This document shows, in pieces, positions 1 through 64,000 of a DNA stretch of 64,000 nucleotides; the stretch's first letter is position 1, and each line of letters begins with the position of its first letter. Under the pieces are notes generated by a model. That model saw only the letters and a list, made by a program, of their open reading frames with translations, was not told the origin of the DNA and ran no database searches. The stretch lies in the NCBI GenBank assembly GCA_001874265.1, contig MPDD01000010.1, positions 1 through 64,000 of the forward strand, read 5' to 3'. The position numbers were made by a program, and so were the translations under genes. This stretch comes from Bacteroidetes bacterium MedPE-SWsnd-G1. GTDB taxonomy: Bacteria; Bacteroidota; Bacteroidia; Flavobacteriales; Flavobacteriaceae.

Positions 1-2
1 AT

Positions 3-830
3 GGTGCCGATGGGGCTATTGGACCGCAAGGACCAGCAGGAGTTGACGGGTCAGACGGTGCACAGGGACCACAAGGTAATCCTGGTGTTGATGGTGCCGA
101 CGGAGCAACTGGACCAGCAGGGGCTGATGGAGCCGATGGTTCGAATGGTACAGACGGAAAATCTGCTTATCAAATAGCAGTAGATGATGGATTCATAGGT
201 GATGAAACTGCATGGCTTGCTTCTCTTGAAGGAACCGATGGTGCCGATGGGGCTATTGGACCGCAAGGACCAGCAGGAGTTGACGGGTCAGATGGTGCAC
301 AGGGACCACAAGGAGACCCTGGTATTGATGGTGCTGACGGAGCAACTGGACCGCAAGGAGACCCTGGTGCTGATGGTGCTGACGGAGCAACTGGTCCGCA
401 AGGAAATATTGGTGTAGATGGAAAATCTGCCTATGACGTTGCGGTAGAAAATGGTTTCGGTGGTACGGAAGCGGATTGGCTTTTATCATTAGAAGGTGCA
501 GATGGGACCGACGGTGCAACTGGAGCAACTGGTGCACAAGGACCACAAGGTAATCCTGGGGTTGATGGTGCCGACGGAGCAACTGGACCGCAAGGACCAC
601 AAGGAAATATTGGTGTAGATGGAAAATCTGCCTATGATGTCGCGGTAGATAATGGATTCGGTGGTACGGAAGCGGATTGGCTTTTATCATTAGAAGGTGC
701 AGATGGGTCCGACGGTTCAGACGGTGCAACTGGAGCAACTGGAGCACAAGGACCACAAGGAGACCCTGGTGCTGATGGTGCAACTGGAGCACAAGGACCA
801 CAAGGTCCTGCAGGAGCAACAGACCATTTA
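3..830 (+). repeat. Collagen Gly-X-Y coding repeats with long near-identical blocks
   Basis: The first 830 bases are an imperfect tandem array. The block starting at 3 recurs at 240 (offset 237 bases, 79 codons) with few changes over about 75 bases. The GKSAY block recurs at 420 and 621 (offset 201 bases, 67 codons). All offsets are multiples of three, so recombination between copies would shorten or lengthen the fibre without breaking the frame. The long antisense open frames here result from the repeat composition. Confidence 0.85.
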
Positions 831-2918
831 TTGCTCTCTAACATTGGAACCAATACACACACACAAATTGATACGCATATTGCTAACAACACAGGTATAA
901 ATACTGGTGACCAAGATATTACTGGTATAGCAACAAATACAACAAATATTACGGCAAATGCGGCACAAATTTTACTATTAGACACAGCCATAGGTGTTAT
1001 CGAAACTGAACAAGCAACACAAAATACAGCAATTGATTTGAATACAGCCAAAGCTTCTGAAAGTACTACGGTGAGTGATACTGCGGAATTAGACTTAACT
1101 TTAACTGGAACTGATATTACTGCCGATCTCGTTGCTAGTAGTATTGACGAAACTAAACTAGATGCTTCAGTTAACACCAGTTTAGATTTAGCAGATACCG
1201 CATTACAATCTTTCACGGAATCCGACCCCACATTTACTGTAAGCCAAGCAGCGAATATCGATGCTACAGACATTGCTAATTTGGGTAATTTATCTGGAAC
1301 TAATAGTGGTGATATAGTTTTGGCTGGGGCATATGACTATATAACTATATCTAATCAAACCATCACAAGAAATCAGATTAATTTAAGTACTGATGTAACT
1401 TGGGGTGCTGCAAGTGTTCCAACTGCAAATATATTAGCAGCGGCTGTAACGCAACACGAAAGCGCTTTAACAATAACAGAATCACAAATTTCGGATTTAA
1501 CTCATACTATTGACACCAACTTAACTGAGACTGAAGTAGATGCATTTGTAGCTAATAATGGATATTCCATTGGTAGCCACACAGTTGATACAAATACACA
1601 ATTATCAGATGCCGAGGTTGCTACAGCTGCTATCAATGAAGGGTTTGTAACCGGACCGCATACAATTGAAACCAATAATTTAGGAACTGCCGTAACCTGG
1701 GCTAATGTACCAGATTCAAACATTACGGAGTCCTCTGTTACACAGCATGAAGGAGCCATTACACATCAAAATCTCTCAGGAGCAGGAACCAATACCCATG
1801 CGCAAATTGATGCTTTTATAACCGCCGGAAATGCTGCCTTGACAACTATAAATACAAATGCAACGAATAACACAGGTACAGTTACGATACATAATGATGT
1901 ATCTAATGCTGGTTCTGGACAGATAATTAGTGATGCTGAAAGAATTGCAATTGGTAATAACTCCGCTAAAACTGGAATTACTGCACAACAGGCTGCTGAC
2001 ATTACTGTTAACAATGCTAAAATCAGTTATTCTGACGCCGCAACGGTTGCCGCAAATTCTGCACAAATTTTATTAAATGACACTGCTATTGGTTCTATTG
2101 CAACGGATCAAACAACCCAAAACACTGCCATTGGTCTAAATACAGCTAAAGAAACAAACGTAACTACTAACCTAAGTGTAGGAACAGTTACAGCAACAAC
2201 TTTAGATGTAAATTCTAGCGATGGAACCAATGCAACATTACCTGCTGCAACAACAGACGATGCAGGGCTTTTAACAGCTGATAAATTTGATGAAATCGAA
2301 TTAAATACAACAAATTATGCCGCACTATTAGGCGCGCTTACGGGCAATATAAGTCCTAGAATTGATCTTAACCAAACTAATATAACTACGAATGAATCTA
2401 ATATTAGTACAAATGCCTCTGACATTTCAGATTTATTAGAATTGGTAAAAACTAAAGCTGTTGGTTTCAGTCCTGAAACTATTCAATACAACTCGAATAC
2501 TATAGCTGATGATGGGAGTTTTACTGGTGACGTTCTCGACCTTGATTTAACATCCATGGCTGCAACTGCTACTTTTTCCCCTGGGGTAGATAAAATAAAT
2601 TGTCTTGTAGCAGGGATGTATGTTATTAACGTAAATCTGCACTACACAGCAAATGCAAATAACACAAATAATAATAGGGTAAATTTACAGATTAGAACTT
2701 TAATTGATGATGTTGCAACGGGCCCGATTGGCTCTTCAGGATATATTAGAGCTAGAGAAGGTCATAATGATTCTTCATTACATATTTCTGGATATATCGT
2801 AACCTTAACTGCTAATCAAACCATTTCTTTTGGCTTAAATCATGATGCTCAACGAGATGAAGAAGTAAACATACTAGGAGATAGTTCATATATATCTATT
2901 AGAAAATTAATTGACTAA
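3..2918 (+). CDS. Collagen-like fibre protein with C1q-like C-terminal head (5' truncated)
   Basis: The reading frame is open from the left edge, so the N-terminus and any signal peptide lie outside the window; 971 residues are visible. Nucleotides 3 to about 815 encode Gly-X-Y triplets (GPQGPAG, GADGATG), interrupted three times by a segment starting GKSAY and ending WL-SLEG (from 156, 420 and 621). About 816-2470 is a Thr/Asn/Ala-rich stalk with internal repeats, for example NAAQILLLDTAIG at 957 and its near copy at 2055. The last ~150 residues look like a C1q/TNF-type beta jelly roll (AGMYVINVNLHY, RVNLQIRT, final ISIRKLID). Collagen-like bacterial proteins usually trimerise into surface fibres; that function is inferred. 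The collagen part is clearly richer in G+C than its surroundings. The SGNH hydrolase gene starts directly at its stop codon. Phage tail-fibre origin is possible, but no other phage gene is present. Confidence 0.85.
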   Translation, partial: GADGAIGPQGPAGVDGSDGAQGPQGNPGVDGADGATGPAGADGADGSNGTDGKSAYQIAVDDGFIGDETAWLASLEGTDGADGAIGPQGPAGVDGSDGAQGPQGDPGIDGADGATGPQGDPGADGADGATGPQGNIGVDGKSAYDVAVENGFGGTEADWLLSLEGADGTDGATGATGAQGPQGNPGVDGADGATGPQGPQGNIGVDGKSAYDVAVDNGFGGTEADWLLSLEGADGSDGSDGATGATGAQGPQGDPGADGATGAQGPQGPAGATDHLLLSNIGTNTHTQIDTHIANNTGINTGDQDITGIATNTTNITANAAQILLLDTAIGVIETEQATQNTAIDLNTAKASESTTVSDTAELDLTLTGTDITADLVASSIDETKLDASVNTSLDLADTALQSFTESDPTFTVSQAANIDATDIANLGNLSGTNSGDIVLAGAYDYITISNQTITRNQINLSTDVTWGAASVPTANILAAAVTQHESALTITESQISDLTHTIDTNLTETEVDAFVANNGYSIGSHTVDTNTQLSDAEVATAAINEGFVTGPHTIETNNLGTAVTWANVPDSNITESSVTQHEGAITHQNLSGAGTNTHAQIDAFITAGNAALTTINTNATNNTGTVTIHNDVSNAGSGQIISDAERIAIGNNSAKTGITAQQAADITVNNAKISYSDAATVAANSAQILLNDTAIGSIATDQTTQNTAIGLNTAKETNVTTNLSVGTVTATTLDVNSSDGTNATLPAATTDDAGLLTADKFDEIELNTTNYAALLGALTGNISPRIDLNQTNITTNESNISTNASDISDLLELVKTKAVGFSPETIQYNSNTIADDGSFTGDVLDLDLTSMAATATFSPGVDKINCLVAGMYVINVNLHYTANANNTNNNRVNLQIRTLIDDVATGPIGSSGYIRAREGHNDSSLHISGYIVTLTANQTISFGLNHDAQRDEEVNILGDSSYISIRKLID

Positions 2919-2919
2919 T

Positions 2920-3516
2920 GTGAAAATCATATTTATTATTTTGAGTATAGCCTTCTTTAACCTGAAAGCTAACGCTCAAAATGATTCAGCAATACTATTT
3001 ATCGGCAACAGTTTAACCTATACCAACAACTTACCTCAACTGGTAAAAAAGGAAGGGAAAAAGAAAGGAAATAAAATAAAAACAACCCTGTTGGCTAAAC
3101 CAAATTATGCCATTGTAGATCATTTAAATGAAGGGTCCGTTCAAAAAGAATTAAAGGCAAAAAATTACGATTATATCATAATTCAACAAGGACCTTCATC
3201 ACGACCAGAAGGTAAAAAACTCCTTATAGAATCTGGCATTGCAATTAACGCACTGCTAAAGGGAACAAAAACGAAACTGGTGTATTTTATGGTTTGGCCA
3301 TCTATGGCTTACTATCAAACTTTTGACAGCGTCATTAAAAACCATAAAGATGCGGCGAAATTAAATAATGCAATTCTCTGCCCTGTTGGAGAAGAATGGA
3401 AACGACATTTCGACGCAACTAAGAACTTTGATTATTATGGACTCGATGGTTTTCACCCATCATTAAAAGGAAGTAAAAACACTGCGGAAATTATAGTTAA
3501 CACCCTATTTGAATAA
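2920..3516 (+). CDS. Exported SGNH/GDSL-family hydrolase
   Basis: A 198-residue protein whose N-terminus (MKIIFIILSIAFF, then ANAQ) is a signal peptide, so it should act outside the cytoplasm. The start is probably GTG at 2920, directly after the stop of the collagen-like gene; a TTG at 2911 is an alternative. Block I is FIGNSLT, with nucleophile Ser31. The Asp-x-x-His block near the C-terminus is LDGFHPS. YIIIQQGPSS probably supplies the oxyanion-hole block. Family members hydrolyse esters on carbohydrates, lipids or peptidoglycan; the substrate cannot be told from sequence. Tight coupling to the fibre gene suggests a shared transcript and perhaps action on the same surface material (inference). 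It converges on the minus-strand cluster with 3 bases between the stops. Confidence 0.75.
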   Translation: MKIIFIILSIAFFNLKANAQNDSAILFIGNSLTYTNNLPQLVKKEGKKKGNKIKTTLLAKPNYAIVDHLNEGSVQKELKAKNYDYIIIQQGPSSRPEGKKLLIESGIAINALLKGTKTKLVYFMVWPSMAYYQTFDSVIKNHKDAAKLNNAILCPVGEEWKRHFDATKNFDYYGLDGFHPSLKGSKNTAEIIVNTLFE

Positions 3517-3519
3517 AAA

Positions 3520-4764
3520 CTACTGTCTCCAGGCAATTTCTATCAATACTTGAGGATAATCTATACTAGTTCCTACTAAATAACATTGTAAATAGTCTCC
3601 TTCATCAAAATCAACATCAATTGAAACGTCATGCGCTCCTTGATCAGCATTTGATACGGCCAATGAAGCAATATTTATTGTATCGTCATTTTTTCTAATG
3701 TGAATAGTATAATTCTGATTCGCATTTCCCTGCACTGTGATTGCAGTTATAGTGCCATCTCGAATCATGCGCCAACCGTTTTGACTTGATAACGCACCAT
3801 TGAATTGCCTTAAGTATTGGTTTGAGGTATTATTACTGTTTCTTCCCCAACCAACCATATTTCTGTCTACACTTAACCATTTAGTTCGAGTAGCATCATA
3901 GGTGTATAGTAATCCATCAGTTCCTACATGAAACTCTCCAGAATTTGCACCAGTTGGTGTTGCGCCATTTGGTCTTAATCTCAACGGAACCTCGTTGTTC
4001 GATGTTGGATTTACATCAAGCATAGCATCAGGATTTCCAGTATTAATACCCACATTCCCTCCTTGTTCTAAATACAGTCTGTAATCTGCGATATTACTTT
4101 CTACAAAATTTAACCCATTACCAATAATATTCCAATGCCATAACGGATTACCACTAGCATCTTGAAATGCTAAAACATCGTTTCCATTGGCTCTTATTAC
4201 CAAAGGGTGGTTGTTAAACGTAGGTGCTTGATTGATTAGTACTTGACCAACAGCGCTGTTTAATCGTAGTTTCTCAACGTTATTAGACCTCAACACGAAA
4301 TCTTGTGCATCAGTTGTTCCTAAAAATTCTGTAGTTGGGTTAGAACCTGCATTTCCATCTCTAGACCAAAAATTATTTCCAAGTGCTAACCATGAACTAC
4401 CATCCCAAACATTAACCGAAGTAGGAACAAGGGAAGTGTTGAACCAAATATCTCCAGACACAGGAAAGGAAGGTGCTGTGTTATTACTTGTTACATTATC
4501 TATATCTTCTAACTCAACCCATACCGTTCCAGTATATACTTGAGATGTACTATTTCCAGTATTAAACCAAATATCCCCTTCTAATGGCGTTAAGGGTGCG
4601 GTTGCAGAACTATAGACTTGGTTATTTCTAATCGTGTTAATCGTTCCCTTATTATCGATAACGCGAACCTCTTGCGCATTGACCTTCAAAAATCCATTAA
4701 AAATAAAAAATAGAAGTAGGAAACTTCTATTCAAAAAATAAATGTTTATGTCTTTTATTAGCAT
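3520..4764 (-). CDS. Secreted modular fibre-like protein (VIDNKGTI family)
   Basis: 414 residues: an N-terminal hydrophobic segment (FLLLFFIFNGF) and cleavage-like VNAQ, then the shared motif EVRVIDNKGTI. Two copies of a module resembling TAPLTPLEGDIWFN followed by a tryptophan-rich W-G/T-x-W unit lie at about residues 50-130. The middle (residues ~135-250) resembles structural proteins with FVLRSNNVEKLRLN and VGINTGNPDAMLDV, a motif common in tail-fibre-like proteins that precede an endosialidase chaperone, though no chaperone domain is seen. The C-terminal ~110 residues look like a beta-sandwich head. ATG at 4764 gives 10 residues before a possible TTG start at 4734, which would give a more typical signal peptide. 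It is the last gene of the minus-strand cluster. Function unknown. Confidence 0.7.
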   Translation of the reverse strand: MLIKDINIYFLNRSFLLLFFIFNGFLKVNAQEVRVIDNKGTINTIRNNQVYSSATAPLTPLEGDIWFNTGNSTSQVYTGTVWVELEDIDNVTSNNTAPSFPVSGDIWFNTSLVPTSVNVWDGSSWLALGNNFWSRDGNAGSNPTTEFLGTTDAQDFVLRSNNVEKLRLNSAVGQVLINQAPTFNNHPLVIRANGNDVLAFQDASGNPLWHWNIIGNGLNFVESNIADYRLYLEQGGNVGINTGNPDAMLDVNPTSNNEVPLRLRPNGATPTGANSGEFHVGTDGLLYTYDATRTKWLSVDRNMVGWGRNSNNTSNQYLRQFNGALSSQNGWRMIRDGTITAITVQGNANQNYTIHIRKNDDTINIASLAVSNADQGAHDVSIDVDFDEGDYLQCYLVGTSIDYPQVLIEIAWRQ

Positions 4765-4798
4765 TTAAATATTAACTTTTTCAGTGTATAAAGATACA

Positions 4799-5572
4799 CT
4801 AATTAAGTTTATGAACAGTTATTCCTGTACCTTCTGCTAGGGTTTCAAATTGTCTATTATTTGGTCCTTCAAACCTTACCGCATGTAAACTCAAGGCTTC
4901 ACCAGCTACAAAGTACTTTATTAAAGTTCTACCAGCAGTACTTGTACTCACATTGCTTGCACTATTATTGGCAGTATTATTTTGTCGATGATAACTATAG
5001 GAATCCGTACCGGGTTCTCTATTCCCATCTATCTGCAGTTCAACTCGAGCTGTGGTTCTTGTACCGTCTCCAGCCTCCGTTCTAAAAGTAGCATGATACA
5101 CAACCTTATAATAACCATCTTCTGGAATTACAACTTCATCGTTAGTTATAGAGGTAAAACCAACATTGGCTCTTTCAATATCAAGATTTAATTGAACCAA
5201 TTGATTGTTTACCCTCTGCCCTCCAACATCGTCGTAAACATCCATTATTCTAAGTGCCTTATATGCTCCGTTGTCAGATCCTGTTGCAAGCGCATTATTA
5301 GCATCTGTACTTACACCTCCAACAATTATCCAAGCACTACCATTCCATTTCTTAGTAATAATGTTATTGGCAATATTATTATCGAACCAAACATCATTTT
5401 CTAACGGACTTAAAGGTGCTGTATTAGAAGTAGTGACTTGATTATTTCTTACTGTATTTATTGTTCCTTTATTATCTACAACATTAACCTCTTGCGCCTT
5501 AGTATTCAGAAAGAATACCAAGGCACAGGTTAAAATTATAAAACTCCTTATATCAAAAAAGGAACTATTCAT
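4799..5572 (-). CDS. Secreted fibre-like protein with C1q-like head (VIDNKGTI family)
   Basis: 257 residues. Signal peptide ([17 protein letters not shown]) followed by [19 protein letters not shown], nearly the same as in the neighbouring gene at 3520-4764. One [15 protein letters not shown] module with a [11 protein letters not shown] unit follows at about residues 53-90. The C-terminal ~150 residues resemble a C1q/TNF jelly roll ([23 protein letters not shown], ending ITVHKLN), matching in pattern the head of the collagen-like protein at 3-2918. Such heads usually form trimers. There is a gap of 34 bases to the gene downstream and 13 to the gene upstream, consistent with one operon. Function is inferred only as a surface or matrix component. 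Confidence 0.7.
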
Positions 5573-5585
5573 TCAAATTATTATT

Positions 5586-6278
5586 TTATTTAATCCACTG
5601 TACTTCAAAAACATCCAAATTATATGCTTCTCCACCAATAGCAGCAATATCAACTTGAACGGTATCATCTGCAGAAATACTGTAATCCGTAGATTCTCTA
5701 AGTTTAACACCATTTCTATAAACAGCAATTCTATTAACACTTGTTGAAGCAAGAAGCACTCCAGTAACAGTAATAGAAATATCTGCTGAAGTATCAGCAC
5801 CTAACTGCTGTTCTACTAAAACTACATCAATAAGGTCTGTTTTTAAAATATTTCTAACTTCCCCTGTTGCTTCATCACGAACTAATAAAGAAAAACCAGG
5901 ACCTCCCATTGCGGCAGCAGCATTTCCTGTTTCTTCAACAATACCGTCAATAACAAAAGTACCACCTGCATCTAAAGTAATTTTAAATTCATTAAGTCCA
6001 GTTGCGATATTTGTATCTTCCACAAGTGTACCTCCTAATTGCCAAGTTGTTGTTGTTTTATTATTTGCAGCGGTAGATGTAATCGAAGTAATACCATTAT
6101 TTGCTTGAATGTACTTAATTGTACCTTTATTATCAATAACCTTAATTACTTCCCCAGCAGCATTCGCTTGCGTAGTATTAGCGGTTCCTGAATTTGCTGG
6201 TAATGTTTGTGCATTTACTAAACTCGCAGCCATCATAAATACTGCGAATACTCCTAATTTAAAATAATTTTTTTTCAT
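5586..6278 (-). CDS. Secreted protein of the VIDNKGTI cluster
   Basis: 230 residues from the ATG at 6278. An in-frame ATG at 6338 would add a Lys/Leu-rich, low-complexity leader; the inner start begins MKKNYFKLGVFAVFMMAAS and ends in VNAQ, a normal signal peptide, so it is preferred. After the signal come a Thr/Asn/Ala stretch and VIKVIDNKGTI, the motif shared with the next two genes downstream. The C-terminus carries INRIAVYRNGVKL with a beta-rich end (VFEVQWIK); the VYRNGV unit recurs in the gene at 6367-7518. No catalytic motif is visible. Likely a small surface subunit whose partners are the neighbouring products; role unknown. Confidence 0.65.
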   Translation of the reverse strand: MKKNYFKLGVFAVFMMAASLVNAQTLPANSGTANTTQANAAGEVIKVIDNKGTIKYIQANNGITSITSTAANNKTTTTWQLGGTLVEDTNIATGLNEFKITLDAGGTFVIDGIVEETGNAAAAMGGPGFSLLVRDEATGEVRNILKTDLIDVVLVEQQLGADTSADISITVTGVLLASTSVNRIAVYRNGVKLRESTDYSISADDTVQVDIAAIGGEAYNLDVFEVQWIK

Positions 6279-6366
6279 TTTCTTTGGGTTTAATTTAATT
6301 GATTTTAATTTACTTAATTTTAATTTACTTGTGTTCATTTTATTAATTATTTAGGGTTGATTAATT

Positions 6367-7518
6367 CTAATTTAATTGTACAATTCTAATTTGATCGCCT
6401 TGGTAACACCTGGCGTCGAGTTCTATTTCTATAGTTGTTGCGTTGATCAGTCTAAAGCCTATTCTAACACCATTTCTATACACATCTAATTTATTTATAT
6501 CTGTAATGGTCCAAGGTGTTGGAAATAACAATTGCCCGTCAGCCGCATTTAACACAACTTCCGTTCTCTGAAATAAACTAGACATTGACTTCTTTTTTAA
6601 TACACCGGTATTTTCTTCTAAAACAAGCAGTTCATCGGATAAAGATGTACTTTCTTCCAAGCCAGTTATGGCAAGTGTATTTACCAAATCTGTGTTTATA
6701 AAAGTGGGTTCTATCAAGTCTCCTCCTAATTTAATGTTATTACCATCTATGGTAAGTCCATTAGAAACCGTTGTGCTTTCTGGAACTACTGAAACCCAAT
6801 CTGTTCCATTATAAACTTCTATACATTCACAGGCTTCATTCCAAACTTGGTCACCTACAAGTGCTGCTGTGAACATTGCATCTCTTTCTGCTTCATCTGC
6901 AACAGCAATTAAGCCAAACTCGTTGGTAGGATCCAAATCATTTGTTACCGCAATCCATTCGATTCCGTTATAGATATATAAAACGGGAACATTATTTGTT
7001 GCATCATTTTGCACCCATGCCAAGTCTCCTTGGGTATAGGTGTCAGTTAAATCCGTTAAGGTATTTACAACAGTAACTCCCCCACTTCCTCCGCCAACAG
7101 ACGCTGGATGTGGAATATAAAGTATGCGTTGCCTATCTAAAAATTCAAATCCATTATTAGAACTATGGATATTAATTTCAACATTCAAATACTTTAACTT
7201 TCCATCCCAAATAATATCACTAAAACTAGTATTAATTGGTCGTCCCTCTCCCACAATTAATGAAACCATTCCGTTTTCATCGGTAGTTATGGTTTGTTCC
7301 TCTATATATTCAGTTCTAAATTCATTTTCAATAGCAAAACGGAACGTTACTTCGGTCAATCCTAAAGGCACCTGATTTTCTTTTACATCAGTCCCTGGAA
7401 TTTGAATAGGCTCATTATTTAAAATGAGCGCCTGATAATTAAATCCAGGAGTTTGTGCATACGTGTAAGACATACTCAGAAATAATAAAAGGGGCAATAT
7501 GTATTTTAGGATCTTCAT
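6367..7518 (-). CDS. Secreted fibre-like protein with NYQA N-terminal domain
   Basis: 383 residues with a signal peptide (ILPLLLFLSMSYTYAQ). The mature N-terminus, TPGFNYQALILN, belongs to a domain frequent at the start of secreted Bacteroidota proteins, in which the phrase is typically INYQAVARD; it spans residues ~20-140. Residues ~150-250 hold two short units (DLAWVQNDATN, GDQVWNEACEC with a tryptophan-containing YNGTDWVSV) like those in the neighbouring fibre proteins. The C-terminus has LDVYRNGVRI and a beta-rich end. Its ATG overlaps the stop of the upstream barrel gene by one base (TAATG), indicating translational coupling. Structural or adhesive role inferred; no enzyme motif seen. 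Confidence 0.68.
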   Translation of the reverse strand: MKILKYILPLLLFLSMSYTYAQTPGFNYQALILNNEPIQIPGTDVKENQVPLGLTEVTFRFAIENEFRTEYIEEQTITTDENGMVSLIVGEGRPINTSFSDIIWDGKLKYLNVEINIHSSNNGFEFLDRQRILYIPHPASVGGGSGGVTVVNTLTDLTDTYTQGDLAWVQNDATNNVPVLYIYNGIEWIAVTNDLDPTNEFGLIAVADEAERDAMFTAALVGDQVWNEACECIEVYNGTDWVSVVPESTTVSNGLTIDGNNIKLGGDLIEPTFINTDLVNTLAITGLEESTSLSDELLVLEENTGVLKKKSMSSLFQRTEVVLNAADGQLLFPTPWTITDINKLDVYRNGVRIGFRLINATTIEIELDARCYQGDQIRIVQLN

Positions 7519-8291
7519 TAATCGTTTTCACCTTTATTTTTAGTCCCCTCTTCTTCTTCCGTTGTCGTTGTCGTTGTAGTTGTCGTTGTTGTGGTTGTTT
7601 TCGTTTCAGTTTTCTTAACTGGGGCTTTCTTCTTCTTTTTACTTAATGTGAATAATACCCCTACACGAATAGATCTTGCATCTAAACTATAGGCTTCTCC
7701 TTCATTTGAATCTTGATTCGCCTCTTTAAAACTCGTCGCAATATTGTAATTGATATAACAAGCAATTTTCTTATTTACTTTGTATTCTAATCCAAATCCT
7801 CTATGGAATCCCATCAATCCTTTATCCATAGTATTATCATTGTACAAATCCACACGTTGATCCATATATTCATTTGTACCAGAAACAAGCCAATCGTGAA
7901 ATAAATGCACATGTCCTTGTAGTCCAAAGTTTTTCCAACGCAAAACATCTACCTTTAATCCAACTTTTGCTCCAACATATGATAAATTGTAGGTTGTCGG
8001 AATTCGAATTTCACCAGCAATAAACGCGGTTCTAATTTCGTATTTATGATAATGCAAACCGAGATCAAACTTTACGCGCTGTTTATAAAGATCAAACCTA
8101 ATACCACTTTCTAATAAAGGTTGTTTTACTTTTGAAAAACCAGAATCGTCTAACGTGTTTTCACCTTCACTATTTTCATAATCTTCGAAGGTGGCCGAAC
8201 TAAATCCAGATCCTACAAAAATTTCTTGTGAATGGGTGTTTACCGTAAAAACGAACAACACTAAAGCTATAATATATTGTACTTTCTTCAT
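7518..8291 (-). CDS. Outer-membrane beta-barrel protein with poly-Thr/Glu tail
   Basis: 257 residues from ATG 8291 (a second ATG at 8297 is possible; upstream sequence does not decide). A signal peptide (YIIALVLFVFTVNTHSQ) is followed by alternating amphipathic strands (YVGAKVGLKVDVL, FGLEYKVNKKIACYINYNI, IRVGVLFTLSKKK) typical of small outer-membrane barrels. After the last strand comes a tail of lysines, then 13 threonines and a run of glutamates, ending EGTKNKGEND. The threonine run is encoded at 7560-7598 by mixed ACN codons rather than one repeated codon. The gene starts 7 bases after the upstream stop and overlaps the next gene by one base, so it belongs to the same operon. A role as anchor or channel for the fibre-like products is inference. 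Confidence 0.65.
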   Translation of the reverse strand: MKKVQYIIALVLFVFTVNTHSQEIFVGSGFSSATFEDYENSEGENTLDDSGFSKVKQPLLESGIRFDLYKQRVKFDLGLHYHKYEIRTAFIAGEIRIPTTYNLSYVGAKVGLKVDVLRWKNFGLQGHVHLFHDWLVSGTNEYMDQRVDLYNDNTMDKGLMGFHRGFGLEYKVNKKIACYINYNIATSFKEANQDSNEGEAYSLDARSIRVGVLFTLSKKKKKAPVKKTETKTTTTTTTTTTTTTEEEEGTKNKGEND

Positions 8292-8298
8292 TAACATG

Positions 8299-8820
8299 TT
8301 ATTCTCTGACTTTCAAAATTTTTCTTGCAAAAGTATCTTCACCACTAACAATATGTAAAATATACGATCCTATTATTATATTTTCCATTGGAATAATAAC
8401 ACTATCACTAGCGCTGTATTTTTTATATTTCAACACCTTTCCATTTAAATCAAAAACTTTTAAATGAATAGGATGTGCAGTGCTTTCCGAAAAATCAACT
8501 TTTACGTACTCTACAAAGGGGTTTGGAGAAACAACAATTTCCAATCTCTCATCAATATTTTCAATTCCTGAATTGTTTAATTTAAAATATCTAGTACTAT
8601 TTAAAAAACCTTGTTGAACAACCATTTTACCAGTTTTAACAGTACCTATAATACTGCTTTGACCGATACTTTGAAGGACTATATATTTATTACTAGATAA
8701 TGCTACTGTTGAAGAACTCACAGTAGTTATTGTAGATTTTAGGGGTCTATTTTCTTCTTGCTGCCCATAGGCACAAAAAGTTATTAGTAAAATAGATAAG
8801 GGGTTAATTATTCTATTCAA
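8299..8820 (-). CDS. Small secreted protein with T9SS type A sorting tail
   Basis: 173 residues with a signal peptide ending FCAYGQ. Residues ~40-80 carry YIVLQSIGQSSIIGT and VQQGFLN, a segment often found just before type IX tails. The last ~75 residues form a T9SS type A C-terminal domain: VSPNPF, then VFDLNGKVL, GSYILHI and final FARKILKVRE. Known family behaviour is export across the outer membrane by the type IX machinery and removal of this tail at the surface. There is hardly any other domain, so it may be a carrier or anchor rather than an enzyme. It is the first gene of the minus-strand surface cluster ending at 3520. Confidence 0.8.
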   Translation of the reverse strand: MNRIINPLSILLITFCAYGQQEENRPLKSTITTVSSSTVALSSNKYIVLQSIGQSSIIGTVKTGKMVVQQGFLNSTRYFKLNNSGIENIDERLEIVVSPNPFVEYVKVDFSESTAHPIHLKVFDLNGKVLKYKKYSASDSVIIPMENIIIGSYILHIVSGEDTFARKILKVRE

Positions 8821-8902
8821 TTATAACTTTGTTATTTAGCTAAAATATTACTTTTTTTTCATTTTAATAAAAAAACTATAGATAATCTAATAATGTCCCC
8901 TG

Positions 8903-9481
8903 CTAATTCCTCACTTTTCCGTTAAAAAAACTAGGTTTTGAAAGCATAGGATTACCTGCGGCTCTGCGTAAGACGACTAACTGACCACAATGCCATACTG
9001 CATCTTCAATGGGGCCATTGATATTATTCCAAAATGGAATTACGCGATCTCCTTTTTCCGATTTGAACACGATATTAAATTCGTTTAGATCTGTTTCGGC
9101 TTTTAGAATGTCACTCGCCGTTTTAACGTTATTTAAAATTTCCGCTCGCATTTCATCATAAGACAATTCAGGATACTGAATTGCATTATCATTAGGTTGT
9201 TTTAATGCGCTATTCACTACAATTCTAGACAATCCTAGAATATGTCTTACTGTTTCTAAATAAGTCCTCCCCTCTTCGCTGGCTTTATAAGATAATTCCT
9301 TTTCTGTTATACCTTCGGTTGCCCAGTAAAATCGAAAGCCTAAACCGTCCAACATTCGAGCTGTTACAGTTCCGGCTGTATATTCTTCATAGTTTTCTGT
9401 TATTTCGTAATAGGGTAATTTATCTTGTCCCATACTGCTTAATGTTAAAATACAACATATTAATACTACAAAATGTTTCAT
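8903..9481 (-). CDS. Exported DinB-like (DinB superfamily) protein
   Basis: 192 residues with an N-terminal signal peptide (FVVLICCILTLSSMGQ), so it acts in the envelope. The rest is a helical bundle of the DinB/YfiT type: TARMLDGLGFRFYWATEG near the start and DAVWHCGQLVVLRRAAGNP near the end, the latter being the typical last helix with a metal-ligand histidine. DinB-fold proteins are metal-dependent and often unassigned; some are thiol-dependent transferases. The gene begins 4 bases after the outer-membrane factor of the efflux operon, so it is probably co-transcribed with it. Substrate unknown. Confidence 0.65.
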   Translation of the reverse strand: MKHFVVLICCILTLSSMGQDKLPYYEITENYEEYTAGTVTARMLDGLGFRFYWATEGITEKELSYKASEEGRTYLETVRHILGLSRIVVNSALKQPNDNAIQYPELSYDEMRAEILNNVKTASDILKAETDLNEFNIVFKSEKGDRVIPFWNNINGPIEDAVWHCGQLVVLRRAAGNPMLSKPSFFNGKVRN

Positions 9482-9485
9482 GTTT

Positions 9486-11072
9486 TTATTTGTTTTGTCT
9501 GTCTTCCTTCTTTTGTTGACGCTCTAACCTTCTTTGTGCTTTCTTCGCATCCTTTCTGGCCTGTTCTTCTTCTTTGCTAAGCACCAAGTCAACTATTTGA
9601 CCATTATAGAATAAAGAATCTTTATTTATAGTTGAAACATCTACTTCTTGCTCGTCTGCCAATTGCTGCGCATATTTATCAATCTCAGATTGTGATATCC
9701 AACCACCTCCTAACGATTTATACAAACTAACATGTGCATTTAACAGAGATTGGAAATTTTCAGAATACGATAATTCCGCATCAAATTCTTGACGTTGATT
9801 TTCAATTACTTCTAAATAACTTGTAACCCCTTCAATATATCTTCTACTAGATAGGTAACTGGCATTATTTGCTGCACGCATTCTATCTTCTTTGGCTTGC
9901 AACTCATCTACTAGGGTTTCAATTTCCACCAATGAATTACTTACATCTTGCAATGATGTCAATACGGTATACTCATAAGTTAGCAATGATTGCTTTGCTT
10001 TTTCTCTTTCAATATCAACTCTTCTTGCATTTTTTCCAAACTGAAACAATGGTCCCGTAATACCTGCTGAAATCCCCCATCCCAAACCATTATCTAACAA
10101 AGTAGAAAGTTCTGTACTCCCTGTTCCTAATAATCCGGTTAAACTAATTGAAGGAAAACGCATAGCCTGTGCAACACCTATATATGCATTTTGAGATCTG
10201 TAATTTTGTTCTGCCTGCAATACATCTGGTCTTCTTAATAATATATCAGAAGGAATACCATTTGGTACTTTTTTTGGCAAATCATATTCTTTAAGATTTG
10301 CATATGTTTCGATAGATTTAGGTGATTCGCCTAATAATACGCTTAGATTATTCTCTGTAAACGCAACAAATCGTTTTAATTGAGGAACTGCCGATTGTGC
10401 AATTGCTTTCTGAATTTGCGCCTGATTTACATCAATAACATGTGTATACCCTTGATCGAAACGTGCTTGAATAATTTGCAGAATACTATCTCTACTTGCA
10501 TAGGTTTTTTCTGCAATTCCTAGTTGAGTTCTATAATCTAATAAGTTGAAATAATTGGTTGCAACTTCAGTAATCACCGCAATTTGAACTGCACGTTTAC
10601 CATAAAAAGAACTTAACAAGTCCGCTTTTGCCGCCTCATTTGACCTTCTGTATTTTCCCCAAAAATCAATTTCCCAACTCGCATTACCCGTTACAGAAAA
10701 TGTACTTGCCGGATTCGTCGGAACGCCTAATAACATATTTGTTCTATTAGCAGCCCCGTTATAATTTATGCTTGGTTTGTTATCCGCTTTTTTAAACTTT
10801 ACATTTTCTCTGGCTTGCTCTACCCTACTCGCTGCAATAAGAACATTCTTATTATTAGCCAAAGCTTTAACTACAAGCGTATCTAAAATTGGATCATTAA
10901 ATAATTCCCACCATTTTAGATTTATAATACTATCGGTTTGCTCTGCTCCATATCTAAATGAACTAACTGTATTGATTGGTTCAGGCTTTCTATAATTTGG
11001 CCCAACCGAACACGCTTGAATTACTAAACCAAGAATTAACAGAACGGCTACTTTAAATAAATAATTTCTCAT
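9486..11072 (-). CDS. RND efflux outer-membrane factor lipoprotein (OprM/NodT type)
   Basis: 528 residues. The N-terminus has a lipobox with Cys21 (VIQAC) followed by SVGPNYRKPE, the usual start of OprM/NodT family proteins. Two OEP repeats follow: the region around VATNYFNLLDYRTQLGIAEKTY and its second half with LTSLQDVSNSLVEIETLVDELQAKE. GIPSDILLRRPDVLQAEQNY is the family hallmark between them. The tail beyond residue ~490 is highly charged (KEEEQARKDAKKAQRRL), an unusual addition probably facing the periplasm. It should form the trimeric exit duct for the pump encoded immediately upstream (2-base gap) in the same operon. Confidence 0.9.
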   Translation of the reverse strand: MRNYLFKVAVLLILGLVIQACSVGPNYRKPEPINTVSSFRYGAEQTDSIINLKWWELFNDPILDTLVVKALANNKNVLIAASRVEQARENVKFKKADNKPSINYNGAANRTNMLLGVPTNPASTFSVTGNASWEIDFWGKYRRSNEAAKADLLSSFYGKRAVQIAVITEVATNYFNLLDYRTQLGIAEKTYASRDSILQIIQARFDQGYTHVIDVNQAQIQKAIAQSAVPQLKRFVAFTENNLSVLLGESPKSIETYANLKEYDLPKKVPNGIPSDILLRRPDVLQAEQNYRSQNAYIGVAQAMRFPSISLTGLLGTGSTELSTLLDNGLGWGISAGITGPLFQFGKNARRVDIEREKAKQSLLTYEYTVLTSLQDVSNSLVEIETLVDELQAKEDRMRAANNASYLSSRRYIEGVTSYLEVIENQRQEFDAELSYSENFQSLLNAHVSLYKSLGGGWISQSEIDKYAQQLADEQEVDVSTINKDSLFYNGQIVDLVLSKEEEQARKDAKKAQRRLERQQKKEDRQNK

Positions 11073-11074
11073 AT

Positions 11075-14000
11075 CTAACTATTCAATAATTCTTTTTGTT
11101 TTAACATTTCTCGCTCTCTTTTCCGTTCATAACCTGCTATTTTTCCTATAAAAATAAATAACATCGGATATAAAAAGACTCCTAAAAAGGTTGCCAAAGT
11201 CATACCTCCTAATAATGCCATACCCATTACTTTTCTTGCTTCCGCACCAGAACCTGATGCTATTACAAGCGGAAATACTCCTAAAATAAATGAAAAAGCG
11301 GTCATTAATATTGGTCTAAATCTTGATTTTGCAGCAGCCATTCCCGCTTCAAATAAACTCAATCCATTTTTGAACTCGTCATTTGCAAACTCAACAATTA
11401 AAATGGCATTCTTAGCCGCCATACCAATAAGCATGACAAAAGATACCTGAGCGAATATATTATTTTCGAATGTTGGACTGATTAATCTTCCTGCCCAAAG
11501 TGCAAACAAAGCACCAAATATTGCAAACGGCGTACCCATTAAAATAGCGAAAGGCAAAGACCAACTTTCATATTGCGCGGCTAAAATTAGGAATACAAAC
11601 ACCAAAGAAAATGTTAAGATCACTCCTAATGACCCTGATGCTTTTTCTTCTTGAAACGACATGGCATTCCAAGTATAATTCATATCCGTTGGTAATACTT
11701 CTGCTGCCACCTCTTTTAGAGCATTTCTAGCATCGTCTGAGGTATAACCTTCTGCTGGAGATCCGGTAACCTCTACAGATCTATATAAATTAAATCGTGT
11801 GGTATAATCCGGTCCAGAAATTGGTTCTATGGTAGATACTGTTGACAGCGGTACCATATCTCCATTATAATTCTTAATAAAAAACTTATTAATACCCGTC
11901 TCGTCCACTCGATATTCTGGTTCTGCTTGTATATACGTTTTATAAAGTCTTCCAAATCTGGTAAAATCATTTACATAAGCACCACCCATAAATGCCCCAA
12001 TAGTGGTATATAAATCATTTAGATTCACTCCTAATTTCAACGCTTTTTCTCTATCAATATCTAAAAAACGCTGCGGCACTGTTGCTTGAAACGTTGTACT
12101 GGCTCTACCTATTTCAGGTCTAGCATTGGCTGCTTGTATGAATTTCATTGCGTTTTTAGAAAGATACTCAGGCGTATTCCCTACTCTATCTTGCAACATC
12201 ATACTAAATCCTGATCCATTACCAAGTCCTGGAATTGCAGGAGGGCCAAAAGCAAATGCTTGTGCTCCTTTAATTCCGAAGGCGAGTTTCTTATTTATTT
12301 CAAGAATTACTTCTTCAGCAGTTCTTTCTCTATCCGCCCAGTCATTCATAGAAACAAATAAAAATCCGGTATTGGCAACCATAGCTCCAGATAAGATGCT
12401 ATATCCTGTTGCAGTGGTTACAAATTCCACCTCTGGAACATCCATTAAAACTTGTTCTATTTGCTTAGCAACAACATCCGATCTTTGGATAGAAGCTGCA
12501 TTCGGTAATTGCACATTTACAAAGAAATATCCCATATCTTCTTCCGGGATAAATCCACCAGGAACTAAACTTCCAAAAATTCCAGCGCCAACTGTCATCA
12601 CTAAAATAAAGACAATCGATCTTTTAATTTTTCTACCAACAATATTCGTAAAACTCATGTAAGAATCGGTAGTCTTATCCATTCCATTATTGAATTTCTT
12701 GAAAAACCATCCTAAAGGTCCTTTATAAGGTTTCGGTTCTTTAAGTAATAAAGAACATAATGCTGGACTTAACGATAAAGCATTGACTGATGATACTACA
12801 ACTGATACAGCAATTGTTATTGCAAATTGTTGATAAAGCATTCCTGTTATTCCAGCCATTCCCGCAACAGGAATAAATACTGCAATCATAACTAAAGTAG
12901 TCGCAATAACCGGAGCCGTAACTTTACGCATCGCATCTATGGTTGCTTCTTTAGCAGTCATACCTTTGGAAATATTTACTTGTACAGCTTCCACCACTAC
13001 AATGGCATCATCCACCACAATACCAATAGCCAATACCAATCCAAGTAATGATAACACGTTTACCGTGAAGCCTAATCCTGGAAAAAATATAAACGCTCCA
13101 ATTAGCGAAACAGGAATTGCTAGGGTTGGAATTAAGGTAGCCCTCCAATCCTGAATAAAAATAAATACCACAAGTACTACCAATATTAAGGCTATAATTA
13201 AGGTTACAACAATATCCTTTATACCAGCATCAATTGCTTTGGTTGTATCGATAGAAATATCATATTTTATAGTTTCAGGAAAATCTTTGGACAATTCTAC
13301 CATTTCAGATTTAATAGTAGCTGCCAACTCCGTTGCGTTAGATCCTGGTGCCTGATATAAGGCAATAATGGCCGCAGTTTCTCCATTTAATCTGGCCTTC
13401 ATATTGTAACTTTCTACCCCCAGTTTAATACTGGCAACTTCTCTTAACTTAATTTGAGACCCATCGCTTTGAGTTCTAACAACAATATCTCCAAAGGCTT
13501 CTTCAGAATTAAATCGCTCTGGCAAACGCACCGTATAAGTAAAATCTGTTCCCGGCGGAGCTGGCTCTGCTCCAAATTTTCCACCCGGAACAATTATATT
13601 TTGTTCGTTAATTGCGCCAACAATTTCCGGCACAGTCAACCCTAACTGCGACAACCTATCTGGCTTGACCCAAATCCGCATTGAATAATCCGAAGCACCC
13701 AATACATCTACTCTACCAATACCTTTAATACGTGATAATTGATCCTTAATATTGATTAATGCATAATTACCCAGAAAATCTTGATCATATCTTCCATCTG
13801 CTGTTAAAGTAACTAACATCAATGTATTTGGTAAAGCCTTTTGAGTAGTAACACCTAGTTTCGTTACTGCTGCCGGAAGTTTTGCTGTGGCTGCAGAAAC
13901 TTTGTTCTGTGCTAAAACCGTATTCATGTCTGGATCGGTACCAACATCAAATGAAATATCAATTGACATAGAACCATCGTTCGCATTTGTAGATTTCATG

Positions 14001-14242
14001 TAGATCATGTTATCTACACCATTAATTTGTTGCTCTAATGGAGTTGCAACCGATTCTTCTACACTGATTGCATTTGCACCTGTATAATTCGCTCTTACTT
14101 GAACAATTGGAGGTGTAATATTTGGATATTGCTCTATTGGCAATCCAATCAACGAGACCGTCCCAACAATTACAATAACAATTGCAATTACAATAGCCAC
14201 AATTGGTCTATGTACAAAAAAGTTTCCTTTATTATCTGCCAT
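11075..14242 (-). CDS. RND multidrug efflux pump, inner-membrane permease (AcrB/MexB type)
   Basis: 1055 residues, the normal size for HAE1-type RND pumps. Twelve transmembrane segments are expected; the first is at residues ~12-33. The proton-relay residues are visible: Asp411-Asp412 in GIVVDDAIVVVE and Lys944 in IGMAAKNAILIVEFAND. The periplasmic porter and docking domains lie between TM1-TM2 and TM7-TM8. FGPPAIPGLGNGSGFSM at ~665-681 is the conserved loop around the glycine-rich switch region. It works as a proton-driven trimer with the adaptor (14245-15396) and outer-membrane duct (9486-11072); gaps of two bases on both sides show one operon. Substrates cannot be told, but hydrophobic drugs, bile salts or dyes are usual for this class. 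Confidence 0.95.
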   Translation of the reverse strand: MADNKGNFFVHRPIVAIVIAIVIVIVGTVSLIGLPIEQYPNITPPIVQVRANYTGANAISVEESVATPLEQQINGVDNMIYMKSTNANDGSMSIDISFDVGTDPDMNTVLAQNKVSAATAKLPAAVTKLGVTTQKALPNTLMLVTLTADGRYDQDFLGNYALINIKDQLSRIKGIGRVDVLGASDYSMRIWVKPDRLSQLGLTVPEIVGAINEQNIIVPGGKFGAEPAPPGTDFTYTVRLPERFNSEEAFGDIVVRTQSDGSQIKLREVASIKLGVESYNMKARLNGETAAIIALYQAPGSNATELAATIKSEMVELSKDFPETIKYDISIDTTKAIDAGIKDIVVTLIIALILVVLVVFIFIQDWRATLIPTLAIPVSLIGAFIFFPGLGFTVNVLSLLGLVLAIGIVVDDAIVVVEAVQVNISKGMTAKEATIDAMRKVTAPVIATTLVMIAVFIPVAGMAGITGMLYQQFAITIAVSVVVSSVNALSLSPALCSLLLKEPKPYKGPLGWFFKKFNNGMDKTTDSYMSFTNIVGRKIKRSIVFILVMTVGAGIFGSLVPGGFIPEEDMGYFFVNVQLPNAASIQRSDVVAKQIEQVLMDVPEVEFVTTATGYSILSGAMVANTGFLFVSMNDWADRERTAEEVILEINKKLAFGIKGAQAFAFGPPAIPGLGNGSGFSMMLQDRVGNTPEYLSKNAMKFIQAANARPEIGRASTTFQATVPQRFLDIDREKALKLGVNLNDLYTTIGAFMGGAYVNDFTRFGRLYKTYIQAEPEYRVDETGINKFFIKNYNGDMVPLSTVSTIEPISGPDYTTRFNLYRSVEVTGSPAEGYTSDDARNALKEVAAEVLPTDMNYTWNAMSFQEEKASGSLGVILTFSLVFVFLILAAQYESWSLPFAILMGTPFAIFGALFALWAGRLISPTFENNIFAQVSFVMLIGMAAKNAILIVEFANDEFKNGLSLFEAGMAAAKSRFRPILMTAFSFILGVFPLVIASGSGAEARKVMGMALLGGMTLATFLGVFLYPMLFIFIGKIAGYERKREREMLKQKELLNS

Positions 14243-14244
14243 GT

Positions 14245-15396
14245 CTAATTTGTGGTATTTAATTCATTCTCAACAATTGTTACTTCAGGAATTACAACCA
14301 TTCCAGGTCTTGCCTTTTGCAATCCTTCTAAAACCACTTTATCTCCAGCCTTTACACCTTTGGTTATAATCGTATACCCTGGAATACTAGCTCCAGTTTC
14401 TACCTGAACCGTTTCTACTTTATTCTCTGCATTTACAATTAAAACTGAAAACTGCCCTTGTAATTCTGAAAGACATTTTTGAGGAACAAGAATAGCATCT
14501 TTAACATCCATTACTTTTAATTTTACACGACCAAATTGTCCTGGTCTTATTAAGCCTATAGGATTTGCAAATGAAGCTTGAATTAATATTGTACCTGTTG
14601 AAGAATTGACATTTCTATCTATAAAATCAATTTTCCCCATTTGATCATATAACGAACCATCGGAAAGAATTAATTGTACTTCCACTTTATCTTCATTTCT
14701 TTCAATTTTAGTATTGGACTCGTTAGAATATGCTCTAGCTGCTCTCAAATACTCATTTTCTGAAAGGAAAAACTGCACTCGGATAGATTCAATATTAGAA
14801 ACTGTGTTTAATATTACAGGATTTGGGTCTCTACCTACATACTCTCCTTCACGAGCAAGCGTTCTACCAATTATTCCATCAATTGGAGAAACTATTTTTG
14901 TATAACTTAAATTTATTTCAGCAATTCTTAAATCTGCTTTCGCTGCTTCTACCGAAGATACGGATGCATCTCTTTGCGCTTGAGCCATATCTAACTCACG
15001 CTGACTTACGGCATCTATTTCTGCCAATGGTTTTACTCTTCGTAAATCGCTTTCAGCCTGAACTAACAAGGTTTCGGCTTGCGCTACCATACTGTTTTTA
15101 GCCGCAACAGCCTCTCTAAAAGGTTCTGGATCAATTTGATATAAAAAATCTCCTTTCTTTACCCTGCTTCCTTCTTCAAAATGAATTTCTTCAAGATAGC
15201 CATCAACCCTTGCCCTAATAGGAATATCTTTTTCCCCATAGACTTGTCCAACAAATTCTTCATAAATAGGAACTGTCTTAGGAGTAACTTGATATACTTT
15301 TATACTCTGAGGAGGCATTTGCTTTTGCTCTTCTTTTTTTTCGCAAGAAAAAATACTGAACACAAAAACGAATAGTACTAAATACTTATAATTCAT
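14245..15396 (-). CDS. RND efflux periplasmic adaptor lipoprotein (AcrA/MexA type)
   Basis: 383 residues. The lipobox has Cys18 (FSIFSCEKKEEQ), so the protein is lipid-anchored in the envelope. Order of domains: beta-barrel start, lipoyl half-motif (VDGYLEEIHFEEGSRVKKGDFLYQID at about residues 66-91, partly quoted), a helical hairpin with AEIDAVSQRELDMAQAQRDA, second lipoyl half (IVSPIDGIIGRTLAREGEYVG), barrel and membrane-proximal domain. It links the pump to the outer-membrane duct. It is the first gene of the four-gene minus-strand operon. No regulator gene lies next to it, and I see no clear promoter box in the ~100 bases upstream, which also contain the GAPDH terminator. Confidence 0.92.
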   Translation of the reverse strand: MNYKYLVLFVFVFSIFSCEKKEEQKQMPPQSIKVYQVTPKTVPIYEEFVGQVYGEKDIPIRARVDGYLEEIHFEEGSRVKKGDFLYQIDPEPFREAVAAKNSMVAQAETLLVQAESDLRRVKPLAEIDAVSQRELDMAQAQRDASVSSVEAAKADLRIAEINLSYTKIVSPIDGIIGRTLAREGEYVGRDPNPVILNTVSNIESIRVQFFLSENEYLRAARAYSNESNTKIERNEDKVEVQLILSDGSLYDQMGKIDFIDRNVNSSTGTILIQASFANPIGLIRPGQFGRVKLKVMDVKDAILVPQKCLSELQGQFSVLIVNAENKVETVQVETGASIPGYTIITKGVKAGDKVVLEGLQKARPGMVVIPEVTIVENELNTTN

Positions 15397-15440
15397 CTGG
15401 ATACAATTAAATTAAATTTGAGGCAATTTCAAAAGTAAAA

Positions 15441-15468
15441 ATAAAAAAAACCGAGCATTTCTGCTCGG
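15441..15468 (-). terminator. Intrinsic terminator after GAPDH gene
   Basis: A perfect 7-bp stem CCGAGCA/TGCTCGG (15451-15468) with a 4-base loop. Read on the minus strand it is followed by a run of eight U and then an AU-rich tract (15450 down to 15441). It lies 27 bases after the stop of the gene at 15495-16937, between that gene and the efflux operon. Confidence 0.85.
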
Positions 15469-15494
15469 TTTAATCTATTTATTTAGTCTTTACT

Positions 15495-16937
15495 CTAGTA
15501 ATAAGTAAAACGCTTCACTTTTGAAATGTGCTTTGCCAATCTAATTACTTGATGACTATACCCATATTCATTATCATACCAAACATATAAAATTGCATTT
15601 TTTCCTGAATCATCTACAATAGTCGCATTGCTATCAAAAATTGCAGGTGCAGATGAACCAACAATATCAGAAGATACTAATTCATTGTTCAAAGAATATT
15701 TCAATTGCTCTACAAGGCTACCTTCTAAAGCATACTTTTTGATTAAATTATTCAATTTCTTAACAGTTGTTTTCTTATCTAACTGAAGATTTAAAATAAC
15801 TAAAGACCCATTTGGGACAGGAACTCGAATAGCATTAGAAGTTAACTTACCTTCTAAAGATGGCAAAGCCTTGGAAACTGCCTTACCAGCACCCGTTTCC
15901 GTTATTACCATATTCAAGGCTGCTGCTCTACCTCTTCTATATTTACTATGCATATTATCCACCAAATTCTGATCATTGGTATACGCATGAATTGTTTCTA
16001 AATGCCCACAGATAATTCCGAGATTGTCTTCTACTACTTTTAGTACAGGTGAAATTGCATTTGTAGTACAAGATGCCGCAGATACGATATCAGTAGTATC
16101 TGGATTTACATTTAAATGATTTACACCATAAACGATATTCTCAATTCCCTTTCCAGGAGCAGTTAATAATACTTTTGAAACACCTTTAGAAACCAAATGT
16201 CTATTTAAAGCCTCATTATCTCTAAATACACCCGTGTTATCTATAACCAAAGCCTCACTGATACCATATTTTGTATAGTCAATATCTTCTGGAGCATTTG
16301 CTGAAATAACTTTAACCGTAGTACCATTGATTATTAATGCCTCATTCTTCACATCAATACCAACAATACCAGAAAAATCGCCATGAATAGAATCATGTTT
16401 TAAAAGTGACGCTCTTTTTTCCAAAACAGATTTTGTGATCTGACCTCTTGTAACAATTGCCCTAAGCCTTAATTGTTGTCCGTTTCCAGTTTTACTCATC
16501 AACTCTCTAGCAACCAAACGACCAATTCTTCCGAATCCATACAAAACAACATCTTTAGGCTGAATTATATTTGTGTTTTTAGCATCCTTTAACTGAACAC
16601 TTAGGAACTTAAACATATTGTAATCGTTTGTATCCATTTGATACTCGTACACCAACTTACCAATATCTAATTTAGATGGCGGTAAATTCAGTTGTTTTAA
16701 TGATTTAACAAGTTCTACTGCATCAAAAATTGAAATTGGCTTTTGCACAAATTCAGATGCGTATTCTAACAAGTTTAAAGTTTCACTAACATTACGGTCT
16801 ATAAGTTGATTTCTAAATAAGACTAACTCAATTGTCTCATCATACCACAAATCACTTACAAGCTTAATAAATTCAATAGAAGCACGTCTTCTATCTGTTT
16901 GAAAAGTAAGCTCTTGTTCATAAGTTGTTACTGTCAT
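15495..16937 (-). CDS. gap: Glyceraldehyde-3-phosphate dehydrogenase, long form
   Basis: 480 residues, longer than the usual ~335. The Rossmann motif is GFGRIGR at 134-140, so about 128 residues precede the catalytic core; that extension is helical and contains no motif I recognise. The catalytic cysteine is Cys290 in SAASCTTNAIS. HAYTNDQN, RRGRAAALNM and the C-terminal WYDNEYGYSHQVIRLA are all typical. It interconverts glyceraldehyde-3-phosphate and 1,3-bisphosphoglycerate in the cytoplasm. Long GAPDHs of this type are known in Bacteroidota alongside a short one; which direction this enzyme serves cannot be read here. It stands alone, with its own promoter box (16968-16975), an operator-like palindrome (16982-16995) and a terminator. 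Confidence 0.92.
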   Translation of the reverse strand: MTVTTYEQELTFQTDRRRASIEFIKLVSDLWYDETIELVLFRNQLIDRNVSETLNLLEYASEFVQKPISIFDAVELVKSLKQLNLPPSKLDIGKLVYEYQMDTNDYNMFKFLSVQLKDAKNTNIIQPKDVVLYGFGRIGRLVARELMSKTGNGQQLRLRAIVTRGQITKSVLEKRASLLKHDSIHGDFSGIVGIDVKNEALIINGTTVKVISANAPEDIDYTKYGISEALVIDNTGVFRDNEALNRHLVSKGVSKVLLTAPGKGIENIVYGVNHLNVNPDTTDIVSAASCTTNAISPVLKVVEDNLGIICGHLETIHAYTNDQNLVDNMHSKYRRGRAAALNMVITETGAGKAVSKALPSLEGKLTSNAIRVPVPNGSLVILNLQLDKKTTVKKLNNLIKKYALEGSLVEQLKYSLNNELVSSDIVGSSAPAIFDSNATIVDDSGKNAILYVWYDNEYGYSHQVIRLAKHISKVKRFTYY

Positions 16938-16967
16938 TTCTTAAGAATTAAGGTTTAAAATTTTGTG

Positions 16968-16975
16968 CAAATATA
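16968..16975 (-). promoter_or_regulatory. -7 promoter box of the GAPDH gene
   Basis: On the minus strand the sequence is TATATTTG, fitting the Bacteroidota -7 consensus TAnnTTTG. It sits 30 bases before the ATG at 16937. I find no TTG at the usual -33 distance; that region is occupied by the palindrome at 16982-16995. Confidence 0.55.
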
Positions 16976-16981
16976 TAAAAC

Positions 16982-16995
16982 CGAAAACGTTTTCG
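16982..16995. promoter_or_regulatory. 14-bp perfect palindrome, LacI/GalR-type operator candidate
   Basis: CGAAAACGTTTTCG is a perfect palindrome centred on CG, the form bound by LacI/GalR-family regulators such as PurR and CcpA. It lies directly upstream of the -7 box of the GAPDH gene, where a bound protein would cover the -33 region. No LacI-family gene lies in the window. The assignment to a protein family is inference from the sequence form. Confidence 0.5.
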
Positions 16996-17019
16996 AGTTT
17001 ATTTTCAGAAAAATAAAAA

Positions 17020-17043
17020 CCCAGTAAAAATTACTGGGTTTTT
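17020..17043. terminator. Intrinsic terminator after the DegP gene
   Basis: Perfect 8-bp stem CCCAGTAA/TTACTGGG (17020-17038) with a 3-base loop, flanked by an A-rich tract on one side and five T on the other, so it could act in both directions. On the minus strand it follows the stop of the protease gene at 17076 by 37 bases and separates it from the GAPDH promoter region. Confidence 0.8.
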
Positions 17044-17075
17044 AACTTATTTCAAGCTATATTTTTCTATTCCTA

Positions 17076-18476
17076 TCAATTAAAAATATACCGTTCTGTC
17101 ACTCCGTTTTCATCTAACACTTCCAATACAATTCGTTGCTCTCTTGCGGCATTTCTCATGGCCGTTTCAGCGTCATCTACATCTAATATTTTTGAACCGT
17201 TTATACTTTTAATTACTTGTCCCTCTTTCAATCCTAATCGCACCAATTCTTTATTTGCAATTTGATTAATTTTTACACCACTATTTAAATCAAAATCTCT
17301 CGCTTCAGATTTACTTAATTCCTCTAAACTCAATCCTAATTGACCAAAAGCGGTCCTGATATTCTTATACAATTTTACCGGAATAACCTTTTCAGACCCA
17401 TCTCTAATAATTGTAAAATCAACCACGTCATCAGGTCTTTTTGTTTTTAAAAAGCCACTCAAATCTGCAAAGGTTGCCACTTTTACATTATTTGCTTTTA
17501 CAATGATATCGTCTTCTAAAACACCTGCAGCCGCTGCACCTCCATCCGGTAGCACATTGGTTATTATAACACCTTCGGTATTATCTACATCATATTCATT
17601 ATGGTTCTCACCATTTAACTCCATATAATTAATACCAATAAATGCTTTCTGAACATTTCCAAACTCCATAATATCTTCGATTACCTTTTTAGCAATATTA
17701 GAAGGAACCGCAAATGAATAACCTATATAAGATCCTGTCGTTGAAGTAATCATAGTATTTATACCAATTAGTTCACCTCTTGTATTTACCAAAGCCCCTC
17801 CGCTATTACCAGAATTCACAACCGCATCAGTTTGTAAATAAGAATCTGTTTTTCCACTTCCCAGCAAATCTCTTCCTTTTGCACTTACAATTCCCGCAGT
17901 AACAGTTGCCGTTAAGTTATAAGGATTTCCAACAGCTAAAACCCATTCACCTACTTTAACTGCATCCGAATCTCCAAAAGTTACATAAGGTAAATTTTGG
18001 GCATCTACTTTTACAAGTGCAATATCATTAGTCGCATCCGTCCCAATCAATTCTGCCTTGTACGTTTTTTTATCGTTTAAGGTGATTTCTATTTCCGAAG
18101 CACCGTCTATAACATGATTGTTCGTAATTATATACCCATCAGAAGATACAATTACTCCACTACCAATACCAACTTGCATCCTTTCTCTTCCTGAACTTCT
18201 TCCATAAAACAGCTCTTCAATTGGGTTCGTTGTTTTATGAATAGACTTGTTTTTAACATGAACCACAGATGTCAATGTTTGTTCTGCTGCACTTGTAAAG
18301 TCAACAGTGTTTACTGAGTTCAAATTTGCATTAAAATTTGCGGGGACTGTATGAAATTTCTGAATTGGTGCTCCTTCATTCATAGCCAATGGCTTTTCTT
18401 GAAAGAATTTGTATGCACCTAACGTTAGTGCACCTCCTAAAGCCGACACTGCGACTAAACTTAAAATTTTCTTCAT
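17076..18476 (-). CDS. DegP/HtrA-type periplasmic serine protease with two PDZ domains
   Basis: 466 residues with an N-terminal signal or anchor segment (ILSLVAVSALGGALTLG). The trypsin-like domain holds the triad His121 (TNNHVIDGA), Asp151 (TNDIALVKV) and Ser225 (GNSGGALVN). PDZ1 lies at about 270-370 (AFIGINYMEL, GGAAAAGVLEDDIIVKANN) and PDZ2 at about 380-466 (LVRLGLKEGQVIKSING). It degrades or refolds misfolded envelope proteins. It has its own terminator. A TAAATTTG box on the minus strand at 18511-18518 gives a short 5' leader. It is divergent from dapF. Calling it DegP, DegQ or DegS-like from sequence alone is uncertain; two PDZ domains favour DegP/DegQ. Confidence 0.92.
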   Translation of the reverse strand: MKKILSLVAVSALGGALTLGAYKFFQEKPLAMNEGAPIQKFHTVPANFNANLNSVNTVDFTSAAEQTLTSVVHVKNKSIHKTTNPIEELFYGRSSGRERMQVGIGSGVIVSSDGYIITNNHVIDGASEIEITLNDKKTYKAELIGTDATNDIALVKVDAQNLPYVTFGDSDAVKVGEWVLAVGNPYNLTATVTAGIVSAKGRDLLGSGKTDSYLQTDAVVNSGNSGGALVNTRGELIGINTMITSTTGSYIGYSFAVPSNIAKKVIEDIMEFGNVQKAFIGINYMELNGENHNEYDVDNTEGVIITNVLPDGGAAAAGVLEDDIIVKANNVKVATFADLSGFLKTKRPDDVVDFTIIRDGSEKVIPVKLYKNIRTAFGQLGLSLEELSKSEARDFDLNSGVKINQIANKELVRLGLKEGQVIKSINGSKILDVDDAETAMRNAAREQRIVLEVLDENGVTERYIFN

Positions 18477-18510
18477 GGATAACTAAGATTAATTTACAAA
18501 AAATAACACT

Positions 18511-18518
18511 CAAATTTA
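18511..18518 (-). promoter_or_regulatory. -7 promoter box of the DegP gene
   Basis: Minus-strand TAAATTTG fits TAnnTTTG and lies 35 bases before the ATG at 18476. No TTG is visible at the expected -33 position. Confidence 0.45.
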
Positions 18519-18585
18519 GAAATTTATTGTGCAGGCAGAAACAGATTAACGGAATTTTAACAACCTAAGATTCACTATAAAAATG

Positions 18586-18593
18586 TACCTTTG
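18586..18593 (+). promoter_or_regulatory. -7 promoter box of dapF, start-proximal
   Basis: TACCTTTG followed by only five bases before the ATG at 18599. With the usual TSS 4-7 bases after this box, transcription would begin at or within a base or two of the start codon, giving a leaderless mRNA. A matching -33 TTG is not seen. Confidence 0.5.
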
Positions 18594-18598
18594 TATCA

Positions 18599-19381
18599 AT
18601 GAAAATTGATTTTTACAAATACCAAGGAACTGGAAATGATTTTGTGATGATTGACAATCGAACAAATAATTTTCCTAAAGAAAACATCTCACTAATTAAC
18701 CAACTTTGCGATAGAAGATTTGGTATTGGTGCTGATGGTCTAATACTTTTAGAAAATTCAGATACTACCGACTTTAAAATGGTCTATTTTAATGCAGACG
18801 GAAACGAAAGCAGTATGTGTGGAAACGGCGGAAGATGCTTGGTGGCTTTTGCAAACAAATTAGGTGTTATTGATGAGTCCACGACCTTTGATGCAATTGA
18901 TGGACTACATCATGCAACTGTAAATAATGAAATTGTTAGTTTACAAATGATTGATGTAGAGAAGATCAACAATTTCGAGTCTTATGTTTTTTTAGACACA
19001 GGCTCTCCACATCATATAGAATTTGTTGAAGATGTAGCTGCAATTGATGTGCAAACTAAAGGTAGAAGTATTAGAAATGGTGCGCCGTATTTTGCCGAAG
19101 GAACGAATGTAAATTTTTCTGAGGTTCTTGATGAAAACACCTTAAAGGTTCGTACTTATGAACGCGGTGTAGAAGACGAAACATTGAGTTGTGGTACCGG
19201 AGTAACTGCTGCTGCAATCGCTGCCAATTATGAAGGAAAGATTAATTCAAATAGTGTAAATATTAAAGCCTTAGGTGGAGATTTAACAATCAGCTTCAAT
19301 AGAACTTCAGATGAACAATACTCTAATGTCATCTTAACAGGTGCTGCTAATTTTGTCTTTAAAGGGGTATTTGAATTATGA
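18599..19381 (+). CDS. dapF: Diaminopimelate epimerase
   Basis: 260 residues, slightly shorter than the E. coli enzyme. The two catalytic cysteines are present: Cys74 in SSMCGNGGRC and Cys198 in LSCGTGVTAAA. The start FYKYQGTGNDFVMID is also typical. It converts LL- to meso-diaminopimelate, the precursor of lysine and of the peptidoglycan peptide, by a two-base mechanism without cofactor. It is first in a tight operon: its stop overlaps the next start by four bases, and mltG follows, so the operon joins two peptidoglycan genes. The promoter box is five bases from the ATG, so no Shine-Dalgarno leader is expected. Confidence 0.96.
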   Translation: MKIDFYKYQGTGNDFVMIDNRTNNFPKENISLINQLCDRRFGIGADGLILLENSDTTDFKMVYFNADGNESSMCGNGGRCLVAFANKLGVIDESTTFDAIDGLHHATVNNEIVSLQMIDVEKINNFESYVFLDTGSPHHIEFVEDVAAIDVQTKGRSIRNGAPYFAEGTNVNFSEVLDENTLKVRTYERGVEDETLSCGTGVTAAAIAANYEGKINSNSVNIKALGGDLTISFNRTSDEQYSNVILTGAANFVFKGVFEL

Positions 19382-19902
19382 TTACGTTACATGGTGAACA
19401 TATTTATTTAAGAGCTATTGAACCTTCTGATTTAGTCTTTTTATATCAGTTAGAAAATGATGAACGCTTTTGGGCTGTGAGTAATACTCAAAAACCATTT
19501 TCTAAATTCTTATTACAACAATATCTAGACAACGCCCAACAAGATATCTATGAAGCCAAGCAGTTAAGGTTGATGGTTTGCGAAAAACAGACTAATAATT
19601 CTGTTGGAATGATTGATTTATTCAATTTTGAACCAAAACACAGAAGAGTTGGTACTGGCATATTAATTAACCCAACATATTGGAATAAAGGTTTTGCATC
19701 TGAAGCCATCGTTCTTATTTCTAACTTTGTATTTCAAAATTTAGATGTACATCAAATATATGCTAATATTGGAGCCTCAAATGTGACCAGTATTAAATTA
19801 TTTGAAAAGAATGGATTTATTAAATCTGGAACAAAAAAAGATTGGAATTTCACAAACGGGAAATTCGAAAACGAATTATTTTATCAACTAATCAATGAAT
19901 AA
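19378..19902 (+). CDS. GNAT N-acetyltransferase (RimJ/RimL-like)
   Basis: 174 residues beginning ITLHGEHIYLRAIEPSDL, the standard opening of the RimJ/RimL branch of the GNAT fold. The acetyl-CoA-binding strand-helix is RRVGTGILINPTYWNKGFASEAI, and the C-terminal part has ANIGASNVTSIKLFEKNGF. Members acetylate protein N-termini, small amines or antibiotics; the substrate here is unknown. It overlaps dapF by four bases and mltG by eight, so it is translated within that operon, but nothing ties it functionally to peptidoglycan. Confidence 0.85.
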   Translation: MITLHGEHIYLRAIEPSDLVFLYQLENDERFWAVSNTQKPFSKFLLQQYLDNAQQDIYEAKQLRLMVCEKQTNNSVGMIDLFNFEPKHRRVGTGILINPTYWNKGFASEAIVLISNFVFQNLDVHQIYANIGASNVTSIKLFEKNGFIKSGTKKDWNFTNGKFENELFYQLINE

Positions 19903-20929
19903 GAAAAAATTTATCCTAATTATTTTAAGCGGTCTCCTTTTAACGGGTGGAGTCATTATTTATAATTTTTACAGCAAAGTATATGGGTCTAATACAGTAA
20001 AAGATGGTGTTGTCTACATTAAATCGAATGCCAGCCTTGAATCTGTAATTACAGAACTCTCGCCAATAATTAGAAATGAAAATTCATTTAAATGGGTTGC
20101 CATAAAAAAGAACTACCCAAATGTTATTAAGGCGGGTCGTTATGAAATTAAAAAAGGTTTGTCAAATAACGATTTAGTTAACCTTTTAAGAAGTGGAAAC
20201 CAAAAACCGGTAATTATTTCATTCAACAATCAAGATTCTTTAGAGAAATTAGCAGGAAGAATTGCTGAACAAATCGAACCTGACTCATTAACACTTTTAA
20301 ATTCATTCCTAAATAAAGAATTTCTTTCCATAAATAATTTTACCGCTAGTACTGCCTTAGGAATGTACATTCCGAATAGTTACGAAGTGTATTGGAACAC
20401 CTCATCTGATAAATTCAGAGATAAAATGCTTAAAGAATACGATAGATTTTGGAATTCTGAACGTAAAAATCTTGCAAAAAAACAAAAACTAAGCATTAAA
20501 GAAGTTACAACACTCGCTTCTATTGTTCAAAAAGAGACACAGACAAAATCTGAACGACCAGATGTTGCGAAACTCTATTTAAACAGATTAAATAACAAAT
20601 GGCCTTTACAAGCAGATCCAACTATAATATTTGCCGTAAAAAAATTAAAAGGGCAAGATTTTGTAATAAAACGAGTATTACTAAAAGATTTAGAAATCAA
20701 TTCTAAATATAATACCTATAAATATCGTGGCCTTCCACCTGGCCCAATTTCGATGCCAGATATATCGGCCATTGATGCGGTTTTAAAACCTGCCAATCAC
20801 GATTATTATTACATGTGTGCAGACCCTGACAATTTTGGACGGCATCAATTTGCTAAAACCTTGGCACAGCATAACAAAAATGCGGCTAAATACCAGCAAT
20901 GGCTTAATAAACAAGGAGTTCGAAGATAA
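19895..20929 (+). CDS. mltG: Endolytic murein transglycosylase MltG
   Basis: 344 residues. One N-terminal membrane segment (FILIILSGLLLTGGVIIYNFY) anchors it in the inner membrane. The YceG-like domain follows: a LysM-like subdomain (KAGRYEIKKGLSNNDLVNLLRSG) and the catalytic part with ASIVQKETQTKSERPDVAKLYLNRL, which includes the conserved glutamate, then LQADPTI and GLPPGPISMP. MltG cuts nascent glycan strands and is thought to set their length. It overlaps the GNAT gene by eight bases and closes the dapF operon. I see no convincing terminator after it. Confidence 0.95.
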   Translation: MNKKKFILIILSGLLLTGGVIIYNFYSKVYGSNTVKDGVVYIKSNASLESVITELSPIIRNENSFKWVAIKKNYPNVIKAGRYEIKKGLSNNDLVNLLRSGNQKPVIISFNNQDSLEKLAGRIAEQIEPDSLTLLNSFLNKEFLSINNFTASTALGMYIPNSYEVYWNTSSDKFRDKMLKEYDRFWNSERKNLAKKQKLSIKEVTTLASIVQKETQTKSERPDVAKLYLNRLNNKWPLQADPTIIFAVKKLKGQDFVIKRVLLKDLEINSKYNTYKYRGLPPGPISMPDISAIDAVLKPANHDYYYMCADPDNFGRHQFAKTLAQHNKNAAKYQQWLNKQGVRR

Positions 20930-21379
20930 CTCATTTTACTGTTTTTCAATTACTTAAAATTTTTCACCTGCTAAAAATACGGTTTATCATGAAAAATGAA
21001 CCATTTGCAAATTATAATGACTCATTTGTTCATTTATAACTTTTCGCATGAATATACCCCATATATTTGACCTGTAAAATTGTTCCCACAACAAGAATAC
21101 ATAATAGTCGAAACAGCAATATTTTTATTTTTTTGACGCTATTTCAATATCGATTTAATCAACTATTAAAGTTGTGGACAATTTTATCTATTGACATTTT
21201 GAACCTAAATTAATTAAGGGGTTGATTAAATTTAATTTAATGAATAAAGAAAAGCATTCAATTTTATTCATCAAAATTAAAATAAACGACTTATTCAATG
21301 CAGATTAAATAATTATAGTTAATTTTGCGCCCCGAAATATTAAACGGTTCATTATATAAATAATATAAAACCATTAATC
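20930..21379. other. 450-bp intergenic region without a visible gene
   Basis: AT-rich, no open frame of note on either strand. It contains TATATTTG at 21062-21069 and TAATTTTG at 21320-21327 (both TAnnTTTG), a 10-bp palindrome ATTTGCAAAT at 21003-21012, a small hairpin CAACT/AGTTG at 21160-21174, and TGTGGACAA at 21173-21181, one change from a DnaA box. It may hold a long leader or a small RNA. Nothing here is decisive. Confidence 0.4.
21320..21327 (+). promoter_or_regulatory. -7 promoter box of the lysozyme-like gene
   Basis: TAATTTTG fits TAnnTTTG and is followed by GC-richer bases, giving a leader of about 47 bases before the ATG at 21380. No TTG at the expected -33 spacing. Confidence 0.5.
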
Positions 21380-22003
21380 ATGAAAAAGGCAATATTAATA
21401 TTTGGTTTAGTTAGTTTAACTGTTTTGACTTCAGCATTTCAAGGTGATGCAACTAAAGTTTCTGCAAACAAAGAAAACTGTTACAGAACTAATGAGTTCT
21501 CGACAGTACTTACGTTAGAAGAATCAAATAAATTTAGTGAAGTTCCTTTTATTGGGAATTCATTTATAGGATTTAGAGAAGCTGTAGGGTTTAAAGAATC
21601 TAGAAACAGATATCACATCGTAAATAAATTTGGATATTTAGGGAAATATCAATTTGGTAAAAGCACATTAAAGCGCCTAAAAATATACAATGTTGAAAAT
21701 TTCTTGAAAAATCCTGAAACTCAAGAAAGAGCTTTTAAAGCACTTTGTTCATTAAACAAACATATTTTAAGAAAAGATATTAAGAGAAGTGTTGGTAAAA
21801 CAATAAATGGTATTGAAATAACGGAATCTGGTATCTTAGCGGCAGCGCATTTGAGTGGTGCAGGAAACGTGAAAAAATATTTAAGAAGTAATGGTGGAAA
21901 CAATTTAAGTGATGCCTTTGGTACTAGTATAGAATATTACATGACAAAATTTTCTGGATATGATGTATCTTGGATAGATGCTGACAAAAATCCAGTCGTA
22001 TAA
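21380..22003 (+). CDS. Secreted lysozyme/transglycosylase-like protein
   Basis: 207 residues with a signal peptide (ILIFGLVSLTVLTSAFQ). The core resembles an SLT/lysozyme fold: the putative catalytic Glu73 in FKESRNRYHIVNKFGYLGKYQFG (residues 71-93, partly quoted), then AAAHLSGAGNVKKYL, which matches the conserved helix around the substrate cleft. YLGKYQFG is the usual second motif. It probably cleaves peptidoglycan in the periplasm or outside the cell. It is a single-gene unit with its own promoter box and a shared terminator. Exact family and specificity are not certain. Confidence 0.75.
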   Translation: MKKAILIFGLVSLTVLTSAFQGDATKVSANKENCYRTNEFSTVLTLEESNKFSEVPFIGNSFIGFREAVGFKESRNRYHIVNKFGYLGKYQFGKSTLKRLKIYNVENFLKNPETQERAFKALCSLNKHILRKDIKRSVGKTINGIEITESGILAAAHLSGAGNVKKYLRSNGGNNLSDAFGTSIEYYMTKFSGYDVSWIDADKNPVV

Positions 22004-22027
22004 TTTGGTTAATTTTTTTTGGATAGT

Positions 22028-22061
22028 AAAAAAGCTCAAAACAATGTTTTGAGCTTTTTTT
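22028..22061. terminator. Bidirectional intrinsic terminator
   Basis: Stem of 14 or more base pairs (left arm from 22028, AAAAAGCTCAAAAC; right arm from 22046) with a 3-base loop AAT. A-rich on the left and T-rich on the right, so it can end both the plus-strand lysozyme-like gene and the minus-strand rsmI-like gene, whose stop codon overlaps the right edge. Confidence 0.88.
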
Positions 22062-22770
22062 ATGATTTATGAATAATAAATATTGCTGGTCGTTTATGTA
22101 AATCCGGATTTTCTTTTTTCCATTTCACAATAGGAAGTGTTCTTATATATTCTGAAGGTAAAGTAAGGTCAGCTGCTATACATAATCTCGTCTGAGGCCC
22201 CAATGCCGACTTTAAATCATCTAGCATTTTACCATTTCTATAAGGTGTTTCAATAAATATTTGAGATTGATCTTTCTCAAAAGATAATTTTTCTAATTGC
22301 TTAATAGTTCGTTTACGCTCGCCGGCGTCTATTGGTAAATAACCATTAAATGTAAAACTTTGACCATTCATTCCAGAAGCCATCATTGCAAGAACAATGG
22401 AAGACGGCCCAACCAATGGAACAACCTGAATTCCTTTTTCATGTGCCAACTTTACTACCTCAGCACCAGGGTCTGCAATGGCAGGAACGCCCGCTTCAGA
22501 TAATAAACCAATTGAAATCCCTTGCTCACAAACATCTAAGTAGGTATTTATTTCAAGAATATTGGCATATTTATCGATAGATTTTAACACTAAAGAAGGC
22601 TGTGACTTCTTAGGAACAATTCGCTTGATAAAGCGTCTGGCAGTCTTCTGGTTTTCAACAATAAAATGATCTAATTCTTCAATGGCCAATCGAACTGAAT
22701 AAGGCAACACTTCTAAAGGTTCGTTATCTCCGAGCGTTGTTGGTATCAAATACAACTTTCCTTTTATCAT
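22060..22770 (-). CDS. SAM-dependent methyltransferase, RsmI-like (tetrapyrrole methylase fold)
   Basis: 236 residues, shorter than RsmI of E. coli (~286). Conserved parts include LYLIPTTLGD at the start, GLLSEAGVPAIADPGAEVV in the middle and VPLVGPSSIVLAMMASG, all typical of the RsmI branch of the tetrapyrrole methylase fold; FIETPYRN follows. RsmI 2'-O-methylates C1402 in 16S rRNA. The Bacteroidota often carry this short paralogue as well as a full-length RsmI, so the exact target is open. Its ATG overlaps the stop of the LMW phosphatase gene by four bases, and both follow dnaA on the minus strand. Confidence 0.8.
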   Translation of the reverse strand: MIKGKLYLIPTTLGDNEPLEVLPYSVRLAIEELDHFIVENQKTARRFIKRIVPKKSQPSLVLKSIDKYANILEINTYLDVCEQGISIGLLSEAGVPAIADPGAEVVKLAHEKGIQVVPLVGPSSIVLAMMASGMNGQSFTFNGYLPIDAGERKRTIKQLEKLSFEKDQSQIFIETPYRNGKMLDDLKSALGPQTRLCIAADLTLPSEYIRTLPIVKWKKENPDLHKRPAIFIIHKS

Positions 22771-23225
22771 CCTTTCGTTAATTTTTCAGCAACAACCTCA
22801 CAAGCCTCATCTAACATCTTATACACCATTCTAAAACCATGCTCTCCTCCGTTGTAAGGATCTGGAACGTCAAAGTTCTCACCAGGATAAATTTCATTCA
22901 ATATCATTTTAACTTTTGCTTTATCCGCATCCGTTCTAGCCTGTCTATTAATTCTTCTAAAATTAGAACTATCCATTGCATAGATAATATCAAATTCATC
23001 AAAATCAGAAACCTTAAATTGTCTTGCTCTTTGATCTGTAATATCTAAATTATTCTTTTTTGCGATAGCAATAGACCGCTTATCTGGTAGGCCACCAACA
23101 TGATAATCTCCTGTACCAGCTGAATCGACGGTAATTCCTTTTAAAAACGTTTTTGATTTTAAAATACCCTCAGCTAATGGAGAGCGGCAGATATTTCCTA
23201 AGCAAACCATTAATACTTTTGTCAT
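22767..23225 (-). CDS. Low-molecular-weight protein-tyrosine phosphatase
   Basis: 152 residues, the normal size. The P-loop CX5R is Cys8 to Arg14 in VCLGNICRSPLAEG, and the general acid is Asp122 in PDPYNGG. The enzyme removes phosphate from tyrosine through a phosphocysteine intermediate in the cytoplasm. In many bacteria such enzymes work with tyrosine kinases of capsule export, but no kinase lies here. It sits 10 bases after dnaA and overlaps the rsmI-like gene by four bases, so the three are probably one transcript. Confidence 0.93.
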   Translation of the reverse strand: MTKVLMVCLGNICRSPLAEGILKSKTFLKGITVDSAGTGDYHVGGLPDKRSIAIAKKNNLDITDQRARQFKVSDFDEFDIIYAMDSSNFRRINRQARTDADKAKVKMILNEIYPGENFDVPDPYNGGEHGFRMVYKMLDEACEVVAEKLTKG

Positions 23226-23235
23226 GTACTTGAAT

Positions 23236-24663
23236 TTAGTAAGTCAATTTCTTAGTAAGATCCTCTACGTATTTTCGGAATTGTTTGTCCGTTTCTGTAA
23301 GATTATCAACTGTCTTACATGCATGCAATACAGTGGCATGATCTCGTTTACCAATTTGAGAACCAATACTTGCTAAAGAAGCTTTGGTCATTCGCTTGGC
23401 AAAAAACATCGCCAATTGGCGTGCTTGAACAATATGTCTCTTTCTGGTTTTGGACTGAAGTGTTGCAACATCCAAATCGAAATAACTCGAGACTACTTTT
23501 TGAATTTGATCAATAGATACTTCTCTCTTTGTATTTTTAACAAATTTATCTACAATTTGCTTCGTTAAAGAAAGCGTGAACTCTTTTCTATTAAATGATG
23601 CTTGCGCAATCATGGATACCAAAACACCTTCTAATTCTCTAACATTAGATTTGATGTTTTTAGCAATATATTCCACTATTTCATCCGGCATCTCTACACC
23701 ATCTCTGTACAATTTGTTTTGTAAGATTGAAACACGTGTTTCATAATCAGGCGCTTGTAATTCAGCAGAAAGTCCCCATTTAAATCTAGACAACAAGCGT
23801 TGTTCAATATCTTGCATATCTACTGGTGCTTTATCGGAAGTCAAAATAACCTGCTTACCGTTTTGATGTAAATGATTAAATATATGAAAGAATACATCTT
23901 GAGTTCCAGTTTTACCTGACAAGAACTGCACATCATCAATAATTAACACATCAATCATCTGATAGAAATGAATAAAATCATTTCTTGTATTCGATTTTAC
24001 AGAATCAATAAACTGCTGTGTAAATCTTTCTGAAGAAATATACAATACTGTTTTATCTGGATATTTATCTTTTATTTCAACACCAATAGCATGAGATAGA
24101 TGTGTTTTACCTAATCCAACTCCTCCATATATAAGCAAAGGATTAAAAGATGTTCCTCCAGGTTTGTTTGCCACAGCCATACTTGCTGATCGTGCCAACC
24201 TATTAGAATCTCCTTCTACAAAACTGTCGAAGTTATAATTTGGATTTAATTGCGACTCAATTTTAACCTTCTGAATTCCTGGAATTACAAAAGGGTTTTT
24301 TAATTCTCTTTTATTAATATCTAATGGAACCGTAACACCTTGAGGATTTAATGGCTTTCTATTAGAACTTGGAATTTTAACTGTATGTGGTTTTGTGCTA
24401 CTATACGTATTTTCCATACGCACATCATATATCAATTTGGCATCGGAACCCAATTCTCTAACCAATGCAACTCTTAATAACTTAATATAATGTTCTTCTA
24501 ACCATTCATAAAAAAACTTACTAGGAACTTGAATCGTTAAAGAATCTCCAGAAATTTTAATCGGTTTGATCGGTTCAAACCATGTTTTATATGCTTGGGG
24601 TTTTATATTGTCTTTTATAAAAGACAGACATTCGTTCCAAACTGAAATGGCAGTTTTAGTCAT
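23236..24663 (-). CDS. dnaA: Chromosomal replication initiator protein DnaA
   Basis: 475 residues with all four domains: N-terminal DnaB/DiaA-contact domain (VWNECLSFIKDNI), a linker at about 85-145, the AAA+ domain with Walker A GGVGLGKTHL (Lys186) and Walker B VLIIDDVQF (Asp243-Asp244), and the C-terminal HTH with the DnaA-box-binding signature GKRDHATVLHACKTV. It unwinds oriC. The neighbours are not the classical dnaN-recF set. One DnaA box lies in its upstream region (24743-24751), which may support autoregulation. Followed on the same strand by the phosphatase and rsmI-like genes. Confidence 0.97.
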   Translation of the reverse strand: MTKTAISVWNECLSFIKDNIKPQAYKTWFEPIKPIKISGDSLTIQVPSKFFYEWLEEHYIKLLRVALVRELGSDAKLIYDVRMENTYSSTKPHTVKIPSSNRKPLNPQGVTVPLDINKRELKNPFVIPGIQKVKIESQLNPNYNFDSFVEGDSNRLARSASMAVANKPGGTSFNPLLIYGGVGLGKTHLSHAIGVEIKDKYPDKTVLYISSERFTQQFIDSVKSNTRNDFIHFYQMIDVLIIDDVQFLSGKTGTQDVFFHIFNHLHQNGKQVILTSDKAPVDMQDIEQRLLSRFKWGLSAELQAPDYETRVSILQNKLYRDGVEMPDEIVEYIAKNIKSNVRELEGVLVSMIAQASFNRKEFTLSLTKQIVDKFVKNTKREVSIDQIQKVVSSYFDLDVATLQSKTRKRHIVQARQLAMFFAKRMTKASLASIGSQIGKRDHATVLHACKTVDNLTETDKQFRKYVEDLTKKLTY

Positions 24664-24742
24664 TGGTATTCTAAGAATTTTTTGGTTGTTGGGTAACTGA
24701 AAATTTAGAGACTTATCTACTAAGTTTTAAGCCTTACAAAAG

Positions 24743-24751
24743 TGTGAATAA
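24743..24751 (-). promoter_or_regulatory. Single DnaA box upstream of dnaA
   Basis: TTATTCACA on the minus strand matches the DnaA-box consensus TTWTNCACA. It lies 80 bases before the dnaA start in the 169-bp divergent region, next to an AT-rich stretch (24751-24800). Only one perfect box is seen, so autoregulation is more likely than an origin. Confidence 0.45.
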
Positions 24752-24832
24752 TTATTAGTATAAAAAAATAAAATTACTATTGTTTCATAACTTTTTTATG
24801 CGTATTATAAGCAACCAAAATAATTTTCCCTT

Positions 24833-25237
24833 ATGCTTACTCAAAACCTCCAAATCCGCGTCAGATATGGCGAAACCGATCAAATGAGTTATGTTTATTA
24901 TGGTAATTATGCTCAATATTTTGAAATGGGTCGTGTAGAATGGCTACGCAATTTAGGAGTGTCCTACAAAAGCATGGAAGACGATGGAATTATGCTTCCA
25001 GTTTTAGATTTAAACATAAAATATTTGAAGCCAGCGAAATACGATGATTTACTTACCTTAAAAACTACACTTAAAAAAATTCCCTCTGTAAAAATTGAGT
25101 TTGATTTTGAAATTTATAACGAAGAGAATGAGCTTTTAACTCAAGGTTATACAAAATTGGTTTTTATTGACATGAAAAAAAACAAACCAACGCGTTGCCC
25201 ACAATTTTTAATAGACAAAATTAATCCACTATTTTAA
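24833..25237 (+). CDS. Acyl-CoA thioesterase, hot-dog fold (YbgC/FadM type)
   Basis: 134 residues. VRYGETDQMSYVYYGNYAQYFEMGRVEWL is the active-site segment (residues 10-38, partly quoted), with catalytic Asp16; the central strand is LDLNIKYLKPAKYDDLLTL. This family hydrolyses acyl-CoA thioesters in the cytoplasm, and such proteins serve fatty-acid or aromatic metabolism. It is divergent from dnaA and converges on the YigZ gene, whose 3' end overlaps its own by 17 bases. A near-consensus -7 box (TAATTTTC) lies four bases before the ATG, a weak echo of the leaderless arrangement seen elsewhere. Confidence 0.88.
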   Translation: MLTQNLQIRVRYGETDQMSYVYYGNYAQYFEMGRVEWLRNLGVSYKSMEDDGIMLPVLDLNIKYLKPAKYDDLLTLKTTLKKIPSVKIEFDFEIYNEENELLTQGYTKLVFIDMKKNKPTRCPQFLIDKINPLF

Positions 25238-25826
25238 GATTTAGACAACGTAGATTTTCAAAAATAAACTGAACTTCTTCAGCATCCATTTTACGAACAG
25301 ATACTACATACTCGCAATTCATTTCCATTTTTTGCGAAACAATTACTAATTGACGCTCCTTTATTATACGCATTATTTTATCTAAATGCTCATACTCAAA
25401 AGTCAATTTTAAATGAACATCAATAGTTTTTTCAATAATAGTAGCCGTTTCCAAAACCAACTTCGCTCCTTCTCTATAAGCATTTATCAAACCACCAACC
25501 CCTAATTTTGTCCCGCCAAAATAACGAACAACAACAATCAAAACGTTAGTAACATCAAAAGATACTAATTGACCTAAAATAGGTTGACCAGCACTATTAC
25601 TAGGTTCGCCATCATCATTTGCCCTGAATCTTATTTGTTCTTTCCCTATTCGCCAAGCATAACACCAATGCCTGGCTTTATGATGTTTTGTTTTTAATTC
25701 TTGAATATGAAATTTTACTTCCTCTTCATTAAAAACAGGGAATGCATAACCTATAAACTTACTACCTCTAACTTTAAAGGTTTCTCCCTCAAAATTATGA
25801 TCAATTGTTTTATATGTATCATTCAT
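25221..25826 (-). CDS. YigZ/IMPACT family protein
   Basis: 201 residues. The N-terminal UPF0029 domain has GSKFIGYAFPV, HKARHWCYAWRIG, NDDGEPSNSAGQPIL and VVRYFGGTKLGVGGLINAYR, all family hallmarks; a DUF1949-like ferredoxin domain closes the protein. Eukaryotic IMPACT regulates translation through GCN1. The bacterial members have no firm reaction. The stop overlaps the 3' end of the thioesterase gene. The ATG is 5 bases after the stop of ribD, so the two may be co-transcribed. Confidence 0.9.
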   Translation of the reverse strand: MNDTYKTIDHNFEGETFKVRGSKFIGYAFPVFNEEEVKFHIQELKTKHHKARHWCYAWRIGKEQIRFRANDDGEPSNSAGQPILGQLVSFDVTNVLIVVVRYFGGTKLGVGGLINAYREGAKLVLETATIIEKTIDVHLKLTFEYEHLDKIMRIIKERQLVIVSQKMEMNCEYVVSVRKMDAEEVQFIFENLRCLNLKIVD

Positions 25827-25831
25827 TGCAA

Positions 25832-26881
25832 TTAAGGCACTATAGTTTTTAACATATCACCAACAATATCCTCTTCATATCGTATAGTTCCATTAATTTT
25901 AGGAGCCCTTATCCCTTTCTTAAAATCAGATATCCCAGTAAAAACTCGTGCCTCATCCCATAGATTCGCATTTATAAAACTCTGCAACGTATATGCTCCT
26001 CCTTCTATAATTAATGATTGAATTTCACTTTCAAACAACACATCACAGACCTGCTGTGGCACATCTTTAGAGTAATCGATTAAGGCCACTTGGACATTTT
26101 CTTGTTTTTCTGAAAAAGCAGTTCTTGAACTTGTAAACAAAATCGTTTTTACCGTACCATCAAAAACACATGCCTCTTTCGGTATTCTTAAAGAATTATC
26201 CAATACAATTCTTATTGGATCTTCACCAGTCCAAGACCTTACATTTAACCTAGGATTATCCTTAATTACAGTATTAGTTCCTACTATAATTCCTTGCTCC
26301 TCACTTCGCCATTTATGAACCAATCGCTGAGAGTATCTATTAGAAATCCATGTCGGTTGATTTTCGGCATCTTCAGTTCGTTTCAAATCAATAAAACCAT
26401 CTTTTGTTTCAGCCCACTTTAATATTATATACGGACGTCGTTTATTATGAAATGTAAAAAATCGCTTGTTAAGTTCTCTACACTCTTTTTCAGATACACC
26501 AACTTCAACTTCACAGCCCGCTTTTTTCAATCTCTTCACTCCTTCTCCGCTCACCAAACTATTATCATCTAAAACTCCTATTACTACCTTTGGAATTTTA
26601 TGCTTTACAATTAAATCTGCACATGGAGGTGTTTTTCCAAAATGAGAACATGGCTCTAAACTAACATAGATCGTAGATTTAGATAATAATTTCATATCCT
26701 TTACAGACTCAATAGCATTGACCTCGGCATGATTTCCACCATAAGGACTCGTATATCCTTCTCCAATAATTTTATCTTCATATACAATCACTGCTCCAAC
26801 CATTGGATTGGGACGTGTTGTTCCTAATCCATTTTTTGCTAGTTGCAAACATCTTTTTATATATTTTTCGTGTATCTTCAC
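25832..26881 (-). CDS. ribD: Bifunctional riboflavin biosynthesis deaminase/reductase
   Basis: 349 residues from GTG 26881 (MKIHEKYIKRCLQLAKNG). A longer frame from ATG 26938 exists, but its extra 19 residues have no family counterpart and it would start inside the neighbouring GNAT gene. The deaminase domain has zinc ligands His51, Cys78 and Cys87 with catalytic Glu53 (GGNHAEVNAIE, LEPCSHFGKTPPC). The reductase domain begins near residue 150 (PYIILKWAETKDGFI). It catalyses steps two and three of riboflavin synthesis from GTP. A -7 box lies four bases before the GTG, predicting a leaderless mRNA. Divergent from the GNAT gene with 21 bases between the starts. Confidence 0.92.
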   Translation of the reverse strand: MKIHEKYIKRCLQLAKNGLGTTRPNPMVGAVIVYEDKIIGEGYTSPYGGNHAEVNAIESVKDMKLLSKSTIYVSLEPCSHFGKTPPCADLIVKHKIPKVVIGVLDDNSLVSGEGVKRLKKAGCEVEVGVSEKECRELNKRFFTFHNKRRPYIILKWAETKDGFIDLKRTEDAENQPTWISNRYSQRLVHKWRSEEQGIIVGTNTVIKDNPRLNVRSWTGEDPIRIVLDNSLRIPKEACVFDGTVKTILFTSSRTAFSEKQENVQVALIDYSKDVPQQVCDVLFESEIQSLIIEGGAYTLQSFINANLWDEARVFTGISDFKKGIRAPKINGTIRYEEDIVGDMLKTIVP

Positions 26882-26885
26882 CTCG

Positions 26886-26916
26886 CAAAAATAGACTTTA
26901 AATTGAGCAATAACAA
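26886..26916 (-). promoter_or_regulatory. Promoter of ribD (TTG-N20-TATTTTTG)
   Basis: On the minus strand TTG (26916-26914), a spacer of 20 bases and TATTTTTG (26893-26886) match the Bacteroidota promoter. The GTG start at 26881 follows the -7 box after four bases. The promoter overlaps the TTG start (26903) of the divergent GNAT gene. Confidence 0.6.
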
Positions 26917-27394
26917 CTTCATCATTCGAGAAATACAACCGTCAGACAATAAACAAATTGCATCTGTAATTAGAGAAGTCCTCATTGAATTTGGAGTACC
27001 AAAAGTTGGAACGGCATATGAGGACACGGCTTTAGACTGCATGTTTGAGACTTACGATATTGAAAATGCAACTTATTTTGTAGTAGAAAAAGATGGTAAA
27101 TTATTTGGCGGGGCGGGAATTATGCAACTTCAAGATTGCATAGACCCAATTTGCGAATTACAAAAAATGTACTTTCACTCAGATGCACGAGGAAAAGGAA
27201 TTGGAAGACTTATGATGGAAACCTGCTTAGAAAAAGCAAAAGCATATGGCTTTAAACAATGTTATCTAGAAACATTACCGTATATGGTTGGTGCAAGAAA
27301 ATTGTATATAAAGACTGGGTTCAACTCTTTGGAAAAACCTATGGGGAACACCGGTCATTTTAGTTGCAATATGTGGATGCTTAAAGATTTATGA
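26903..27394 (+). CDS. GNAT family N-acetyltransferase
   Basis: 163 residues from TTG 26903 (MSNNNFIIREIQPSDNKQ). A longer ATG frame at 26843 would overlap ribD and add 20 hydrophobic residues before the conserved IIREIQPSD opening. Acetyl-CoA motif A is MYFHSDARGKGIGRLMMETCL; motif B is CYLETLPYMVGARKLYIKTGF. The last part, NTGHFSCNMWMLKDL, is typical of a common small GNAT group. Substrate unknown. Its stop overlaps the prmC start by four bases. Confidence 0.85.
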   Translation: MSNNNFIIREIQPSDNKQIASVIREVLIEFGVPKVGTAYEDTALDCMFETYDIENATYFVVEKDGKLFGGAGIMQLQDCIDPICELQKMYFHSDARGKGIGRLMMETCLEKAKAYGFKQCYLETLPYMVGARKLYIKTGFNSLEKPMGNTGHFSCNMWMLKDL

Positions 27395-28245
27395 TGTCAG
27401 TAGCAGAACTCAAGGAACTTTTTTTTTACCAATTAAACAACACCTATCCTAAGGAAGAAATTGAAAGTTTTTACTTTTTATTAGTTGACCATATTTTAAA
27501 TTTAAAAAGAATAGATCTCGCCTTAAATCCTAATATCGAATTTTCAAAAACGAAACAGTTAAAATTCGAAGATGCACTAGTTCAACTTCAGAAAGAAAGA
27601 CCAATTCAATACATTATTGGAGAAACGGAATTTTTTAGTTTAAATTTTAAGGTAAATGAGCATGTTCTAATTCCAAGGCCAGAAACCGAAGAATTAGTTG
27701 ATTGGATTGTAAAATCGTATTCTAGTAATAAACTTGAAAAACTTAAGATTCTTGATATTGGAACCGGCAGTGGATGTATTCCAATTTCATTAGCTAAAAA
27801 CCTTCCAAACGCATTCGTATATTCTATTGATATTTCGCCAGACGCACTTAAAGTTGCTAGGAAAAATGCGATTTTAAATACGGTCGAGATTAACTTTATA
27901 AAGCAAGACATTTTAACTACGAACGAATTGAATCAACAATTCGATATCATTATCTCCAATCCTCCGTATGTAAGGGAATTGGAAAAAAAGGAAATAAAAG
28001 ATAACGTATTAAAAAACGAACCGCATTTAGCCTTATTTGTTAAAGACAATAATCCACTTCTATTCTATGACAAGATTACAGACTTAGCAAAAAAGGGGTT
28101 AAAGTCCGAAGGGACACTTTACTTTGAAATTAATCAATACTTAGGTAAAGAAACTTTGGATTTACTTAAAAGAAAAAAATTTTCGCAAGTAGAACTTCGC
28201 AAGGATTTAAGCGGAAATAACAGAATGATTAAAGCTCAACTTTAA
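27391..28245 (+). CDS. prmC: Peptide chain release factor N5-glutamine methyltransferase
   Basis: 284 residues from ATGATG at 27391; either ATG may be used. An N-terminal helical domain (to ~90) is followed by a Rossmann SAM domain with ILDIGTGSGCIPISLA (120-135) and the active-site NPPY at 190-193, then LFVKDNNPLLFYDKI, typical of HemK/PrmC. It methylates the GGQ glutamine of release factors RF1 and RF2. It overlaps the GNAT gene by four bases. A separate promoter box for the MscS gene follows. Confidence 0.94.
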   Translation: MMSVAELKELFFYQLNNTYPKEEIESFYFLLVDHILNLKRIDLALNPNIEFSKTKQLKFEDALVQLQKERPIQYIIGETEFFSLNFKVNEHVLIPRPETEELVDWIVKSYSSNKLEKLKILDIGTGSGCIPISLAKNLPNAFVYSIDISPDALKVARKNAILNTVEINFIKQDILTTNELNQQFDIIISNPPYVRELEKKEIKDNVLKNEPHLALFVKDNNPLLFYDKITDLAKKGLKSEGTLYFEINQYLGKETLDLLKRKKFSQVELRKDLSGNNRMIKAQL

Positions 28246-28270
28246 TAGTTACACCTCTACATATTTTAAG

Positions 28271-28278
28271 TATTTTTG
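28271..28278 (+). promoter_or_regulatory. -7 promoter box of the first MscS gene
   Basis: TATTTTTG fits TAnnTTTG and lies 23 bases before the ATG at 28302. No TTG at the -33 position. Confidence 0.45.
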
Positions 28279-28301
28279 TTTTTTAATCTTAAACAAATAC
28301 T

Positions 28302-29117
28302 ATGGAAATTAAAGAAATTCTCGATCAAATCTCAACTTTATCTATGACTTACGCTCCAAAATTAATAGGCGCAATCGCCGTATGGATCATCGGTAGTTGG
28401 ATTATAAAAATCTTTATGAAAAGGTTTACTAAGATCTTAGAAAAAGGTAATACAGATGAATCTTTGAAGCCATTCTTAAAAAGCGTTATTAGCATTTTAC
28501 TTAAAGTAATGCTCGTAATTAGCGTTTTAAGCATGTTAGGTATCCAGATGACTTCATTTATTGCAATTTTAGGTGCTGCTGGCCTAGCTGTTGGTATGGC
28601 ATTATCTGGCACTTTGCAAAATTTTGCAGGAGGAGTTATGATTTTAATTTTTAAACCATTTAAAGTTGGCGATTTTATTGATGCCCAAGGCTATCAAGGT
28701 AGCGTAAGTGAAATTCAGATTTTTAATACCATATTAAAAACTCCAGATAATAAAACCATAATTATTCCTAATGGTGGACTTTCCACTGGCGCTATGGTCA
28801 ATTATTCCTCTGAAGAATTAAGACGTGTCGATTGGACTGTTGGAATAGGTTATGGAGATGATGCTGATAAGGCGAAAGAAGTTATAGCGCGTATGTGCAA
28901 TGATGATAAAAGAATTCTTAATGAGCCAAAGTTATTCATTGGCGTATCTGCCTTAGCAGATAGTTCCGTAAATTTCGCCGTAAGAGCATGGGTAAAAGCA
29001 GAAGATTATTGGGACGTATTCTTTGCTTTAAATGAAAATGTATACAAAACATTCGAAAAAGAAGGGCTTAATATCCCATTCCCTCAAATGGATGTTCACG
29101 TGCATAAAAACGAATAA
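28302..29117 (+). CDS. Small-conductance mechanosensitive channel, MscS family
   Basis: 271 residues, close to E. coli MscS (286). Three membrane helices: ~20-40, ~65-90 and the pore helix ~93-125 with AAGLAVGMALSGTLQNFAGGVMIL, rich in Ala/Gly as in MscS TM3. KPFKVGDFIDAQGYQGSVSEIQIF starts the beta domain; TPDNKTIIIPNGGLSTGAMVNYS and the C-terminal alpha/beta domain follow. It opens under membrane tension and releases osmolytes. A second MscS gene is at 57399-58262. Its stop is three bases before the next ATG. Confidence 0.93.
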   Translation: MEIKEILDQISTLSMTYAPKLIGAIAVWIIGSWIIKIFMKRFTKILEKGNTDESLKPFLKSVISILLKVMLVISVLSMLGIQMTSFIAILGAAGLAVGMALSGTLQNFAGGVMILIFKPFKVGDFIDAQGYQGSVSEIQIFNTILKTPDNKTIIIPNGGLSTGAMVNYSSEELRRVDWTVGIGYGDDADKAKEVIARMCNDDKRILNEPKLFIGVSALADSSVNFAVRAWVKAEDYWDVFFALNENVYKTFEKEGLNIPFPQMDVHVHKNE

Positions 29118-29120
29118 AAA

Positions 29121-29708
29121 ATGTCAAACTCTTGGCTTAAACCTACAATTTTAAAAGGAGTCAATGTTTCATTGATTCCTTTAAATTTAGATCATAAATC
29201 TGAATTACTGAAAGCTGCTACTGATGGCCAATTATGGAATTTATGGTTTACTTCCGTTCCATCTGCAAAAAATATTGACAATTATTTAGAATCTGCATTA
29301 AGCAGCAAACAAATGCTTCCTTTTACTGTTAAAAATAAGAATGGTAAAATTATAGGAAGTACACGCTTTTGTAATTCAGAACCGAGTAATTTACGTTTGG
29401 AGATTGGATACACTTGGTATGCCAAATCAACCCAAAGAACACAGGTTAACACCGAATGCAAACTCCTTTTACTTACGCATGCCTTTGAGGTTTTAAACTG
29501 TAATGCTGTAGAATTTAGAACACACTATTTCAATACTTCCTCTAGAAATGCTATTGCCCGATTGGGTGCTAAACAAGATGGAATTCTTCGAAATCACAGA
29601 ATGGACGCAGACGGAACTTTAAGAGATACGGTTGTATTTTCAATAATAAAAAGTGAATGGCCAGTTGTTAAGAAGCATTTAAATTTTAAATTGAATTCCA
29701 ATTCGTAA
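29121..29708 (+). CDS. GNAT N-acetyltransferase (RimJ/RimL-like)
   Basis: 195 residues. The order is a conserved opening (ILKGVNVSLIPLNLDHKSEL), a strand with NKNGKIIGSTRF, LRLEIGYTWYAKSTQRTQVNTECKLLLL in the acetyl-CoA region, and AVEFRTHYFNTSSRNAIARLGAKQDGILRNH, a pattern of a group of RimJ-like GNATs with an added C-terminal RNHR-type motif. The substrate is unknown. It starts three bases after the MscS stop, so co-transcription is likely. Confidence 0.85.
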   Translation: MSNSWLKPTILKGVNVSLIPLNLDHKSELLKAATDGQLWNLWFTSVPSAKNIDNYLESALSSKQMLPFTVKNKNGKIIGSTRFCNSEPSNLRLEIGYTWYAKSTQRTQVNTECKLLLLTHAFEVLNCNAVEFRTHYFNTSSRNAIARLGAKQDGILRNHRMDADGTLRDTVVFSIIKSEWPVVKKHLNFKLNSNS

Positions 29709-29729
29709 ACTATCCATTCACTTTTTATT

Positions 29730-32069
29730 ATGAAAAAATATTTATTACTTATTCCATCTATTTTCTTCTGTTTTTCTAATATCCAGACGCATGCTCAAGA
29801 TGAAAAACCAAAAGTAGCCCTCGTATTAAGTGGTGGTGGTGCCAAGGGTGTTGCACACATACCTTTATTACAAACATTAGATTCTCTTGGAATAGTACCA
29901 GATATTATTATCGGAACTAGCATGGGAGGTGTTGTCGGAGGTTTTTATGCCGCAGGTTATTCTGGTGACAGCATTGCTAATATTGCTCAAAATGCAAATT
30001 GGACAGAATTGCTAGGTGGAGACATTTCTCTTAACGATGTTAGCATGGAAGAAAAAAGTGAATTTAAAAGGCACTTAATTGACTTTGACATAGTAAAAGG
30101 CAAACCAAAATTAAATTCAGGACTATTAAAAGATCAAAAATTAAGAGAATTTATATCACTGCATACATTTCCAGTATATAACATTAGAGATTTTGACAAT
30201 TTTCCGATTCCATATAGAGCAATGACAACAGATATTGTAAACGGTAAAGAAGTTCTTTTAGACAAAGGCTCTCTTAGTTTAGCAATTAGAGCGACAATGT
30301 CTATACCTGCAGTATTTCAACCAGTACCATATGAAAACACCCTATTAGTAGATGGAGGTGTTATGAATAATTTCCCAGTAGATGTAGCAAAACAAATGGG
30401 ATATGACTTTATTATTGGTAGTGATGTCGGTGGTGGTCTTCAATCAAAAGAAAAACTTGAAAGTATTTCAGCACAATTATTTCAAGCCGCCATGTTAACC
30501 AGTAATCTAAAAAATGACAACAACCGAGCAAACTGTGATATTCTTATCGATCACATGCCTAATCTAACATATTCTACTGGAGACTTTGTGAATGCTCCGG
30601 AAATTTTTATACAAGGAAAAATTGGAACTAACCTTCAATTAGATAAACTAACGGCATTAGCAAATACTCTTAAAAAATATCCTCAAAGAAAACATAAACT
30701 TCCTGAAACGGAAAAAGAAATAATCTTGGATAGTATAATATACCAAAATATAAGTGACGCAAATCTTGATCTTGTAAAAGCAAGAACTGACCTTAAAGAA
30801 GGAGAAAAATATACCACACAAGATATCATAAATGGAATAGACAAAGGGATGGGAACAAACCTCTTTAACCAAATTACTTTTGACGGAGGGAATAATAACG
30901 GTAAAAAAGAATTAAAACTTACAGGTGATGAACGTTCACAAAATATAATAAAAGGCTCTTTGCATTATGATACGTATAGAGGGGTTGGTCTTTTAGTCAA
31001 TTACACTGGAAGAAATATAATTGGAAAATCTTCTCGCATATTGGCAACTTTAGACATTGCTGAACAACCCAGATTTAGATTACAATATCAGAAACAATTT
31101 GGCAAAAAGAAGTCTTGGTGGTGGAGGTCTGAATTTTTAGGTGAATTTCTAGATCAAAAATTCTATTTGGAAGGTGAATTTGCGGATGATATGAATTCGA
31201 GATTTTTTCAATATAACAATCAAATAAATAAGAACTTAAATTCTCATCATAGTTATATAGGATTAGAGTTAAGCTTTGAAAGCAGTCATTTAGAACCTAA
31301 AATTAATCCAGATATAAATAATAACACTTTAAATTTAAGACATTATAATTTCAATAATTTTGAATTTGGATTTAATTATGTCTTCAATAAAATGAACACT
31401 GTGTTCTTTCCAACTTCGGGCTCTTATTTTAAAGCAGGCCTGCATCGTTCCGTTATAAATGAAGTAGATGCGGAATTTGTAGATATTGACGAACCTTTTC
31501 CAGGAGACGACTTGATTGTTAAAGGTTCTACAAACGATTTTACTAAAATAAATTTTGATTACGAGAAACGACTATTTATTTCTGAAAAGGCCACAGGTAT
31601 TATTGGAGCCAATGCAGCATTTATTATTCAAGACGAGTTAAAGCAAGATGATTTAGAATTTTCCGTTTATGGCTATTCAGGTGCATATTCAATAGGAGGA
31701 ACAGTAGTAAGCCCAAGAAAAAGTTCGTATACTTTCCCAGGATTCCATGAAGATGAACTCTTTTTTAGTCAAATGATGCGCTTAAATCTAGGGATTCAAG
31801 TCAACCCTTTTTCTAAATTTTACTTTACACCGCATGTAAATTTGGCAACTGTTGGATTCAATGATTTTGATGAATATATAGATAATGCATTATCTCCAAA
31901 AGGAAATTGGTCGGAATCTACTGATACAAGTGGTATTTTTTCAACAGGAATCAATTTTGCGTATCATTCACTTTTAGGTCCCATTAACTTTGATGTTTCC
32001 TATGTTAATGATATTAATAAAGTTCGTGTATTTTTTAGTGTTGGAATCTTATTTAATAGATCTAACTAA
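29730..32069 (+). CDS. Patatin-like phospholipase fused to an outer-membrane barrel
   Basis: 779 residues with a signal peptide (LLLIPSIFFCFSNIQTHAQ). The patatin domain at ~28-310 has the glycine-rich oxyanion loop SGGGAKG, nucleophile Ser64 in GTSMG and Asp208 in VDGGVMNNFP, so the catalytic dyad is complete. A linker at ~330-400 probably contains one POTRA-like domain. The last ~380 residues alternate as in BamA/FhaC-type barrels and end VFFSVGILFNRSN, with a C-terminal asparagine rather than the usual phenylalanine. It resembles PlpD/FplA type Vd autotransporters, in which the lipase is displayed or released. Whether the lipase domain faces outward here is inference. Confidence 0.88.
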   Translation: MKKYLLLIPSIFFCFSNIQTHAQDEKPKVALVLSGGGAKGVAHIPLLQTLDSLGIVPDIIIGTSMGGVVGGFYAAGYSGDSIANIAQNANWTELLGGDISLNDVSMEEKSEFKRHLIDFDIVKGKPKLNSGLLKDQKLREFISLHTFPVYNIRDFDNFPIPYRAMTTDIVNGKEVLLDKGSLSLAIRATMSIPAVFQPVPYENTLLVDGGVMNNFPVDVAKQMGYDFIIGSDVGGGLQSKEKLESISAQLFQAAMLTSNLKNDNNRANCDILIDHMPNLTYSTGDFVNAPEIFIQGKIGTNLQLDKLTALANTLKKYPQRKHKLPETEKEIILDSIIYQNISDANLDLVKARTDLKEGEKYTTQDIINGIDKGMGTNLFNQITFDGGNNNGKKELKLTGDERSQNIIKGSLHYDTYRGVGLLVNYTGRNIIGKSSRILATLDIAEQPRFRLQYQKQFGKKKSWWWRSEFLGEFLDQKFYLEGEFADDMNSRFFQYNNQINKNLNSHHSYIGLELSFESSHLEPKINPDINNNTLNLRHYNFNNFEFGFNYVFNKMNTVFFPTSGSYFKAGLHRSVINEVDAEFVDIDEPFPGDDLIVKGSTNDFTKINFDYEKRLFISEKATGIIGANAAFIIQDELKQDDLEFSVYGYSGAYSIGGTVVSPRKSSYTFPGFHEDELFFSQMMRLNLGIQVNPFSKFYFTPHVNLATVGFNDFDEYIDNALSPKGNWSESTDTSGIFSTGINFAYHSLLGPINFDVSYVNDINKVRVFFSVGILFNRSN

Positions 32070-32096
32070 AATCTGTATTCCTAATACTATTCTTTA

Positions 32097-32127
32097 TTTG
32101 CAAACTGCATTAAACAAGTTATCTTTG
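32097..32127 (+). promoter_or_regulatory. Full promoter of trmD (TTTG-N19-TATCTTTG)
   Basis: TTTG at 32097-32100, a 19-base spacer and TATCTTTG at 32120-32127 match the Bacteroidota consensus exactly. Only five bases separate the -7 box from the ATG at 32133, so the predicted TSS falls at about the start codon and the mRNA should be leaderless. Confidence 0.75.
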
Positions 32128-32132
32128 CACCT

Positions 32133-32813
32133 ATGCGAATAGACATCATTACTGTTTCTCCTGGCCTATTACAAAGTCCGTTTGAACATTCCATTTTAAA
32201 ACGTGCCATTAATAAAGGACTTGTAGAGGTTCATTTTCATGATTTACGCAAATATGCCATTAATAAATATGGCAAAATAGACGACTATCAATTTGGCGGT
32301 GGGGCTGGTATGGTACTGATGATTGAACCAATTGACAAATGCATTTCAGAGTTACAAAGTGAGCGAACTTATGATGAGGTATTGTATATGACTCCTGATG
32401 CGCCAGTATTAAATCAGGCCATTGCAAACAATTTATCTCTAAACCAGAACATTATCATTCTTACCGGCCATTATAAAGGAGTGGATCAACGTGTTCGAGA
32501 TAAGTTTGTAACTAAAGAAATTTCTATAGGAGATTACGTTTTAAGTGGAGGTGAATTAGCTGCAGCTGTTGTTTGTGATGCGGTCATTAGACTTATCCCT
32601 GGTGTTATTGGAGATGAAACTTCTGCCTTAACCGATTCTTTTCAAGATAATTTATTAAGTCCACCTGTATATACACGTCCAGCTGAATACGATGGCATGG
32701 AGGTTCCCAAAATATTATTGTCTGGAAATTTCCCTAAAATAGATGAATGGCGTGCGGAAAAAGCTTACGAGCACACAAAGAATATCCGCCCAGATTTATT
32801 AAAGGATTCATAA
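32133..32813 (+). CDS. trmD: tRNA (guanine-37-N1) methyltransferase
   Basis: 226 residues, a normal length. Conserved parts: [21 protein letters not shown] (residues 1-21, here shortened in meaning to the family start), [44 protein letters not shown] (the knotted SAM site) and [19 protein letters not shown]. It methylates N1 of G37 in tRNAs and prevents +1 frameshifting. It lies upstream of rplS, as in many bacteria, but rimM and rpsP are not next to it. It has its own promoter with a start-proximal -7 box. Confidence 0.96.
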
Positions 32814-32872
32814 CAACCTAAAAACAGGTTAATTGTCCTAAAATCAAGGATTAAAAAAACTAAAACTTATTT

Positions 32873-32902
32873 TTGCGTAACAAAACAAATTCCCTACATT
32901 TG
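32873..32902 (+). promoter_or_regulatory. Promoter of rplS (TTG-N19-TACATTTG)
   Basis: TTG at 32873-32875, 19 bases, then TACATTTG at 32895-32902: an exact match to the Bacteroidota promoter. The predicted TSS is at about 32909, immediately before the leader stem. Confidence 0.8.
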
Positions 32903-32908
32903 CACACG

Positions 32909-32973
32909 CAAAATCAACCGCTGACGAAAATCGTGAATGTTGGTTTTCTTACAACCATTATAAAAAAATAAAA
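32909..32973 (+). ncRNA. Structured 5' leader of rplS, probable L19 autoregulatory RNA
   Basis: The leader folds into a 9-bp helix AAAATCAAC/GTTGGTTTT (32910-32918 with 32939-32947, one G-U pair) enclosing a small hairpin ACGA-AAA-TCGT (32924-32934). The helix begins at the predicted TSS. I recall a described flavobacterial L19 ribosomal-protein leader, and position and size fit; I cannot check a covariance model. The likely role is feedback control of L19 synthesis. Confidence 0.65.
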
Positions 32974-33324
32974 ATGGCAGATTTAGTAAAGTTCGTACAA
33001 GACGAGTTTGTAACAAAAAACGAATTTCCTGAGTTTTCAGCAGGTGACACTATTACAGTGTATTACGAAATTAGAGAGGGAGATAAAAAACGTACACAGT
33101 TCTTTAGAGGTACTGTAATTCAACGTAAAGGTTCTGGTTCTTCAGAAACTTTTACAATCAGAAAAATGTCTGGAACAGTTGGAGTTGAGCGTATTTTCCC
33201 AATTAACTTACCAGCAATCCAAAAGATTGAAGTGAATAAGCAAGGTAAAGTAAGAAGAGCACGTATCTATTACTTTAGAGAACTTACAGGTAAGAAAGCA
33301 AGAATCAAAGAAGTTAGAAGATAA
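32974..33324 (+). CDS. rplS: 50S ribosomal protein L19
   Basis: 116 residues, the usual size. DTITVYYEIREGDKKRTQFFRGTVIQRKGSG, TFTIRKMSGTVGVERIFPINLP and ARIYYFRELTGKKARI (partly quoted) are characteristic. L19 sits at the 30S-50S interface and contributes to intersubunit bridges. It has its own strong promoter, a structured leader and a terminator at 33348-33378, so it forms a separate transcription unit from trmD. Confidence 0.97.
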   Translation: MADLVKFVQDEFVTKNEFPEFSAGDTITVYYEIREGDKKRTQFFRGTVIQRKGSGSSETFTIRKMSGTVGVERIFPINLPAIQKIEVNKQGKVRRARIYYFRELTGKKARIKEVRR

Positions 33325-33347
33325 TAAACTAACATCAAAAAGTTTAG

Positions 33348-33378
33348 ATCCCGATTTGCAATGCAAATCGGGATTTTT
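33348..33378 (+). terminator. Intrinsic terminator after rplS
   Basis: Long inverted repeat ATCCCGATTTGCA (33348-33360) and TGCAAATCGGGAT (33362-33374) followed by a T run. It ends the L19 transcript 23 bases after the stop codon. Confidence 0.9.
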
Positions 33379-33441
33379 AGTTTGTAAACATTTGTTAATA
33401 AACCCCGTTTATATCTTGTTGAGAACTAAATACTTGAATTT

Positions 33442-33473
33442 TTGGAAATTATTTAACGCATCTTATATATTTG
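33442..33473 (+). promoter_or_regulatory. Promoter of the structured RNA (TTG-N21-TATATTTG)
   Basis: TTG at 33442-33444, a 21-base spacer (slightly long) and TATATTTG at 33466-33473. The predicted TSS near 33479 coincides with the 5' strand of the first hairpin of the RNA, which supports both calls. Confidence 0.6.
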
Positions 33474-33479
33474 TAACAA

Positions 33480-33915
33480 GAAATAACTGAGAAGCATATT
33501 CAAAGTTATTCTTAAATGTTCTTGAACATCGTCTTTTAAATTTAGTAAAAGTATAGTCTATAAAGTATTTAGCATACCATTAGAGAATATATGAATTTAG
33601 AAGGCTGTTGGATAAAAGTGCTTAAAACGAGTAATGCTTATTAAAGGGTTACAACAAAGTTTTAGCATGGGATTCAACAATCGGAGAAACGAAGTAACGA
33701 AAGGTTATTTTGGATTGGTTGACATTGAAGTAGCAAGTTCATATATATCACTATAGAGGGGTTTAGAAATAAACAATCGTTGGGGATTTGAGCGGTGAAA
33801 GTTTACTATGAAAAAATTTCTAGGTGTGACACGAAAGTAGCACATATGTTGCAGAATGACTCCAGCAAAAAGCCATAGTAAACGAGCAGTCCTTTATTAT
33901 GGCTTTTGTTTTTTT
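33480..33915 (+). ncRNA. Structured RNA of about 435 nt, family not recognised
   Basis: A non-coding stretch between rplS and icd with a promoter at one end and an intrinsic terminator at the other. Helices found by eye: 33478-33488 with 33504-33513 (one bulged base); 33516-33520 with 33525-33529 (CUUG tetraloop); 33533-33538 with 33546-33551; a long arm 33606-33613 with 33672-33679 enclosing 33618-33628 with 33659-33668; 33692-33698 with 33704-33710; 33801-33810 with 33874-33883 (10 bp) enclosing 33824-33828 with 33841-33845, the latter with a GAAA loop. No open frame of length fits. I find no tmRNA tag or CCA end, no RNase P core motif and no SRP signature. It may be a free RNA or an attenuated leader of icd. 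Confidence 0.65.
33868..33915 (+). terminator. Strong intrinsic terminator of the structured RNA
   Basis: 15-bp stem AAAAGCCATAGTAAA (33868-33882) with TTTATTATGGCTTTT (33893-33907), one G-U pair, a 10-base loop and a tract of seven T (33909-33915). The left arm also pairs with 33801-33810, so the two folds exclude each other. Confidence 0.88.
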
Positions 33916-34007
33916 GCTCATCTCACAAAAAAAACATTACAATTTTTAAACATCATCAATAAAACGATCAATTAATCCTTAATTCAAACTAAAAATTTAA
34001 CGATTAA

Positions 34008-36269
<2,262 letters not shown>

Positions 36270-36287
36270 TCGTTACTTAAATAAACT

Positions 36288-36320
36288 AAAAAGCCTCAAT
36301 GCAAATTGAGGCTTTTTTTT
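36288..36320 (+). terminator. Intrinsic terminator after icd, overlapping the murQ promoter
   Basis: 8-bp core stem GCCTCAAT/ATTGAGGC (36293-36300, 36305-36312) with a GCAA tetraloop, extended by A-T pairs, then eight T. The last T is also the first base of the TATCTTTG box of murQ. Confidence 0.9.
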
Positions 36321-36327
36321 ATCTTTG
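36320..36327 (+). promoter_or_regulatory. -7 promoter box of murQ, start-proximal
   Basis: TATCTTTG, five bases before ATG 36333. The -33 region falls inside the icd terminator and has no TTG at 19 bases. The mRNA should be leaderless. The box also argues against the upstream start at 36306. Confidence 0.55.
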
Positions 36328-36332
36328 AAAAT

Positions 36333-37148
36333 ATGAGTTTTACAAAAACAACAGAGCAATCATCACATTATAATCATCTTGAAAAAATGTCGGTTAATGA
36401 ACTATTAACCAATATAAACCAAGAAGACTTTACCGTTCCACAAGCAGTTTCTAAAATAATTCCACAAATTGAACAAATAGTTGAAATCATTGTTTCAAAA
36501 CTTAAAATTGGAGGGCGACTATTTTATATTGGAGCAGGTACTAGTGGCCGCTTAGGAATATTAGATGCTTCTGAATGCCCTCCTACTTTTGGCGTATCAC
36601 ATGAACTCGTTCAAGGACTCATTGCTGGAGGAGATACAGCGATTAGAAAAGCCGTTGAAAACGCCGAGGACTCTACTACCCAGGGATGGATAGATCTAAA
36701 TGAAAAAAACATTAATAAAAATGATGTCGTTATTGGAATTGCCGCTTCTGGAACAACTCCATATGTAATATCAACATTAAAAAAATGTAACATAGAAGGT
36801 ATTATTACGGGAAGTATAACGATGAATGAAGGAAGCCCATTAGCAATTGTTCCAAAATTCCCGATTGTTTGTGTTGTTGGCCCTGAATTTGTCACTGGAA
36901 GTTCTCGTATGAAAGCGGGAACTGCTCAGAAATTAATTCTAAATATGATTTCTACTGCAACAATGATCAAATTAGGAAAAGTAGTTGGAAATAAAATGGT
37001 AGACATGCAACTATCAAATGAAAAACTAGTGAACAGAGGGACGGAAATGATAATGGATGAATTGAAAATCGAAGCCTCGATTGCTAATGAACTACTATTA
37101 AAATACGGAAGTGTTCGTAACGCAATAAATAACTACAATGTCAAATAA
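36333..37148 (+). CDS. murQ: N-acetylmuramic acid 6-phosphate etherase
   Basis: 271 residues from ATG 36333 (MSFTKTTEQSSHYNHLEKMS). The frame continues upstream to 36306, but those codons lie in the terminator and promoter. SIS domain with GGRLFYIGAGTSGRLGILDASECPPTFG (conserved core, residues ~62-89) and GIAASGTTPYVISTL; VTGSSRMKAGTAQKLILNMIST is typical of MurQ. It cleaves the lactyl ether of MurNAc-6-phosphate, giving GlcNAc-6-phosphate, in cell-wall recycling. The next gene overlaps its end by 11 bases, and an ATP-grasp gene follows. The kinase or transporter of the pathway is not in the window. Confidence 0.95.
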   Translation: MSFTKTTEQSSHYNHLEKMSVNELLTNINQEDFTVPQAVSKIIPQIEQIVEIIVSKLKIGGRLFYIGAGTSGRLGILDASECPPTFGVSHELVQGLIAGGDTAIRKAVENAEDSTTQGWIDLNEKNINKNDVVIGIAASGTTPYVISTLKKCNIEGIITGSITMNEGSPLAIVPKFPIVCVVGPEFVTGSSRMKAGTAQKLILNMISTATMIKLGKVVGNKMVDMQLSNEKLVNRGTEMIMDELKIEASIANELLLKYGSVRNAINNYNVK

Positions 37149-37356
37149 AAAAGAGATAATCGTAACTGGAATCAAATATTTAGCAATTACTTTACCGCTA
37201 ATGTTTTTTGGACCATTCGTCTTAACTATTGGTTTTAGAGCTGCAAATGAAGGCAATTATCTTTTTACCGGAATTGGCGTTTTTATTTGTTTGGTAGCAA
37301 TCGTTCTTGGATTTATTGGAGTTAAGACAATATTAAAAGGCTTGTTCGCCAAATAA
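37138..37356 (+). CDS. Small two-helix membrane protein (DUF6095-like)
   Basis: 72 residues: a basic start (MSNKKEI), helix one at ~12-32 (LAITLPLMFFGPFVLTIGF), a short loop, helix two at ~41-62 (FTGIGVFICLVAIVLGFIGV), and a basic end (KGLFAK). The pattern fits a small flavobacterial family that I recall as DUF6095; no function is known. It overlaps murQ by 11 bases and the ATP-grasp gene by one, so it is translated with both. Confidence 0.7.
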   Translation: MSNKKEIIVTGIKYLAITLPLMFFGPFVLTIGFRAANEGNYLFTGIGVFICLVAIVLGFIGVKTILKGLFAK

Positions 37357-38408
37357 TGAGTAGAAAAACGTTTTTATATAAACTAAAAAATTGGGAGTAT
37401 TGGCCATCGTACATGTTTTACCTACCGAATATTCCTTATGCATGCTATTTGGCTGTAAAAGCCAAAAGTCCTGTTTTTTATAGTGCTGTAAATCCTGGAA
37501 TTTATAATTCAGGCAACGGAATGGAATCTAAATTTGATACAATTAAAATGATTCCTGAACCTCTAAGACCAAAAACTATCCTTATATGCGAAGGAGAACC
37601 AATAGAAATAGTCTTAGAAAAAATAAAAAAAGAGCACCTAAATTTTCCGCTTATTGCAAAACCAGATATTGGCTTTAGAGGTCTTCTCGTAAAAAAAATA
37701 AATTCAAGAGAAGAATTAGAGCAGTACCTTCTTAAATATCCTATAAAAGTAATTATTCAAGAATATATAGATCTACCTAATGAGTGTGGCATTTTTTATT
37801 ATAGAATACCTGACGAACAAAAAGGACATATAACTTCCATTACCTTTAAGGAGTTTTTAACTGTTACAGGTACCGGAAAAAAAAGTATTGAAGAATTAAT
37901 TACAGAAGACAAAAGAGCCCGATTGTATTTAAAACTTTTACAAGAATTACATGGAGACACTTTACATTCAATTTTAAAAAATGGAGAGAAATTTGTATTA
38001 AACACCATTGGGAACCATTGTAAAGGGACTCGATTTATAAATGGAAATGATTTTATATCTAACGAACTGGAGCTATCATTTGATAGATTAAATAAAAAAA
38101 TAGATGGGTGGTATTATGGTCGAATCGACATTAAATACAACCAATTTGATGATTTATTAATTGGAGAAAACTATAAGATTTTAGAAATCAACGGTATCAT
38201 TTCAGAACCAACTCATATTTATGATGCATCGACTCACACCTATTTTAAAGCGGTAAAATCCATTGCTGCACATTGGAAGACTATATATAAAATTGCAAAA
38301 ACAAATCATTTTATCTTACATTTCCCTTATACCAAAACTAGTGCTTTTATAAAAGACTTAGTAAATCTTAAACGATATACAAAAAGATTACATTCACTAA
38401 CTCGCTAA
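37356..38408 (+). CDS. ATP-grasp protein (ligase-like)
   Basis: 350 residues. The ATP-grasp lysine region is FPLIAKPDIGFRGLLVKKI, followed by YPIKVIIQEYIDLPNECGIFYYRIP, a grasp-type strand with Glu, and YGRIDIKYN and ILEINGI with the metal-binding Asp/Glu-x-Asn pattern. Members ligate a carboxylate to an amine through acyl-phosphate. D-Ala-D-Ala ligase is the best-known relative but the resemblance is only to the fold. It starts at the stop of the DUF6095-like gene and its end overlaps the DinB-like gene on the other strand by 12 bases. Its place behind murQ suggests an envelope precursor as substrate (inference). Confidence 0.75.
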   Translation: MSRKTFLYKLKNWEYWPSYMFYLPNIPYACYLAVKAKSPVFYSAVNPGIYNSGNGMESKFDTIKMIPEPLRPKTILICEGEPIEIVLEKIKKEHLNFPLIAKPDIGFRGLLVKKINSREELEQYLLKYPIKVIIQEYIDLPNECGIFYYRIPDEQKGHITSITFKEFLTVTGTGKKSIEELITEDKRARLYLKLLQELHGDTLHSILKNGEKFVLNTIGNHCKGTRFINGNDFISNELELSFDRLNKKIDGWYYGRIDIKYNQFDDLLIGENYKILEINGIISEPTHIYDASTHTYFKAVKSIAAHWKTIYKIAKTNHFILHFPYTKTSAFIKDLVNLKRYTKRLHSLTR

Positions 38409-38894
38409 AGATTTTTCTTTAGGAGTTGTTGGATTAAAGCCAAAATCTTCATCCGGAATCTGAATCCCAAGCTGGGAAATAATATACCCTAAACTTGCAA
38501 AATGATGAATGGCATGACTATGTGCCTGAATTAACAAACCGCCTAATGTATACGTTTGCTCTACCCTTCCAAGTCCAAGATCATCAATAACGGTTATAAA
38601 TTGATCTAGGTCTGCTGATTTCAACTCAGCTAATTTCTTCAAAATTTGATTAAAATAGATGATCCCTTCTGCGGTGTCCAATTCTACTATTTCATTTCTC
38701 TTTCGCGCAGTTAAATCAACCCTTAAGTTTGGCAATCCTTCACATACACAATCAAACACATCTAAAATATGACGCATATGCCGGCCTATACTAGAATAAT
38801 ATGGAGCGATTGATGTATTGGAGTATTGTTCGTTAGAAATTGAGTTTAATAATTTCACACCTCTGTGCAAATTCATTTCAATCGCTGAAATCAT
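38397..38894 (-). CDS. Cytoplasmic DinB-like family protein
   Basis: 165 residues without a signal peptide. A helical bundle with SSIGRHMRHILDVFDCVCEG (first conserved His helix) and AHSHAIHHFASLGYIISQLGI (last helix with His ligands). DinB-fold proteins are metal-dependent; function unassigned. It differs from the exported DinB-like protein at 8903-9481. It converges on the ATP-grasp gene with a 12-base overlap. A near-palindrome lies upstream at 38925-38947. Confidence 0.75.
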   Translation of the reverse strand: MISAIEMNLHRGVKLLNSISNEQYSNTSIAPYYSSIGRHMRHILDVFDCVCEGLPNLRVDLTARKRNEIVELDTAEGIIYFNQILKKLAELKSADLDQFITVIDDLGLGRVEQTYTLGGLLIQAHSHAIHHFASLGYIISQLGIQIPDEDFGFNPTTPKEKSLAS

Positions 38895-38924
38895 AAAATA
38901 ATTTTTGGTTGGTTGAATGTTAGT

Positions 38925-38947
38925 TGTAAATATAATAATTATTTACA
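38925..38947. promoter_or_regulatory. Inverted repeat in the divergent intergenic region
   Basis: Perfect 8-bp arms TGTAAATA and TATTTACA with a 7-base AT spacer, 31 bases upstream of the DinB-like gene and before the T9SS type B gene. A regulator-binding site is possible, but AT-rich sequence makes such repeats fairly likely by chance. Confidence 0.3.
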
Positions 38948-39089
38948 CTAAAATCCATCTCCTAAATTTATTCATTTTATTTAATTAATCCCTTGATAAA
39001 TTATCATACTCCAAAATAAATTGGTAAACCAATCAGATTGCACTGTTTACGGTTTTAATTCTTTACTTTTACCATCATTTTTTTTTAAT

Positions 39090-42000
39090 TTGAAACGGAA
39101 TTTTCAGTTTATATTAATAATCTTTTTTATCTGTATTGGAATTGGACTTTCCAATGCACAAATAAATATACCTCCAACGTTAACTGCTGTCGGTGACCAA
39201 CCATACTGTCCTGGCAATTCCATTTCTATCGCTACAAGTTTAACAATAGTAGATCCTGATGACACAGGAATTGAAGCTATGTATGTTCAAATATCGAGTG
39301 GTTATGAACAAAACGATGACCTTTTAACTTTAATGGGATCTCATCCAACGATTATTTCTGAATGGAATAATTCTACCGGAAAACTAAAACTATCTGGTAT
39401 ATCGGGGGGCAATGTTTTGTATTCAGAATTCATAGCAGCTGTTTTGGATGTTCAATTTTCAACGACAAATACAGAATCTATAAATGATAGAGCTTTTTCA
39501 ATTACAATAGGAGATGCTAATTATTTACCCCTAACAGATCATTTTTATGAATTTGTGCCTTCTTTAGGGATTACTTGGACAAACGCTCGTACTGAGGCTG
39601 CTGGAAGAACTTATTTTGGGTTAAAAGGATATTTAGCAACCATTACTTCTGCGGAAGAAGCGCAATTATCTGGAGAGCAGGCTTCTGGTGCAGGATGGAT
39701 CGGTGGAAGTGATGCGCAAACTGAAGGTGTATGGAAATGGGTTACTGGTCCAGAAGCAGGGACCATATTTTGGAATGGACTTTGGAATGGATCAACTCCC
39801 AACTATGCCAATTGGAATTATAATGAACCTAATCAGGCTGGAGATGAGGACTATGCGCACATTACTGCTCCAAATATTGGAAAAAGAGGTGCATGGAATG
39901 ATCTGACAAATACTGGGGCTACATCTGGAGATTACCAACCAAAAGGATATATTGTTGAATATGGAGGATCTGTGGGGGACCCCATATTAAATATCTCAGC
40001 TAGTACAGTTATCAGAATACCTAATATTACAAATACAATATCTAATGAAAGGTGTGGGAATGGTACTGTTGACTTGGAGGCAACTTCAGATTTCGGAACA
40101 ATCTACTGGTATGATGCATTGAATGGTGGAAATTTGGTCGGAACTGGCACAACATTTACTACACCTGATATTGCAAATACTACTACTTATTATGTATCTA
40201 CTTCAATTGCTGGATGTACAACTGGAGAAAGAACTCCTGTTTCCGCTACCATCTATGAAATACCCACTATTATACAAACATCCGGGTCTATTATTTGTCA
40301 TAATGGAACCGGAGACATTTACGCAACCCCATCATCTAGTGGTATAATAAACTGGTTTGATTCTCCTACGGGCGGTGTTACTTTAAGTACTGGAAATGCA
40401 TTTACAACGGGACCACTAATAAGTACAACCTATTTTTACGCAGAGGTATCGACAAATAATTGTACCAACCCAATTAGGGAATCTGTTGAAGTTACTGTAA
40501 ACGCACCAATGGCTCCTACTGGAAATCAAAACCAAACATTTTGTGAATTTGATAACCCAACTATTGCATCCTTAACAGCTACAGGAAACAATATTTTATG
40601 GTATGACGCTGCTATAGGAGGTAATTTATTATTAACCTCCGACTTGCTTTTGAATGGTAAGAATTATTATGCATCTCAAAATGATGGTGTCTGCGAAAGT
40701 TTTGATCGATTGGAGGTTTCAGTTACGCTATTTGATATGGTGACTCCGACTAACATAACCCCATTAATTGCATGTGACAACACTTCATTCGGAACAGATT
40801 ACGATGGGATAATTAGATTTAATTTAACCGAGAAGGCTATTGAACTATTAAACGGAAAGAATCCAAGTGATTTTTCTATAAGTTATTTTACCGACAGCGT
40901 TTATATAAATCAAATTCCTGAAAACTCCATACCAATTAATGGAAATGATATTACCAGTTACTTTAACGATCCAAGTTTAAACGATTCTTATGGTGAGCAA
41001 AATATCTTTGTAAAAATTGCCAACATCAATGACTCTAACTGCTTCTCTGAAAATTCTTTTAAGTTAAAAGTAAATTCATTACCATCTATAAACCCTTCTC
41101 CATTTATTTTAGAGCAATGTGACGACGATTTTGATGGATTTAACACTTTTAATTTAACCGAGATTAATACTGAAATCGTCACAAACATTACTACAGAAGT
41201 TTTTAGTTATTTCGAAGCAAACATAGATGCTTTAAATAATTCAAATGCAATTATAGACCCAATAAATTACACCAATGAAATTGCAAACATTGACAATTCT
41301 ATATGGGTTCGAGTTGAAAATGAAAACGGGTGTTTTAGAGTATCTCAATTTGAATTAGTTGTTAAACCATCAGCAATTCCTACCTCTTTTTTAGAAACGT
41401 TTTACAATTGCGATGATGGGCAGGATACTAATGACGGCATAGCAACTTTTGATTTTAGCAGTGTAACAGCTCAAATTGAAGCCATTTTCCCAGTGAATGT
41501 TGATGTTCACTACTATCAAAATGAAGCAGATGCAACTAGTGAAATTAATGAAATAATAGATCCTTCTTCTTATCAAAATATCGACAGTCCAGGTATGCAA
41601 GAAATTTGGGTAAGAGCTGATAGTTCATTAGGAAATGATTGTTTAGGAAACGGACATCATGCAACATTAATCGTTGAACCTGTGCCTCAATTCGATGTTA
41701 TACCTGAAGCTACAGTTTGCCTTAATTTACCTCCGATAACATTAGAAACATTAAATCCTTCCGGAGCCTTTAACTACGAATGGACAGATGCCAATGGAGA
41801 TTTAATTAGTACTGAACCAAATGCATTAGTAACTTCAGGTGGCGTGTATACTGTTATTGCAAGTTATACAACTTCGTCTGGAAATACTTGTATTTCTGAC
41901 CCAAGAACGGTAACTGTTTCAGAATCTAATATTGCCTCAATATCCTATGAAGATATAACAATTACCGACGATTCAGATAATAATACAGTTCATATTAATA

Positions 42001-42443
42001 ACGAAAATGAAAATCTAGGAATAGGTGATTATGAATTTTCATTGGATGACGAATTTGGTCCGTTTCAAGATGAATCTATCTTTGAAATGGTAGCACCTGG
42101 TATTCATACAATATATGTCAGAGATAAAAATAATTGCGGTATTGCAAGTTTAGAAATATCGGTTGTTGGTTTCCCTAAGTTCTTTACGCCAAACTATGAT
42201 GGTGTAAATGACACTTGGAAAATATTAGGAATAAATGAAAATTTTTACCCAACATCGCTAATTTACATTTACGATCGTTTTGGTAAAATTTTGGCCAAAA
42301 TTGATCCTAAAAGTGAAGGGTGGGATGGTTTCTACAATGGTAAATTATTACCTTCAGACGATTATTGGTTTGGTGTTTTACTAGTTGACAAAGACGGTAA
42401 TACCAGAGAGCGAAAAGGTAATTTTAGTATGATAAGACGTTAA
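39090..42443 (+). CDS. Large T9SS type B secreted protein with C-type lectin domain
   Basis: 1117 residues from TTG 39090 (MKRNFQFILIIFFICIGIGL, then SNAQ). A longer TTG frame from 39021 adds 23 residues that precede the signal peptide and look non-coding. Residues ~20-140 resemble a cadherin-like strand-rich domain. Residues ~150-310 form a C-type lectin-like domain with FYEFVPSLGITWTNARTEAA and WNYNEPNQAGDEDYAHI. Ig-like repeats with paired cysteines follow (TTTYYVSTSIAGCT, TTYFYAEVSTNNCT). The last ~90 residues are the gliding-motility-type tail: FFTPNYDGVNDTWKI, IYDRFGKIL, GWDGFYNGKLLPSDDYWF. The tail directs secretion by the type IX system. The likely role is a surface adhesin for glycans (inference). 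Confidence 0.85.
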   Translation: MKRNFQFILIIFFICIGIGLSNAQINIPPTLTAVGDQPYCPGNSISIATSLTIVDPDDTGIEAMYVQISSGYEQNDDLLTLMGSHPTIISEWNNSTGKLKLSGISGGNVLYSEFIAAVLDVQFSTTNTESINDRAFSITIGDANYLPLTDHFYEFVPSLGITWTNARTEAAGRTYFGLKGYLATITSAEEAQLSGEQASGAGWIGGSDAQTEGVWKWVTGPEAGTIFWNGLWNGSTPNYANWNYNEPNQAGDEDYAHITAPNIGKRGAWNDLTNTGATSGDYQPKGYIVEYGGSVGDPILNISASTVIRIPNITNTISNERCGNGTVDLEATSDFGTIYWYDALNGGNLVGTGTTFTTPDIANTTTYYVSTSIAGCTTGERTPVSATIYEIPTIIQTSGSIICHNGTGDIYATPSSSGIINWFDSPTGGVTLSTGNAFTTGPLISTTYFYAEVSTNNCTNPIRESVEVTVNAPMAPTGNQNQTFCEFDNPTIASLTATGNNILWYDAAIGGNLLLTSDLLLNGKNYYASQNDGVCESFDRLEVSVTLFDMVTPTNITPLIACDNTSFGTDYDGIIRFNLTEKAIELLNGKNPSDFSISYFTDSVYINQIPENSIPINGNDITSYFNDPSLNDSYGEQNIFVKIANINDSNCFSENSFKLKVNSLPSINPSPFILEQCDDDFDGFNTFNLTEINTEIVTNITTEVFSYFEANIDALNNSNAIIDPINYTNEIANIDNSIWVRVENENGCFRVSQFELVVKPSAIPTSFLETFYNCDDGQDTNDGIATFDFSSVTAQIEAIFPVNVDVHYYQNEADATSEINEIIDPSSYQNIDSPGMQEIWVRADSSLGNDCLGNGHHATLIVEPVPQFDVIPEATVCLNLPPITLETLNPSGAFNYEWTDANGDLISTEPNALVTSGGVYTVIASYTTSSGNTCISDPRTVTVSESNIASISYEDITITDDSDNNTVHINNENENLGIGDYEFSLDDEFGPFQDESIFEMVAPGIHTIYVRDKNNCGIASLEISVVGFPKFFTPNYDGVNDTWKILGINENFYPTSLIYIYDRFGKILAKIDPKSEGWDGFYNGKLLPSDDYWFGVLLVDKDGNTRERKGNFSMIRR

Positions 42444-42444
42444 A

Positions 42445-43902
42445 TTATTTTTTAACCACCTGATTAATTAATTCATTAACATCTTTAGAAATTTTCAACT
42501 TATATACTATAATTACATACAATAAAATTACAACTGCGCTTTTTAACACAATATTTACAATAGATCTAAACGGAAAGTTTACAAAATAAAAAACTCCAAA
42601 TATCGCGGCTATAATGGCGATAATATAAATAGTTTCTTTAACAAAAGGCTGCATCTTTAATTTACGCTTTAAATATAAAATCTTAATCGTACTAAAAACA
42701 ACAACTGTTATTAAGGTTGCCCAAGCCGCTCCATTTATTCCTAAAAGCCGAATTAGAAAATGATTCAAAACAATTACAGTTCCTGCCATCCCCAATGAAA
42801 AATAGAAGAACATTCTATAGTATTTTGAATTGGTAAGAATGGCGCCGTTTGTTCCTAAAGCCAATTTATACAATTCCGAACACGATATTATCAATACAAC
42901 TGATATAGCAATTGCATATTGCCCCTCTCCAATAATTTTATAAATATCGTTAATGTTCAAGTTGATAAGCAGAAATAATAATCCACCAACTACGAGTAAA
43001 TTTATAGAACTTTGTTTGTATAACGTTTTTACTTTTCTCAATTCATTCTCATTCAAATCCTTTGCTGTAATAGGATTTGTAATTTGCTGCATGGCTCTAT
43101 TGGGAATCGCAACTGTAGATGCAATAAACACAGCTACTCCGTAAAATGCCAAATTTGCTAATTCTTCTACTTGCGGAATCATAAACTTATCAATCTCTAA
43201 TAAAATAGAACCCGCCGAACCTGCCAAAATCAGGTACATTGAATACCGCAAAATCCCTATAAAATTTTTCGGTTTAGAAACTGTCAATGCTGGTCTATAA
43301 ATTGTCAGCGCATAAACCAACATTACCAACATACGCACAAAATATAGCAACACAACGCCATAGATAAATTCTTCTGGATTCAACCACTTAAAATAAACGC
43401 AAAAAAGTAAAACTGTAACCCCAATTCTGACAAAGATCTCCTTTATAAAACTTCCAAAAACAGAGTTCATTTGAACTTTAGCCCAAGAATAAAACACTTC
43501 AAAATACCCCATAAATATGGCTGTAAAAAATATGAGGTATGTATAATCTTTAATCAATTCATTTTTTACCGATAAAAATTTTGCTATAGTTTCATATGCT
43601 AATCCACCAAATATTCCAAGAGGAATAATTACAAGTAACGGAATAATTAACGACCAGGTAAGTAGAGAATCTTGATCTTGTTTTGTTTTATAAGATGAAA
43701 AATACTTTACTACAGAATGCTGCATTCCAAAAACCAATAATGGAAGTAGCAAAACCGAAGTAGAAAGTAAAAATATAATGAGTCCGTAGTATTCATCAGA
43801 CAAAAATTTGGTATACAATAAAATGGTATTAACGCCACCAATAGTAAATCCTAGAATTAGGATTAAGGTATTTCTAATTGACTGACTTAATACAATTCCC
43901 AA
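42445..43902 (-). CDS. Polysaccharide flippase (MATE/Wzx-like)
   Basis: 485 residues and about 14 membrane segments, from SIRNTLILILGFTIGGVNTILLYTKF at the N-terminus to SAVVILLYVIIVYKL near the end. The form is that of MOP-superfamily exporters such as Wzx, which flip lipid-linked glycans across the inner membrane. It is the last gene of the minus-strand glycan operon, three bases after wecB. The convergent T9SS gene ends two bases away. The substrate cannot be inferred beyond the operon context. Confidence 0.85.
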   Translation of the reverse strand: MGIVLSQSIRNTLILILGFTIGGVNTILLYTKFLSDEYYGLIIFLLSTSVLLLPLLVFGMQHSVVKYFSSYKTKQDQDSLLTWSLIIPLLVIIPLGIFGGLAYETIAKFLSVKNELIKDYTYLIFFTAIFMGYFEVFYSWAKVQMNSVFGSFIKEIFVRIGVTVLLFCVYFKWLNPEEFIYGVVLLYFVRMLVMLVYALTIYRPALTVSKPKNFIGILRYSMYLILAGSAGSILLEIDKFMIPQVEELANLAFYGVAVFIASTVAIPNRAMQQITNPITAKDLNENELRKVKTLYKQSSINLLVVGGLLFLLINLNINDIYKIIGEGQYAIAISVVLIISCSELYKLALGTNGAILTNSKYYRMFFYFSLGMAGTVIVLNHFLIRLLGINGAAWATLITVVVFSTIKILYLKRKLKMQPFVKETIYIIAIIAAIFGVFYFVNFPFRSIVNIVLKSAVVILLYVIIVYKLKISKDVNELINQVVKK

Positions 43903-43905
43903 ATC

Positions 43906-44994
43906 TTAATTGATTAAAAGTTGAATTATTTCTGAATGAATTTTATCGCCAACTTTATCTCCATAAAGTTCTAAACTAAAATCTGAATTTGCCTTCTGAA
44001 ACAACTCAAAAGATGCAATCATCTCTTTAGGATTACTTCCTACAATTTTAGCAAATCCATTTGAAACAAGCTCTACCCATTCAGTTTCTTCTCTTGCAAT
44101 TAGGCAATGTTTCTTATTAAAAAATGCTTCTTTTTGAAGTCCACCGCTATCGGTAACAACCAAATTACAATTCTTCAATAATTCCAACATATCGAAATAT
44201 CCAACTGGCTCAATAAATTTAATATCAAAATTCAAATTGTGTTGTTTCAATATTTTTCTTGTTCTTGGGTGTAACGGTAATACAACTTGCTTTTTTTTCG
44301 AAATCTCTTCTAGTCCAATGAATATACCTTTTAATTTTTCAAGGTCATCCGTATTTTCTTGGCGGTGAATTGTGGCCAAAACAAAATTATCCTTAACCAA
44401 TTCTAAATCCGATATAATACTAGATTTTTCTCCAGATGTCTTACTATAAAAATCTACGGCATCTTTCATAATATCACCAGATTTCACAACATTTGTTGGA
44501 AGATGTTCAAAGCCTTCAGAATTTAAATTATCAATTGCTGTATCCGTTGGGCAAAGCAATAAATCCGAAATTCGATCTGTTAGAATTCTATTTACTTCTT
44601 CGGGCATTTCCATGTTAAATGAGCGCAAACCGGCTTCTATATGAACAACTTTAATATGCATCTTTTTTGCAGTTAGCGCCCCAGCAATTGTAGAATTGGT
44701 ATCTCCATAAACTACAACTGCATCTGGTTTTTCATTTAATAGAATCTCCTCTAATTTCTCCATCATTTGCCCAGTCATTGCACCATGCCCTAATCCATTA
44801 ATCTGTAAATTATATTTTGGCTTAGGAATTTCCATTTCAGAAAAAAACACTTCGCTCATATTATTATCGAAATGCTGACCAGTATGCACAATGACTTCTT
44901 CTATTTTCTTATAAGAAGCAATAACTCTACTTAAAACGGCTGCTTTTACAAATTGTGGTCTAGCTCCTAAAATAGTAACAATTTTCTTCATCAA
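43906..44994 (-). CDS. wecB: UDP-N-acetylglucosamine 2-epimerase (non-hydrolysing)
   Basis: 362 residues. Hallmarks: ILGARPQFVKAAVLSRVI at the start, VIVHTGQHFDNNMSEVFF, VVYGDTNSTIAGALTAKK, VVHIEAGLRSFNMEMPEEVNR (partly quoted) and VTDSGGLQKEAFF near the end. It makes UDP-ManNAc, a precursor of surface glycans. Its start overlaps the stop of the upstream glycosyltransferase by four bases. Confidence 0.95.
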   Translation of the reverse strand: MMKKIVTILGARPQFVKAAVLSRVIASYKKIEEVIVHTGQHFDNNMSEVFFSEMEIPKPKYNLQINGLGHGAMTGQMMEKLEEILLNEKPDAVVVYGDTNSTIAGALTAKKMHIKVVHIEAGLRSFNMEMPEEVNRILTDRISDLLLCPTDTAIDNLNSEGFEHLPTNVVKSGDIMKDAVDFYSKTSGEKSSIISDLELVKDNFVLATIHRQENTDDLEKLKGIFIGLEEISKKKQVVLPLHPRTRKILKQHNLNFDIKFIEPVGYFDMLELLKNCNLVVTDSGGLQKEAFFNKKHCLIAREETEWVELVSNGFAKIVGSNPKEMIASFELFQKANSDFSLELYGDKVGDKIHSEIIQLLIN

Positions 44995-46250
44995 AGTTCT
45001 TTTAGTAATTTACTTAATTGTTGCGTTAAATTTCGTCTATGATATTGTTCCACTCCAATTGAATTACAAGTTAACGTATTTGATTTATATGCAGTATACA
45101 AATCTAATATACTCGATTTCAACAATCTCTTTTCTTCAAAATTAACTATGCTACCTGCTTTTGTTTTTTTAAGAATTTGAGCCAAATCACCATTGATTGG
45201 ACCAATTGCCAAAATAGGCCGTTTTGCCAATAGATATTCAAATATCTTTCCTGTTATAATTCCTTTGGCACTTGGTACTTTGTTCACTGCCAAAAGCAAT
45301 ACTTGTGACGATTGTTGTATTTCTTGCACTTCAGAATGTGGAATGTAAGGAGTAAACTCAACATTTTCATCTAATGCATTAGCAGAAATACTTGCTTTAC
45401 AACTTTGCGAAACCTTTCCTACCAATTTTATATTTAAATTTTCAGAAAACCCATTCACTTCAGTCTTCAATTCATTTAAAACTTCCCAAAGTATTTCTGG
45501 ATTTCTATCGTCATTCATTAAACCAATATGAGTGATCGAAAATTCCTTATCAAGTTTGTTTTCGCCCTCTATTTCGGCTGAATCATATCCATTGCTTACA
45601 ACATAAGTATTGTCATTAAATTTATCATAATTTGACTTCATCGTTTCTCCTACAACCAAAACCGCATCTGAATTTTCTAAAACTTTCAGTTCCAGTTTTT
45701 CGTGTTTTTGAATCGATTTATGAGTTAACGGTAATTGATGAAAATAATCTATATCTGTCCAAGGATCTCTAAAATCAGAAACCCATTTCACACCTAATTT
45801 TTCTTTTAACTGCATACCAATTAAATGCATACTATGGGGTGGCCCTGTAGAAATGATGACATCAACAGAATTTTCTTTTAAATAGGTCGATAGATATTTT
45901 ACAGAAGGTTTTATCCAATATTTACGGGCATCTGGAATAAAATAATTAGCACGGATATATTGCATAATTTTACCAATGAAACTCGGGTTCTTATTTAAAA
46001 AACCTGCACTTGTTTGCTTCTTCTTACCAAGTAAGTTATTAGGCTCCCAAATTGGATGTTGAATAACTTCAATTCCTTCTGGAATATCGCTTTGGAAACT
46101 AAAATCCAATAACGGATAATTAGGATCTTTAACCGTATACACAACTGGCTCAATATTAAAATCTCTCAGATACTTAACAAACTTCAACCAACGTTGAACA
46201 CCACTACCACCTGCAGGTGGCCAATAATATGTAAGAATTAAAACTTTCAA
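44991..46250 (-). CDS. Glycosyltransferase, family 4/GT1 type
   Basis: 419 residues with a GT-B fold. The start KVLILTYYWPPAGGSGVQRWLKFVKYL is a common opening of these enzymes (residues 2-28, partly quoted). The C-terminal half carries ILLAVNKVPSAKGIITGKIFEYLLAKRPILAIG, with the conserved glutamate of the nucleotide-sugar site. It probably adds a sugar to a lipid-linked glycan on the cytoplasmic side. It overlaps both neighbours by four bases. Donor and acceptor are unknown. Confidence 0.88.
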   Translation of the reverse strand: MKVLILTYYWPPAGGSGVQRWLKFVKYLRDFNIEPVVYTVKDPNYPLLDFSFQSDIPEGIEVIQHPIWEPNNLLGKKKQTSAGFLNKNPSFIGKIMQYIRANYFIPDARKYWIKPSVKYLSTYLKENSVDVIISTGPPHSMHLIGMQLKEKLGVKWVSDFRDPWTDIDYFHQLPLTHKSIQKHEKLELKVLENSDAVLVVGETMKSNYDKFNDNTYVVSNGYDSAEIEGENKLDKEFSITHIGLMNDDRNPEILWEVLNELKTEVNGFSENLNIKLVGKVSQSCKASISANALDENVEFTPYIPHSEVQEIQQSSQVLLLAVNKVPSAKGIITGKIFEYLLAKRPILAIGPINGDLAQILKKTKAGSIVNFEEKRLLKSSILDLYTAYKSNTLTCNSIGVEQYHRRNLTQQLSKLLKEL

Positions 46251-47440
46251 GATTCTATATCTGAGTACAATTTAATCAATTCTTTTGAAGTTTTTTCCCA
46301 ATAAAATTCGTTTTGAACAAAGTACTTGCCGTTTTCACCTAGCTTTATTCTATGTCCATCATTTGCATAAAGTTCTAAAATTTTTAATGTAAAATCATCA
46401 CTATTTCTTTCAATATGAACTGCACCTGCATTAGCATTTTCTACGATATTCTGTTGAGCAGTAACATCACTAACTAAAACAGGTTTTCCAAAACTCATGT
46501 ACTGAAATATTTTATTTGCATATGTTGTATCATGATGAGGATTCTTATGCAATGGTGATATGCAAATAGCACTCGCACTTATATAACTCGCAAAGGTAGA
46601 TGCATCCTGCCATCCTCTAAAATCAACATAATTCTCAAGATCAAGGTCTTTTACTTGTTGCTGTAAATTAGAGTCGTTTGTACTTGCTCCAACAATTACC
46701 AATAGAATTTCTGGAATATCATTCTTTAAACTTTGCAAAGCTGCAATAGCAGTAGAAAGTCCTCTCCTATCCCCAGTATCTCCAATGTAAAGCAATACAA
46801 ACTTGTTGTCAAATTCATTTATCAAATTAGCATCAATTTTAGGGGCTTTAAAAAATTCTTTTCGGACCGTATTTGGAACAACATATATATCATTTGAAAC
46901 AATATGTGTTCTACTTAACAACTCTTCTTTGGCCTCATTGGTTACCACGACCACTTTTTTTGATCTATTTACAAACACCTCTTCCTTATTTTTCCACACT
47001 TTTGGGCTTATCAAATATTTCCCTGGAAAGGTTTTTAAATGAGAGTAAAACTTCATGATTTCTGGTCTGTTCTCATGTAAGTCTAATACGGTTGGCAACT
47101 CAAAATGCTTATTAGCATTAAATACTGCCCGTGCAATTTGAATATCATGAATATGTATAACTTCAATGTTATTCTCACTTAGGAAATGTCCTATTTTCTT
47201 TTCCATTATCTTGGTGTAAAATGGAAATGAATAAGCCAAAGCAGACAACTTATACTCTAATTTAGAAGAAGGAAACCGACAAACATTAATTCCATTAGCT
47301 TTTTCTTGCAACGGATATTTATCATAAGACAAACAGAATAAAAATACTTTATGCCCTTCTTCTATTAAAGAAACAGCCTCATTTTCCACACGAGGATCCG
47401 GTGGAAACTGCTTGTCTAAAATCATCCCGATTCTCATCAA
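46247..47440 (-). CDS. Glycosyltransferase, family 4/GT1 type
   Basis: 397 residues, GT-B fold. MILDKQFPPDPRVENEAVSL is the usual start. VIHIHDIQIARAVF and VLDLHENRPEIM lie in the N-terminal domain, and KIFQYMSFGKPVLVSDVTAQ holds the nucleotide-binding glutamate-like region of the C-terminal domain. It overlaps the upstream methyltransferase gene by four bases and the next glycosyltransferase by four, so it is part of one translationally coupled operon for a surface glycan. Confidence 0.88.
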   Translation of the reverse strand: MMRIGMILDKQFPPDPRVENEAVSLIEEGHKVFLFCLSYDKYPLQEKANGINVCRFPSSKLEYKLSALAYSFPFYTKIMEKKIGHFLSENNIEVIHIHDIQIARAVFNANKHFELPTVLDLHENRPEIMKFYSHLKTFPGKYLISPKVWKNKEEVFVNRSKKVVVVTNEAKEELLSRTHIVSNDIYVVPNTVRKEFFKAPKIDANLINEFDNKFVLLYIGDTGDRRGLSTAIAALQSLKNDIPEILLVIVGASTNDSNLQQQVKDLDLENYVDFRGWQDASTFASYISASAICISPLHKNPHHDTTYANKIFQYMSFGKPVLVSDVTAQQNIVENANAGAVHIERNSDDFTLKILELYANDGHRIKLGENGKYFVQNEFYWEKTSKELIKLYSDIES

Positions 47441-47961
47441 TCAGATTTTTTTTCAGCATAAACGGCGTAATATCTTGGCGTAAACTTTCTTAAAATTGGT
47501 CGAATTCCAATTTTATTAATTGGGCTGGTCCATTTTAATGTTTTCTTAATTTCCCAACCCGATTTTTCTAACAACCAATCGAATTGCCAATCTTCAAATT
47601 CATGGTAATGTCTATCCCATTTATCCGTTTTAGATCTATAGGCTTTTGCGAACCATAACTTCAAAGGAATAGAAGCAACTATCTTAGTACTTTCTATCTC
47701 TCTTAATACGTTAAACGGTGCAATTAAATGTTCAAAAATCTCAAAAGCTGTAACAGCATCTACTTTATGTTTCCTAACAATTTCCGGCAATAAATCTAGA
47801 TCTTCTCCTTTTGTATTGATCACCGTATAACCATAAGATTCCATTATTTCACTAAATGGGTTTCGTACACCCAAATCTAAAATAGTGGCCGGTGCTGGCA
47901 ATACCTCTTGTAGAAATTCTATGGTATGTTTATACCGTTTCTTGGGTAGTTTCTTGTACAT
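47437..47961 (-). CDS. Class I SAM-dependent methyltransferase, atypical motif I
   Basis: 174 residues from ATG 47961 (MYKKLPKKRYKHTIEFLQEV); an earlier ATG at 47979 lies further inside the YfhO gene. Motif I reads ILDLGVRNPFSEIM in place of the usual DLGCGxG, so SAM binding is probable but not certain. VDAVTAFEIFEHLIAPFNVLREI is the usual motif II/III region. HYHEFEDWQFDWLLEKSGW is characteristic of a group found in glycan clusters. It overlaps yfhO by 32 bases and the glycosyltransferase by four. Confidence 0.75.
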   Translation of the reverse strand: MYKKLPKKRYKHTIEFLQEVLPAPATILDLGVRNPFSEIMESYGYTVINTKGEDLDLLPEIVRKHKVDAVTAFEIFEHLIAPFNVLREIESTKIVASIPLKLWFAKAYRSKTDKWDRHYHEFEDWQFDWLLEKSGWEIKKTLKWTSPINKIGIRPILRKFTPRYYAVYAEKKSD

Positions 47962-50389
47962 TTTTTTTTCTTTTTTCAATCATAAACCAACCAAAAGGAA
48001 TTATTAATAAAAGTGCATATGATACTAAAGTAATCGTATTTCCTTTTCTAATTACAGTCGGTTCAAATTTAAATTCAATAGTATGTTCTCCCAATGGAAC
48101 AAACAAACCACGCAATATGTAATTCGTTCTAATATGCTCAACTAATTTACCATCTATGTATGCATTCCACCCATTCTTATAATACATTTCAGAAAACACC
48201 GCGAAGGCTTCCAAGTTCGTTTTTGAATTATATTTCAAATAGTTTGGCTTATAGTCTGTTAACTGAATTGTTGCCAAAGAATCTTTACTAAAACGTAAAT
48301 CTCTACCATCTACGACATTAGGAAACTGAGCGCTATTTACAATTGCAATCTCTCTAGTATTTAAACTATCTAATGCCTTAATTTCTTCATTAGCAATATC
48401 AACTAACTCAATTTTATTCACAAACCATGCATTACCGTATGCAGCATCACTTTGCTCCAAAATCTCTTTACCCGTATCATCAGAACTAATAAAATACTTT
48501 ACATTAAGCATATTAAATACCTCCTGATTTCCATTAGCCATATGAAAATCATACAATTCTTGATAGCGTCTAGGTTTTGCAGCATGATAGCCTCCAATAG
48601 ATTTGTGAAAATATGGTGTTACACCATCGGCCATTGGATTTCTGTTTAAATTAGCAACCCTATATGTTCCCTTATCTTTTAAAATTTCCTTGTCAATTGC
48701 CGAAGCATTAAATGGTTTATTAACTTTTCTTGCCGAAGTAAAATGCGCATCGTTTACATACCTCTTATCCACTTTTACCAAATCCGATACAATAAGAACA
48801 CCTAATATTGCTACAAAAACAAGTTCTTTAATTTTATTCTGAATGAAAATCCAAATTAACCCAGCCAAAATGGCAACAAAAACTAACGTTCTTATAGCAT
48901 CGCCGTTGAAAAGGGACTGCCTATCAGCAACAATGGCATCTAAAAAGCCTGCAACTTGAGCATCTATTTGCTCGTCTATTGGCGTTACAAAAGAGAATAA
49001 ACTCGTGCCTAGAACCACAAATAGTAGGGCTAAACCAACCACAATAAAAGTCGTTAATTTTAATCCTTTTAACTTCTCCTCTTTAGATAAGTTATCTGCT
49101 AGTAATTCTTTTACTCCAAGTATACCTAGCAATGGAATACACAATTCTGCAATAACTTGTATCGACGCCACGGCTCTAAATTTGTTATAAAGTGGCACAT
49201 AATTGATAAAGAAATCGGTTAAGAAGCCAAAATGTTTCCCCCAACTCAAAAGAATCGAGAAAATCGTTGCTGCAAGTAACCAATACTTATATTTCCCTTT
49301 TACCAAAAATAGTCCAAGTACAAACAGAAAAATGAATATTGCTCCGATGTAATACGGCGCAGCTACAAACGGCATTTTACCCCAATACATTGAAGACACC
49401 TGCATTAAATAGTTTGCATCTCCAGGGTTTAATCCTTTGTTAACTGCATCTTGTAAAAATTCACGTAACTGACTGTCATTAACGCGTTCACCATTTGTAC
49501 CACCAACAAATCTTGGAATAAACAAACTAAATGTTTCCCATTGACCATAACTATATTCAGTAATATATTCTGTAGATAAGCCCGATGTTTTCTCTTTTTC
49601 AGATCCATCAGGATTAATGGTCAATTCGCTTTGACTTCTTGTACTTTCATTCGCATATTCTTGGGTTGCCATTAAACTTGTAGCATTAGTCCCCACAGCG
49701 ATAATTACGGCTACAACCAAAATTCCAATGGACTTGAAAAACTCAGGTAATTCCTTCTTTTTAAATGCTTCTATAAATTGAACTATACCTAATATAATAA
49801 CAGCAAACATAAGGTAATAGGTCATCTGAATATGACTTGCCATTAATTCGAGTGACATGGCTAAGGCGGTCACAACAAACCCCCATAAATATTTACGTTG
49901 AAACACTAATAAAATACCAGAAAGCACTAAGGGCATATAACCAATTGCATGTGCTTTTGCGTTATGCCCAGCTGCATATAAACTGATAAAATAAGTAGAG
50001 AATCCGAATCCAAGTGCTCCGATTATAGCCAACTTCCAATCTACTTTTAACACTAGTAATAAAACAAAAAAACCTGCAAAACACAGAAACAAATAGTCCG
50101 CTGGCCTTGGTAAAAACCGAATTGCGCTATCTAGTTTTTTAATAAAATCGTTCGGGTAATACGTACTTACTACATATGACGGCATTCCTCCAAAAGAAGT
50201 ATTTGTCCAATAAGGCTCCTCATCATGTTGTTTTCTATAATCAACAATTTCTTTAGAAGATCCAATAAATTGTGTGATATCACTTTGCTGAATTTTCTTT
50301 CCTTGTAATACCGGAGAGAAATACGCCAAAGATGCAATAACAAAAATTACAATTGCTACTGCATAGGGAATAAGCTTTTTAAAATTCAT
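47930..50389 (-). CDS. YfhO-family polytopic membrane protein
   Basis: 819 residues. About 12-14 membrane helices: one at ~8-27, a cluster at ~90-240, another at ~330-560, and one near the C-terminus (TITLVSYALLLIIPFGWFMIE). YAAGHNAKAHAIGYMPLVLSG is a conserved loop. A large extracytoplasmic domain lies near 600-780. YfhO proteins are GT-C-like and in Gram-positives are linked to glycosylation of lipoteichoic acid; the bacteroidotal role is unknown. It leads the glycan genes, overlapping the methyltransferase. Confidence 0.85.
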   Translation of the reverse strand: MNFKKLIPYAVAIVIFVIASLAYFSPVLQGKKIQQSDITQFIGSSKEIVDYRKQHDEEPYWTNTSFGGMPSYVVSTYYPNDFIKKLDSAIRFLPRPADYLFLCFAGFFVLLLVLKVDWKLAIIGALGFGFSTYFISLYAAGHNAKAHAIGYMPLVLSGILLVFQRKYLWGFVVTALAMSLELMASHIQMTYYLMFAVIILGIVQFIEAFKKKELPEFFKSIGILVVAVIIAVGTNATSLMATQEYANESTRSQSELTINPDGSEKEKTSGLSTEYITEYSYGQWETFSLFIPRFVGGTNGERVNDSQLREFLQDAVNKGLNPGDANYLMQVSSMYWGKMPFVAAPYYIGAIFIFLFVLGLFLVKGKYKYWLLAATIFSILLSWGKHFGFLTDFFINYVPLYNKFRAVASIQVIAELCIPLLGILGVKELLADNLSKEEKLKGLKLTTFIVVGLALLFVVLGTSLFSFVTPIDEQIDAQVAGFLDAIVADRQSLFNGDAIRTLVFVAILAGLIWIFIQNKIKELVFVAILGVLIVSDLVKVDKRYVNDAHFTSARKVNKPFNASAIDKEILKDKGTYRVANLNRNPMADGVTPYFHKSIGGYHAAKPRRYQELYDFHMANGNQEVFNMLNVKYFISSDDTGKEILEQSDAAYGNAWFVNKIELVDIANEEIKALDSLNTREIAIVNSAQFPNVVDGRDLRFSKDSLATIQLTDYKPNYLKYNSKTNLEAFAVFSEMYYKNGWNAYIDGKLVEHIRTNYILRGLFVPLGEHTIEFKFEPTVIRKGNTITLVSYALLLIIPFGWFMIEKRKKNVQETTQETV

Positions 50390-50412
50390 TTAAATTAATT
50401 GCTTAATTAATA

Positions 50413-50685
50413 TTAATCGACTTCTTCGTAGTCAACATATTCTCCAACCGTATTATTCGAAGATCTGGATTGGTTAGGATTCTTATCTATAACAGTTTCG
50501 CCAACATTTTGCTTTGGTTGTTGCCTTTGTTGCTTTTGATTTTTAACTCGCTCTTCAAATTTCTTAGCAGCCCTATTTAAAATAATGGGTGCCATATATT
50601 TACCTATCATTTTAAGGCCATAGTATACAATAACAATAATGAAAATTGTTCTTAAAAAACTAGTGATTTCTGCCTCCTGCATCAT
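50413..50685 (-). CDS. Small membrane protein, DUF4834 family
   Basis: 90 residues. One membrane helix (IIVIVYYGLKMIGKYMAPII) near the start, a basic, glutamine-rich stretch (KNQKQQRQQPKQN), and an acidic end (GEYVDYEEVD). The layout fits DUF4834, a family confined to Bacteroidota; no function is known. ATGATG at the start leaves two options. It sits 23 bases upstream of yfhO and is first in the minus-strand operon. A TATTTTTG box lies at 50703-50710. Confidence 0.8.
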   Translation of the reverse strand: MMQEAEITSFLRTIFIIVIVYYGLKMIGKYMAPIILNRAAKKFEERVKNQKQQRQQPKQNVGETVIDKNPNQSRSSNNTVGEYVDYEEVD

Positions 50686-50702
50686 TGTCTAAAAATTTAT
50701 TT

Positions 50703-50710
50703 CAAAAATA
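50703..50710 (-). promoter_or_regulatory. -7 promoter box for the glycan operon
   Basis: Minus-strand TATTTTTG, 17 bases before the ATG at 50685, predicts a leader of about 12 bases. No -33 TTG at the right spacing. Confidence 0.4.
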
Positions 50711-50752
50711 ACAATTTGAATAGAACTTAAAACGTTTACAATGATAAAATCT

Positions 50753-50760
50753 TATATTTG
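50753..50760 (+). promoter_or_regulatory. -7 promoter box of the outer-membrane protein gene
   Basis: TATATTTG 20 bases before ATG 50781, in the 95-bp divergent region shared with the glycan operon. No clear -33 TTG. Confidence 0.45.
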
Positions 50761-50780
50761 ACTTTAATTAACCCTTCGTT

Positions 50781-51704
50781 ATGAAAAACTTTTTTTTCGT
50801 CCTTTTCTTTGTTCTATCCATGCAACAAATTTCGGCACAATACACAGATATTATTAACTCTAAAAGACCCGGTAATTCGGAAAGCCCATATGGAGTTGGA
50901 ACAGATGTATTTCAGGCTGAAACTGGTTTTTTTTATGGCCAAGGAGATTCCGATAGAACCTTTGCAAGAATAAATCCTATGGGTGCCAATTTGTTTTTGC
51001 GTTATGGTAAATTTATGGAACAATTAGAATTTAATCTAAATTTTACATACCAGCAAAACGACCTTCAGTTTAATAATGTTTTAAGTTCTACATCCCAAAT
51101 TAGTGGGATTAGTCAATTTACAGTTGGTGCTAAATACATGATTTACCAAAAGGAATTTGCAGATAAGTCAAAAGAAATAAGGAGTTGGAAAAAAAGGACA
51201 GAATTTGACAAAAGTAGGTGGATACCCACTGTTGGTATTTACATTGGACTAAATACAAATTTATTAAGTGAAGACTATAACGAAAGTGGCATAAGTCCTA
51301 AAGCAGCCATCCTTTTGCAGAACGATTTTACCTCGAGATTAAATCTTATTACGAACTTAGTAGCAGACAAAATAACCACTGATTATTCGGTATATTCATA
51401 TATTCTAACAATGACCTATGCCATGAACGATTTATGGTCTATTTTTGTGGAGAATCAGGGTGATTTTACTGAATATAGAAACGATTTTCAATTAGGTACT
51501 GGAGCTGCCTATTTGTATTCTAGAAATTTACAATTTGACGCTGCAGTTAGAGCAAATTTAAGTTCGGAGGAGACTGGATTTGTTGCAAGTGTCGGTGCTT
51601 CTTGGAGATTAGATATGCATCAAGATGAATTAATTGAATCGAACCAAGGTAGAAAACCTAAAAAAAATGGAGGGCTCTTTGGTCTGTTTAAAAAGAAAAA
51701 ATAA
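50781..51704 (+). CDS. Outer-membrane protein, MetA/phenol-degradation transporter-like
   Basis: 307 residues with a signal peptide (FFFVLFFVLSMQQISAQ). The mature start TDIINSKRPGNSESPYGVGTDVFQ is typical of a group annotated as putative phenol-degradation outer-membrane protein (PF13557-like). Alternating strands indicate a barrel. The tail (GGLFGLFKKKK) is basic and may not be part of the barrel. Substrate unknown. It is followed directly by the GNAT gene (51705), so the two are probably co-transcribed. Confidence 0.75.
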   Translation: MKNFFFVLFFVLSMQQISAQYTDIINSKRPGNSESPYGVGTDVFQAETGFFYGQGDSDRTFARINPMGANLFLRYGKFMEQLEFNLNFTYQQNDLQFNNVLSSTSQISGISQFTVGAKYMIYQKEFADKSKEIRSWKKRTEFDKSRWIPTVGIYIGLNTNLLSEDYNESGISPKAAILLQNDFTSRLNLITNLVADKITTDYSVYSYILTMTYAMNDLWSIFVENQGDFTEYRNDFQLGTGAAYLYSRNLQFDAAVRANLSSEETGFVASVGASWRLDMHQDELIESNQGRKPKKNGGLFGLFKKKK

Positions 51705-52826
51705 ATGATTTCGATAAAAGAAGTTAGTTCTAAAAAGGAAATGAAAGCATTCGTTAAATTTCCTTTTTCATTATATAAAAACCATCCATATTGGGTACCG
51801 CCGATCATAAATGATGAACTGGCAAGTTTAGATAAAAACGTAAACCCTGTATTTAAACATGCAGAAGTCAAGTTTTTACTTGCCTATAAAAGTGGTAAGA
51901 TTGTAGGGCGTGTTGCTGCCATAATTAATTGGACTGAGGTCAATACCCAAAAAATTTCAAAAATGCGTTTTGGATGGTTTGATATTATTGATGAAATAGA
52001 AGTTTCAAAAGCGTTATTAAATAAAGTTCATGAAATCGGCAAGAATAATAATTTAGAATTTGTTGAAGGTCCTGTTGGATTCTCGAATCTTGATAAAGTT
52101 GGAGTTTTAATAGAGGGTTACGATTATTTGGGCACTATGATTACTTGGTACAATCACCCTTATTATGTTACACATTTAGAAACTTTAGGTTTTAAAAAGG
52201 AAAAACAATGGTTAGAAAGCATCATCGAATTTAAAGATATCGACCCAACTAAATTTACGCGCTTTTCTAAATTAATTTCTCAACGATTTGAATTAACCGC
52301 AAAAAGATTTACAAGCACAGATGAATTAATGCCATATGTAGATGAGATGTTTGATTTATTTAATGAGACCTATAAAACATTATCCTCATTTGTTCCAATT
52401 TCTGAAGATGAAAAAAGTTATTTCAAGAAAAAATACATTCATTTAATAGATCCTAATTTCATTAAATTTGTAATGGACAAGGACAATAAAATGATTGCTT
52501 TCGCAATTACACTTCCTTCATTTTCTAAAGCATTACAAAAAGCAAAAGGAAAATTATATCCATTTGGTATATTCCATCTTTTACAGGCTAGAAAAAAATC
52601 TGATGAAATCATTTTTTATCTTATAGGGGTGAATGAAAAATATCAAAACAAAGGAGTTACAGCGATAATTTTTGATGAATTTTATAAATCTTGCAAAGCT
52701 AGAGGAATTAAACGATTGATAAGAACTCCTGAGTTAGACGAGAATGAAGCGATTCATTTATTATGGAAAGATTTCAATCCATTAATTCATAAAAGAAGAA
52801 GAACTTACAGACAAGATATTAGTTAA
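51705..52826 (+). CDS. GNAT-fold N-acetyltransferase, large type
   Basis: 373 residues, about twice the usual GNAT length. Two parts: an N-terminal ~150 with FPFSLYKNHPYWVPPII and EGPVGFSNLDKVGVLIEGYD, and a C-terminal GNAT domain with FYLIGVNEKYQNKGVTAIIFDEFY as the acetyl-CoA loop. The end (PLIHKRRRTYRQDI) is basic. The pattern fits the YghO-like group of GNATs. The substrate is unknown. It starts on the base after the upstream stop and overlaps rsmE by one base. Confidence 0.75.
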   Translation: MISIKEVSSKKEMKAFVKFPFSLYKNHPYWVPPIINDELASLDKNVNPVFKHAEVKFLLAYKSGKIVGRVAAIINWTEVNTQKISKMRFGWFDIIDEIEVSKALLNKVHEIGKNNNLEFVEGPVGFSNLDKVGVLIEGYDYLGTMITWYNHPYYVTHLETLGFKKEKQWLESIIEFKDIDPTKFTRFSKLISQRFELTAKRFTSTDELMPYVDEMFDLFNETYKTLSSFVPISEDEKSYFKKKYIHLIDPNFIKFVMDKDNKMIAFAITLPSFSKALQKAKGKLYPFGIFHLLQARKKSDEIIFYLIGVNEKYQNKGVTAIIFDEFYKSCKARGIKRLIRTPELDENEAIHLLWKDFNPLIHKRRRTYRQDIS

Positions 52827-53536
52827 TGCAACTTTTTTACAGTGAACATATCTCAAATAATTCTGCTCAATTTACTTTTGATAAAATTGAAAGCAGGCAC
52901 ATTGTTAAGGTTCTTAGAAAAAATACAGGAGACCAATTAAATATTACCAATGGAAAAGGTGATCTATTTACTGTAGAAATTGTACTTCCTAATGAAAAAA
53001 AATGTCTTGTAGATATTGTAAATTCAGAAAAGCGAGAAAAACCTTGGAATTACTATTTACATATAGCAATTGCTCCAACTAAAAACAACGATCGCTACGA
53101 ATGGTTTTTAGAAAAAGCTACGGAAATTGGCATTGACGAAATCACACCAATTATTTGCAAACATTCCGAAAGAAAGGTGATTAAAAAAGAGCGATTTGAT
53201 AAAGTAATCATTTCTGCTATGAAACAATCATTAAAATTTCAATTACCAAAATTAAATGATGTAGTTTCATTTTCAGAATTTGTTTCTAAGGAAATCGAAG
53301 GTGAAAAGCTTATTGCTCATTGTGTGGAAACGGATAAAAAAACTCTAAAACAGGTTATACAAGGCTCGAATAAAATTACAATTTTAATTGGTCCTGAAGG
53401 CGATTTTTCATTTGATGAAATTGAAAAAGCACTGGGCAAAAATTTCGAACATGTTACTTTTGGAGCAAGTAGGTTAAGAACTGAAACTGCCGGTATAGTT
53501 GCTGCGCATAGCGTTTCAATATTAAACGAAAACTAA
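52826..53536 (+). CDS. rsmE: 16S rRNA (uracil-1498-N3) methyltransferase
   Basis: 236 residues. The PUA-like N-terminus holds SRHIVKVLRKNTGDQLNITNGKG and the SPOUT domain has WFLEKATEIGIDEITPIICKHSERKV and TILIGPEGDFSFDEIEKAL (knot with SAM site), then LGASRLRTETAGIVAAH-type end (here FGASRLRTETAGIVAAH). It methylates U1498 in 16S rRNA. Single-base overlaps with the genes on both sides show an operon. Confidence 0.95.
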   Translation: MQLFYSEHISNNSAQFTFDKIESRHIVKVLRKNTGDQLNITNGKGDLFTVEIVLPNEKKCLVDIVNSEKREKPWNYYLHIAIAPTKNNDRYEWFLEKATEIGIDEITPIICKHSERKVIKKERFDKVIISAMKQSLKFQLPKLNDVVSFSEFVSKEIEGEKLIAHCVETDKKTLKQVIQGSNKITILIGPEGDFSFDEIEKALGKNFEHVTFGASRLRTETAGIVAAHSVSILNEN

Positions 53537-54177
53537 TGAAAAGATTTATATTTATTTTTTCAATACTTTTTAGCTCATCTATCGTTGGGCAAGAATTGGC
53601 AACGTTAAAATATGACGGTGGTGGAGATTGGTACTCTAACCCTACAGCACTGCCTAATCTGATTCAATATTGTAATAATAATATACAAACAAAAATAAAC
53701 AGTAATCCAACTTCAGTAGAAGTAGAAAGTATTGATTTATTTAATTATCCATTGGTATTTATGACCGGGCATGGGAATGTTTACTTTTCAGATTTTGCTG
53801 TTGAAAATCTAAGAAATTATTTAACATCAGGAGGTTTTTTACATATATCAGACAATTACGGGTTGGATCCATACATCAGAAAAGAAATGAAAAAGGTATT
53901 TCCAAATGCAGAATTTGAAGAAATACCCTTCAACCATCCTATTTATCATCAATCGTATAGTTTTGATAAAGGAATACCTAAAATTCATGAACATGATAAC
54001 AAACCTGCGCAAGGTTTTGGAATTTTTATTGATGGAAGATTGGTCTGTTTCTATGACTTTGAAACTGATTTAAGCGATGGTTGGGAAGACGTATCTATAC
54101 ACAATAATCCCGAGAGCACTAGAGAAAAAGCCTTACAAATGGGTGCCAATATTGTGCAATATGCTTTTTCTAATTAA
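53536..54177 (+). CDS. Exported DUF4159 protein
   Basis: 213 residues with a signal peptide (FIFIFSILFSSSIVGQ). TLKYDGGGDWYSNPTALPNLIQYCN begins the domain; FMTGHGNVYFSDFAVENLRNYLTSGGFLHISDNYGLD (partly quoted) is the core of DUF4159, which has a class-I glutamine amidotransferase-like fold without a firm reaction. It starts at the stop of rsmE. It resembles proteins that follow gliding or aerotolerance genes, but the context does not support that here. Confidence 0.85.
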   Translation: MKRFIFIFSILFSSSIVGQELATLKYDGGGDWYSNPTALPNLIQYCNNNIQTKINSNPTSVEVESIDLFNYPLVFMTGHGNVYFSDFAVENLRNYLTSGGFLHISDNYGLDPYIRKEMKKVFPNAEFEEIPFNHPIYHQSYSFDKGIPKIHEHDNKPAQGFGIFIDGRLVCFYDFETDLSDGWEDVSIHNNPESTREKALQMGANIVQYAFSN

Positions 54178-54230
54178 ACAACTTCGTTTCTTAAAATTGG
54201 TGTATATTACTCAAAATTAACAACGACTAC

Positions 54231-55136
54231 ATGAATGAAAACCTCGATGCAATTCGGATAAACTTTAATGAAGATGGTCTTTGGGTACTTAATATTGCAT
54301 TAGCTGTTATAATGTTTGGGGTTGCCATAGGAATCACTATTGATGACTTTAAACGACTTTTACATAGTCCTAAAATTGTATTAACCGGAGTTATATCGCA
54401 ATTCATATTATTTCCTGCTGTCACTTTTTTACTTATTAAAGTAATTGACCCAGCACCAAGTATTGCTTTAGGAATGCTTTTAGTTGCGGCCTGCCCAGGA
54501 GGTAACATTTCTAATTTCATGACACAAATGGCGAAAGGAAACGCGGCCCTTTCGGTAAGTTTAACTGCATTTGCCACGCTCATTTGCCTAATAATGACAC
54601 CGTTAAATTTTCAGTTTTGGAGTAATCTTCATGAGCCCACGGCTCAAATTTTACAATCGGTACAATTAGATTCTTGGAAACTTGTAAAATTGGTATTGCT
54701 AATCTTGGGGATACCTCTTGTTTTAGGAATATCTTTTAGACGCTGGAAAGAGGACTTAGCCTTAAAAGTAATGAAAGTTCTAAAACCAATATCGGTAATG
54801 GTGTTTATTGCTTTAATAGTTATCGCGTTTTCTCAAAATATTGATATTTTCTTAAATCATATTCACTATGTTTTATTTATTGTTTTAATTCATAATATTA
54901 TTGGCTTACTTCAAGGTTATTATGCTGGGCAAATTATGAGTCTAAGTTTTAAGAATAAAAAAACACTATCTATAGAAACTGGAATTCAAAATTCAGGTTT
55001 AGGTCTTGTTTTAGTATTCGCTTTTTTTGAAGATTTGGGAGGCATGGCCCTGTTAGTTGCCTTTTGGGGAATTTGGGATATCGTTTCCGGACTATTACTA
55101 GCGGCCTTTTGGGGGCGTAAAAAAACAAGCAACTAA
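54231..55136 (+). CDS. Bile acid:sodium symporter family (BASS) transporter
   Basis: 301 residues with about nine membrane helices. LAVIMFGVAIGITIDDFKRLL and LVAACPGGNISNFMTQMAKGNAALSVSLTAF (partly quoted) are the conserved core, and IETGIQNSGLGLVLVFAFF holds the second Na+-site-like motif. BASS members carry organic anions with sodium; substrates range from bile acids to pyruvate and pantothenate. It starts 53 bases after the previous stop and overlaps the acyltransferase by one base. Confidence 0.9.
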   Translation: MNENLDAIRINFNEDGLWVLNIALAVIMFGVAIGITIDDFKRLLHSPKIVLTGVISQFILFPAVTFLLIKVIDPAPSIALGMLLVAACPGGNISNFMTQMAKGNAALSVSLTAFATLICLIMTPLNFQFWSNLHEPTAQILQSVQLDSWKLVKLVLLILGIPLVLGISFRRWKEDLALKVMKVLKPISVMVFIALIVIAFSQNIDIFLNHIHYVLFIVLIHNIIGLLQGYYAGQIMSLSFKNKKTLSIETGIQNSGLGLVLVFAFFEDLGGMALLVAFWGIWDIVSGLLLAAFWGRKKTSN

Positions 55137-56179
55137 TGAAGCAACTTTGGATAACAATTGTTAAGAACTATATCCGAATTGGGCTGTTCTTTTATTATAA
55201 AAAAATAAATGTAATAGGAAAGGAAAACATTCCAAAAAAAGGTGCTGTAATGTTTGTTTCTAACCATCAAAATGCACTGATTGACCCTTTAATAATTGGT
55301 ACAACCAATAGTAGAAATACCCATTTCTTAACACGTGCAGGTGTTTTTAAACGAAAATTAATCATTAGATTTTTTAACAGCGTTCAAATGATTCCAATCT
55401 ACCGTGTAAGAGATGGTTGGAATACAATTCCAAAAAACATTGCCATTATTAATAAATGTATCAATCTTTTACATAAAAATAATGCCATTTTAATTTTTCC
55501 AGAAGGAGGACATAATTTGGCAAGAAGAATTCGTGTGCTTAGTAAAGGATTTACTCGGATTTTGTTTGGAACTTTTGAGATATATCCAGAAATGGAAATT
55601 CAAATTGTCCCTGTAGGTCTTAACTATGATCATATCCTAGACCATCCTGCTTCTTGCTCGGTATATTATGGAAAACCAATTGATGCTAAGAAATTTTGGA
55701 ACCCTAATGATATTTTTACTTCTACCAATAAACTCAAGGAAGTAGTAAGAAATGAAATGAAAGTGCTTACCACACATATTGAAGATTTAAATAATTATGA
55801 TAAAATTGTAAATGCTTTAAATAATGATAATGCTGACTTTCTAGACCCAATTGCTACGAATACAAAAATCGAAACTCTTAGTCTAAACCCAACTTCAATT
55901 TCAACTACATATAAAAATAAATCAAGCTCAATAATTCGTATTTTATTTATTGCAAATAGTCTTATTCCTTGGTTATTATGGAAAAAAGTACAACCCATAA
56001 TAAAAGAGTTAGAATTCACAAGTACGTTCAGATTCGCTTTCGGAATAACACTTTTCCCGACATTCTATGTCTTTCAAAGCATTCTTATTGGTAGTATTTT
56101 TGCCTCAGCTTGGGGTTATTATTACCTTTTCGTAAGTATATTAATTGGTCTTTTAAATAGTAAGTTTACTAGTAAATAG
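55136..56179 (+). CDS. 1-acyl-glycerol-3-phosphate acyltransferase-like (PlsC family)
   Basis: 347 residues, longer than typical PlsC (~240). Catalytic NHX4D is His44 to Asp50 in VSNHQNALIDPLI; block III is FPEGGHN. The C-terminal ~100 residues carry two membrane helices (FAFGITLFPTFYVFQSILIG and YYYLFVSILIGLLN), an extension seen in a bacteroidotal subgroup. It transfers acyl chains to lysophosphatidate or a related lipid. Its ATG overlaps the transporter stop. Confidence 0.88.
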   Translation: MKQLWITIVKNYIRIGLFFYYKKINVIGKENIPKKGAVMFVSNHQNALIDPLIIGTTNSRNTHFLTRAGVFKRKLIIRFFNSVQMIPIYRVRDGWNTIPKNIAIINKCINLLHKNNAILIFPEGGHNLARRIRVLSKGFTRILFGTFEIYPEMEIQIVPVGLNYDHILDHPASCSVYYGKPIDAKKFWNPNDIFTSTNKLKEVVRNEMKVLTTHIEDLNNYDKIVNALNNDNADFLDPIATNTKIETLSLNPTSISTTYKNKSSSIIRILFIANSLIPWLLWKKVQPIIKELEFTSTFRFAFGITLFPTFYVFQSILIGSIFASAWGYYYLFVSILIGLLNSKFTSK

Positions 56180-56216
56180 TTAATTATTGAAAAAGAAAAA
56201 TAATAACTGAATTGCG

Positions 56217-56224
56217 TATATTTG
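56217..56224 (+). promoter_or_regulatory. -7 promoter box of the first low-complexity paralogue
   Basis: TATATTTG 51 bases before ATG 56276. No -33 TTG at the correct spacing. Confidence 0.45.
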
Positions 56225-56275
56225 CTTTAACAAGAACAAATATTGAAAAATATTGTTTTTATAAAACAAAAAATT

Positions 56276-57379
56276 ATGAAAAAACTCAGTCTTCTGTTGC
56301 TCCTATTTCTAGGAGTAACAATATACGCTCAAGATACCACTACGGTTACCGCTGCAAGCGAAGATATTAGTGAAAATTTGGACTTAGAAGCAGTAGCAGC
56401 GGCCTTTGGAGATTCAAAGGATTTGGAAGATTTCGAGAATAAATTAAATGATCCAAAAGAAAAATTATCCAACTTAGATTTAAATGATGATGGAGAGGTA
56501 GATTACTTAAGGGTTGTTAGTAATTCAGATAAAAACACCCATGTTGTTACCGTTCAAGCGGTAATTGGTAAAGACCAATTTCAAGATGTTTGTACCATTG
56601 ATGTTCAAAAAGATTCTAAGGGGGAAACGCAAGTTCAGGTAGTTGGAGATGTATATATGTACGGAACAAATTATATTGTTCAACCAGTTTATGTAACGGC
56701 TCCTGTTATTTTTACATGGTTTTGGGGTCCAATTTTTAGACCGTGGTATTCTCCTTTCTATTGGGGATATTACCCTCCATATTACAGGCCTTGGCGCGCC
56801 GTAGCGATTCATAACTACAGATATCATGCGCGTACTTACGCTCACCATCGCCATTCGTACAATAGAGCAAATGTTAGAATTAATAACAACGTAAATATTA
56901 ACGTGAATAACCGGAGAAATGATTTGGCAGTTACAAGACCTGATAATTCATTTCAAAAAAGAAATAAAGGGGTAACCAATAAACAAGGTTTATCCAATAG
57001 GGCGACTACAACTAACAATAGAGCAAATACTAATAATAGAGCAAACACCAAAAATAAAAGAGACGGCAAGGCTACAACAGGAAATAAAGTTTCACCAAGT
57101 TGGAAACCTTCATCTAGAGAGCGTGTTCATAAAAGCACAAGACCATCTACTAGACCAAGTACTATGCCAGGGTCAAGACCATCAACAAGGCCTTCAACTA
57201 GGCCAAGTTCGCCTTCTACTCGACCATCATACAATCCTAGTTCAAGACCTAGTACTAGACCAAGTACTAGACCGAGTACAAGGCCAAGCACAAATACTAG
57301 ACCAAGCACCAGACCTGCATCAAGGCCTTCATATAACAGATCAATGCCATCAAGAAGCATGGGTACTAGAAGAAGATAA
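56276..57379 (+). CDS. Exported low-complexity protein, paralogue A (EF-hand-like loop, RPST repeats)
   Basis: 367 residues from ATG 56276 (MKKLSLLLLLFLGVTIYAQ); a TTG at 56243 would add 11 residues before the signal peptide. Residues ~40-150 form a conserved domain with LEDFENKLND and the loop DLNDDGEVDYLRV, which has the D-x-N-x-D-G-x-[IV]-D spacing of calcium-binding loops. YSPFYWGYYPPYYRPW is an aromatic Pro/Tyr segment. A His/Arg-rich stretch and Asn repeats follow, then RPST repeats (57134-57332) and a basic end MGTRRR. It is a clear paralogue of 58346-59416. The MscS gene lies between them, 19 bases after this stop. Function unknown. Confidence 0.7.
   Translation: MKKLSLLLLLFLGVTIYAQDTTTVTAASEDISENLDLEAVAAAFGDSKDLEDFENKLNDPKEKLSNLDLNDDGEVDYLRVVSNSDKNTHVVTVQAVIGKDQFQDVCTIDVQKDSKGETQVQVVGDVYMYGTNYIVQPVYVTAPVIFTWFWGPIFRPWYSPFYWGYYPPYYRPWRAVAIHNYRYHARTYAHHRHSYNRANVRINNNVNINVNNRRNDLAVTRPDNSFQKRNKGVTNKQGLSNRATTTNNRANTNNRANTKNKRDGKATTGNKVSPSWKPSSRERVHKSTRPSTRPSTMPGSRPSTRPSTRPSSPSTRPSYNPSSRPSTRPSTRPSTRPSTNTRPSTRPASRPSYNRSMPSRSMGTRRR
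57134..57332 (+). repeat. RPST-coding low-complexity repeat
   Basis: About a dozen copies of Arg-Pro-Ser-Thr or close variants (TRPSTRPST), encoded by varied codons (AGA/AGG/CGA CC- and AGT/TCA). The antisense open frames here are composition artefacts. Confidence 0.75.
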
Positions 57380-57398
57380 TCAATAAATAAACAAAATA

Positions 57399-58262
57399 AT
57401 GCAAGATAAATTAGAACAAACAGCTGAAATAATAGGAGAACAAATAGCCGATTCTGAAATTGTTGGATTTTTTGAAAAACATAGTGACAAAATTGTTGAT
57501 TTTGCGGTAAACATTTTTGCAGCGCTCGCAATTCTTATAATTGGTTTATACGCCATTAGAATCATATTAAAAATAATGAATAAGATTTTAGTTTCTAGAA
57601 GCGTAGATGAAACATTAAGAAGGTTTGCACATAATTTATCTGGATGGGTGCTGAAAATTATGTTGTTCATCGCAGTAGCCTCTAAATTAGGAGTAGAAAC
57701 AACTTCATTTGCTGCTTTAATAGCTGCTGCTGGTTTAGGTGTAGGGTTTGCCTTACAAGGAGCGTTAGGTAATCTTGCAGGGGGAGTAATAATAATGCTC
57801 TTTAGACCATTTAAAATTGGAGATTATATTGATGTGCAAGGGGAAGAAGGTTTTGTTGAGGATATTCAAATTTTCTCAACCATAATAAGAACGTTTAGAA
57901 ACAAGACAATCTATATACCTAATGGCGCTTTATCTAATGGAAACATTATAAACATAAGTGAAAAAGGCAATTTACGTTTAGACGTAGAAATAGGCGTTGA
58001 TTATGCATCAGACATTAAACAAACAAAAGAAGTCCTTATACGAGCTGTTGATGGCATAGAAGGCCTTTTACCAACTCCGGCACCTTCAGTAGTTCTAACT
58101 GAATTAGCAGATAGTTCTATTAATTTTAAAGTGTTTTTATGGGTTACGCCTGAGACCTTTTATTCGGTAAAAGCAGCAGCCATTGAAAACTGTAAAATCG
58201 CCCTTGACAAGGCTGGAATCGAAATTCCTTATCCTCATCAAGTTAATATTAGTAAAAATTAA
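57399..58262 (+). CDS. Small-conductance mechanosensitive channel, MscS family
   Basis: 287 residues, the size of E. coli MscS. Three helices, with TM3 at ~100-130 (AALIAAAGLGVGFALQGALGNLAGGVIIM, partly quoted). FRPFKIGDYIDVQGEEGFVEDIQIFSTIIRT starts the beta domain, then RNKTIYIPNGALSNGNIINIS and a cytoplasmic domain ending IPYPHQVNI. It shares the plan of the MscS at 28302-29117. It starts 19 bases after paralogue A and is followed 83 bases later by paralogue B, so the three may be one unit, though a hairpin at 58307-58330 precedes paralogue B. Confidence 0.93.
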   Translation: MQDKLEQTAEIIGEQIADSEIVGFFEKHSDKIVDFAVNIFAALAILIIGLYAIRIILKIMNKILVSRSVDETLRRFAHNLSGWVLKIMLFIAVASKLGVETTSFAALIAAAGLGVGFALQGALGNLAGGVIIMLFRPFKIGDYIDVQGEEGFVEDIQIFSTIIRTFRNKTIYIPNGALSNGNIINISEKGNLRLDVEIGVDYASDIKQTKEVLIRAVDGIEGLLPTPAPSVVLTELADSSINFKVFLWVTPETFYSVKAAAIENCKIALDKAGIEIPYPHQVNISKN

Positions 58263-58306
58263 TAAGCATTCTCACAACGAGAATTTTAAATATTAAAATG
58301 GAATAA

Positions 58307-58330
58307 TTCTTGATTACAAATCATCAAGAA
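58307..58330 (+). other. Perfect 8-bp inverted repeat before paralogue B
   Basis: TTCTTGAT and ATCAAGAA with an 8-base loop, 15 bases before ATG 58346. Without a T run it is not a standard terminator. It may shape the leader of the downstream gene. Confidence 0.35.
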
Positions 58331-58345
58331 ATAAAATAAGATACC

Positions 58346-59416
58346 ATGAGAACAAAAATTTTAGCAATTATAATACTAGCATTTAGTCTGCTTAGTTTTT
58401 CTTCATTTTCTCAAACGGAAAATGATCAACCTTTACTAGGCCTTCCAGGAGATGACCTTGACCTATATGCTGTTTTAGATTTATTTCAAAAATCTAAAAC
58501 CATAGAAGATTTCGAAAAGGCTTTAAATGATGATAAAGCAGGAATTGTCAATTTGGATTTAAATAATGATGGTAAAGTTGACTTTATTAAAGTTGCGACC
58601 GAAAAAGACGGTGATAACTTTCTATTTATTCTTCAAGACCCAATTAGTGAAAAAGAAACGCAAGATGTGGCTGTAATATCGGTAACAAAAGATTCAGAGG
58701 GTAAAGTTTCTTTACAGATTATTGGAGATGAGGAAATTTATGGCAAGGATTACATAATTGAACCTCGTACCGAACCGACAGAATCGATTACTGCAAATCC
58801 TGCATACGTAGGTGAAGACCCCGTTACTGTAAACGTAGAAGCCTCTACAGAGGTTATTGTAGTTCAATCTGCACCTATAGTACAATATGTATATTCTCCA
58901 GCGTATGTTCCATATTATCCACCATATTATTACGGGTACTACCCTCCATATTGGAGACCTATTGCTGTAATTAGTATTGGAATTTACAGACATAATCATT
59001 ACCACCACCACCATGGCTATCATGGAGGTCATAATAACGTTAATATCAATATTAACAATCGAAATACCTATAATATCTATAATAAACAGACAAGAAACAC
59101 TTCAAATACAGTAAATAACAATATAAAAAACGGAAATTTCAAAACCGCTGGACAGGCCGGTTCTCGTCCATCTAACAGAGCAACAACTTCTAATAGAGCG
59201 ACAACTTCTAATAGAGCGTCTACTGCAAATAGAGCGTCTACAACTAATAGAACTTCAAGTCCTAACAGAGCATCGACAACAAATAGATCTACGAATAGTA
59301 ATAGAAGTACTTCACCTAGTAACTATAATAGATCTTCCGGAAGAACTATGGGGACTCGCTCTAGTGTATCTAGACCAACTGGAGCTAGAGCAGGTGGGGG
59401 TGGAAGAAGACGTTAA
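58346..59416 (+). CDS. Exported low-complexity protein, paralogue B (EF-hand-like loop, NRAST repeats)
   Basis: 356 residues with a signal peptide (ILAIIILAFSLLSFSSFSQ). The N-terminal domain matches paralogue A: IEDFEKALND, then DLNNDGKVDFIKV with the same metal-loop spacing, then VSLQIIGDEEIYGKDYIIEP. An aromatic segment (YVPYYPPYYYGYYPPYW) and a His-rich run (HNHYHHHHGYHGGHNN) follow. The C-terminal part is made of NRAST/NRATTS repeats (59173-59310) and ends GGGGRRR. The His-rich run is not as compact in paralogue A. It lies downstream of MscS and has its own strong terminator. Envelope location is likely; function unknown. Confidence 0.7.
   Translation: MRTKILAIIILAFSLLSFSSFSQTENDQPLLGLPGDDLDLYAVLDLFQKSKTIEDFEKALNDDKAGIVNLDLNNDGKVDFIKVATEKDGDNFLFILQDPISEKETQDVAVISVTKDSEGKVSLQIIGDEEIYGKDYIIEPRTEPTESITANPAYVGEDPVTVNVEASTEVIVVQSAPIVQYVYSPAYVPYYPPYYYGYYPPYWRPIAVISIGIYRHNHYHHHHGYHGGHNNVNININNRNTYNIYNKQTRNTSNTVNNNIKNGNFKTAGQAGSRPSNRATTSNRATTSNRASTANRASTTNRTSSPNRASTTNRSTNSNRSTSPSNYNRSSGRTMGTRSSVSRPTGARAGGGGRRR
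59173..59310 (+). repeat. NRAST-coding low-complexity repeat
   Basis: Around nine copies of Asn-Arg-Ala/Ser/Thr-Thr-Ser variants, some nearly identical at DNA level (AATAGAGCG units). All changes are in multiples of three. Confidence 0.75.
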
Positions 59417-59432
59417 TCTTCATATCAAAAAT

Positions 59433-59472
59433 AAAAAGAGATGCTGTTTTATTAAAACAGCATCTCTTTTTT
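59433..59472. terminator. Bidirectional intrinsic terminator
   Basis: Perfect 18-bp stem: left arm 59433-59450, loop of three bases, right arm 59454-59471. The A-rich left and T-rich right sides let it end both paralogue B (plus) and the lipoprotein gene (minus). Confidence 0.93.
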
Positions 59473-59490
59473 ATTCTTCTTTTAGATTAA

Positions 59491-59976
59491 TTAATCCAAT
59501 GGCATGTCTGATGCACTCATATCTCTAAGGCAAACATATTTCCCATCCCTTTTTTCAAAGAGACTCATGTAATTACCCGTATTTATAGCTGTGTTTGTAG
59601 AATCTACAACAGTATAATAACCAATTTCTAATACTTGATTACCATCATTAGAAGGAAAAACTTCATAAGTTGTAAATAAGATTCTTGTATTATTTACACT
59701 TCCTTCATCTAACTTTAAAAATTCTAATCTTTCTTTTATACTTCTAATTGGTTTCATGTTAGGATAAAATGTCACTGCATCTTCAGCATAATATCCAATA
59801 TTCTTCAATTCACCACTATTATAAATTTCAGCAAACTCGTTTTCTCTTTCCTGAATTTCTTTTTTTATTTGCTCCTTATCAATTGTTAAATTTGAATTAG
59901 CACCGTTTGAATTACAAGAAGCTAAAGTCAAAAACATACATCCCAACATTAATCCTTTTACAAATAAATTCTTCAT
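59491..59976 (-). CDS. NTF2-like (SnoaL/DUF4440-type) lipoprotein
   Basis: 161 residues. The lipobox gives Cys21 (LASCNSNG), so the protein is lipid-anchored. KKEIQERENEFAEIYNSGELKNIGYYAEDAVTFYP is the first part of the NTF2-like cone (partly quoted), and IGYYTVVDSTNTAINTGNYMSLFEKRDGKYV the later strands. NTF2-like folds bind small ligands or act as enzymes; the function is unknown. A minus-strand TATTTTTG box at 60015-60022 would start its mRNA. Confidence 0.8.
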   Translation of the reverse strand: MKNLFVKGLMLGCMFLTLASCNSNGANSNLTIDKEQIKKEIQERENEFAEIYNSGELKNIGYYAEDAVTFYPNMKPIRSIKERLEFLKLDEGSVNNTRILFTTYEVFPSNDGNQVLEIGYYTVVDSTNTAINTGNYMSLFEKRDGKYVCLRDMSASDMPLD

Positions 59977-60014
59977 ACTCTTTTTTTTTTAATTCTAAAA
60001 TTTTATCGTTAAAC

Positions 60015-60022
60015 CAAAAATA
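60015..60022 (-). promoter_or_regulatory. -7 promoter box of the lipoprotein gene
   Basis: TATTTTTG on the minus strand, 38 bases before ATG 59976. No -33 TTG. Confidence 0.4.
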
Positions 60023-60099
60023 AGATAAAAATCTCAATTTTTACATTAATATTAAATGTGTCACTAATTTTACTTTACAGTTTATTTTCAAAAAAGAAC

Positions 60100-60561
60100 T
60101 CAAATACTCATTCTCATATTTAATAAATGAGGTACAAATCCAGCTTTTTTATATGCCTTTATAGCCCCACTATTTTCCGAATAAACATCCAACCGTACTT
60201 CTTCAATTCCCATTGAAGAAATCCATTGTAAAAGTTTATTTATAAGAATTTTATTAATGCCTTCTCCTCTAAATTCTGGCTTTACATACATAAAACCTAA
60301 ATAGGCAAATTTAGAATGTTTTAAATATGGCTTTGGTTCTTCGATCCGCGCATAACCCGATCCAACCAATTCATTATTTATTTCTGCAACCATAACTTCT
60401 ACTTCTGGTGATTGAATCATCTTTCCAATGTCATAATAAGAAATAGGATCATTATCTAATGTTTCATCAAAAGAACGTTCAAAAGCAATAACACCTTGCT
60501 CGAAAGTCAACAAGGTTTCTAAATCATCAATTACCGCTTTCCTTATAACCAATTCCTTCAT
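60100..60561 (-). CDS. GNAT N-acetyltransferase
   Basis: 153 residues. FAYLGFMYVKPEFRGEGINKILINKLLQW is the acetyl-CoA loop (partly quoted), and EVRLDVYSENSGAIKAYKKAGFVPHLLNMRM the C-terminal part. The opening LVIRKAVIDDLETLLTFEQ is typical. Substrate unknown. It begins 9 bases after the stop of the sodium:solute symporter and is last in that operon. Confidence 0.88.
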   Translation of the reverse strand: MKELVIRKAVIDDLETLLTFEQGVIAFERSFDETLDNDPISYYDIGKMIQSPEVEVMVAEINNELVGSGYARIEEPKPYLKHSKFAYLGFMYVKPEFRGEGINKILINKLLQWISSMGIEEVRLDVYSENSGAIKAYKKAGFVPHLLNMRMSI

Positions 60562-60570
60562 TTAAACTTT

Positions 60571-62289
60571 CTAATTTTCCTCAGTCGGTTTTTTAGATAT
60601 TGATTGAATTATAAATGCCATTAAAACAACTAATGCACAACCGATTAAATTCAACCATAAATATGCTAATTGAATCACTTCGATTTCATTTAAATAAAAC
60701 AATAACAACACACATGCTTCTCCCAGAATTGCCCCTATAAACGTGGCATTACCTCTAATTTTCTTAAAGAAGAATGCAATTGCAAATACTCCCAAAATGG
60801 TTCCATAAAATAATGAACCAATTATATTAACCGCTTCAATTAAATTGTCAAACAATGAGGCAAATGTTGCAAAAATAAGTGCCATAATTCCCCAACCAAA
60901 GGTGAACCATTTAGACATTTTTAAATAATGTTCATCACTACCATCTTTCACAAAAGATCTTTTATAAATATCAATTACAGAAGTAGTCGCTAAAGCGTTT
61001 AATTCTGATGCTGTTGAAGACATCGCTGCTGAGAAAATTACGGCTAGCAATAGTCCTATTAAACCAATTGGAAGATGTGTGGTTACAAATGTTATAAACA
61101 CATAATCAGAATCTTCAGTTTCGAGTTTTATTGTTCCATTATCAGAAACTTTTTTCACCAATTCTTTAGCCTGATCTCTTAAATCTATCTCTTTACTTAA
61201 TGCTGCATTCATTGAAGCAACGGCCTCTACATTATCTTTTCCGGTTTTATTATTCTCTACAACTGTATAAATAGCATCTCTTTTCTGATCAGATAAATTA
61301 TTCAATTCCGTCTCTAATTCGGCATACTCATTTGCGTATTCTGAACTCTTTACAACCTCAACATTTGCTTTGTTAAAATGCAAAGGAGCATCATTAAATT
61401 GATAAAAAACAAACATCATGATACCAACAAACAAAATTGCAAATTGCATTGGCACCTTAAATAGCCCATTAAACAACAAACCTAATCTGCTTTGTGTTAA
61501 TGATTTTCCGGATAGATAGCGTTGAACTTGCGATTGATCTGTACCAAAATAAGATAAAAACAAAAAGGTTCCTCCTAATAAAGCCGACCACAAATTATAT
61601 CTATTAGATAAATCAAATTCGAAATCAACAACATTTAGTTTCCCCATATTCCCCGCGATATCAACGGCATCTGAAAACGAAATGTCGGGCGGAAACTTAG
61701 CAACGATAATAAGAAATGCCACAAACATTCCACTTAATATAACAATCATCTGCTGCTTTTGTGTTTGACTTACAGCGTTCGTTCCTCCAGATACGGTATA
61801 AATAATAACCAAAGCTCCTATCAACAGATTGGTTACATTTAAATTCCAACCTAATATTGATGATAATATAATGGATGGTGCAAAAATGGTTAAACCCGCT
61901 GCCAATCCTCTTTGCATTAAGAATAACATAGCAGTAAGAGACCTAGTTTTTAAATCGAATCTCCCTTCTAAATATTCATAAGCCGTATAAACTTTAAGAT
62001 TGTAAAATTTAGGCAATACAAATACACAAAGAATTATCATGGCTATTGGCAAACCAAAATAGAATTGTGCAAAACGCATCCCATCATCATATGCTTGTCC
62101 TGGAGTCGATAAAAAGGTTATGGCACTGGCTTGAGTAGCCATAACTGATAAACCTATAGTGTACCAAGGTAATGTTTGTTCTCCTCTAAGAAATGATTCG
62201 GTTGTTCTTACATTTCTAGTTTTCCATATTCCGTACCAAACAATAAGTACTAAAATTCCAATTAAAACAGTCCAGTCTACTATATGCAT
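60571..62289 (-). CDS. Sodium:solute symporter (SSS family)
   Basis: 572 residues, about 14 membrane helices (VDWTVLIGILVLIVWYGIW near the start, then a long series to ~560). TESFLRGEQTLPWYTIGLSVMATQASAITFLSTPGQAYDDG (partly quoted) carries the sodium-site serines and threonines of the SGLT/PutP fold. A hydrophilic insert lies at about 300-390 (EYANEYAELETELNNL, a possible coiled coil), unusual for the family. It imports a solute such as a sugar, sialic acid or amino acid with Na+. The 38-residue protein ends on its start codon (TAATG), so the pair is translationally coupled. Confidence 0.9.
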   Translation of the reverse strand: MHIVDWTVLIGILVLIVWYGIWKTRNVRTTESFLRGEQTLPWYTIGLSVMATQASAITFLSTPGQAYDDGMRFAQFYFGLPIAMIILCVFVLPKFYNLKVYTAYEYLEGRFDLKTRSLTAMLFLMQRGLAAGLTIFAPSIILSSILGWNLNVTNLLIGALVIIYTVSGGTNAVSQTQKQQMIVILSGMFVAFLIIVAKFPPDISFSDAVDIAGNMGKLNVVDFEFDLSNRYNLWSALLGGTFLFLSYFGTDQSQVQRYLSGKSLTQSRLGLLFNGLFKVPMQFAILFVGIMMFVFYQFNDAPLHFNKANVEVVKSSEYANEYAELETELNNLSDQKRDAIYTVVENNKTGKDNVEAVASMNAALSKEIDLRDQAKELVKKVSDNGTIKLETEDSDYVFITFVTTHLPIGLIGLLLAVIFSAAMSSTASELNALATTSVIDIYKRSFVKDGSDEHYLKMSKWFTFGWGIMALIFATFASLFDNLIEAVNIIGSLFYGTILGVFAIAFFFKKIRGNATFIGAILGEACVLLLFYLNEIEVIQLAYLWLNLIGCALVVLMAFIIQSISKKPTEEN

Positions 62290-62405
62290 TAGGCGTATTT
62301 TTTAGTAAATAATGTGAATAAAATAACAAGTATTATCTGAAATAATAACACAAACAGATATAACTGATTCCAAGATTTAAAAATTGGTGGTTTCTCTTCA
62401 GACAT
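62289..62405 (-). CDS. 38-residue single-pass membrane protein
   Basis: A very short gene: MSEEKPPIFKSWNQLYLFVL and so on to FTLFTKKYA. A charged N-terminus with a tryptophan (KSWNQLY) leads to one helix (LFVLLFQIILVILFTLF) with a basic end. The start follows the PIG-L stop (62409) with three bases between, and its TAA overlaps the ATG of the symporter by one base, the strongest sign that it is real. A subunit or stabiliser of the symporter is a reasonable inference; small partners of transporters are known elsewhere. Confidence 0.75.
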   Translation of the reverse strand: MSEEKPPIFKSWNQLYLFVLLFQIILVILFTLFTKKYA

Positions 62406-62408
62406 AAT

Positions 62409-64000
62409 TTAATTATTTTTATTTAGTTCGGTTTCATTTTTCCCAATGGAGAGCAAGTTTGTGTACAATCTAAAGGCTCCCGAAACTCCTGCTGGCAACT
62501 CTCTAAAGAAACTTAACCCAGTATATATGAAATATCCATCTCCGTATTTCGCTACCAATAAACTTCCTTTTTCTTGAGGTTTTCCAAGATCATTCATACC
62601 TAGAATAGCCGTATAATCTGCACTCCATTCTTTAGGAAAATAAAGGCCTCTTTCTTGCACCCAATCATCGAAATCTTTCTCTGAAATCTCATTTGGATAT
62701 TGCATTACTTCATGCTCTGGTGCTAGTATCTGCACTTTAGAATTTTCATTTGTAACCCTACCTCTACTTAAGGTAATTGGCAAAGGAGCTACTTTATCTA
62801 CTTTCAATCTATGGCTTGTGTTGTATTGAACCAGCATTGTACCTCCATTGTTTACATATTCATGTAATATTTCCTGATAAAACTTTGCATCGTCGCTTGT
62901 ATTATATGTTCTAACTCCTAATACAATGGCATCAAAATCTTTTAATTTATCGACTTTAATTTCGTTTTCATTCAATTCTACAACCGTATAACCTACTTGT
63001 CGTAAACTAGCAGGAATATCATCTCCAGCCCCTTGAATATAGCCTATAAGTTGTCCTTTTTTCTCGATAGAAAGACGTACCACTTTACTTTTAGACGGCA
63101 TTAATACTGATTGAAATGGAATATGATCATAATCAATCTCGACCAACTCATTACTAAATTTTTCACCTTTATAACTAATCAATGGAGAGATAAATCCATT
63201 AGATTGTTCTTTAGACGGTGTTATTTGGAAAGTTACCGATTGCTCCGCTCCTTTAGTTGCAATATCCAATGCATAATATTGAGGACTTACACTCCATCCC
63301 TCTGGTATATTGAGCTCAATTTTCCCCTTCACTCCCGGCTCATTTGCTCTAACAATTACGTTTATTTCTTTTTCATGTTCATCTGGAAAAATCACTACCT
63401 TTTCAGATAAACTTGCCGAAATTTCAGGAATAACTTCAAAAGGTCTATACACTTCCCCTTTTACAGGGTCATTATATTTATAAACAACCTCCTTTAAAAA
63501 ATCGAATGTGAATCCTTCAATCTTTACACTAAAATTAGCTTTAAGAGTTCTTGGAGTTTCTGGTAAACCGATTAATTCTTCATTTACAACTTTATACATC
63601 CCCAATGTTCCAGGTTCCTGCAACCAATATGGGCTTGTATATTCCATATCATTTAGCAAAACACCTTCAAGTTTCATATTAACTCGCTTATTTTGATCCA
63701 ATTTAGCACCATCATAATTGGTAACATACAATGGCAGAATATTAACTGTTCCTAAGGTAATTTTCGCTTCACTCCTATTTATTGCTTCGATTTTAAAATC
63801 TACTTCACTTCCTCTAGTAGCATAAGGCTCTGAACTTGTAATTTCTAAAAATAACCCAGCACATGCCTGAATTATTTTCTTAATTTCTTTAGTTTTCTGA
63901 ACTCTCCAATAATCATCTTTCAAATCCAAAATTAGACGATATGCTTCTATAAGTTTGCTAATACTTTTACTAGGGTTTCGAAATTCGAAATTATCCTCTA
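62409..64000 (-). CDS. PIG-L family deacetylase, C-terminal part (truncated by the window edge)
   Basis: The frame is open to the right edge with no start in the window; 529 residues are visible. The visible part lacks the catalytic N-terminal PIG-L motif, which would lie outside, so the call rests on the C-terminal organisation. NEPGVKGKIELNIPEGWSVSP is an NPCBM/NEW3-like strand region, and KDFDAIVLGVRTYNTSDDAKF with NGGTMLVQYNTSHRL is a flavodoxin/GATase-like domain, as in the ~830-residue bacteroidotal proteins annotated as PIG-L deacetylases. A likely role is deacetylation of an N-acetyl sugar outside the cytoplasm. It is first in a minus-strand operon with the 38-residue protein, the symporter and the GNAT. 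Confidence 0.7.
   Translation of the reverse strand, partial: EDNFEFRNPSKSISKLIEAYRLILDLKDDYWRVQKTKEIKKIIQACAGLFLEITSSEPYATRGSEVDFKIEAINRSEAKITLGTVNILPLYVTNYDGAKLDQNKRVNMKLEGVLLNDMEYTSPYWLQEPGTLGMYKVVNEELIGLPETPRTLKANFSVKIEGFTFDFLKEVVYKYNDPVKGEVYRPFEVIPEISASLSEKVVIFPDEHEKEINVIVRANEPGVKGKIELNIPEGWSVSPQYYALDIATKGAEQSVTFQITPSKEQSNGFISPLISYKGEKFSNELVEIDYDHIPFQSVLMPSKSKVVRLSIEKKGQLIGYIQGAGDDIPASLRQVGYTVVELNENEIKVDKLKDFDAIVLGVRTYNTSDDAKFYQEILHEYVNNGGTMLVQYNTSHRLKVDKVAPLPITLSRGRVTNENSKVQILAPEHEVMQYPNEISEKDFDDWVQERGLYFPKEWSADYTAILGMNDLGKPQEKGSLLVAKYGDGYFIYTGLSFFRELPAGVSGAFRLYTNLLSIGKNETELNKNN

What the first reader, a model, noticed from the sequence alone, without database searches (positions are those of the whole stretch)
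33480..33915. Structured ~435-nt RNA gene between rplS and icd, no family recognised
Seen directly: 436 bases free of open frames, a TAnnTTTG promoter box whose predicted TSS falls on the first hairpin, at least eight helices of 5-11 bp including a nested two-step arm (33606-33679), a CUUG and a GAAA tetraloop, and an intrinsic terminator of 15 bp. The signatures of tmRNA, RNase P and SRP RNA are absent by eye. The size is in the range of large bacterial RNAs. Either a new RNA gene or a new large leader of icd is implied.
Basis: seen in the sequence. Interest (0 to 1): 0.78.

Follow-up and report, generated by a model that had tools for sequence, protein, structure and literature searches.

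The report
Unreported large flavobacterial RNA gene
Between two housekeeping genes lies what looks like a gene for a large folded RNA, absent from the RNA catalogue searched, whose shape is kept in many genera of one bacterial family, so it very probably does a real but still unknown job.

Summary
Window 33480-33915 (+) looks like a stand-alone RNA gene with promoter and intrinsic terminator. It has no conserved reading frame and no Rfam 15 match. The same RNA lies between rplS and icd in 11 of 14 genomes of its genus and in Lutibacter and neighbours. A longer relative ('type A') was found in 122 of 397 Flavobacteriaceae genomes (80 of 237 genera), with no match outside the family in the order and phylum samples. 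Compensatory base changes are overwhelming: type A has 178 same-branch events against 10 or fewer in slid controls, the window's type 33 against 4 or fewer. Five type-A hairpins carry interchangeable GNRA loops. Both types share gene position, upstream control element and terminator stem. The icd-leader reading fails: icd usually has its own promoter box after the terminator, and the RNA stays where icd is displaced or missing. RNase P, tmRNA and a 6S candidate lie elsewhere in the genome. Best reading: a new family of large structured RNA acting in trans, probably as an RNP or self-assembling 'ornate' RNA. Function is inferred; no transcript was examined.

The parts
33380..33429 (+). Conserved upstream control element (palindrome like TTATTAACAATTGTTAATAA, then GTTYATA, then TGTTGA.A.CTAA)
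   Evidence: Degenerate match to the palindrome (up to 5 mismatches) in 38 of 42 rplS-downstream regions with an RNA call, 5 of 18 without one, 0 of 20 in genus g146 where the RNA is not seen; about 4% expected in shuffles
33439..33444 (+). -33 box (TTTTTG) of the RNA promoter
   Evidence: Seen in sequence; a TTTGG-like stretch stands at this place in Lutibacter-like relatives too; the Bacteroidota promoter consensus is recalled
33466..33473 (+). -7 box TATATTTG (TAnnTTTG) of the RNA promoter
   Evidence: TAnnTTTG at this place (49-54 nt before P2, or 158-161 where an extra domain is present) in 14 of 38 spacers; in 19 more the box found lies at the -33 place instead, in 5 none
33480..33915 (+). 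The RNA gene (predicted 5' end about 33480, 3' end in the terminator T-run)
   Evidence: Fold z -4.22; homologues in the same place
33482..33510 (+). P1, 5' hairpin
   Evidence: MFE; similar 5' hairpins in several genus relatives; Lutibacter has a longer 5' part
33516..33529 (+). P2, AUGUUC/GAACAU hairpin with CUUG (CAUG in some relatives) loop
   Evidence: in 21 of 60 genera an AAAG-[UAACGUU-like]-CUUU hairpin stands in this place
33531..33605 (+). P3, 13-bp stem 33531-33543 with 33593-33605, inner P3b 33551-33555 with 33588-33592, apical hairpin GUAUUUAGCAUAC 33565-33577
   Evidence: 11 of 13 P3 pairs and 5 of 5 P3b pairs carry changes on both sides over 41 distinct rows; 33 same-branch compensatory events over P2-P3 against 4 or fewer slid
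33606..33679 (+). P4, two-step arm: 33606-33613 with 33672-33679, 33619-33628 with 33659-33667, 33631-33635 with 33648-33652, and conserved ACAACAAAG linker
   Evidence: Outer two steps in the MFE, the innermost by eye; conserved sequence; not tested for covariation in this type
33683..33863 (+). P5, long-range helix GGAG 33683-33686 with CUCC 33860-33863, closing the 3' domain
   Evidence: Consensus fold of 11 genus sequences, not in the window's own MFE; recurs as GGAA/UUCC, GGGU/ACCC, GAAGUG/CACUUC, GAAACA/UGUUUC, GGGGU/ACCCC in relatives
33868..33915 (+). P6, intrinsic terminator AAAAGCCAU...AUGGCUUUUG plus T-run
   Evidence: Same outer stem sequence in most window-type and in type-A sequences; GCCAT..ATGGC pattern behind rplS in 39 of 60 genera, window included
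32974..33324 (+). rplS (L19), upstream neighbour, with its own terminator 33347-33379
34012..34019 (+). Separate TAAATTTG promoter box of icd
   Evidence: TAnnTTTG between terminator and icd in 34 of 38 spacers, 6.0 expected
   Evidence: displaced or not found in 7 of 34 type-A loci

Best explanation
A stand-alone gene for a large structured non-coding RNA, conserved through much of the family Flavobacteriaceae. Shown by computation: it has a conserved upstream control element and promoter-like boxes; it ends at its own terminator; it folds into a kept multi-domain structure (P2-P6, with a long-range P5 closing the 3' domain and, in type A, a long-range P3 enclosing a multi-hairpin domain with GNRA loops); it encodes no conserved peptide; and it can be found without either neighbouring gene. 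Inferred: it is made as a stable transcript and works in trans through its three-dimensional shape, as the RNA core of an RNP or as a self-assembling 'ornate' RNA, rather than through one exposed base-pairing seed. The regulator reading the upstream element is unknown.
For: Synteny: rplS upstream and icd downstream in all 10 genus relatives that carry it. Wider set: 38 contig stretches, 24 of them titled Lutibacter; the element lies between rplS and icd in the 49 of 54 loci that hold both genes (some genomes occur twice). Type A: model R2 hits 122 of 397 family genomes, one match each; rplS is on 33 of the 35 R2 loci fetched. Fold: type A has 62 of 105 pairs with both-side changes, 248 cells against 75.8 +/- 8.2 shuffled and 45 or fewer slid; 178 same-branch compensatory events against 10 or fewer slid, over 51 sequences. 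Window type: 91.6% of cells paired, 136 both-side cells against 43.2 shuffled and 32 or fewer slid; 33 events against 4 or fewer. GNRA loops in 45, 47, 43, 33 and 28 of 51 sequences at five type-A hairpins, with GAAA, GCAA and GUAA exchanging. Upstream element in 38 of 42 against 5 of 18. No Rfam match at threshold. Tandem duplication in G346.
Against: No transcript, 5' or 3' end was examined. My R-scape-like test is home-made and weak pair by pair: no pair on the plain 44-sequence alignment or on 19 type-A sequences, best E 0.003 on the model-fitted alignment, two pairs at E 0.027 and 0.087 on 51 type-A sequences. The canonical -7 box is at the window's place in only 14 of 38 spacers; in Lutibacter-like ones the -7 is unorthodox. 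A simple search for P5 across 39 genera does not discriminate (38 of 39 against 22.4 expected). Homology of window type and type A rests on position, upstream element, terminator stem and order of helices, not on alignable cores. The mechanism is by analogy only.
Confidence: 0.68

Rival explanations
1. A trans-acting base-pairing regulatory RNA whose conserved loops (UAACGUU, UACAUU, UUAGC, ACAACAAAG) pair with several mRNAs.
For: Intergenic gene, one match per genome, with terminator and conserved upstream control element; loop sequences UAACGUU (39 of 51) and UACAUU (43 of 51) are strongly kept in type A.
Against: Size, long-range helices, GNRA-rich multi-hairpin domains and very high covariation are unusual for base-pairing sRNAs (recalled); the conserved loops differ between window type and type A; no target search was made.
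Confidence: 0.18
2. A decoy RNA that sequesters a protein (in the way of 6S RNA for RNA polymerase or CsrB for CsrA).
For: Repeated hairpins with GNRA loops in type A; stand-alone gene with a control element.
Against: A 6S-Flavo candidate already exists elsewhere in the genome; no tandem array of one binding motif was noticed, though none was systematically searched for; no protein partner known.
Confidence: 0.1
3. A long cis-regulatory leader (attenuator or riboswitch) of icd.
For: It lies directly upstream of icd in most of the loci read.
Against: Terminator followed by a separate TAnnTTTG in 34 of 38 spacers; icd displaced or not found in 7 of 34 type-A loci with the RNA kept and not found behind L042; in genus g146 icd sits 221-295 nt behind rplS without a recognised RNA in 16 of 20 loci; two complete tandem copies in G346.
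Confidence: 0.03
4. A small mRNA or dual-function RNA encoding a short peptide.
For: Some sequences hold forward frames of up to 49 aa (window type) or 60 aa (type A).
Against: 12 of 44 and 5 of 51 sequences have no forward frame of 20 aa or more, and no start column is shared by more than 9 of 44 or 15 of 51.
Confidence: 0.03
5. A diverged housekeeping RNA (RNase P, tmRNA, 6S, SRP) that Rfam models miss.
For: Size in the range of tmRNA and RNase P.
Against: RNase P at G000:C34 (183.7 bits), tmRNA at G000:C59 (144.8 bits) and a 6S-Flavo candidate at G000:C3 (75.2 bits, below its cut-off of 85) exist elsewhere; no Rfam match at threshold here or, within the RNA, in 31 further loci. SRP RNA was not searched for genome-wide.
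Confidence: 0.01

Closest known systems
Large ornate bacterial RNAs OLE, ROOL, GOLLD (PMC12286853; search listing and passages seen)
   Same: Long, intricately folded non-coding RNAs with covariation-supported structure and poorly understood functions; those three form homo-oligomers.
   Different: No Rfam match; shorter (about 350-550 nt); sits at a fixed chromosomal housekeeping locus; different lineage. Oligomerisation untested here.
L19-Flavobacteria leader (RF03130) and Flavo-1 RNA (RF01705)
   Same: Flavobacterial RNAs found at or near rplS.
   Different: They lie upstream of rplS and are 29 and 76 model positions long; the RNA reported here lies downstream and matches neither.
Rfp sRNAs of Flavobacterium psychrophilum, e.g. 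Rfp18 (PMC9723704; outline, abstract and passages seen)
   Same: Stand-alone structured flavobacterial RNAs, found there with a transcript map.
   Different: Their genomic places are not in the passages seen. In genus g146 (presumed Flavobacterium, an inference) the rplS-icd spacer is too short to hold this RNA in 16 of 20 loci.
6S-Flavo RNA (RF01685)
   Same: Stand-alone flavobacterial non-coding RNA.
   Different: A candidate is present separately at G000:C3:9815-9942; 108 model positions; no match at this locus.

Membership tests
Any Rfam 15 family | Match at the curated gathering score | tested here: not met
   Window 33200-34200 and whole window, 20 loci and 14 loci, together 31 distinct loci: only the L19 leader and Flavo-1, both before rplS, pass. 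Below cut-off: rimP 39.6 of 47 bits in L093, RT-14 36.4 of 48.1 in L088, and a few weaker ones
RNase P RNA | Match to RF00010 at this locus | tested here: not met
   No match here; the genome's copy is at G000:C34:84942-85260
tmRNA | tRNA-like ends and tag frame | tested here: not met
   ARAGORN finds none in the window; the genome's copy is at G000:C59:6297-6690
6S RNA | Match to 6S models | tested here: not met
   No match here; candidate copy at G000:C3
OLE / ROOL / GOLLD | Match to their covariance models | tested here: not met
   All families of the Rfam copy were scanned, no match; that these three are in that copy is recalled
Large ornate RNA (as a way of working) | Ordered quaternary assembly | not testable with these tools
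   Needs cryo-EM, mass photometry or native gels
cis-regulatory leader of icd | Co-transcribed with and always upstream of icd | tested here: not met
   'Always upstream' not met: icd displaced or not found in 7 of 34 loci; a separate promoter box for icd in 34 of 38. Co-transcription itself not testable
Base-pairing sRNA | Conserved single-stranded seed with targets | not tested
   No target prediction was run
Stand-alone structured RNA gene | Terminator and covarying fold | tested here: met
Stand-alone structured RNA gene | Own promoter | tested here: inconclusive
   Clear TAnnTTTG -7 box in the window and 14 of 38 spacers at the same place; in 19 the box found is at the -33 place, 5 none; conserved upstream element supports a promoter
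Stand-alone structured RNA gene | Discrete transcript | not testable with these tools
   No transcript data on hand

The most novel reading that the evidence does not exclude
A previously undescribed class of large RNA, carried by much of the Flavobacteriaceae at one chromosomal place, which forms an RNP or RNA-only machine (possibly catalytic or self-assembling), with the window's genus and Lutibacter carrying a strongly remodelled form of the same machine.
Probability: 0.35. Interest if true: 0.92.

Novelty: categorically new. Interest (0 to 1): 0.83.

Why it matters
Large structured RNAs of bacteria are few, and those understood turned out to be ribozymes, RNP cores or self-assembling cages (recalled; the cages also PMC12286853, passages). 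One found in 80 of 237 sampled genera of a family, beside the same housekeeping genes in nearly all loci read, with dozens of compensatory base changes and a conserved upstream element, is a ready subject. It is one match per genome in type A and present in named culture-collection strains such as Lutibacter litoralis JCM 13034, L. flavus DSM 27993 and L. maritimus DSM 24450. It also suggests how a family-wide RNA can be missed if the best-studied genus lacks it.

Tried and rejected
Origin of replication: the upstream repeats (GTTNATANC) and the nearness of dnaA suggested that the spacer is oriC. dnaA is at window 23764-24249; it is within 17 kb of the RNA in 14 of 23 genomes where both places are known, but I picked several of those genomes because their RNA lay near the record's start, so that count is biased. 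Sampled GC skew (20 stretches of 20 kb in each of two genomes where RNA and dnaA are far apart) put the cumulative minimum near neither the RNA nor dnaA (in G104 the maximum lies nearer dnaA), so I dropped it; window skew shows no single switch at the locus. Resolution was coarse.

Phage or mobile origin: no match in phages (blastn) or viral contigs (exact pattern). icd leader, peptide, known housekeeping RNA: see rivals. Plain MAFFT plus RNAalifold on the 44 window-type sequences gave a poor structure and no significant pair; the model-fitted alignment repaired P2-P3 only. P5 by simple complementarity search is not discriminating, and own-versus-cross pairing is modest (mean 4.82 against 3.97; 41 of 44 against 63% reaching 4). 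The terminator pattern alone is not rare (5 on the + strand of the 64-kb window, the RNA's own included). On rechecking, my first promoter count (33 of 38 with a TAnnTTTG-like box before the RNA, 5.4 expected) mixes two places: 14 are at the window's -7 place, 19 at the -33 place. Weak hits set aside as chance: G003 25-nt and G047 34-nt blastn matches, G023, G380 and G399 with R1 (no rplS or icd), L040:3184-3275 (it is still a row, dropped), L169/G516 with R2 (not given). L155 and L157 were skipped. L104, which shares a type-A motif, was left out of the 19.

Full report
OBSERVATION. The + strand folds far better than dinucleotide shuffles (z -4.22, 0 of 100 as good), the - strand does not stand out (z -1.25, 10 of 100). 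Rfam 15 gives nothing at threshold here; the only match in the whole window is the L19-Flavobacteria leader at 32915-32942, before rplS.

RELATIVES OF THE SAME TYPE. By blastn the element is found in 11 of 14 genomes of the window's genus, the window's own included; G005 and G011 have no match and G003 only a 25-nt match. Of 46 genomes of other genera one (G047) has a 34-nt match, taken as chance. In all 10 relatives rplS lies before it and icd behind it on the same strand. Lengths from box to terminator are 414-442 nt in eight of the eleven and 546-551 nt in G002, G008 and G009, which carry an extra domain of about 120 nt before P2 (G010's start was taken at a too-early box). A covariance model of P2-P3 (R1) searched in 397 family genomes gave 10 genomes at E <= 0.1. 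Seven (G000, G006, G010, G083, G094, G304, G346) lie in the rplS-icd spacer; three (G023, G380, G399) are weak matches without these genes nearby. G346 has two complete tandem copies. A sequence pattern (P2 hairpin plus apical loop) found 38 stretches in the collection of 84,980 species genomes: 24 titled Lutibacter, one Urechidicola, one Gelidibacter, the rest named only to family or above; none in viral contigs. Lutibacter and Urechidicola are Flavobacteriaceae. In the 49 of 54 loci that hold both genes, the P2 pattern lies between rplS and icd (some genomes are counted twice, once named and once not). The other five (L042, L043, L045, L047, L049) miss one gene. L043 and L049 begin after rplS and L045 ends too soon, but L042 has rplS and no icd in the 6.85 kb behind the match and L047 none in 2.06 kb.

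FOLD OF THE WINDOW TYPE. On a model-fitted alignment of 45 matches (41 distinct; one, L040:3184-3275, a chance match), 91.6% of cells are standard pairs, 21 of 30 pairs have changes on both sides, and 136 cells do (shuffled mean 43.2, 0 of 500; slid 32 or fewer). Without that row, counting events along a tree (40 distinct sequences), 33 same-branch compensatory changes occur against 1-4 when partners are slid and a mean of 2.3 (maximum 10 in 200) when partners are permuted. A home-made R-scape-like test ranked three pairs first, all in P3, E 0.003, 0.084 and 0.2; on the plain alignment of 44 sequences it found none below 0.2. The alignment leans to the model's structure, which was derived from 11 of these sequences. 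The long-range P5 (GGAG with CUCC in the window) reappears as GGAA/UUCC, GGGU/ACCC, GGGGU/ACCCC, GAAGUG/CACUUC and GAAACA/UGUUUC, although the blind pairing score separates own from foreign partners only modestly, and P5 is not in the window's own minimum-energy fold.

THE WIDER FAMILY: TYPE A. Taking one genome from each of 60 genera by an rplS search, I looked at the DNA behind rplS. In 34 of 60 icd begins 543-940 nt after rplS, in 5 at 189-403 nt, in 3 at 1342-1478 nt, and in 18 it was not found. Of the 20 spacers of the first kind examined for frames, 16 hold no open stretch over 240 nt ahead of icd. In 39 of 60 (window included) the GCCAT...ATGGC terminator pattern lies within 1200 nt. 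The pattern itself occurs about once in 13 kb on the window's + strand, so five or six of 60 would be chance. Nineteen of these share an alignable RNA, type A. RNAalifold predicts 105 pairs, 61 with both-side changes. The pair count gives 96.0% of cells paired and 62 pairs with changes on both sides, 248 cells against 75.8 +/- 8.2 shuffled (0 of 500) and 45 or fewer slid. With 32 further sequences (51 in all; two of 34 loci skipped), 178 same-branch compensatory events occur against 5-10 slid and a permuted mean of 7.2 (maximum 20). The structure was derived from the same alignments. Five hairpins carry GNRA tetraloops in 45, 47, 43, 33 and 28 of 51 sequences, exchanging GAAA, GCAA and GUAA; the other consensus hairpin loops do not. 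The pairwise R-scape-like test is weaker: none below 0.3 with 19 sequences, two pairs at E 0.027 and 0.087 with 51.

DISTRIBUTION. A model of the P4 domain (R2) hits 122 of 397 genomes of the family, 80 of 237 genera, one match per genome. In 296 genomes of the order and 198 of the phylum the matches are all in the same family (7 and 3, each including the weak G516). How many of those samples lay outside the family was not shown, as most unmatched genomes were not listed, and large searches used stricter filters, so absences are soft. R2 does not find the window's type, nor several other forms with a similar P2 hairpin (UAACGUU-like loop, in 21 of 60 genera by my reading), so 122 is a lower bound. 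In genus g146 (20 loci read) icd sits 221-295 nt behind rplS in 16 and is not found in 4; no RNA of this kind is recognised by its motifs (L171 has a terminator-like pattern at 741).

ARE WINDOW TYPE AND TYPE A THE SAME GENE? They occupy the same place, and no genome of the 397 searched with both models has a trusted match to both. They share the order P2 hairpin, U-rich P3 strand, P4, long-range P5, terminator with the same outer stem AAAGCCAU/AUGGCUUU, and the same upstream element, TTATTAACAATTGTTAATAA, GTTYATA, TGTTGATATCTAA. A degenerate match to its palindrome is present in 38 of 42 rplS-downstream regions with an RNA call, 5 of 18 without (one of them, L094, ends at a contig edge and its genome has an R2 match elsewhere), and 0 of 20 in g146; about 4% is expected in shuffles. 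I hold them to be orthologous genes with a remodelled core; the cores do not align.

PROMOTERS AND INDEPENDENCE. A TAnnTTTG (or TAnnTTTAG) box stands between rplS and P2 in 33 of 38 window-type spacers (5.4 expected) and between terminator and icd in 34 of 38 (6.0 expected). Rechecked, the first count mixes two places: in 14 it is the window's -7 place, in 19 (18 Lutibacter-like and L008) it is the -33 place, followed some 20 nt on by an unorthodox TA-rich -7 such as TTATTTTAC. So the RNA's promoter is clear in the window's genus and less so in Lutibacter. Of 34 type-A loci, icd is within 420 nt of the terminator in 27, displaced by 708-813 nt in 5, and not found in 2; L138 lacks rplS upstream. 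No frame is conserved: 12 of 44 and 5 of 51 sequences have no forward frame of 20 aa or more. The genome has RNase P, tmRNA and a 6S-Flavo candidate below cut-off elsewhere. SRP RNA was not searched.

LITERATURE. Ten searches in the held open-access library (several listed only the top of long result lists) showed no title or abstract start reporting an RNA between rplS and icd. The F. psychrophilum transcript map (PMC9723704; outline and passages) tells of 85 new RNAs; the passages give no such location, and neither 'rplS' nor 'icd' occurs in its main text. The L19 leader paper (PMC7247131; passages) concerns leaders before ribosomal protein genes. The 2017 survey of candidate structured RNAs is not held and was not read; Rfam 15 is my only proxy for it. 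PMC5069720 and PMC4324048 were looked at by passages only and add nothing.

HOW IT MIGHT WORK. Shown: upstream control element, terminator, kept fold, no peptide, independence of the neighbours. Inferred: a trans-acting RNA working by shape. GNRA loops that exchange among themselves, long-range helices and conservation spread over helices and junctions are what one expects of an RNA with tertiary contacts, as in ribozymes, RNP cores or the self-assembling OLE, ROOL and GOLLD (PMC12286853; passages). Which of these it is cannot be told from sequence here.

VERDICT. Very probably a real family of large structured RNA that matches no family of Rfam 15. As an object it resembles the ornate RNAs, but it meets no membership test for them; what is new is the family.

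Noticed in passing
window 32915-32942 (+): L19-Flavobacteria ribosomal leader (RF03130, 45.1 bits) before rplS; ordinary.
   Followed up: no
L036 (genome G346), R1 matches at 1501-1599 and 2010-2107: Two complete tandem copies of the RNA about 509 nt apart between rplS and icd, diverged from each other.
   Followed up: partly
L003, L007, L009 (G009, G008, G002): Extra domain of about 120 nt, bounded by CTATCA...TGATAG, inserted between P1 and P2.
   Followed up: partly
L079:1265-1346, L082:2025-2168 (-), L085:1254-1343: Flavo-1 RNA (RF01705) lies before rplS in these three loci, so rplS is flanked by RNA elements on both sides.
   Followed up: no
window 23764-24249 (-): dnaA lies about 9.2 kb before the RNA; within 17 kb in 14 of 23 genomes where both places are known, a sample biased by my choice.
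   Followed up: yes
L138 (genome G133): Type-A RNA before icd but without rplS on the locus; a long frame on the opposite strand lies upstream.
   Followed up: partly
L042 (Flavobacteriaceae bacterium M2_metabat2_scaf2bin.147): Window-type RNA behind rplS with no icd in the following 6.85 kb.
   Followed up: partly
L097 (genome G061): An rplS-downstream RNA candidate with GTATTTAGCAT and a GCCCATG terminator, no icd found behind it: a possible intermediate form.
   Followed up: no
L083, L093, L127: Shorter candidate forms of the RNA with a P2-like hairpin, in genomes (G020, G067, G025) where model R2 gave no listed match.
   Followed up: partly
Lutibacter-like spacers such as L044, L051, L059: The RNA promoter seems to keep a TTTGG -33 box but an unorthodox -7 (TTATTTTAC-like).
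   Followed up: partly
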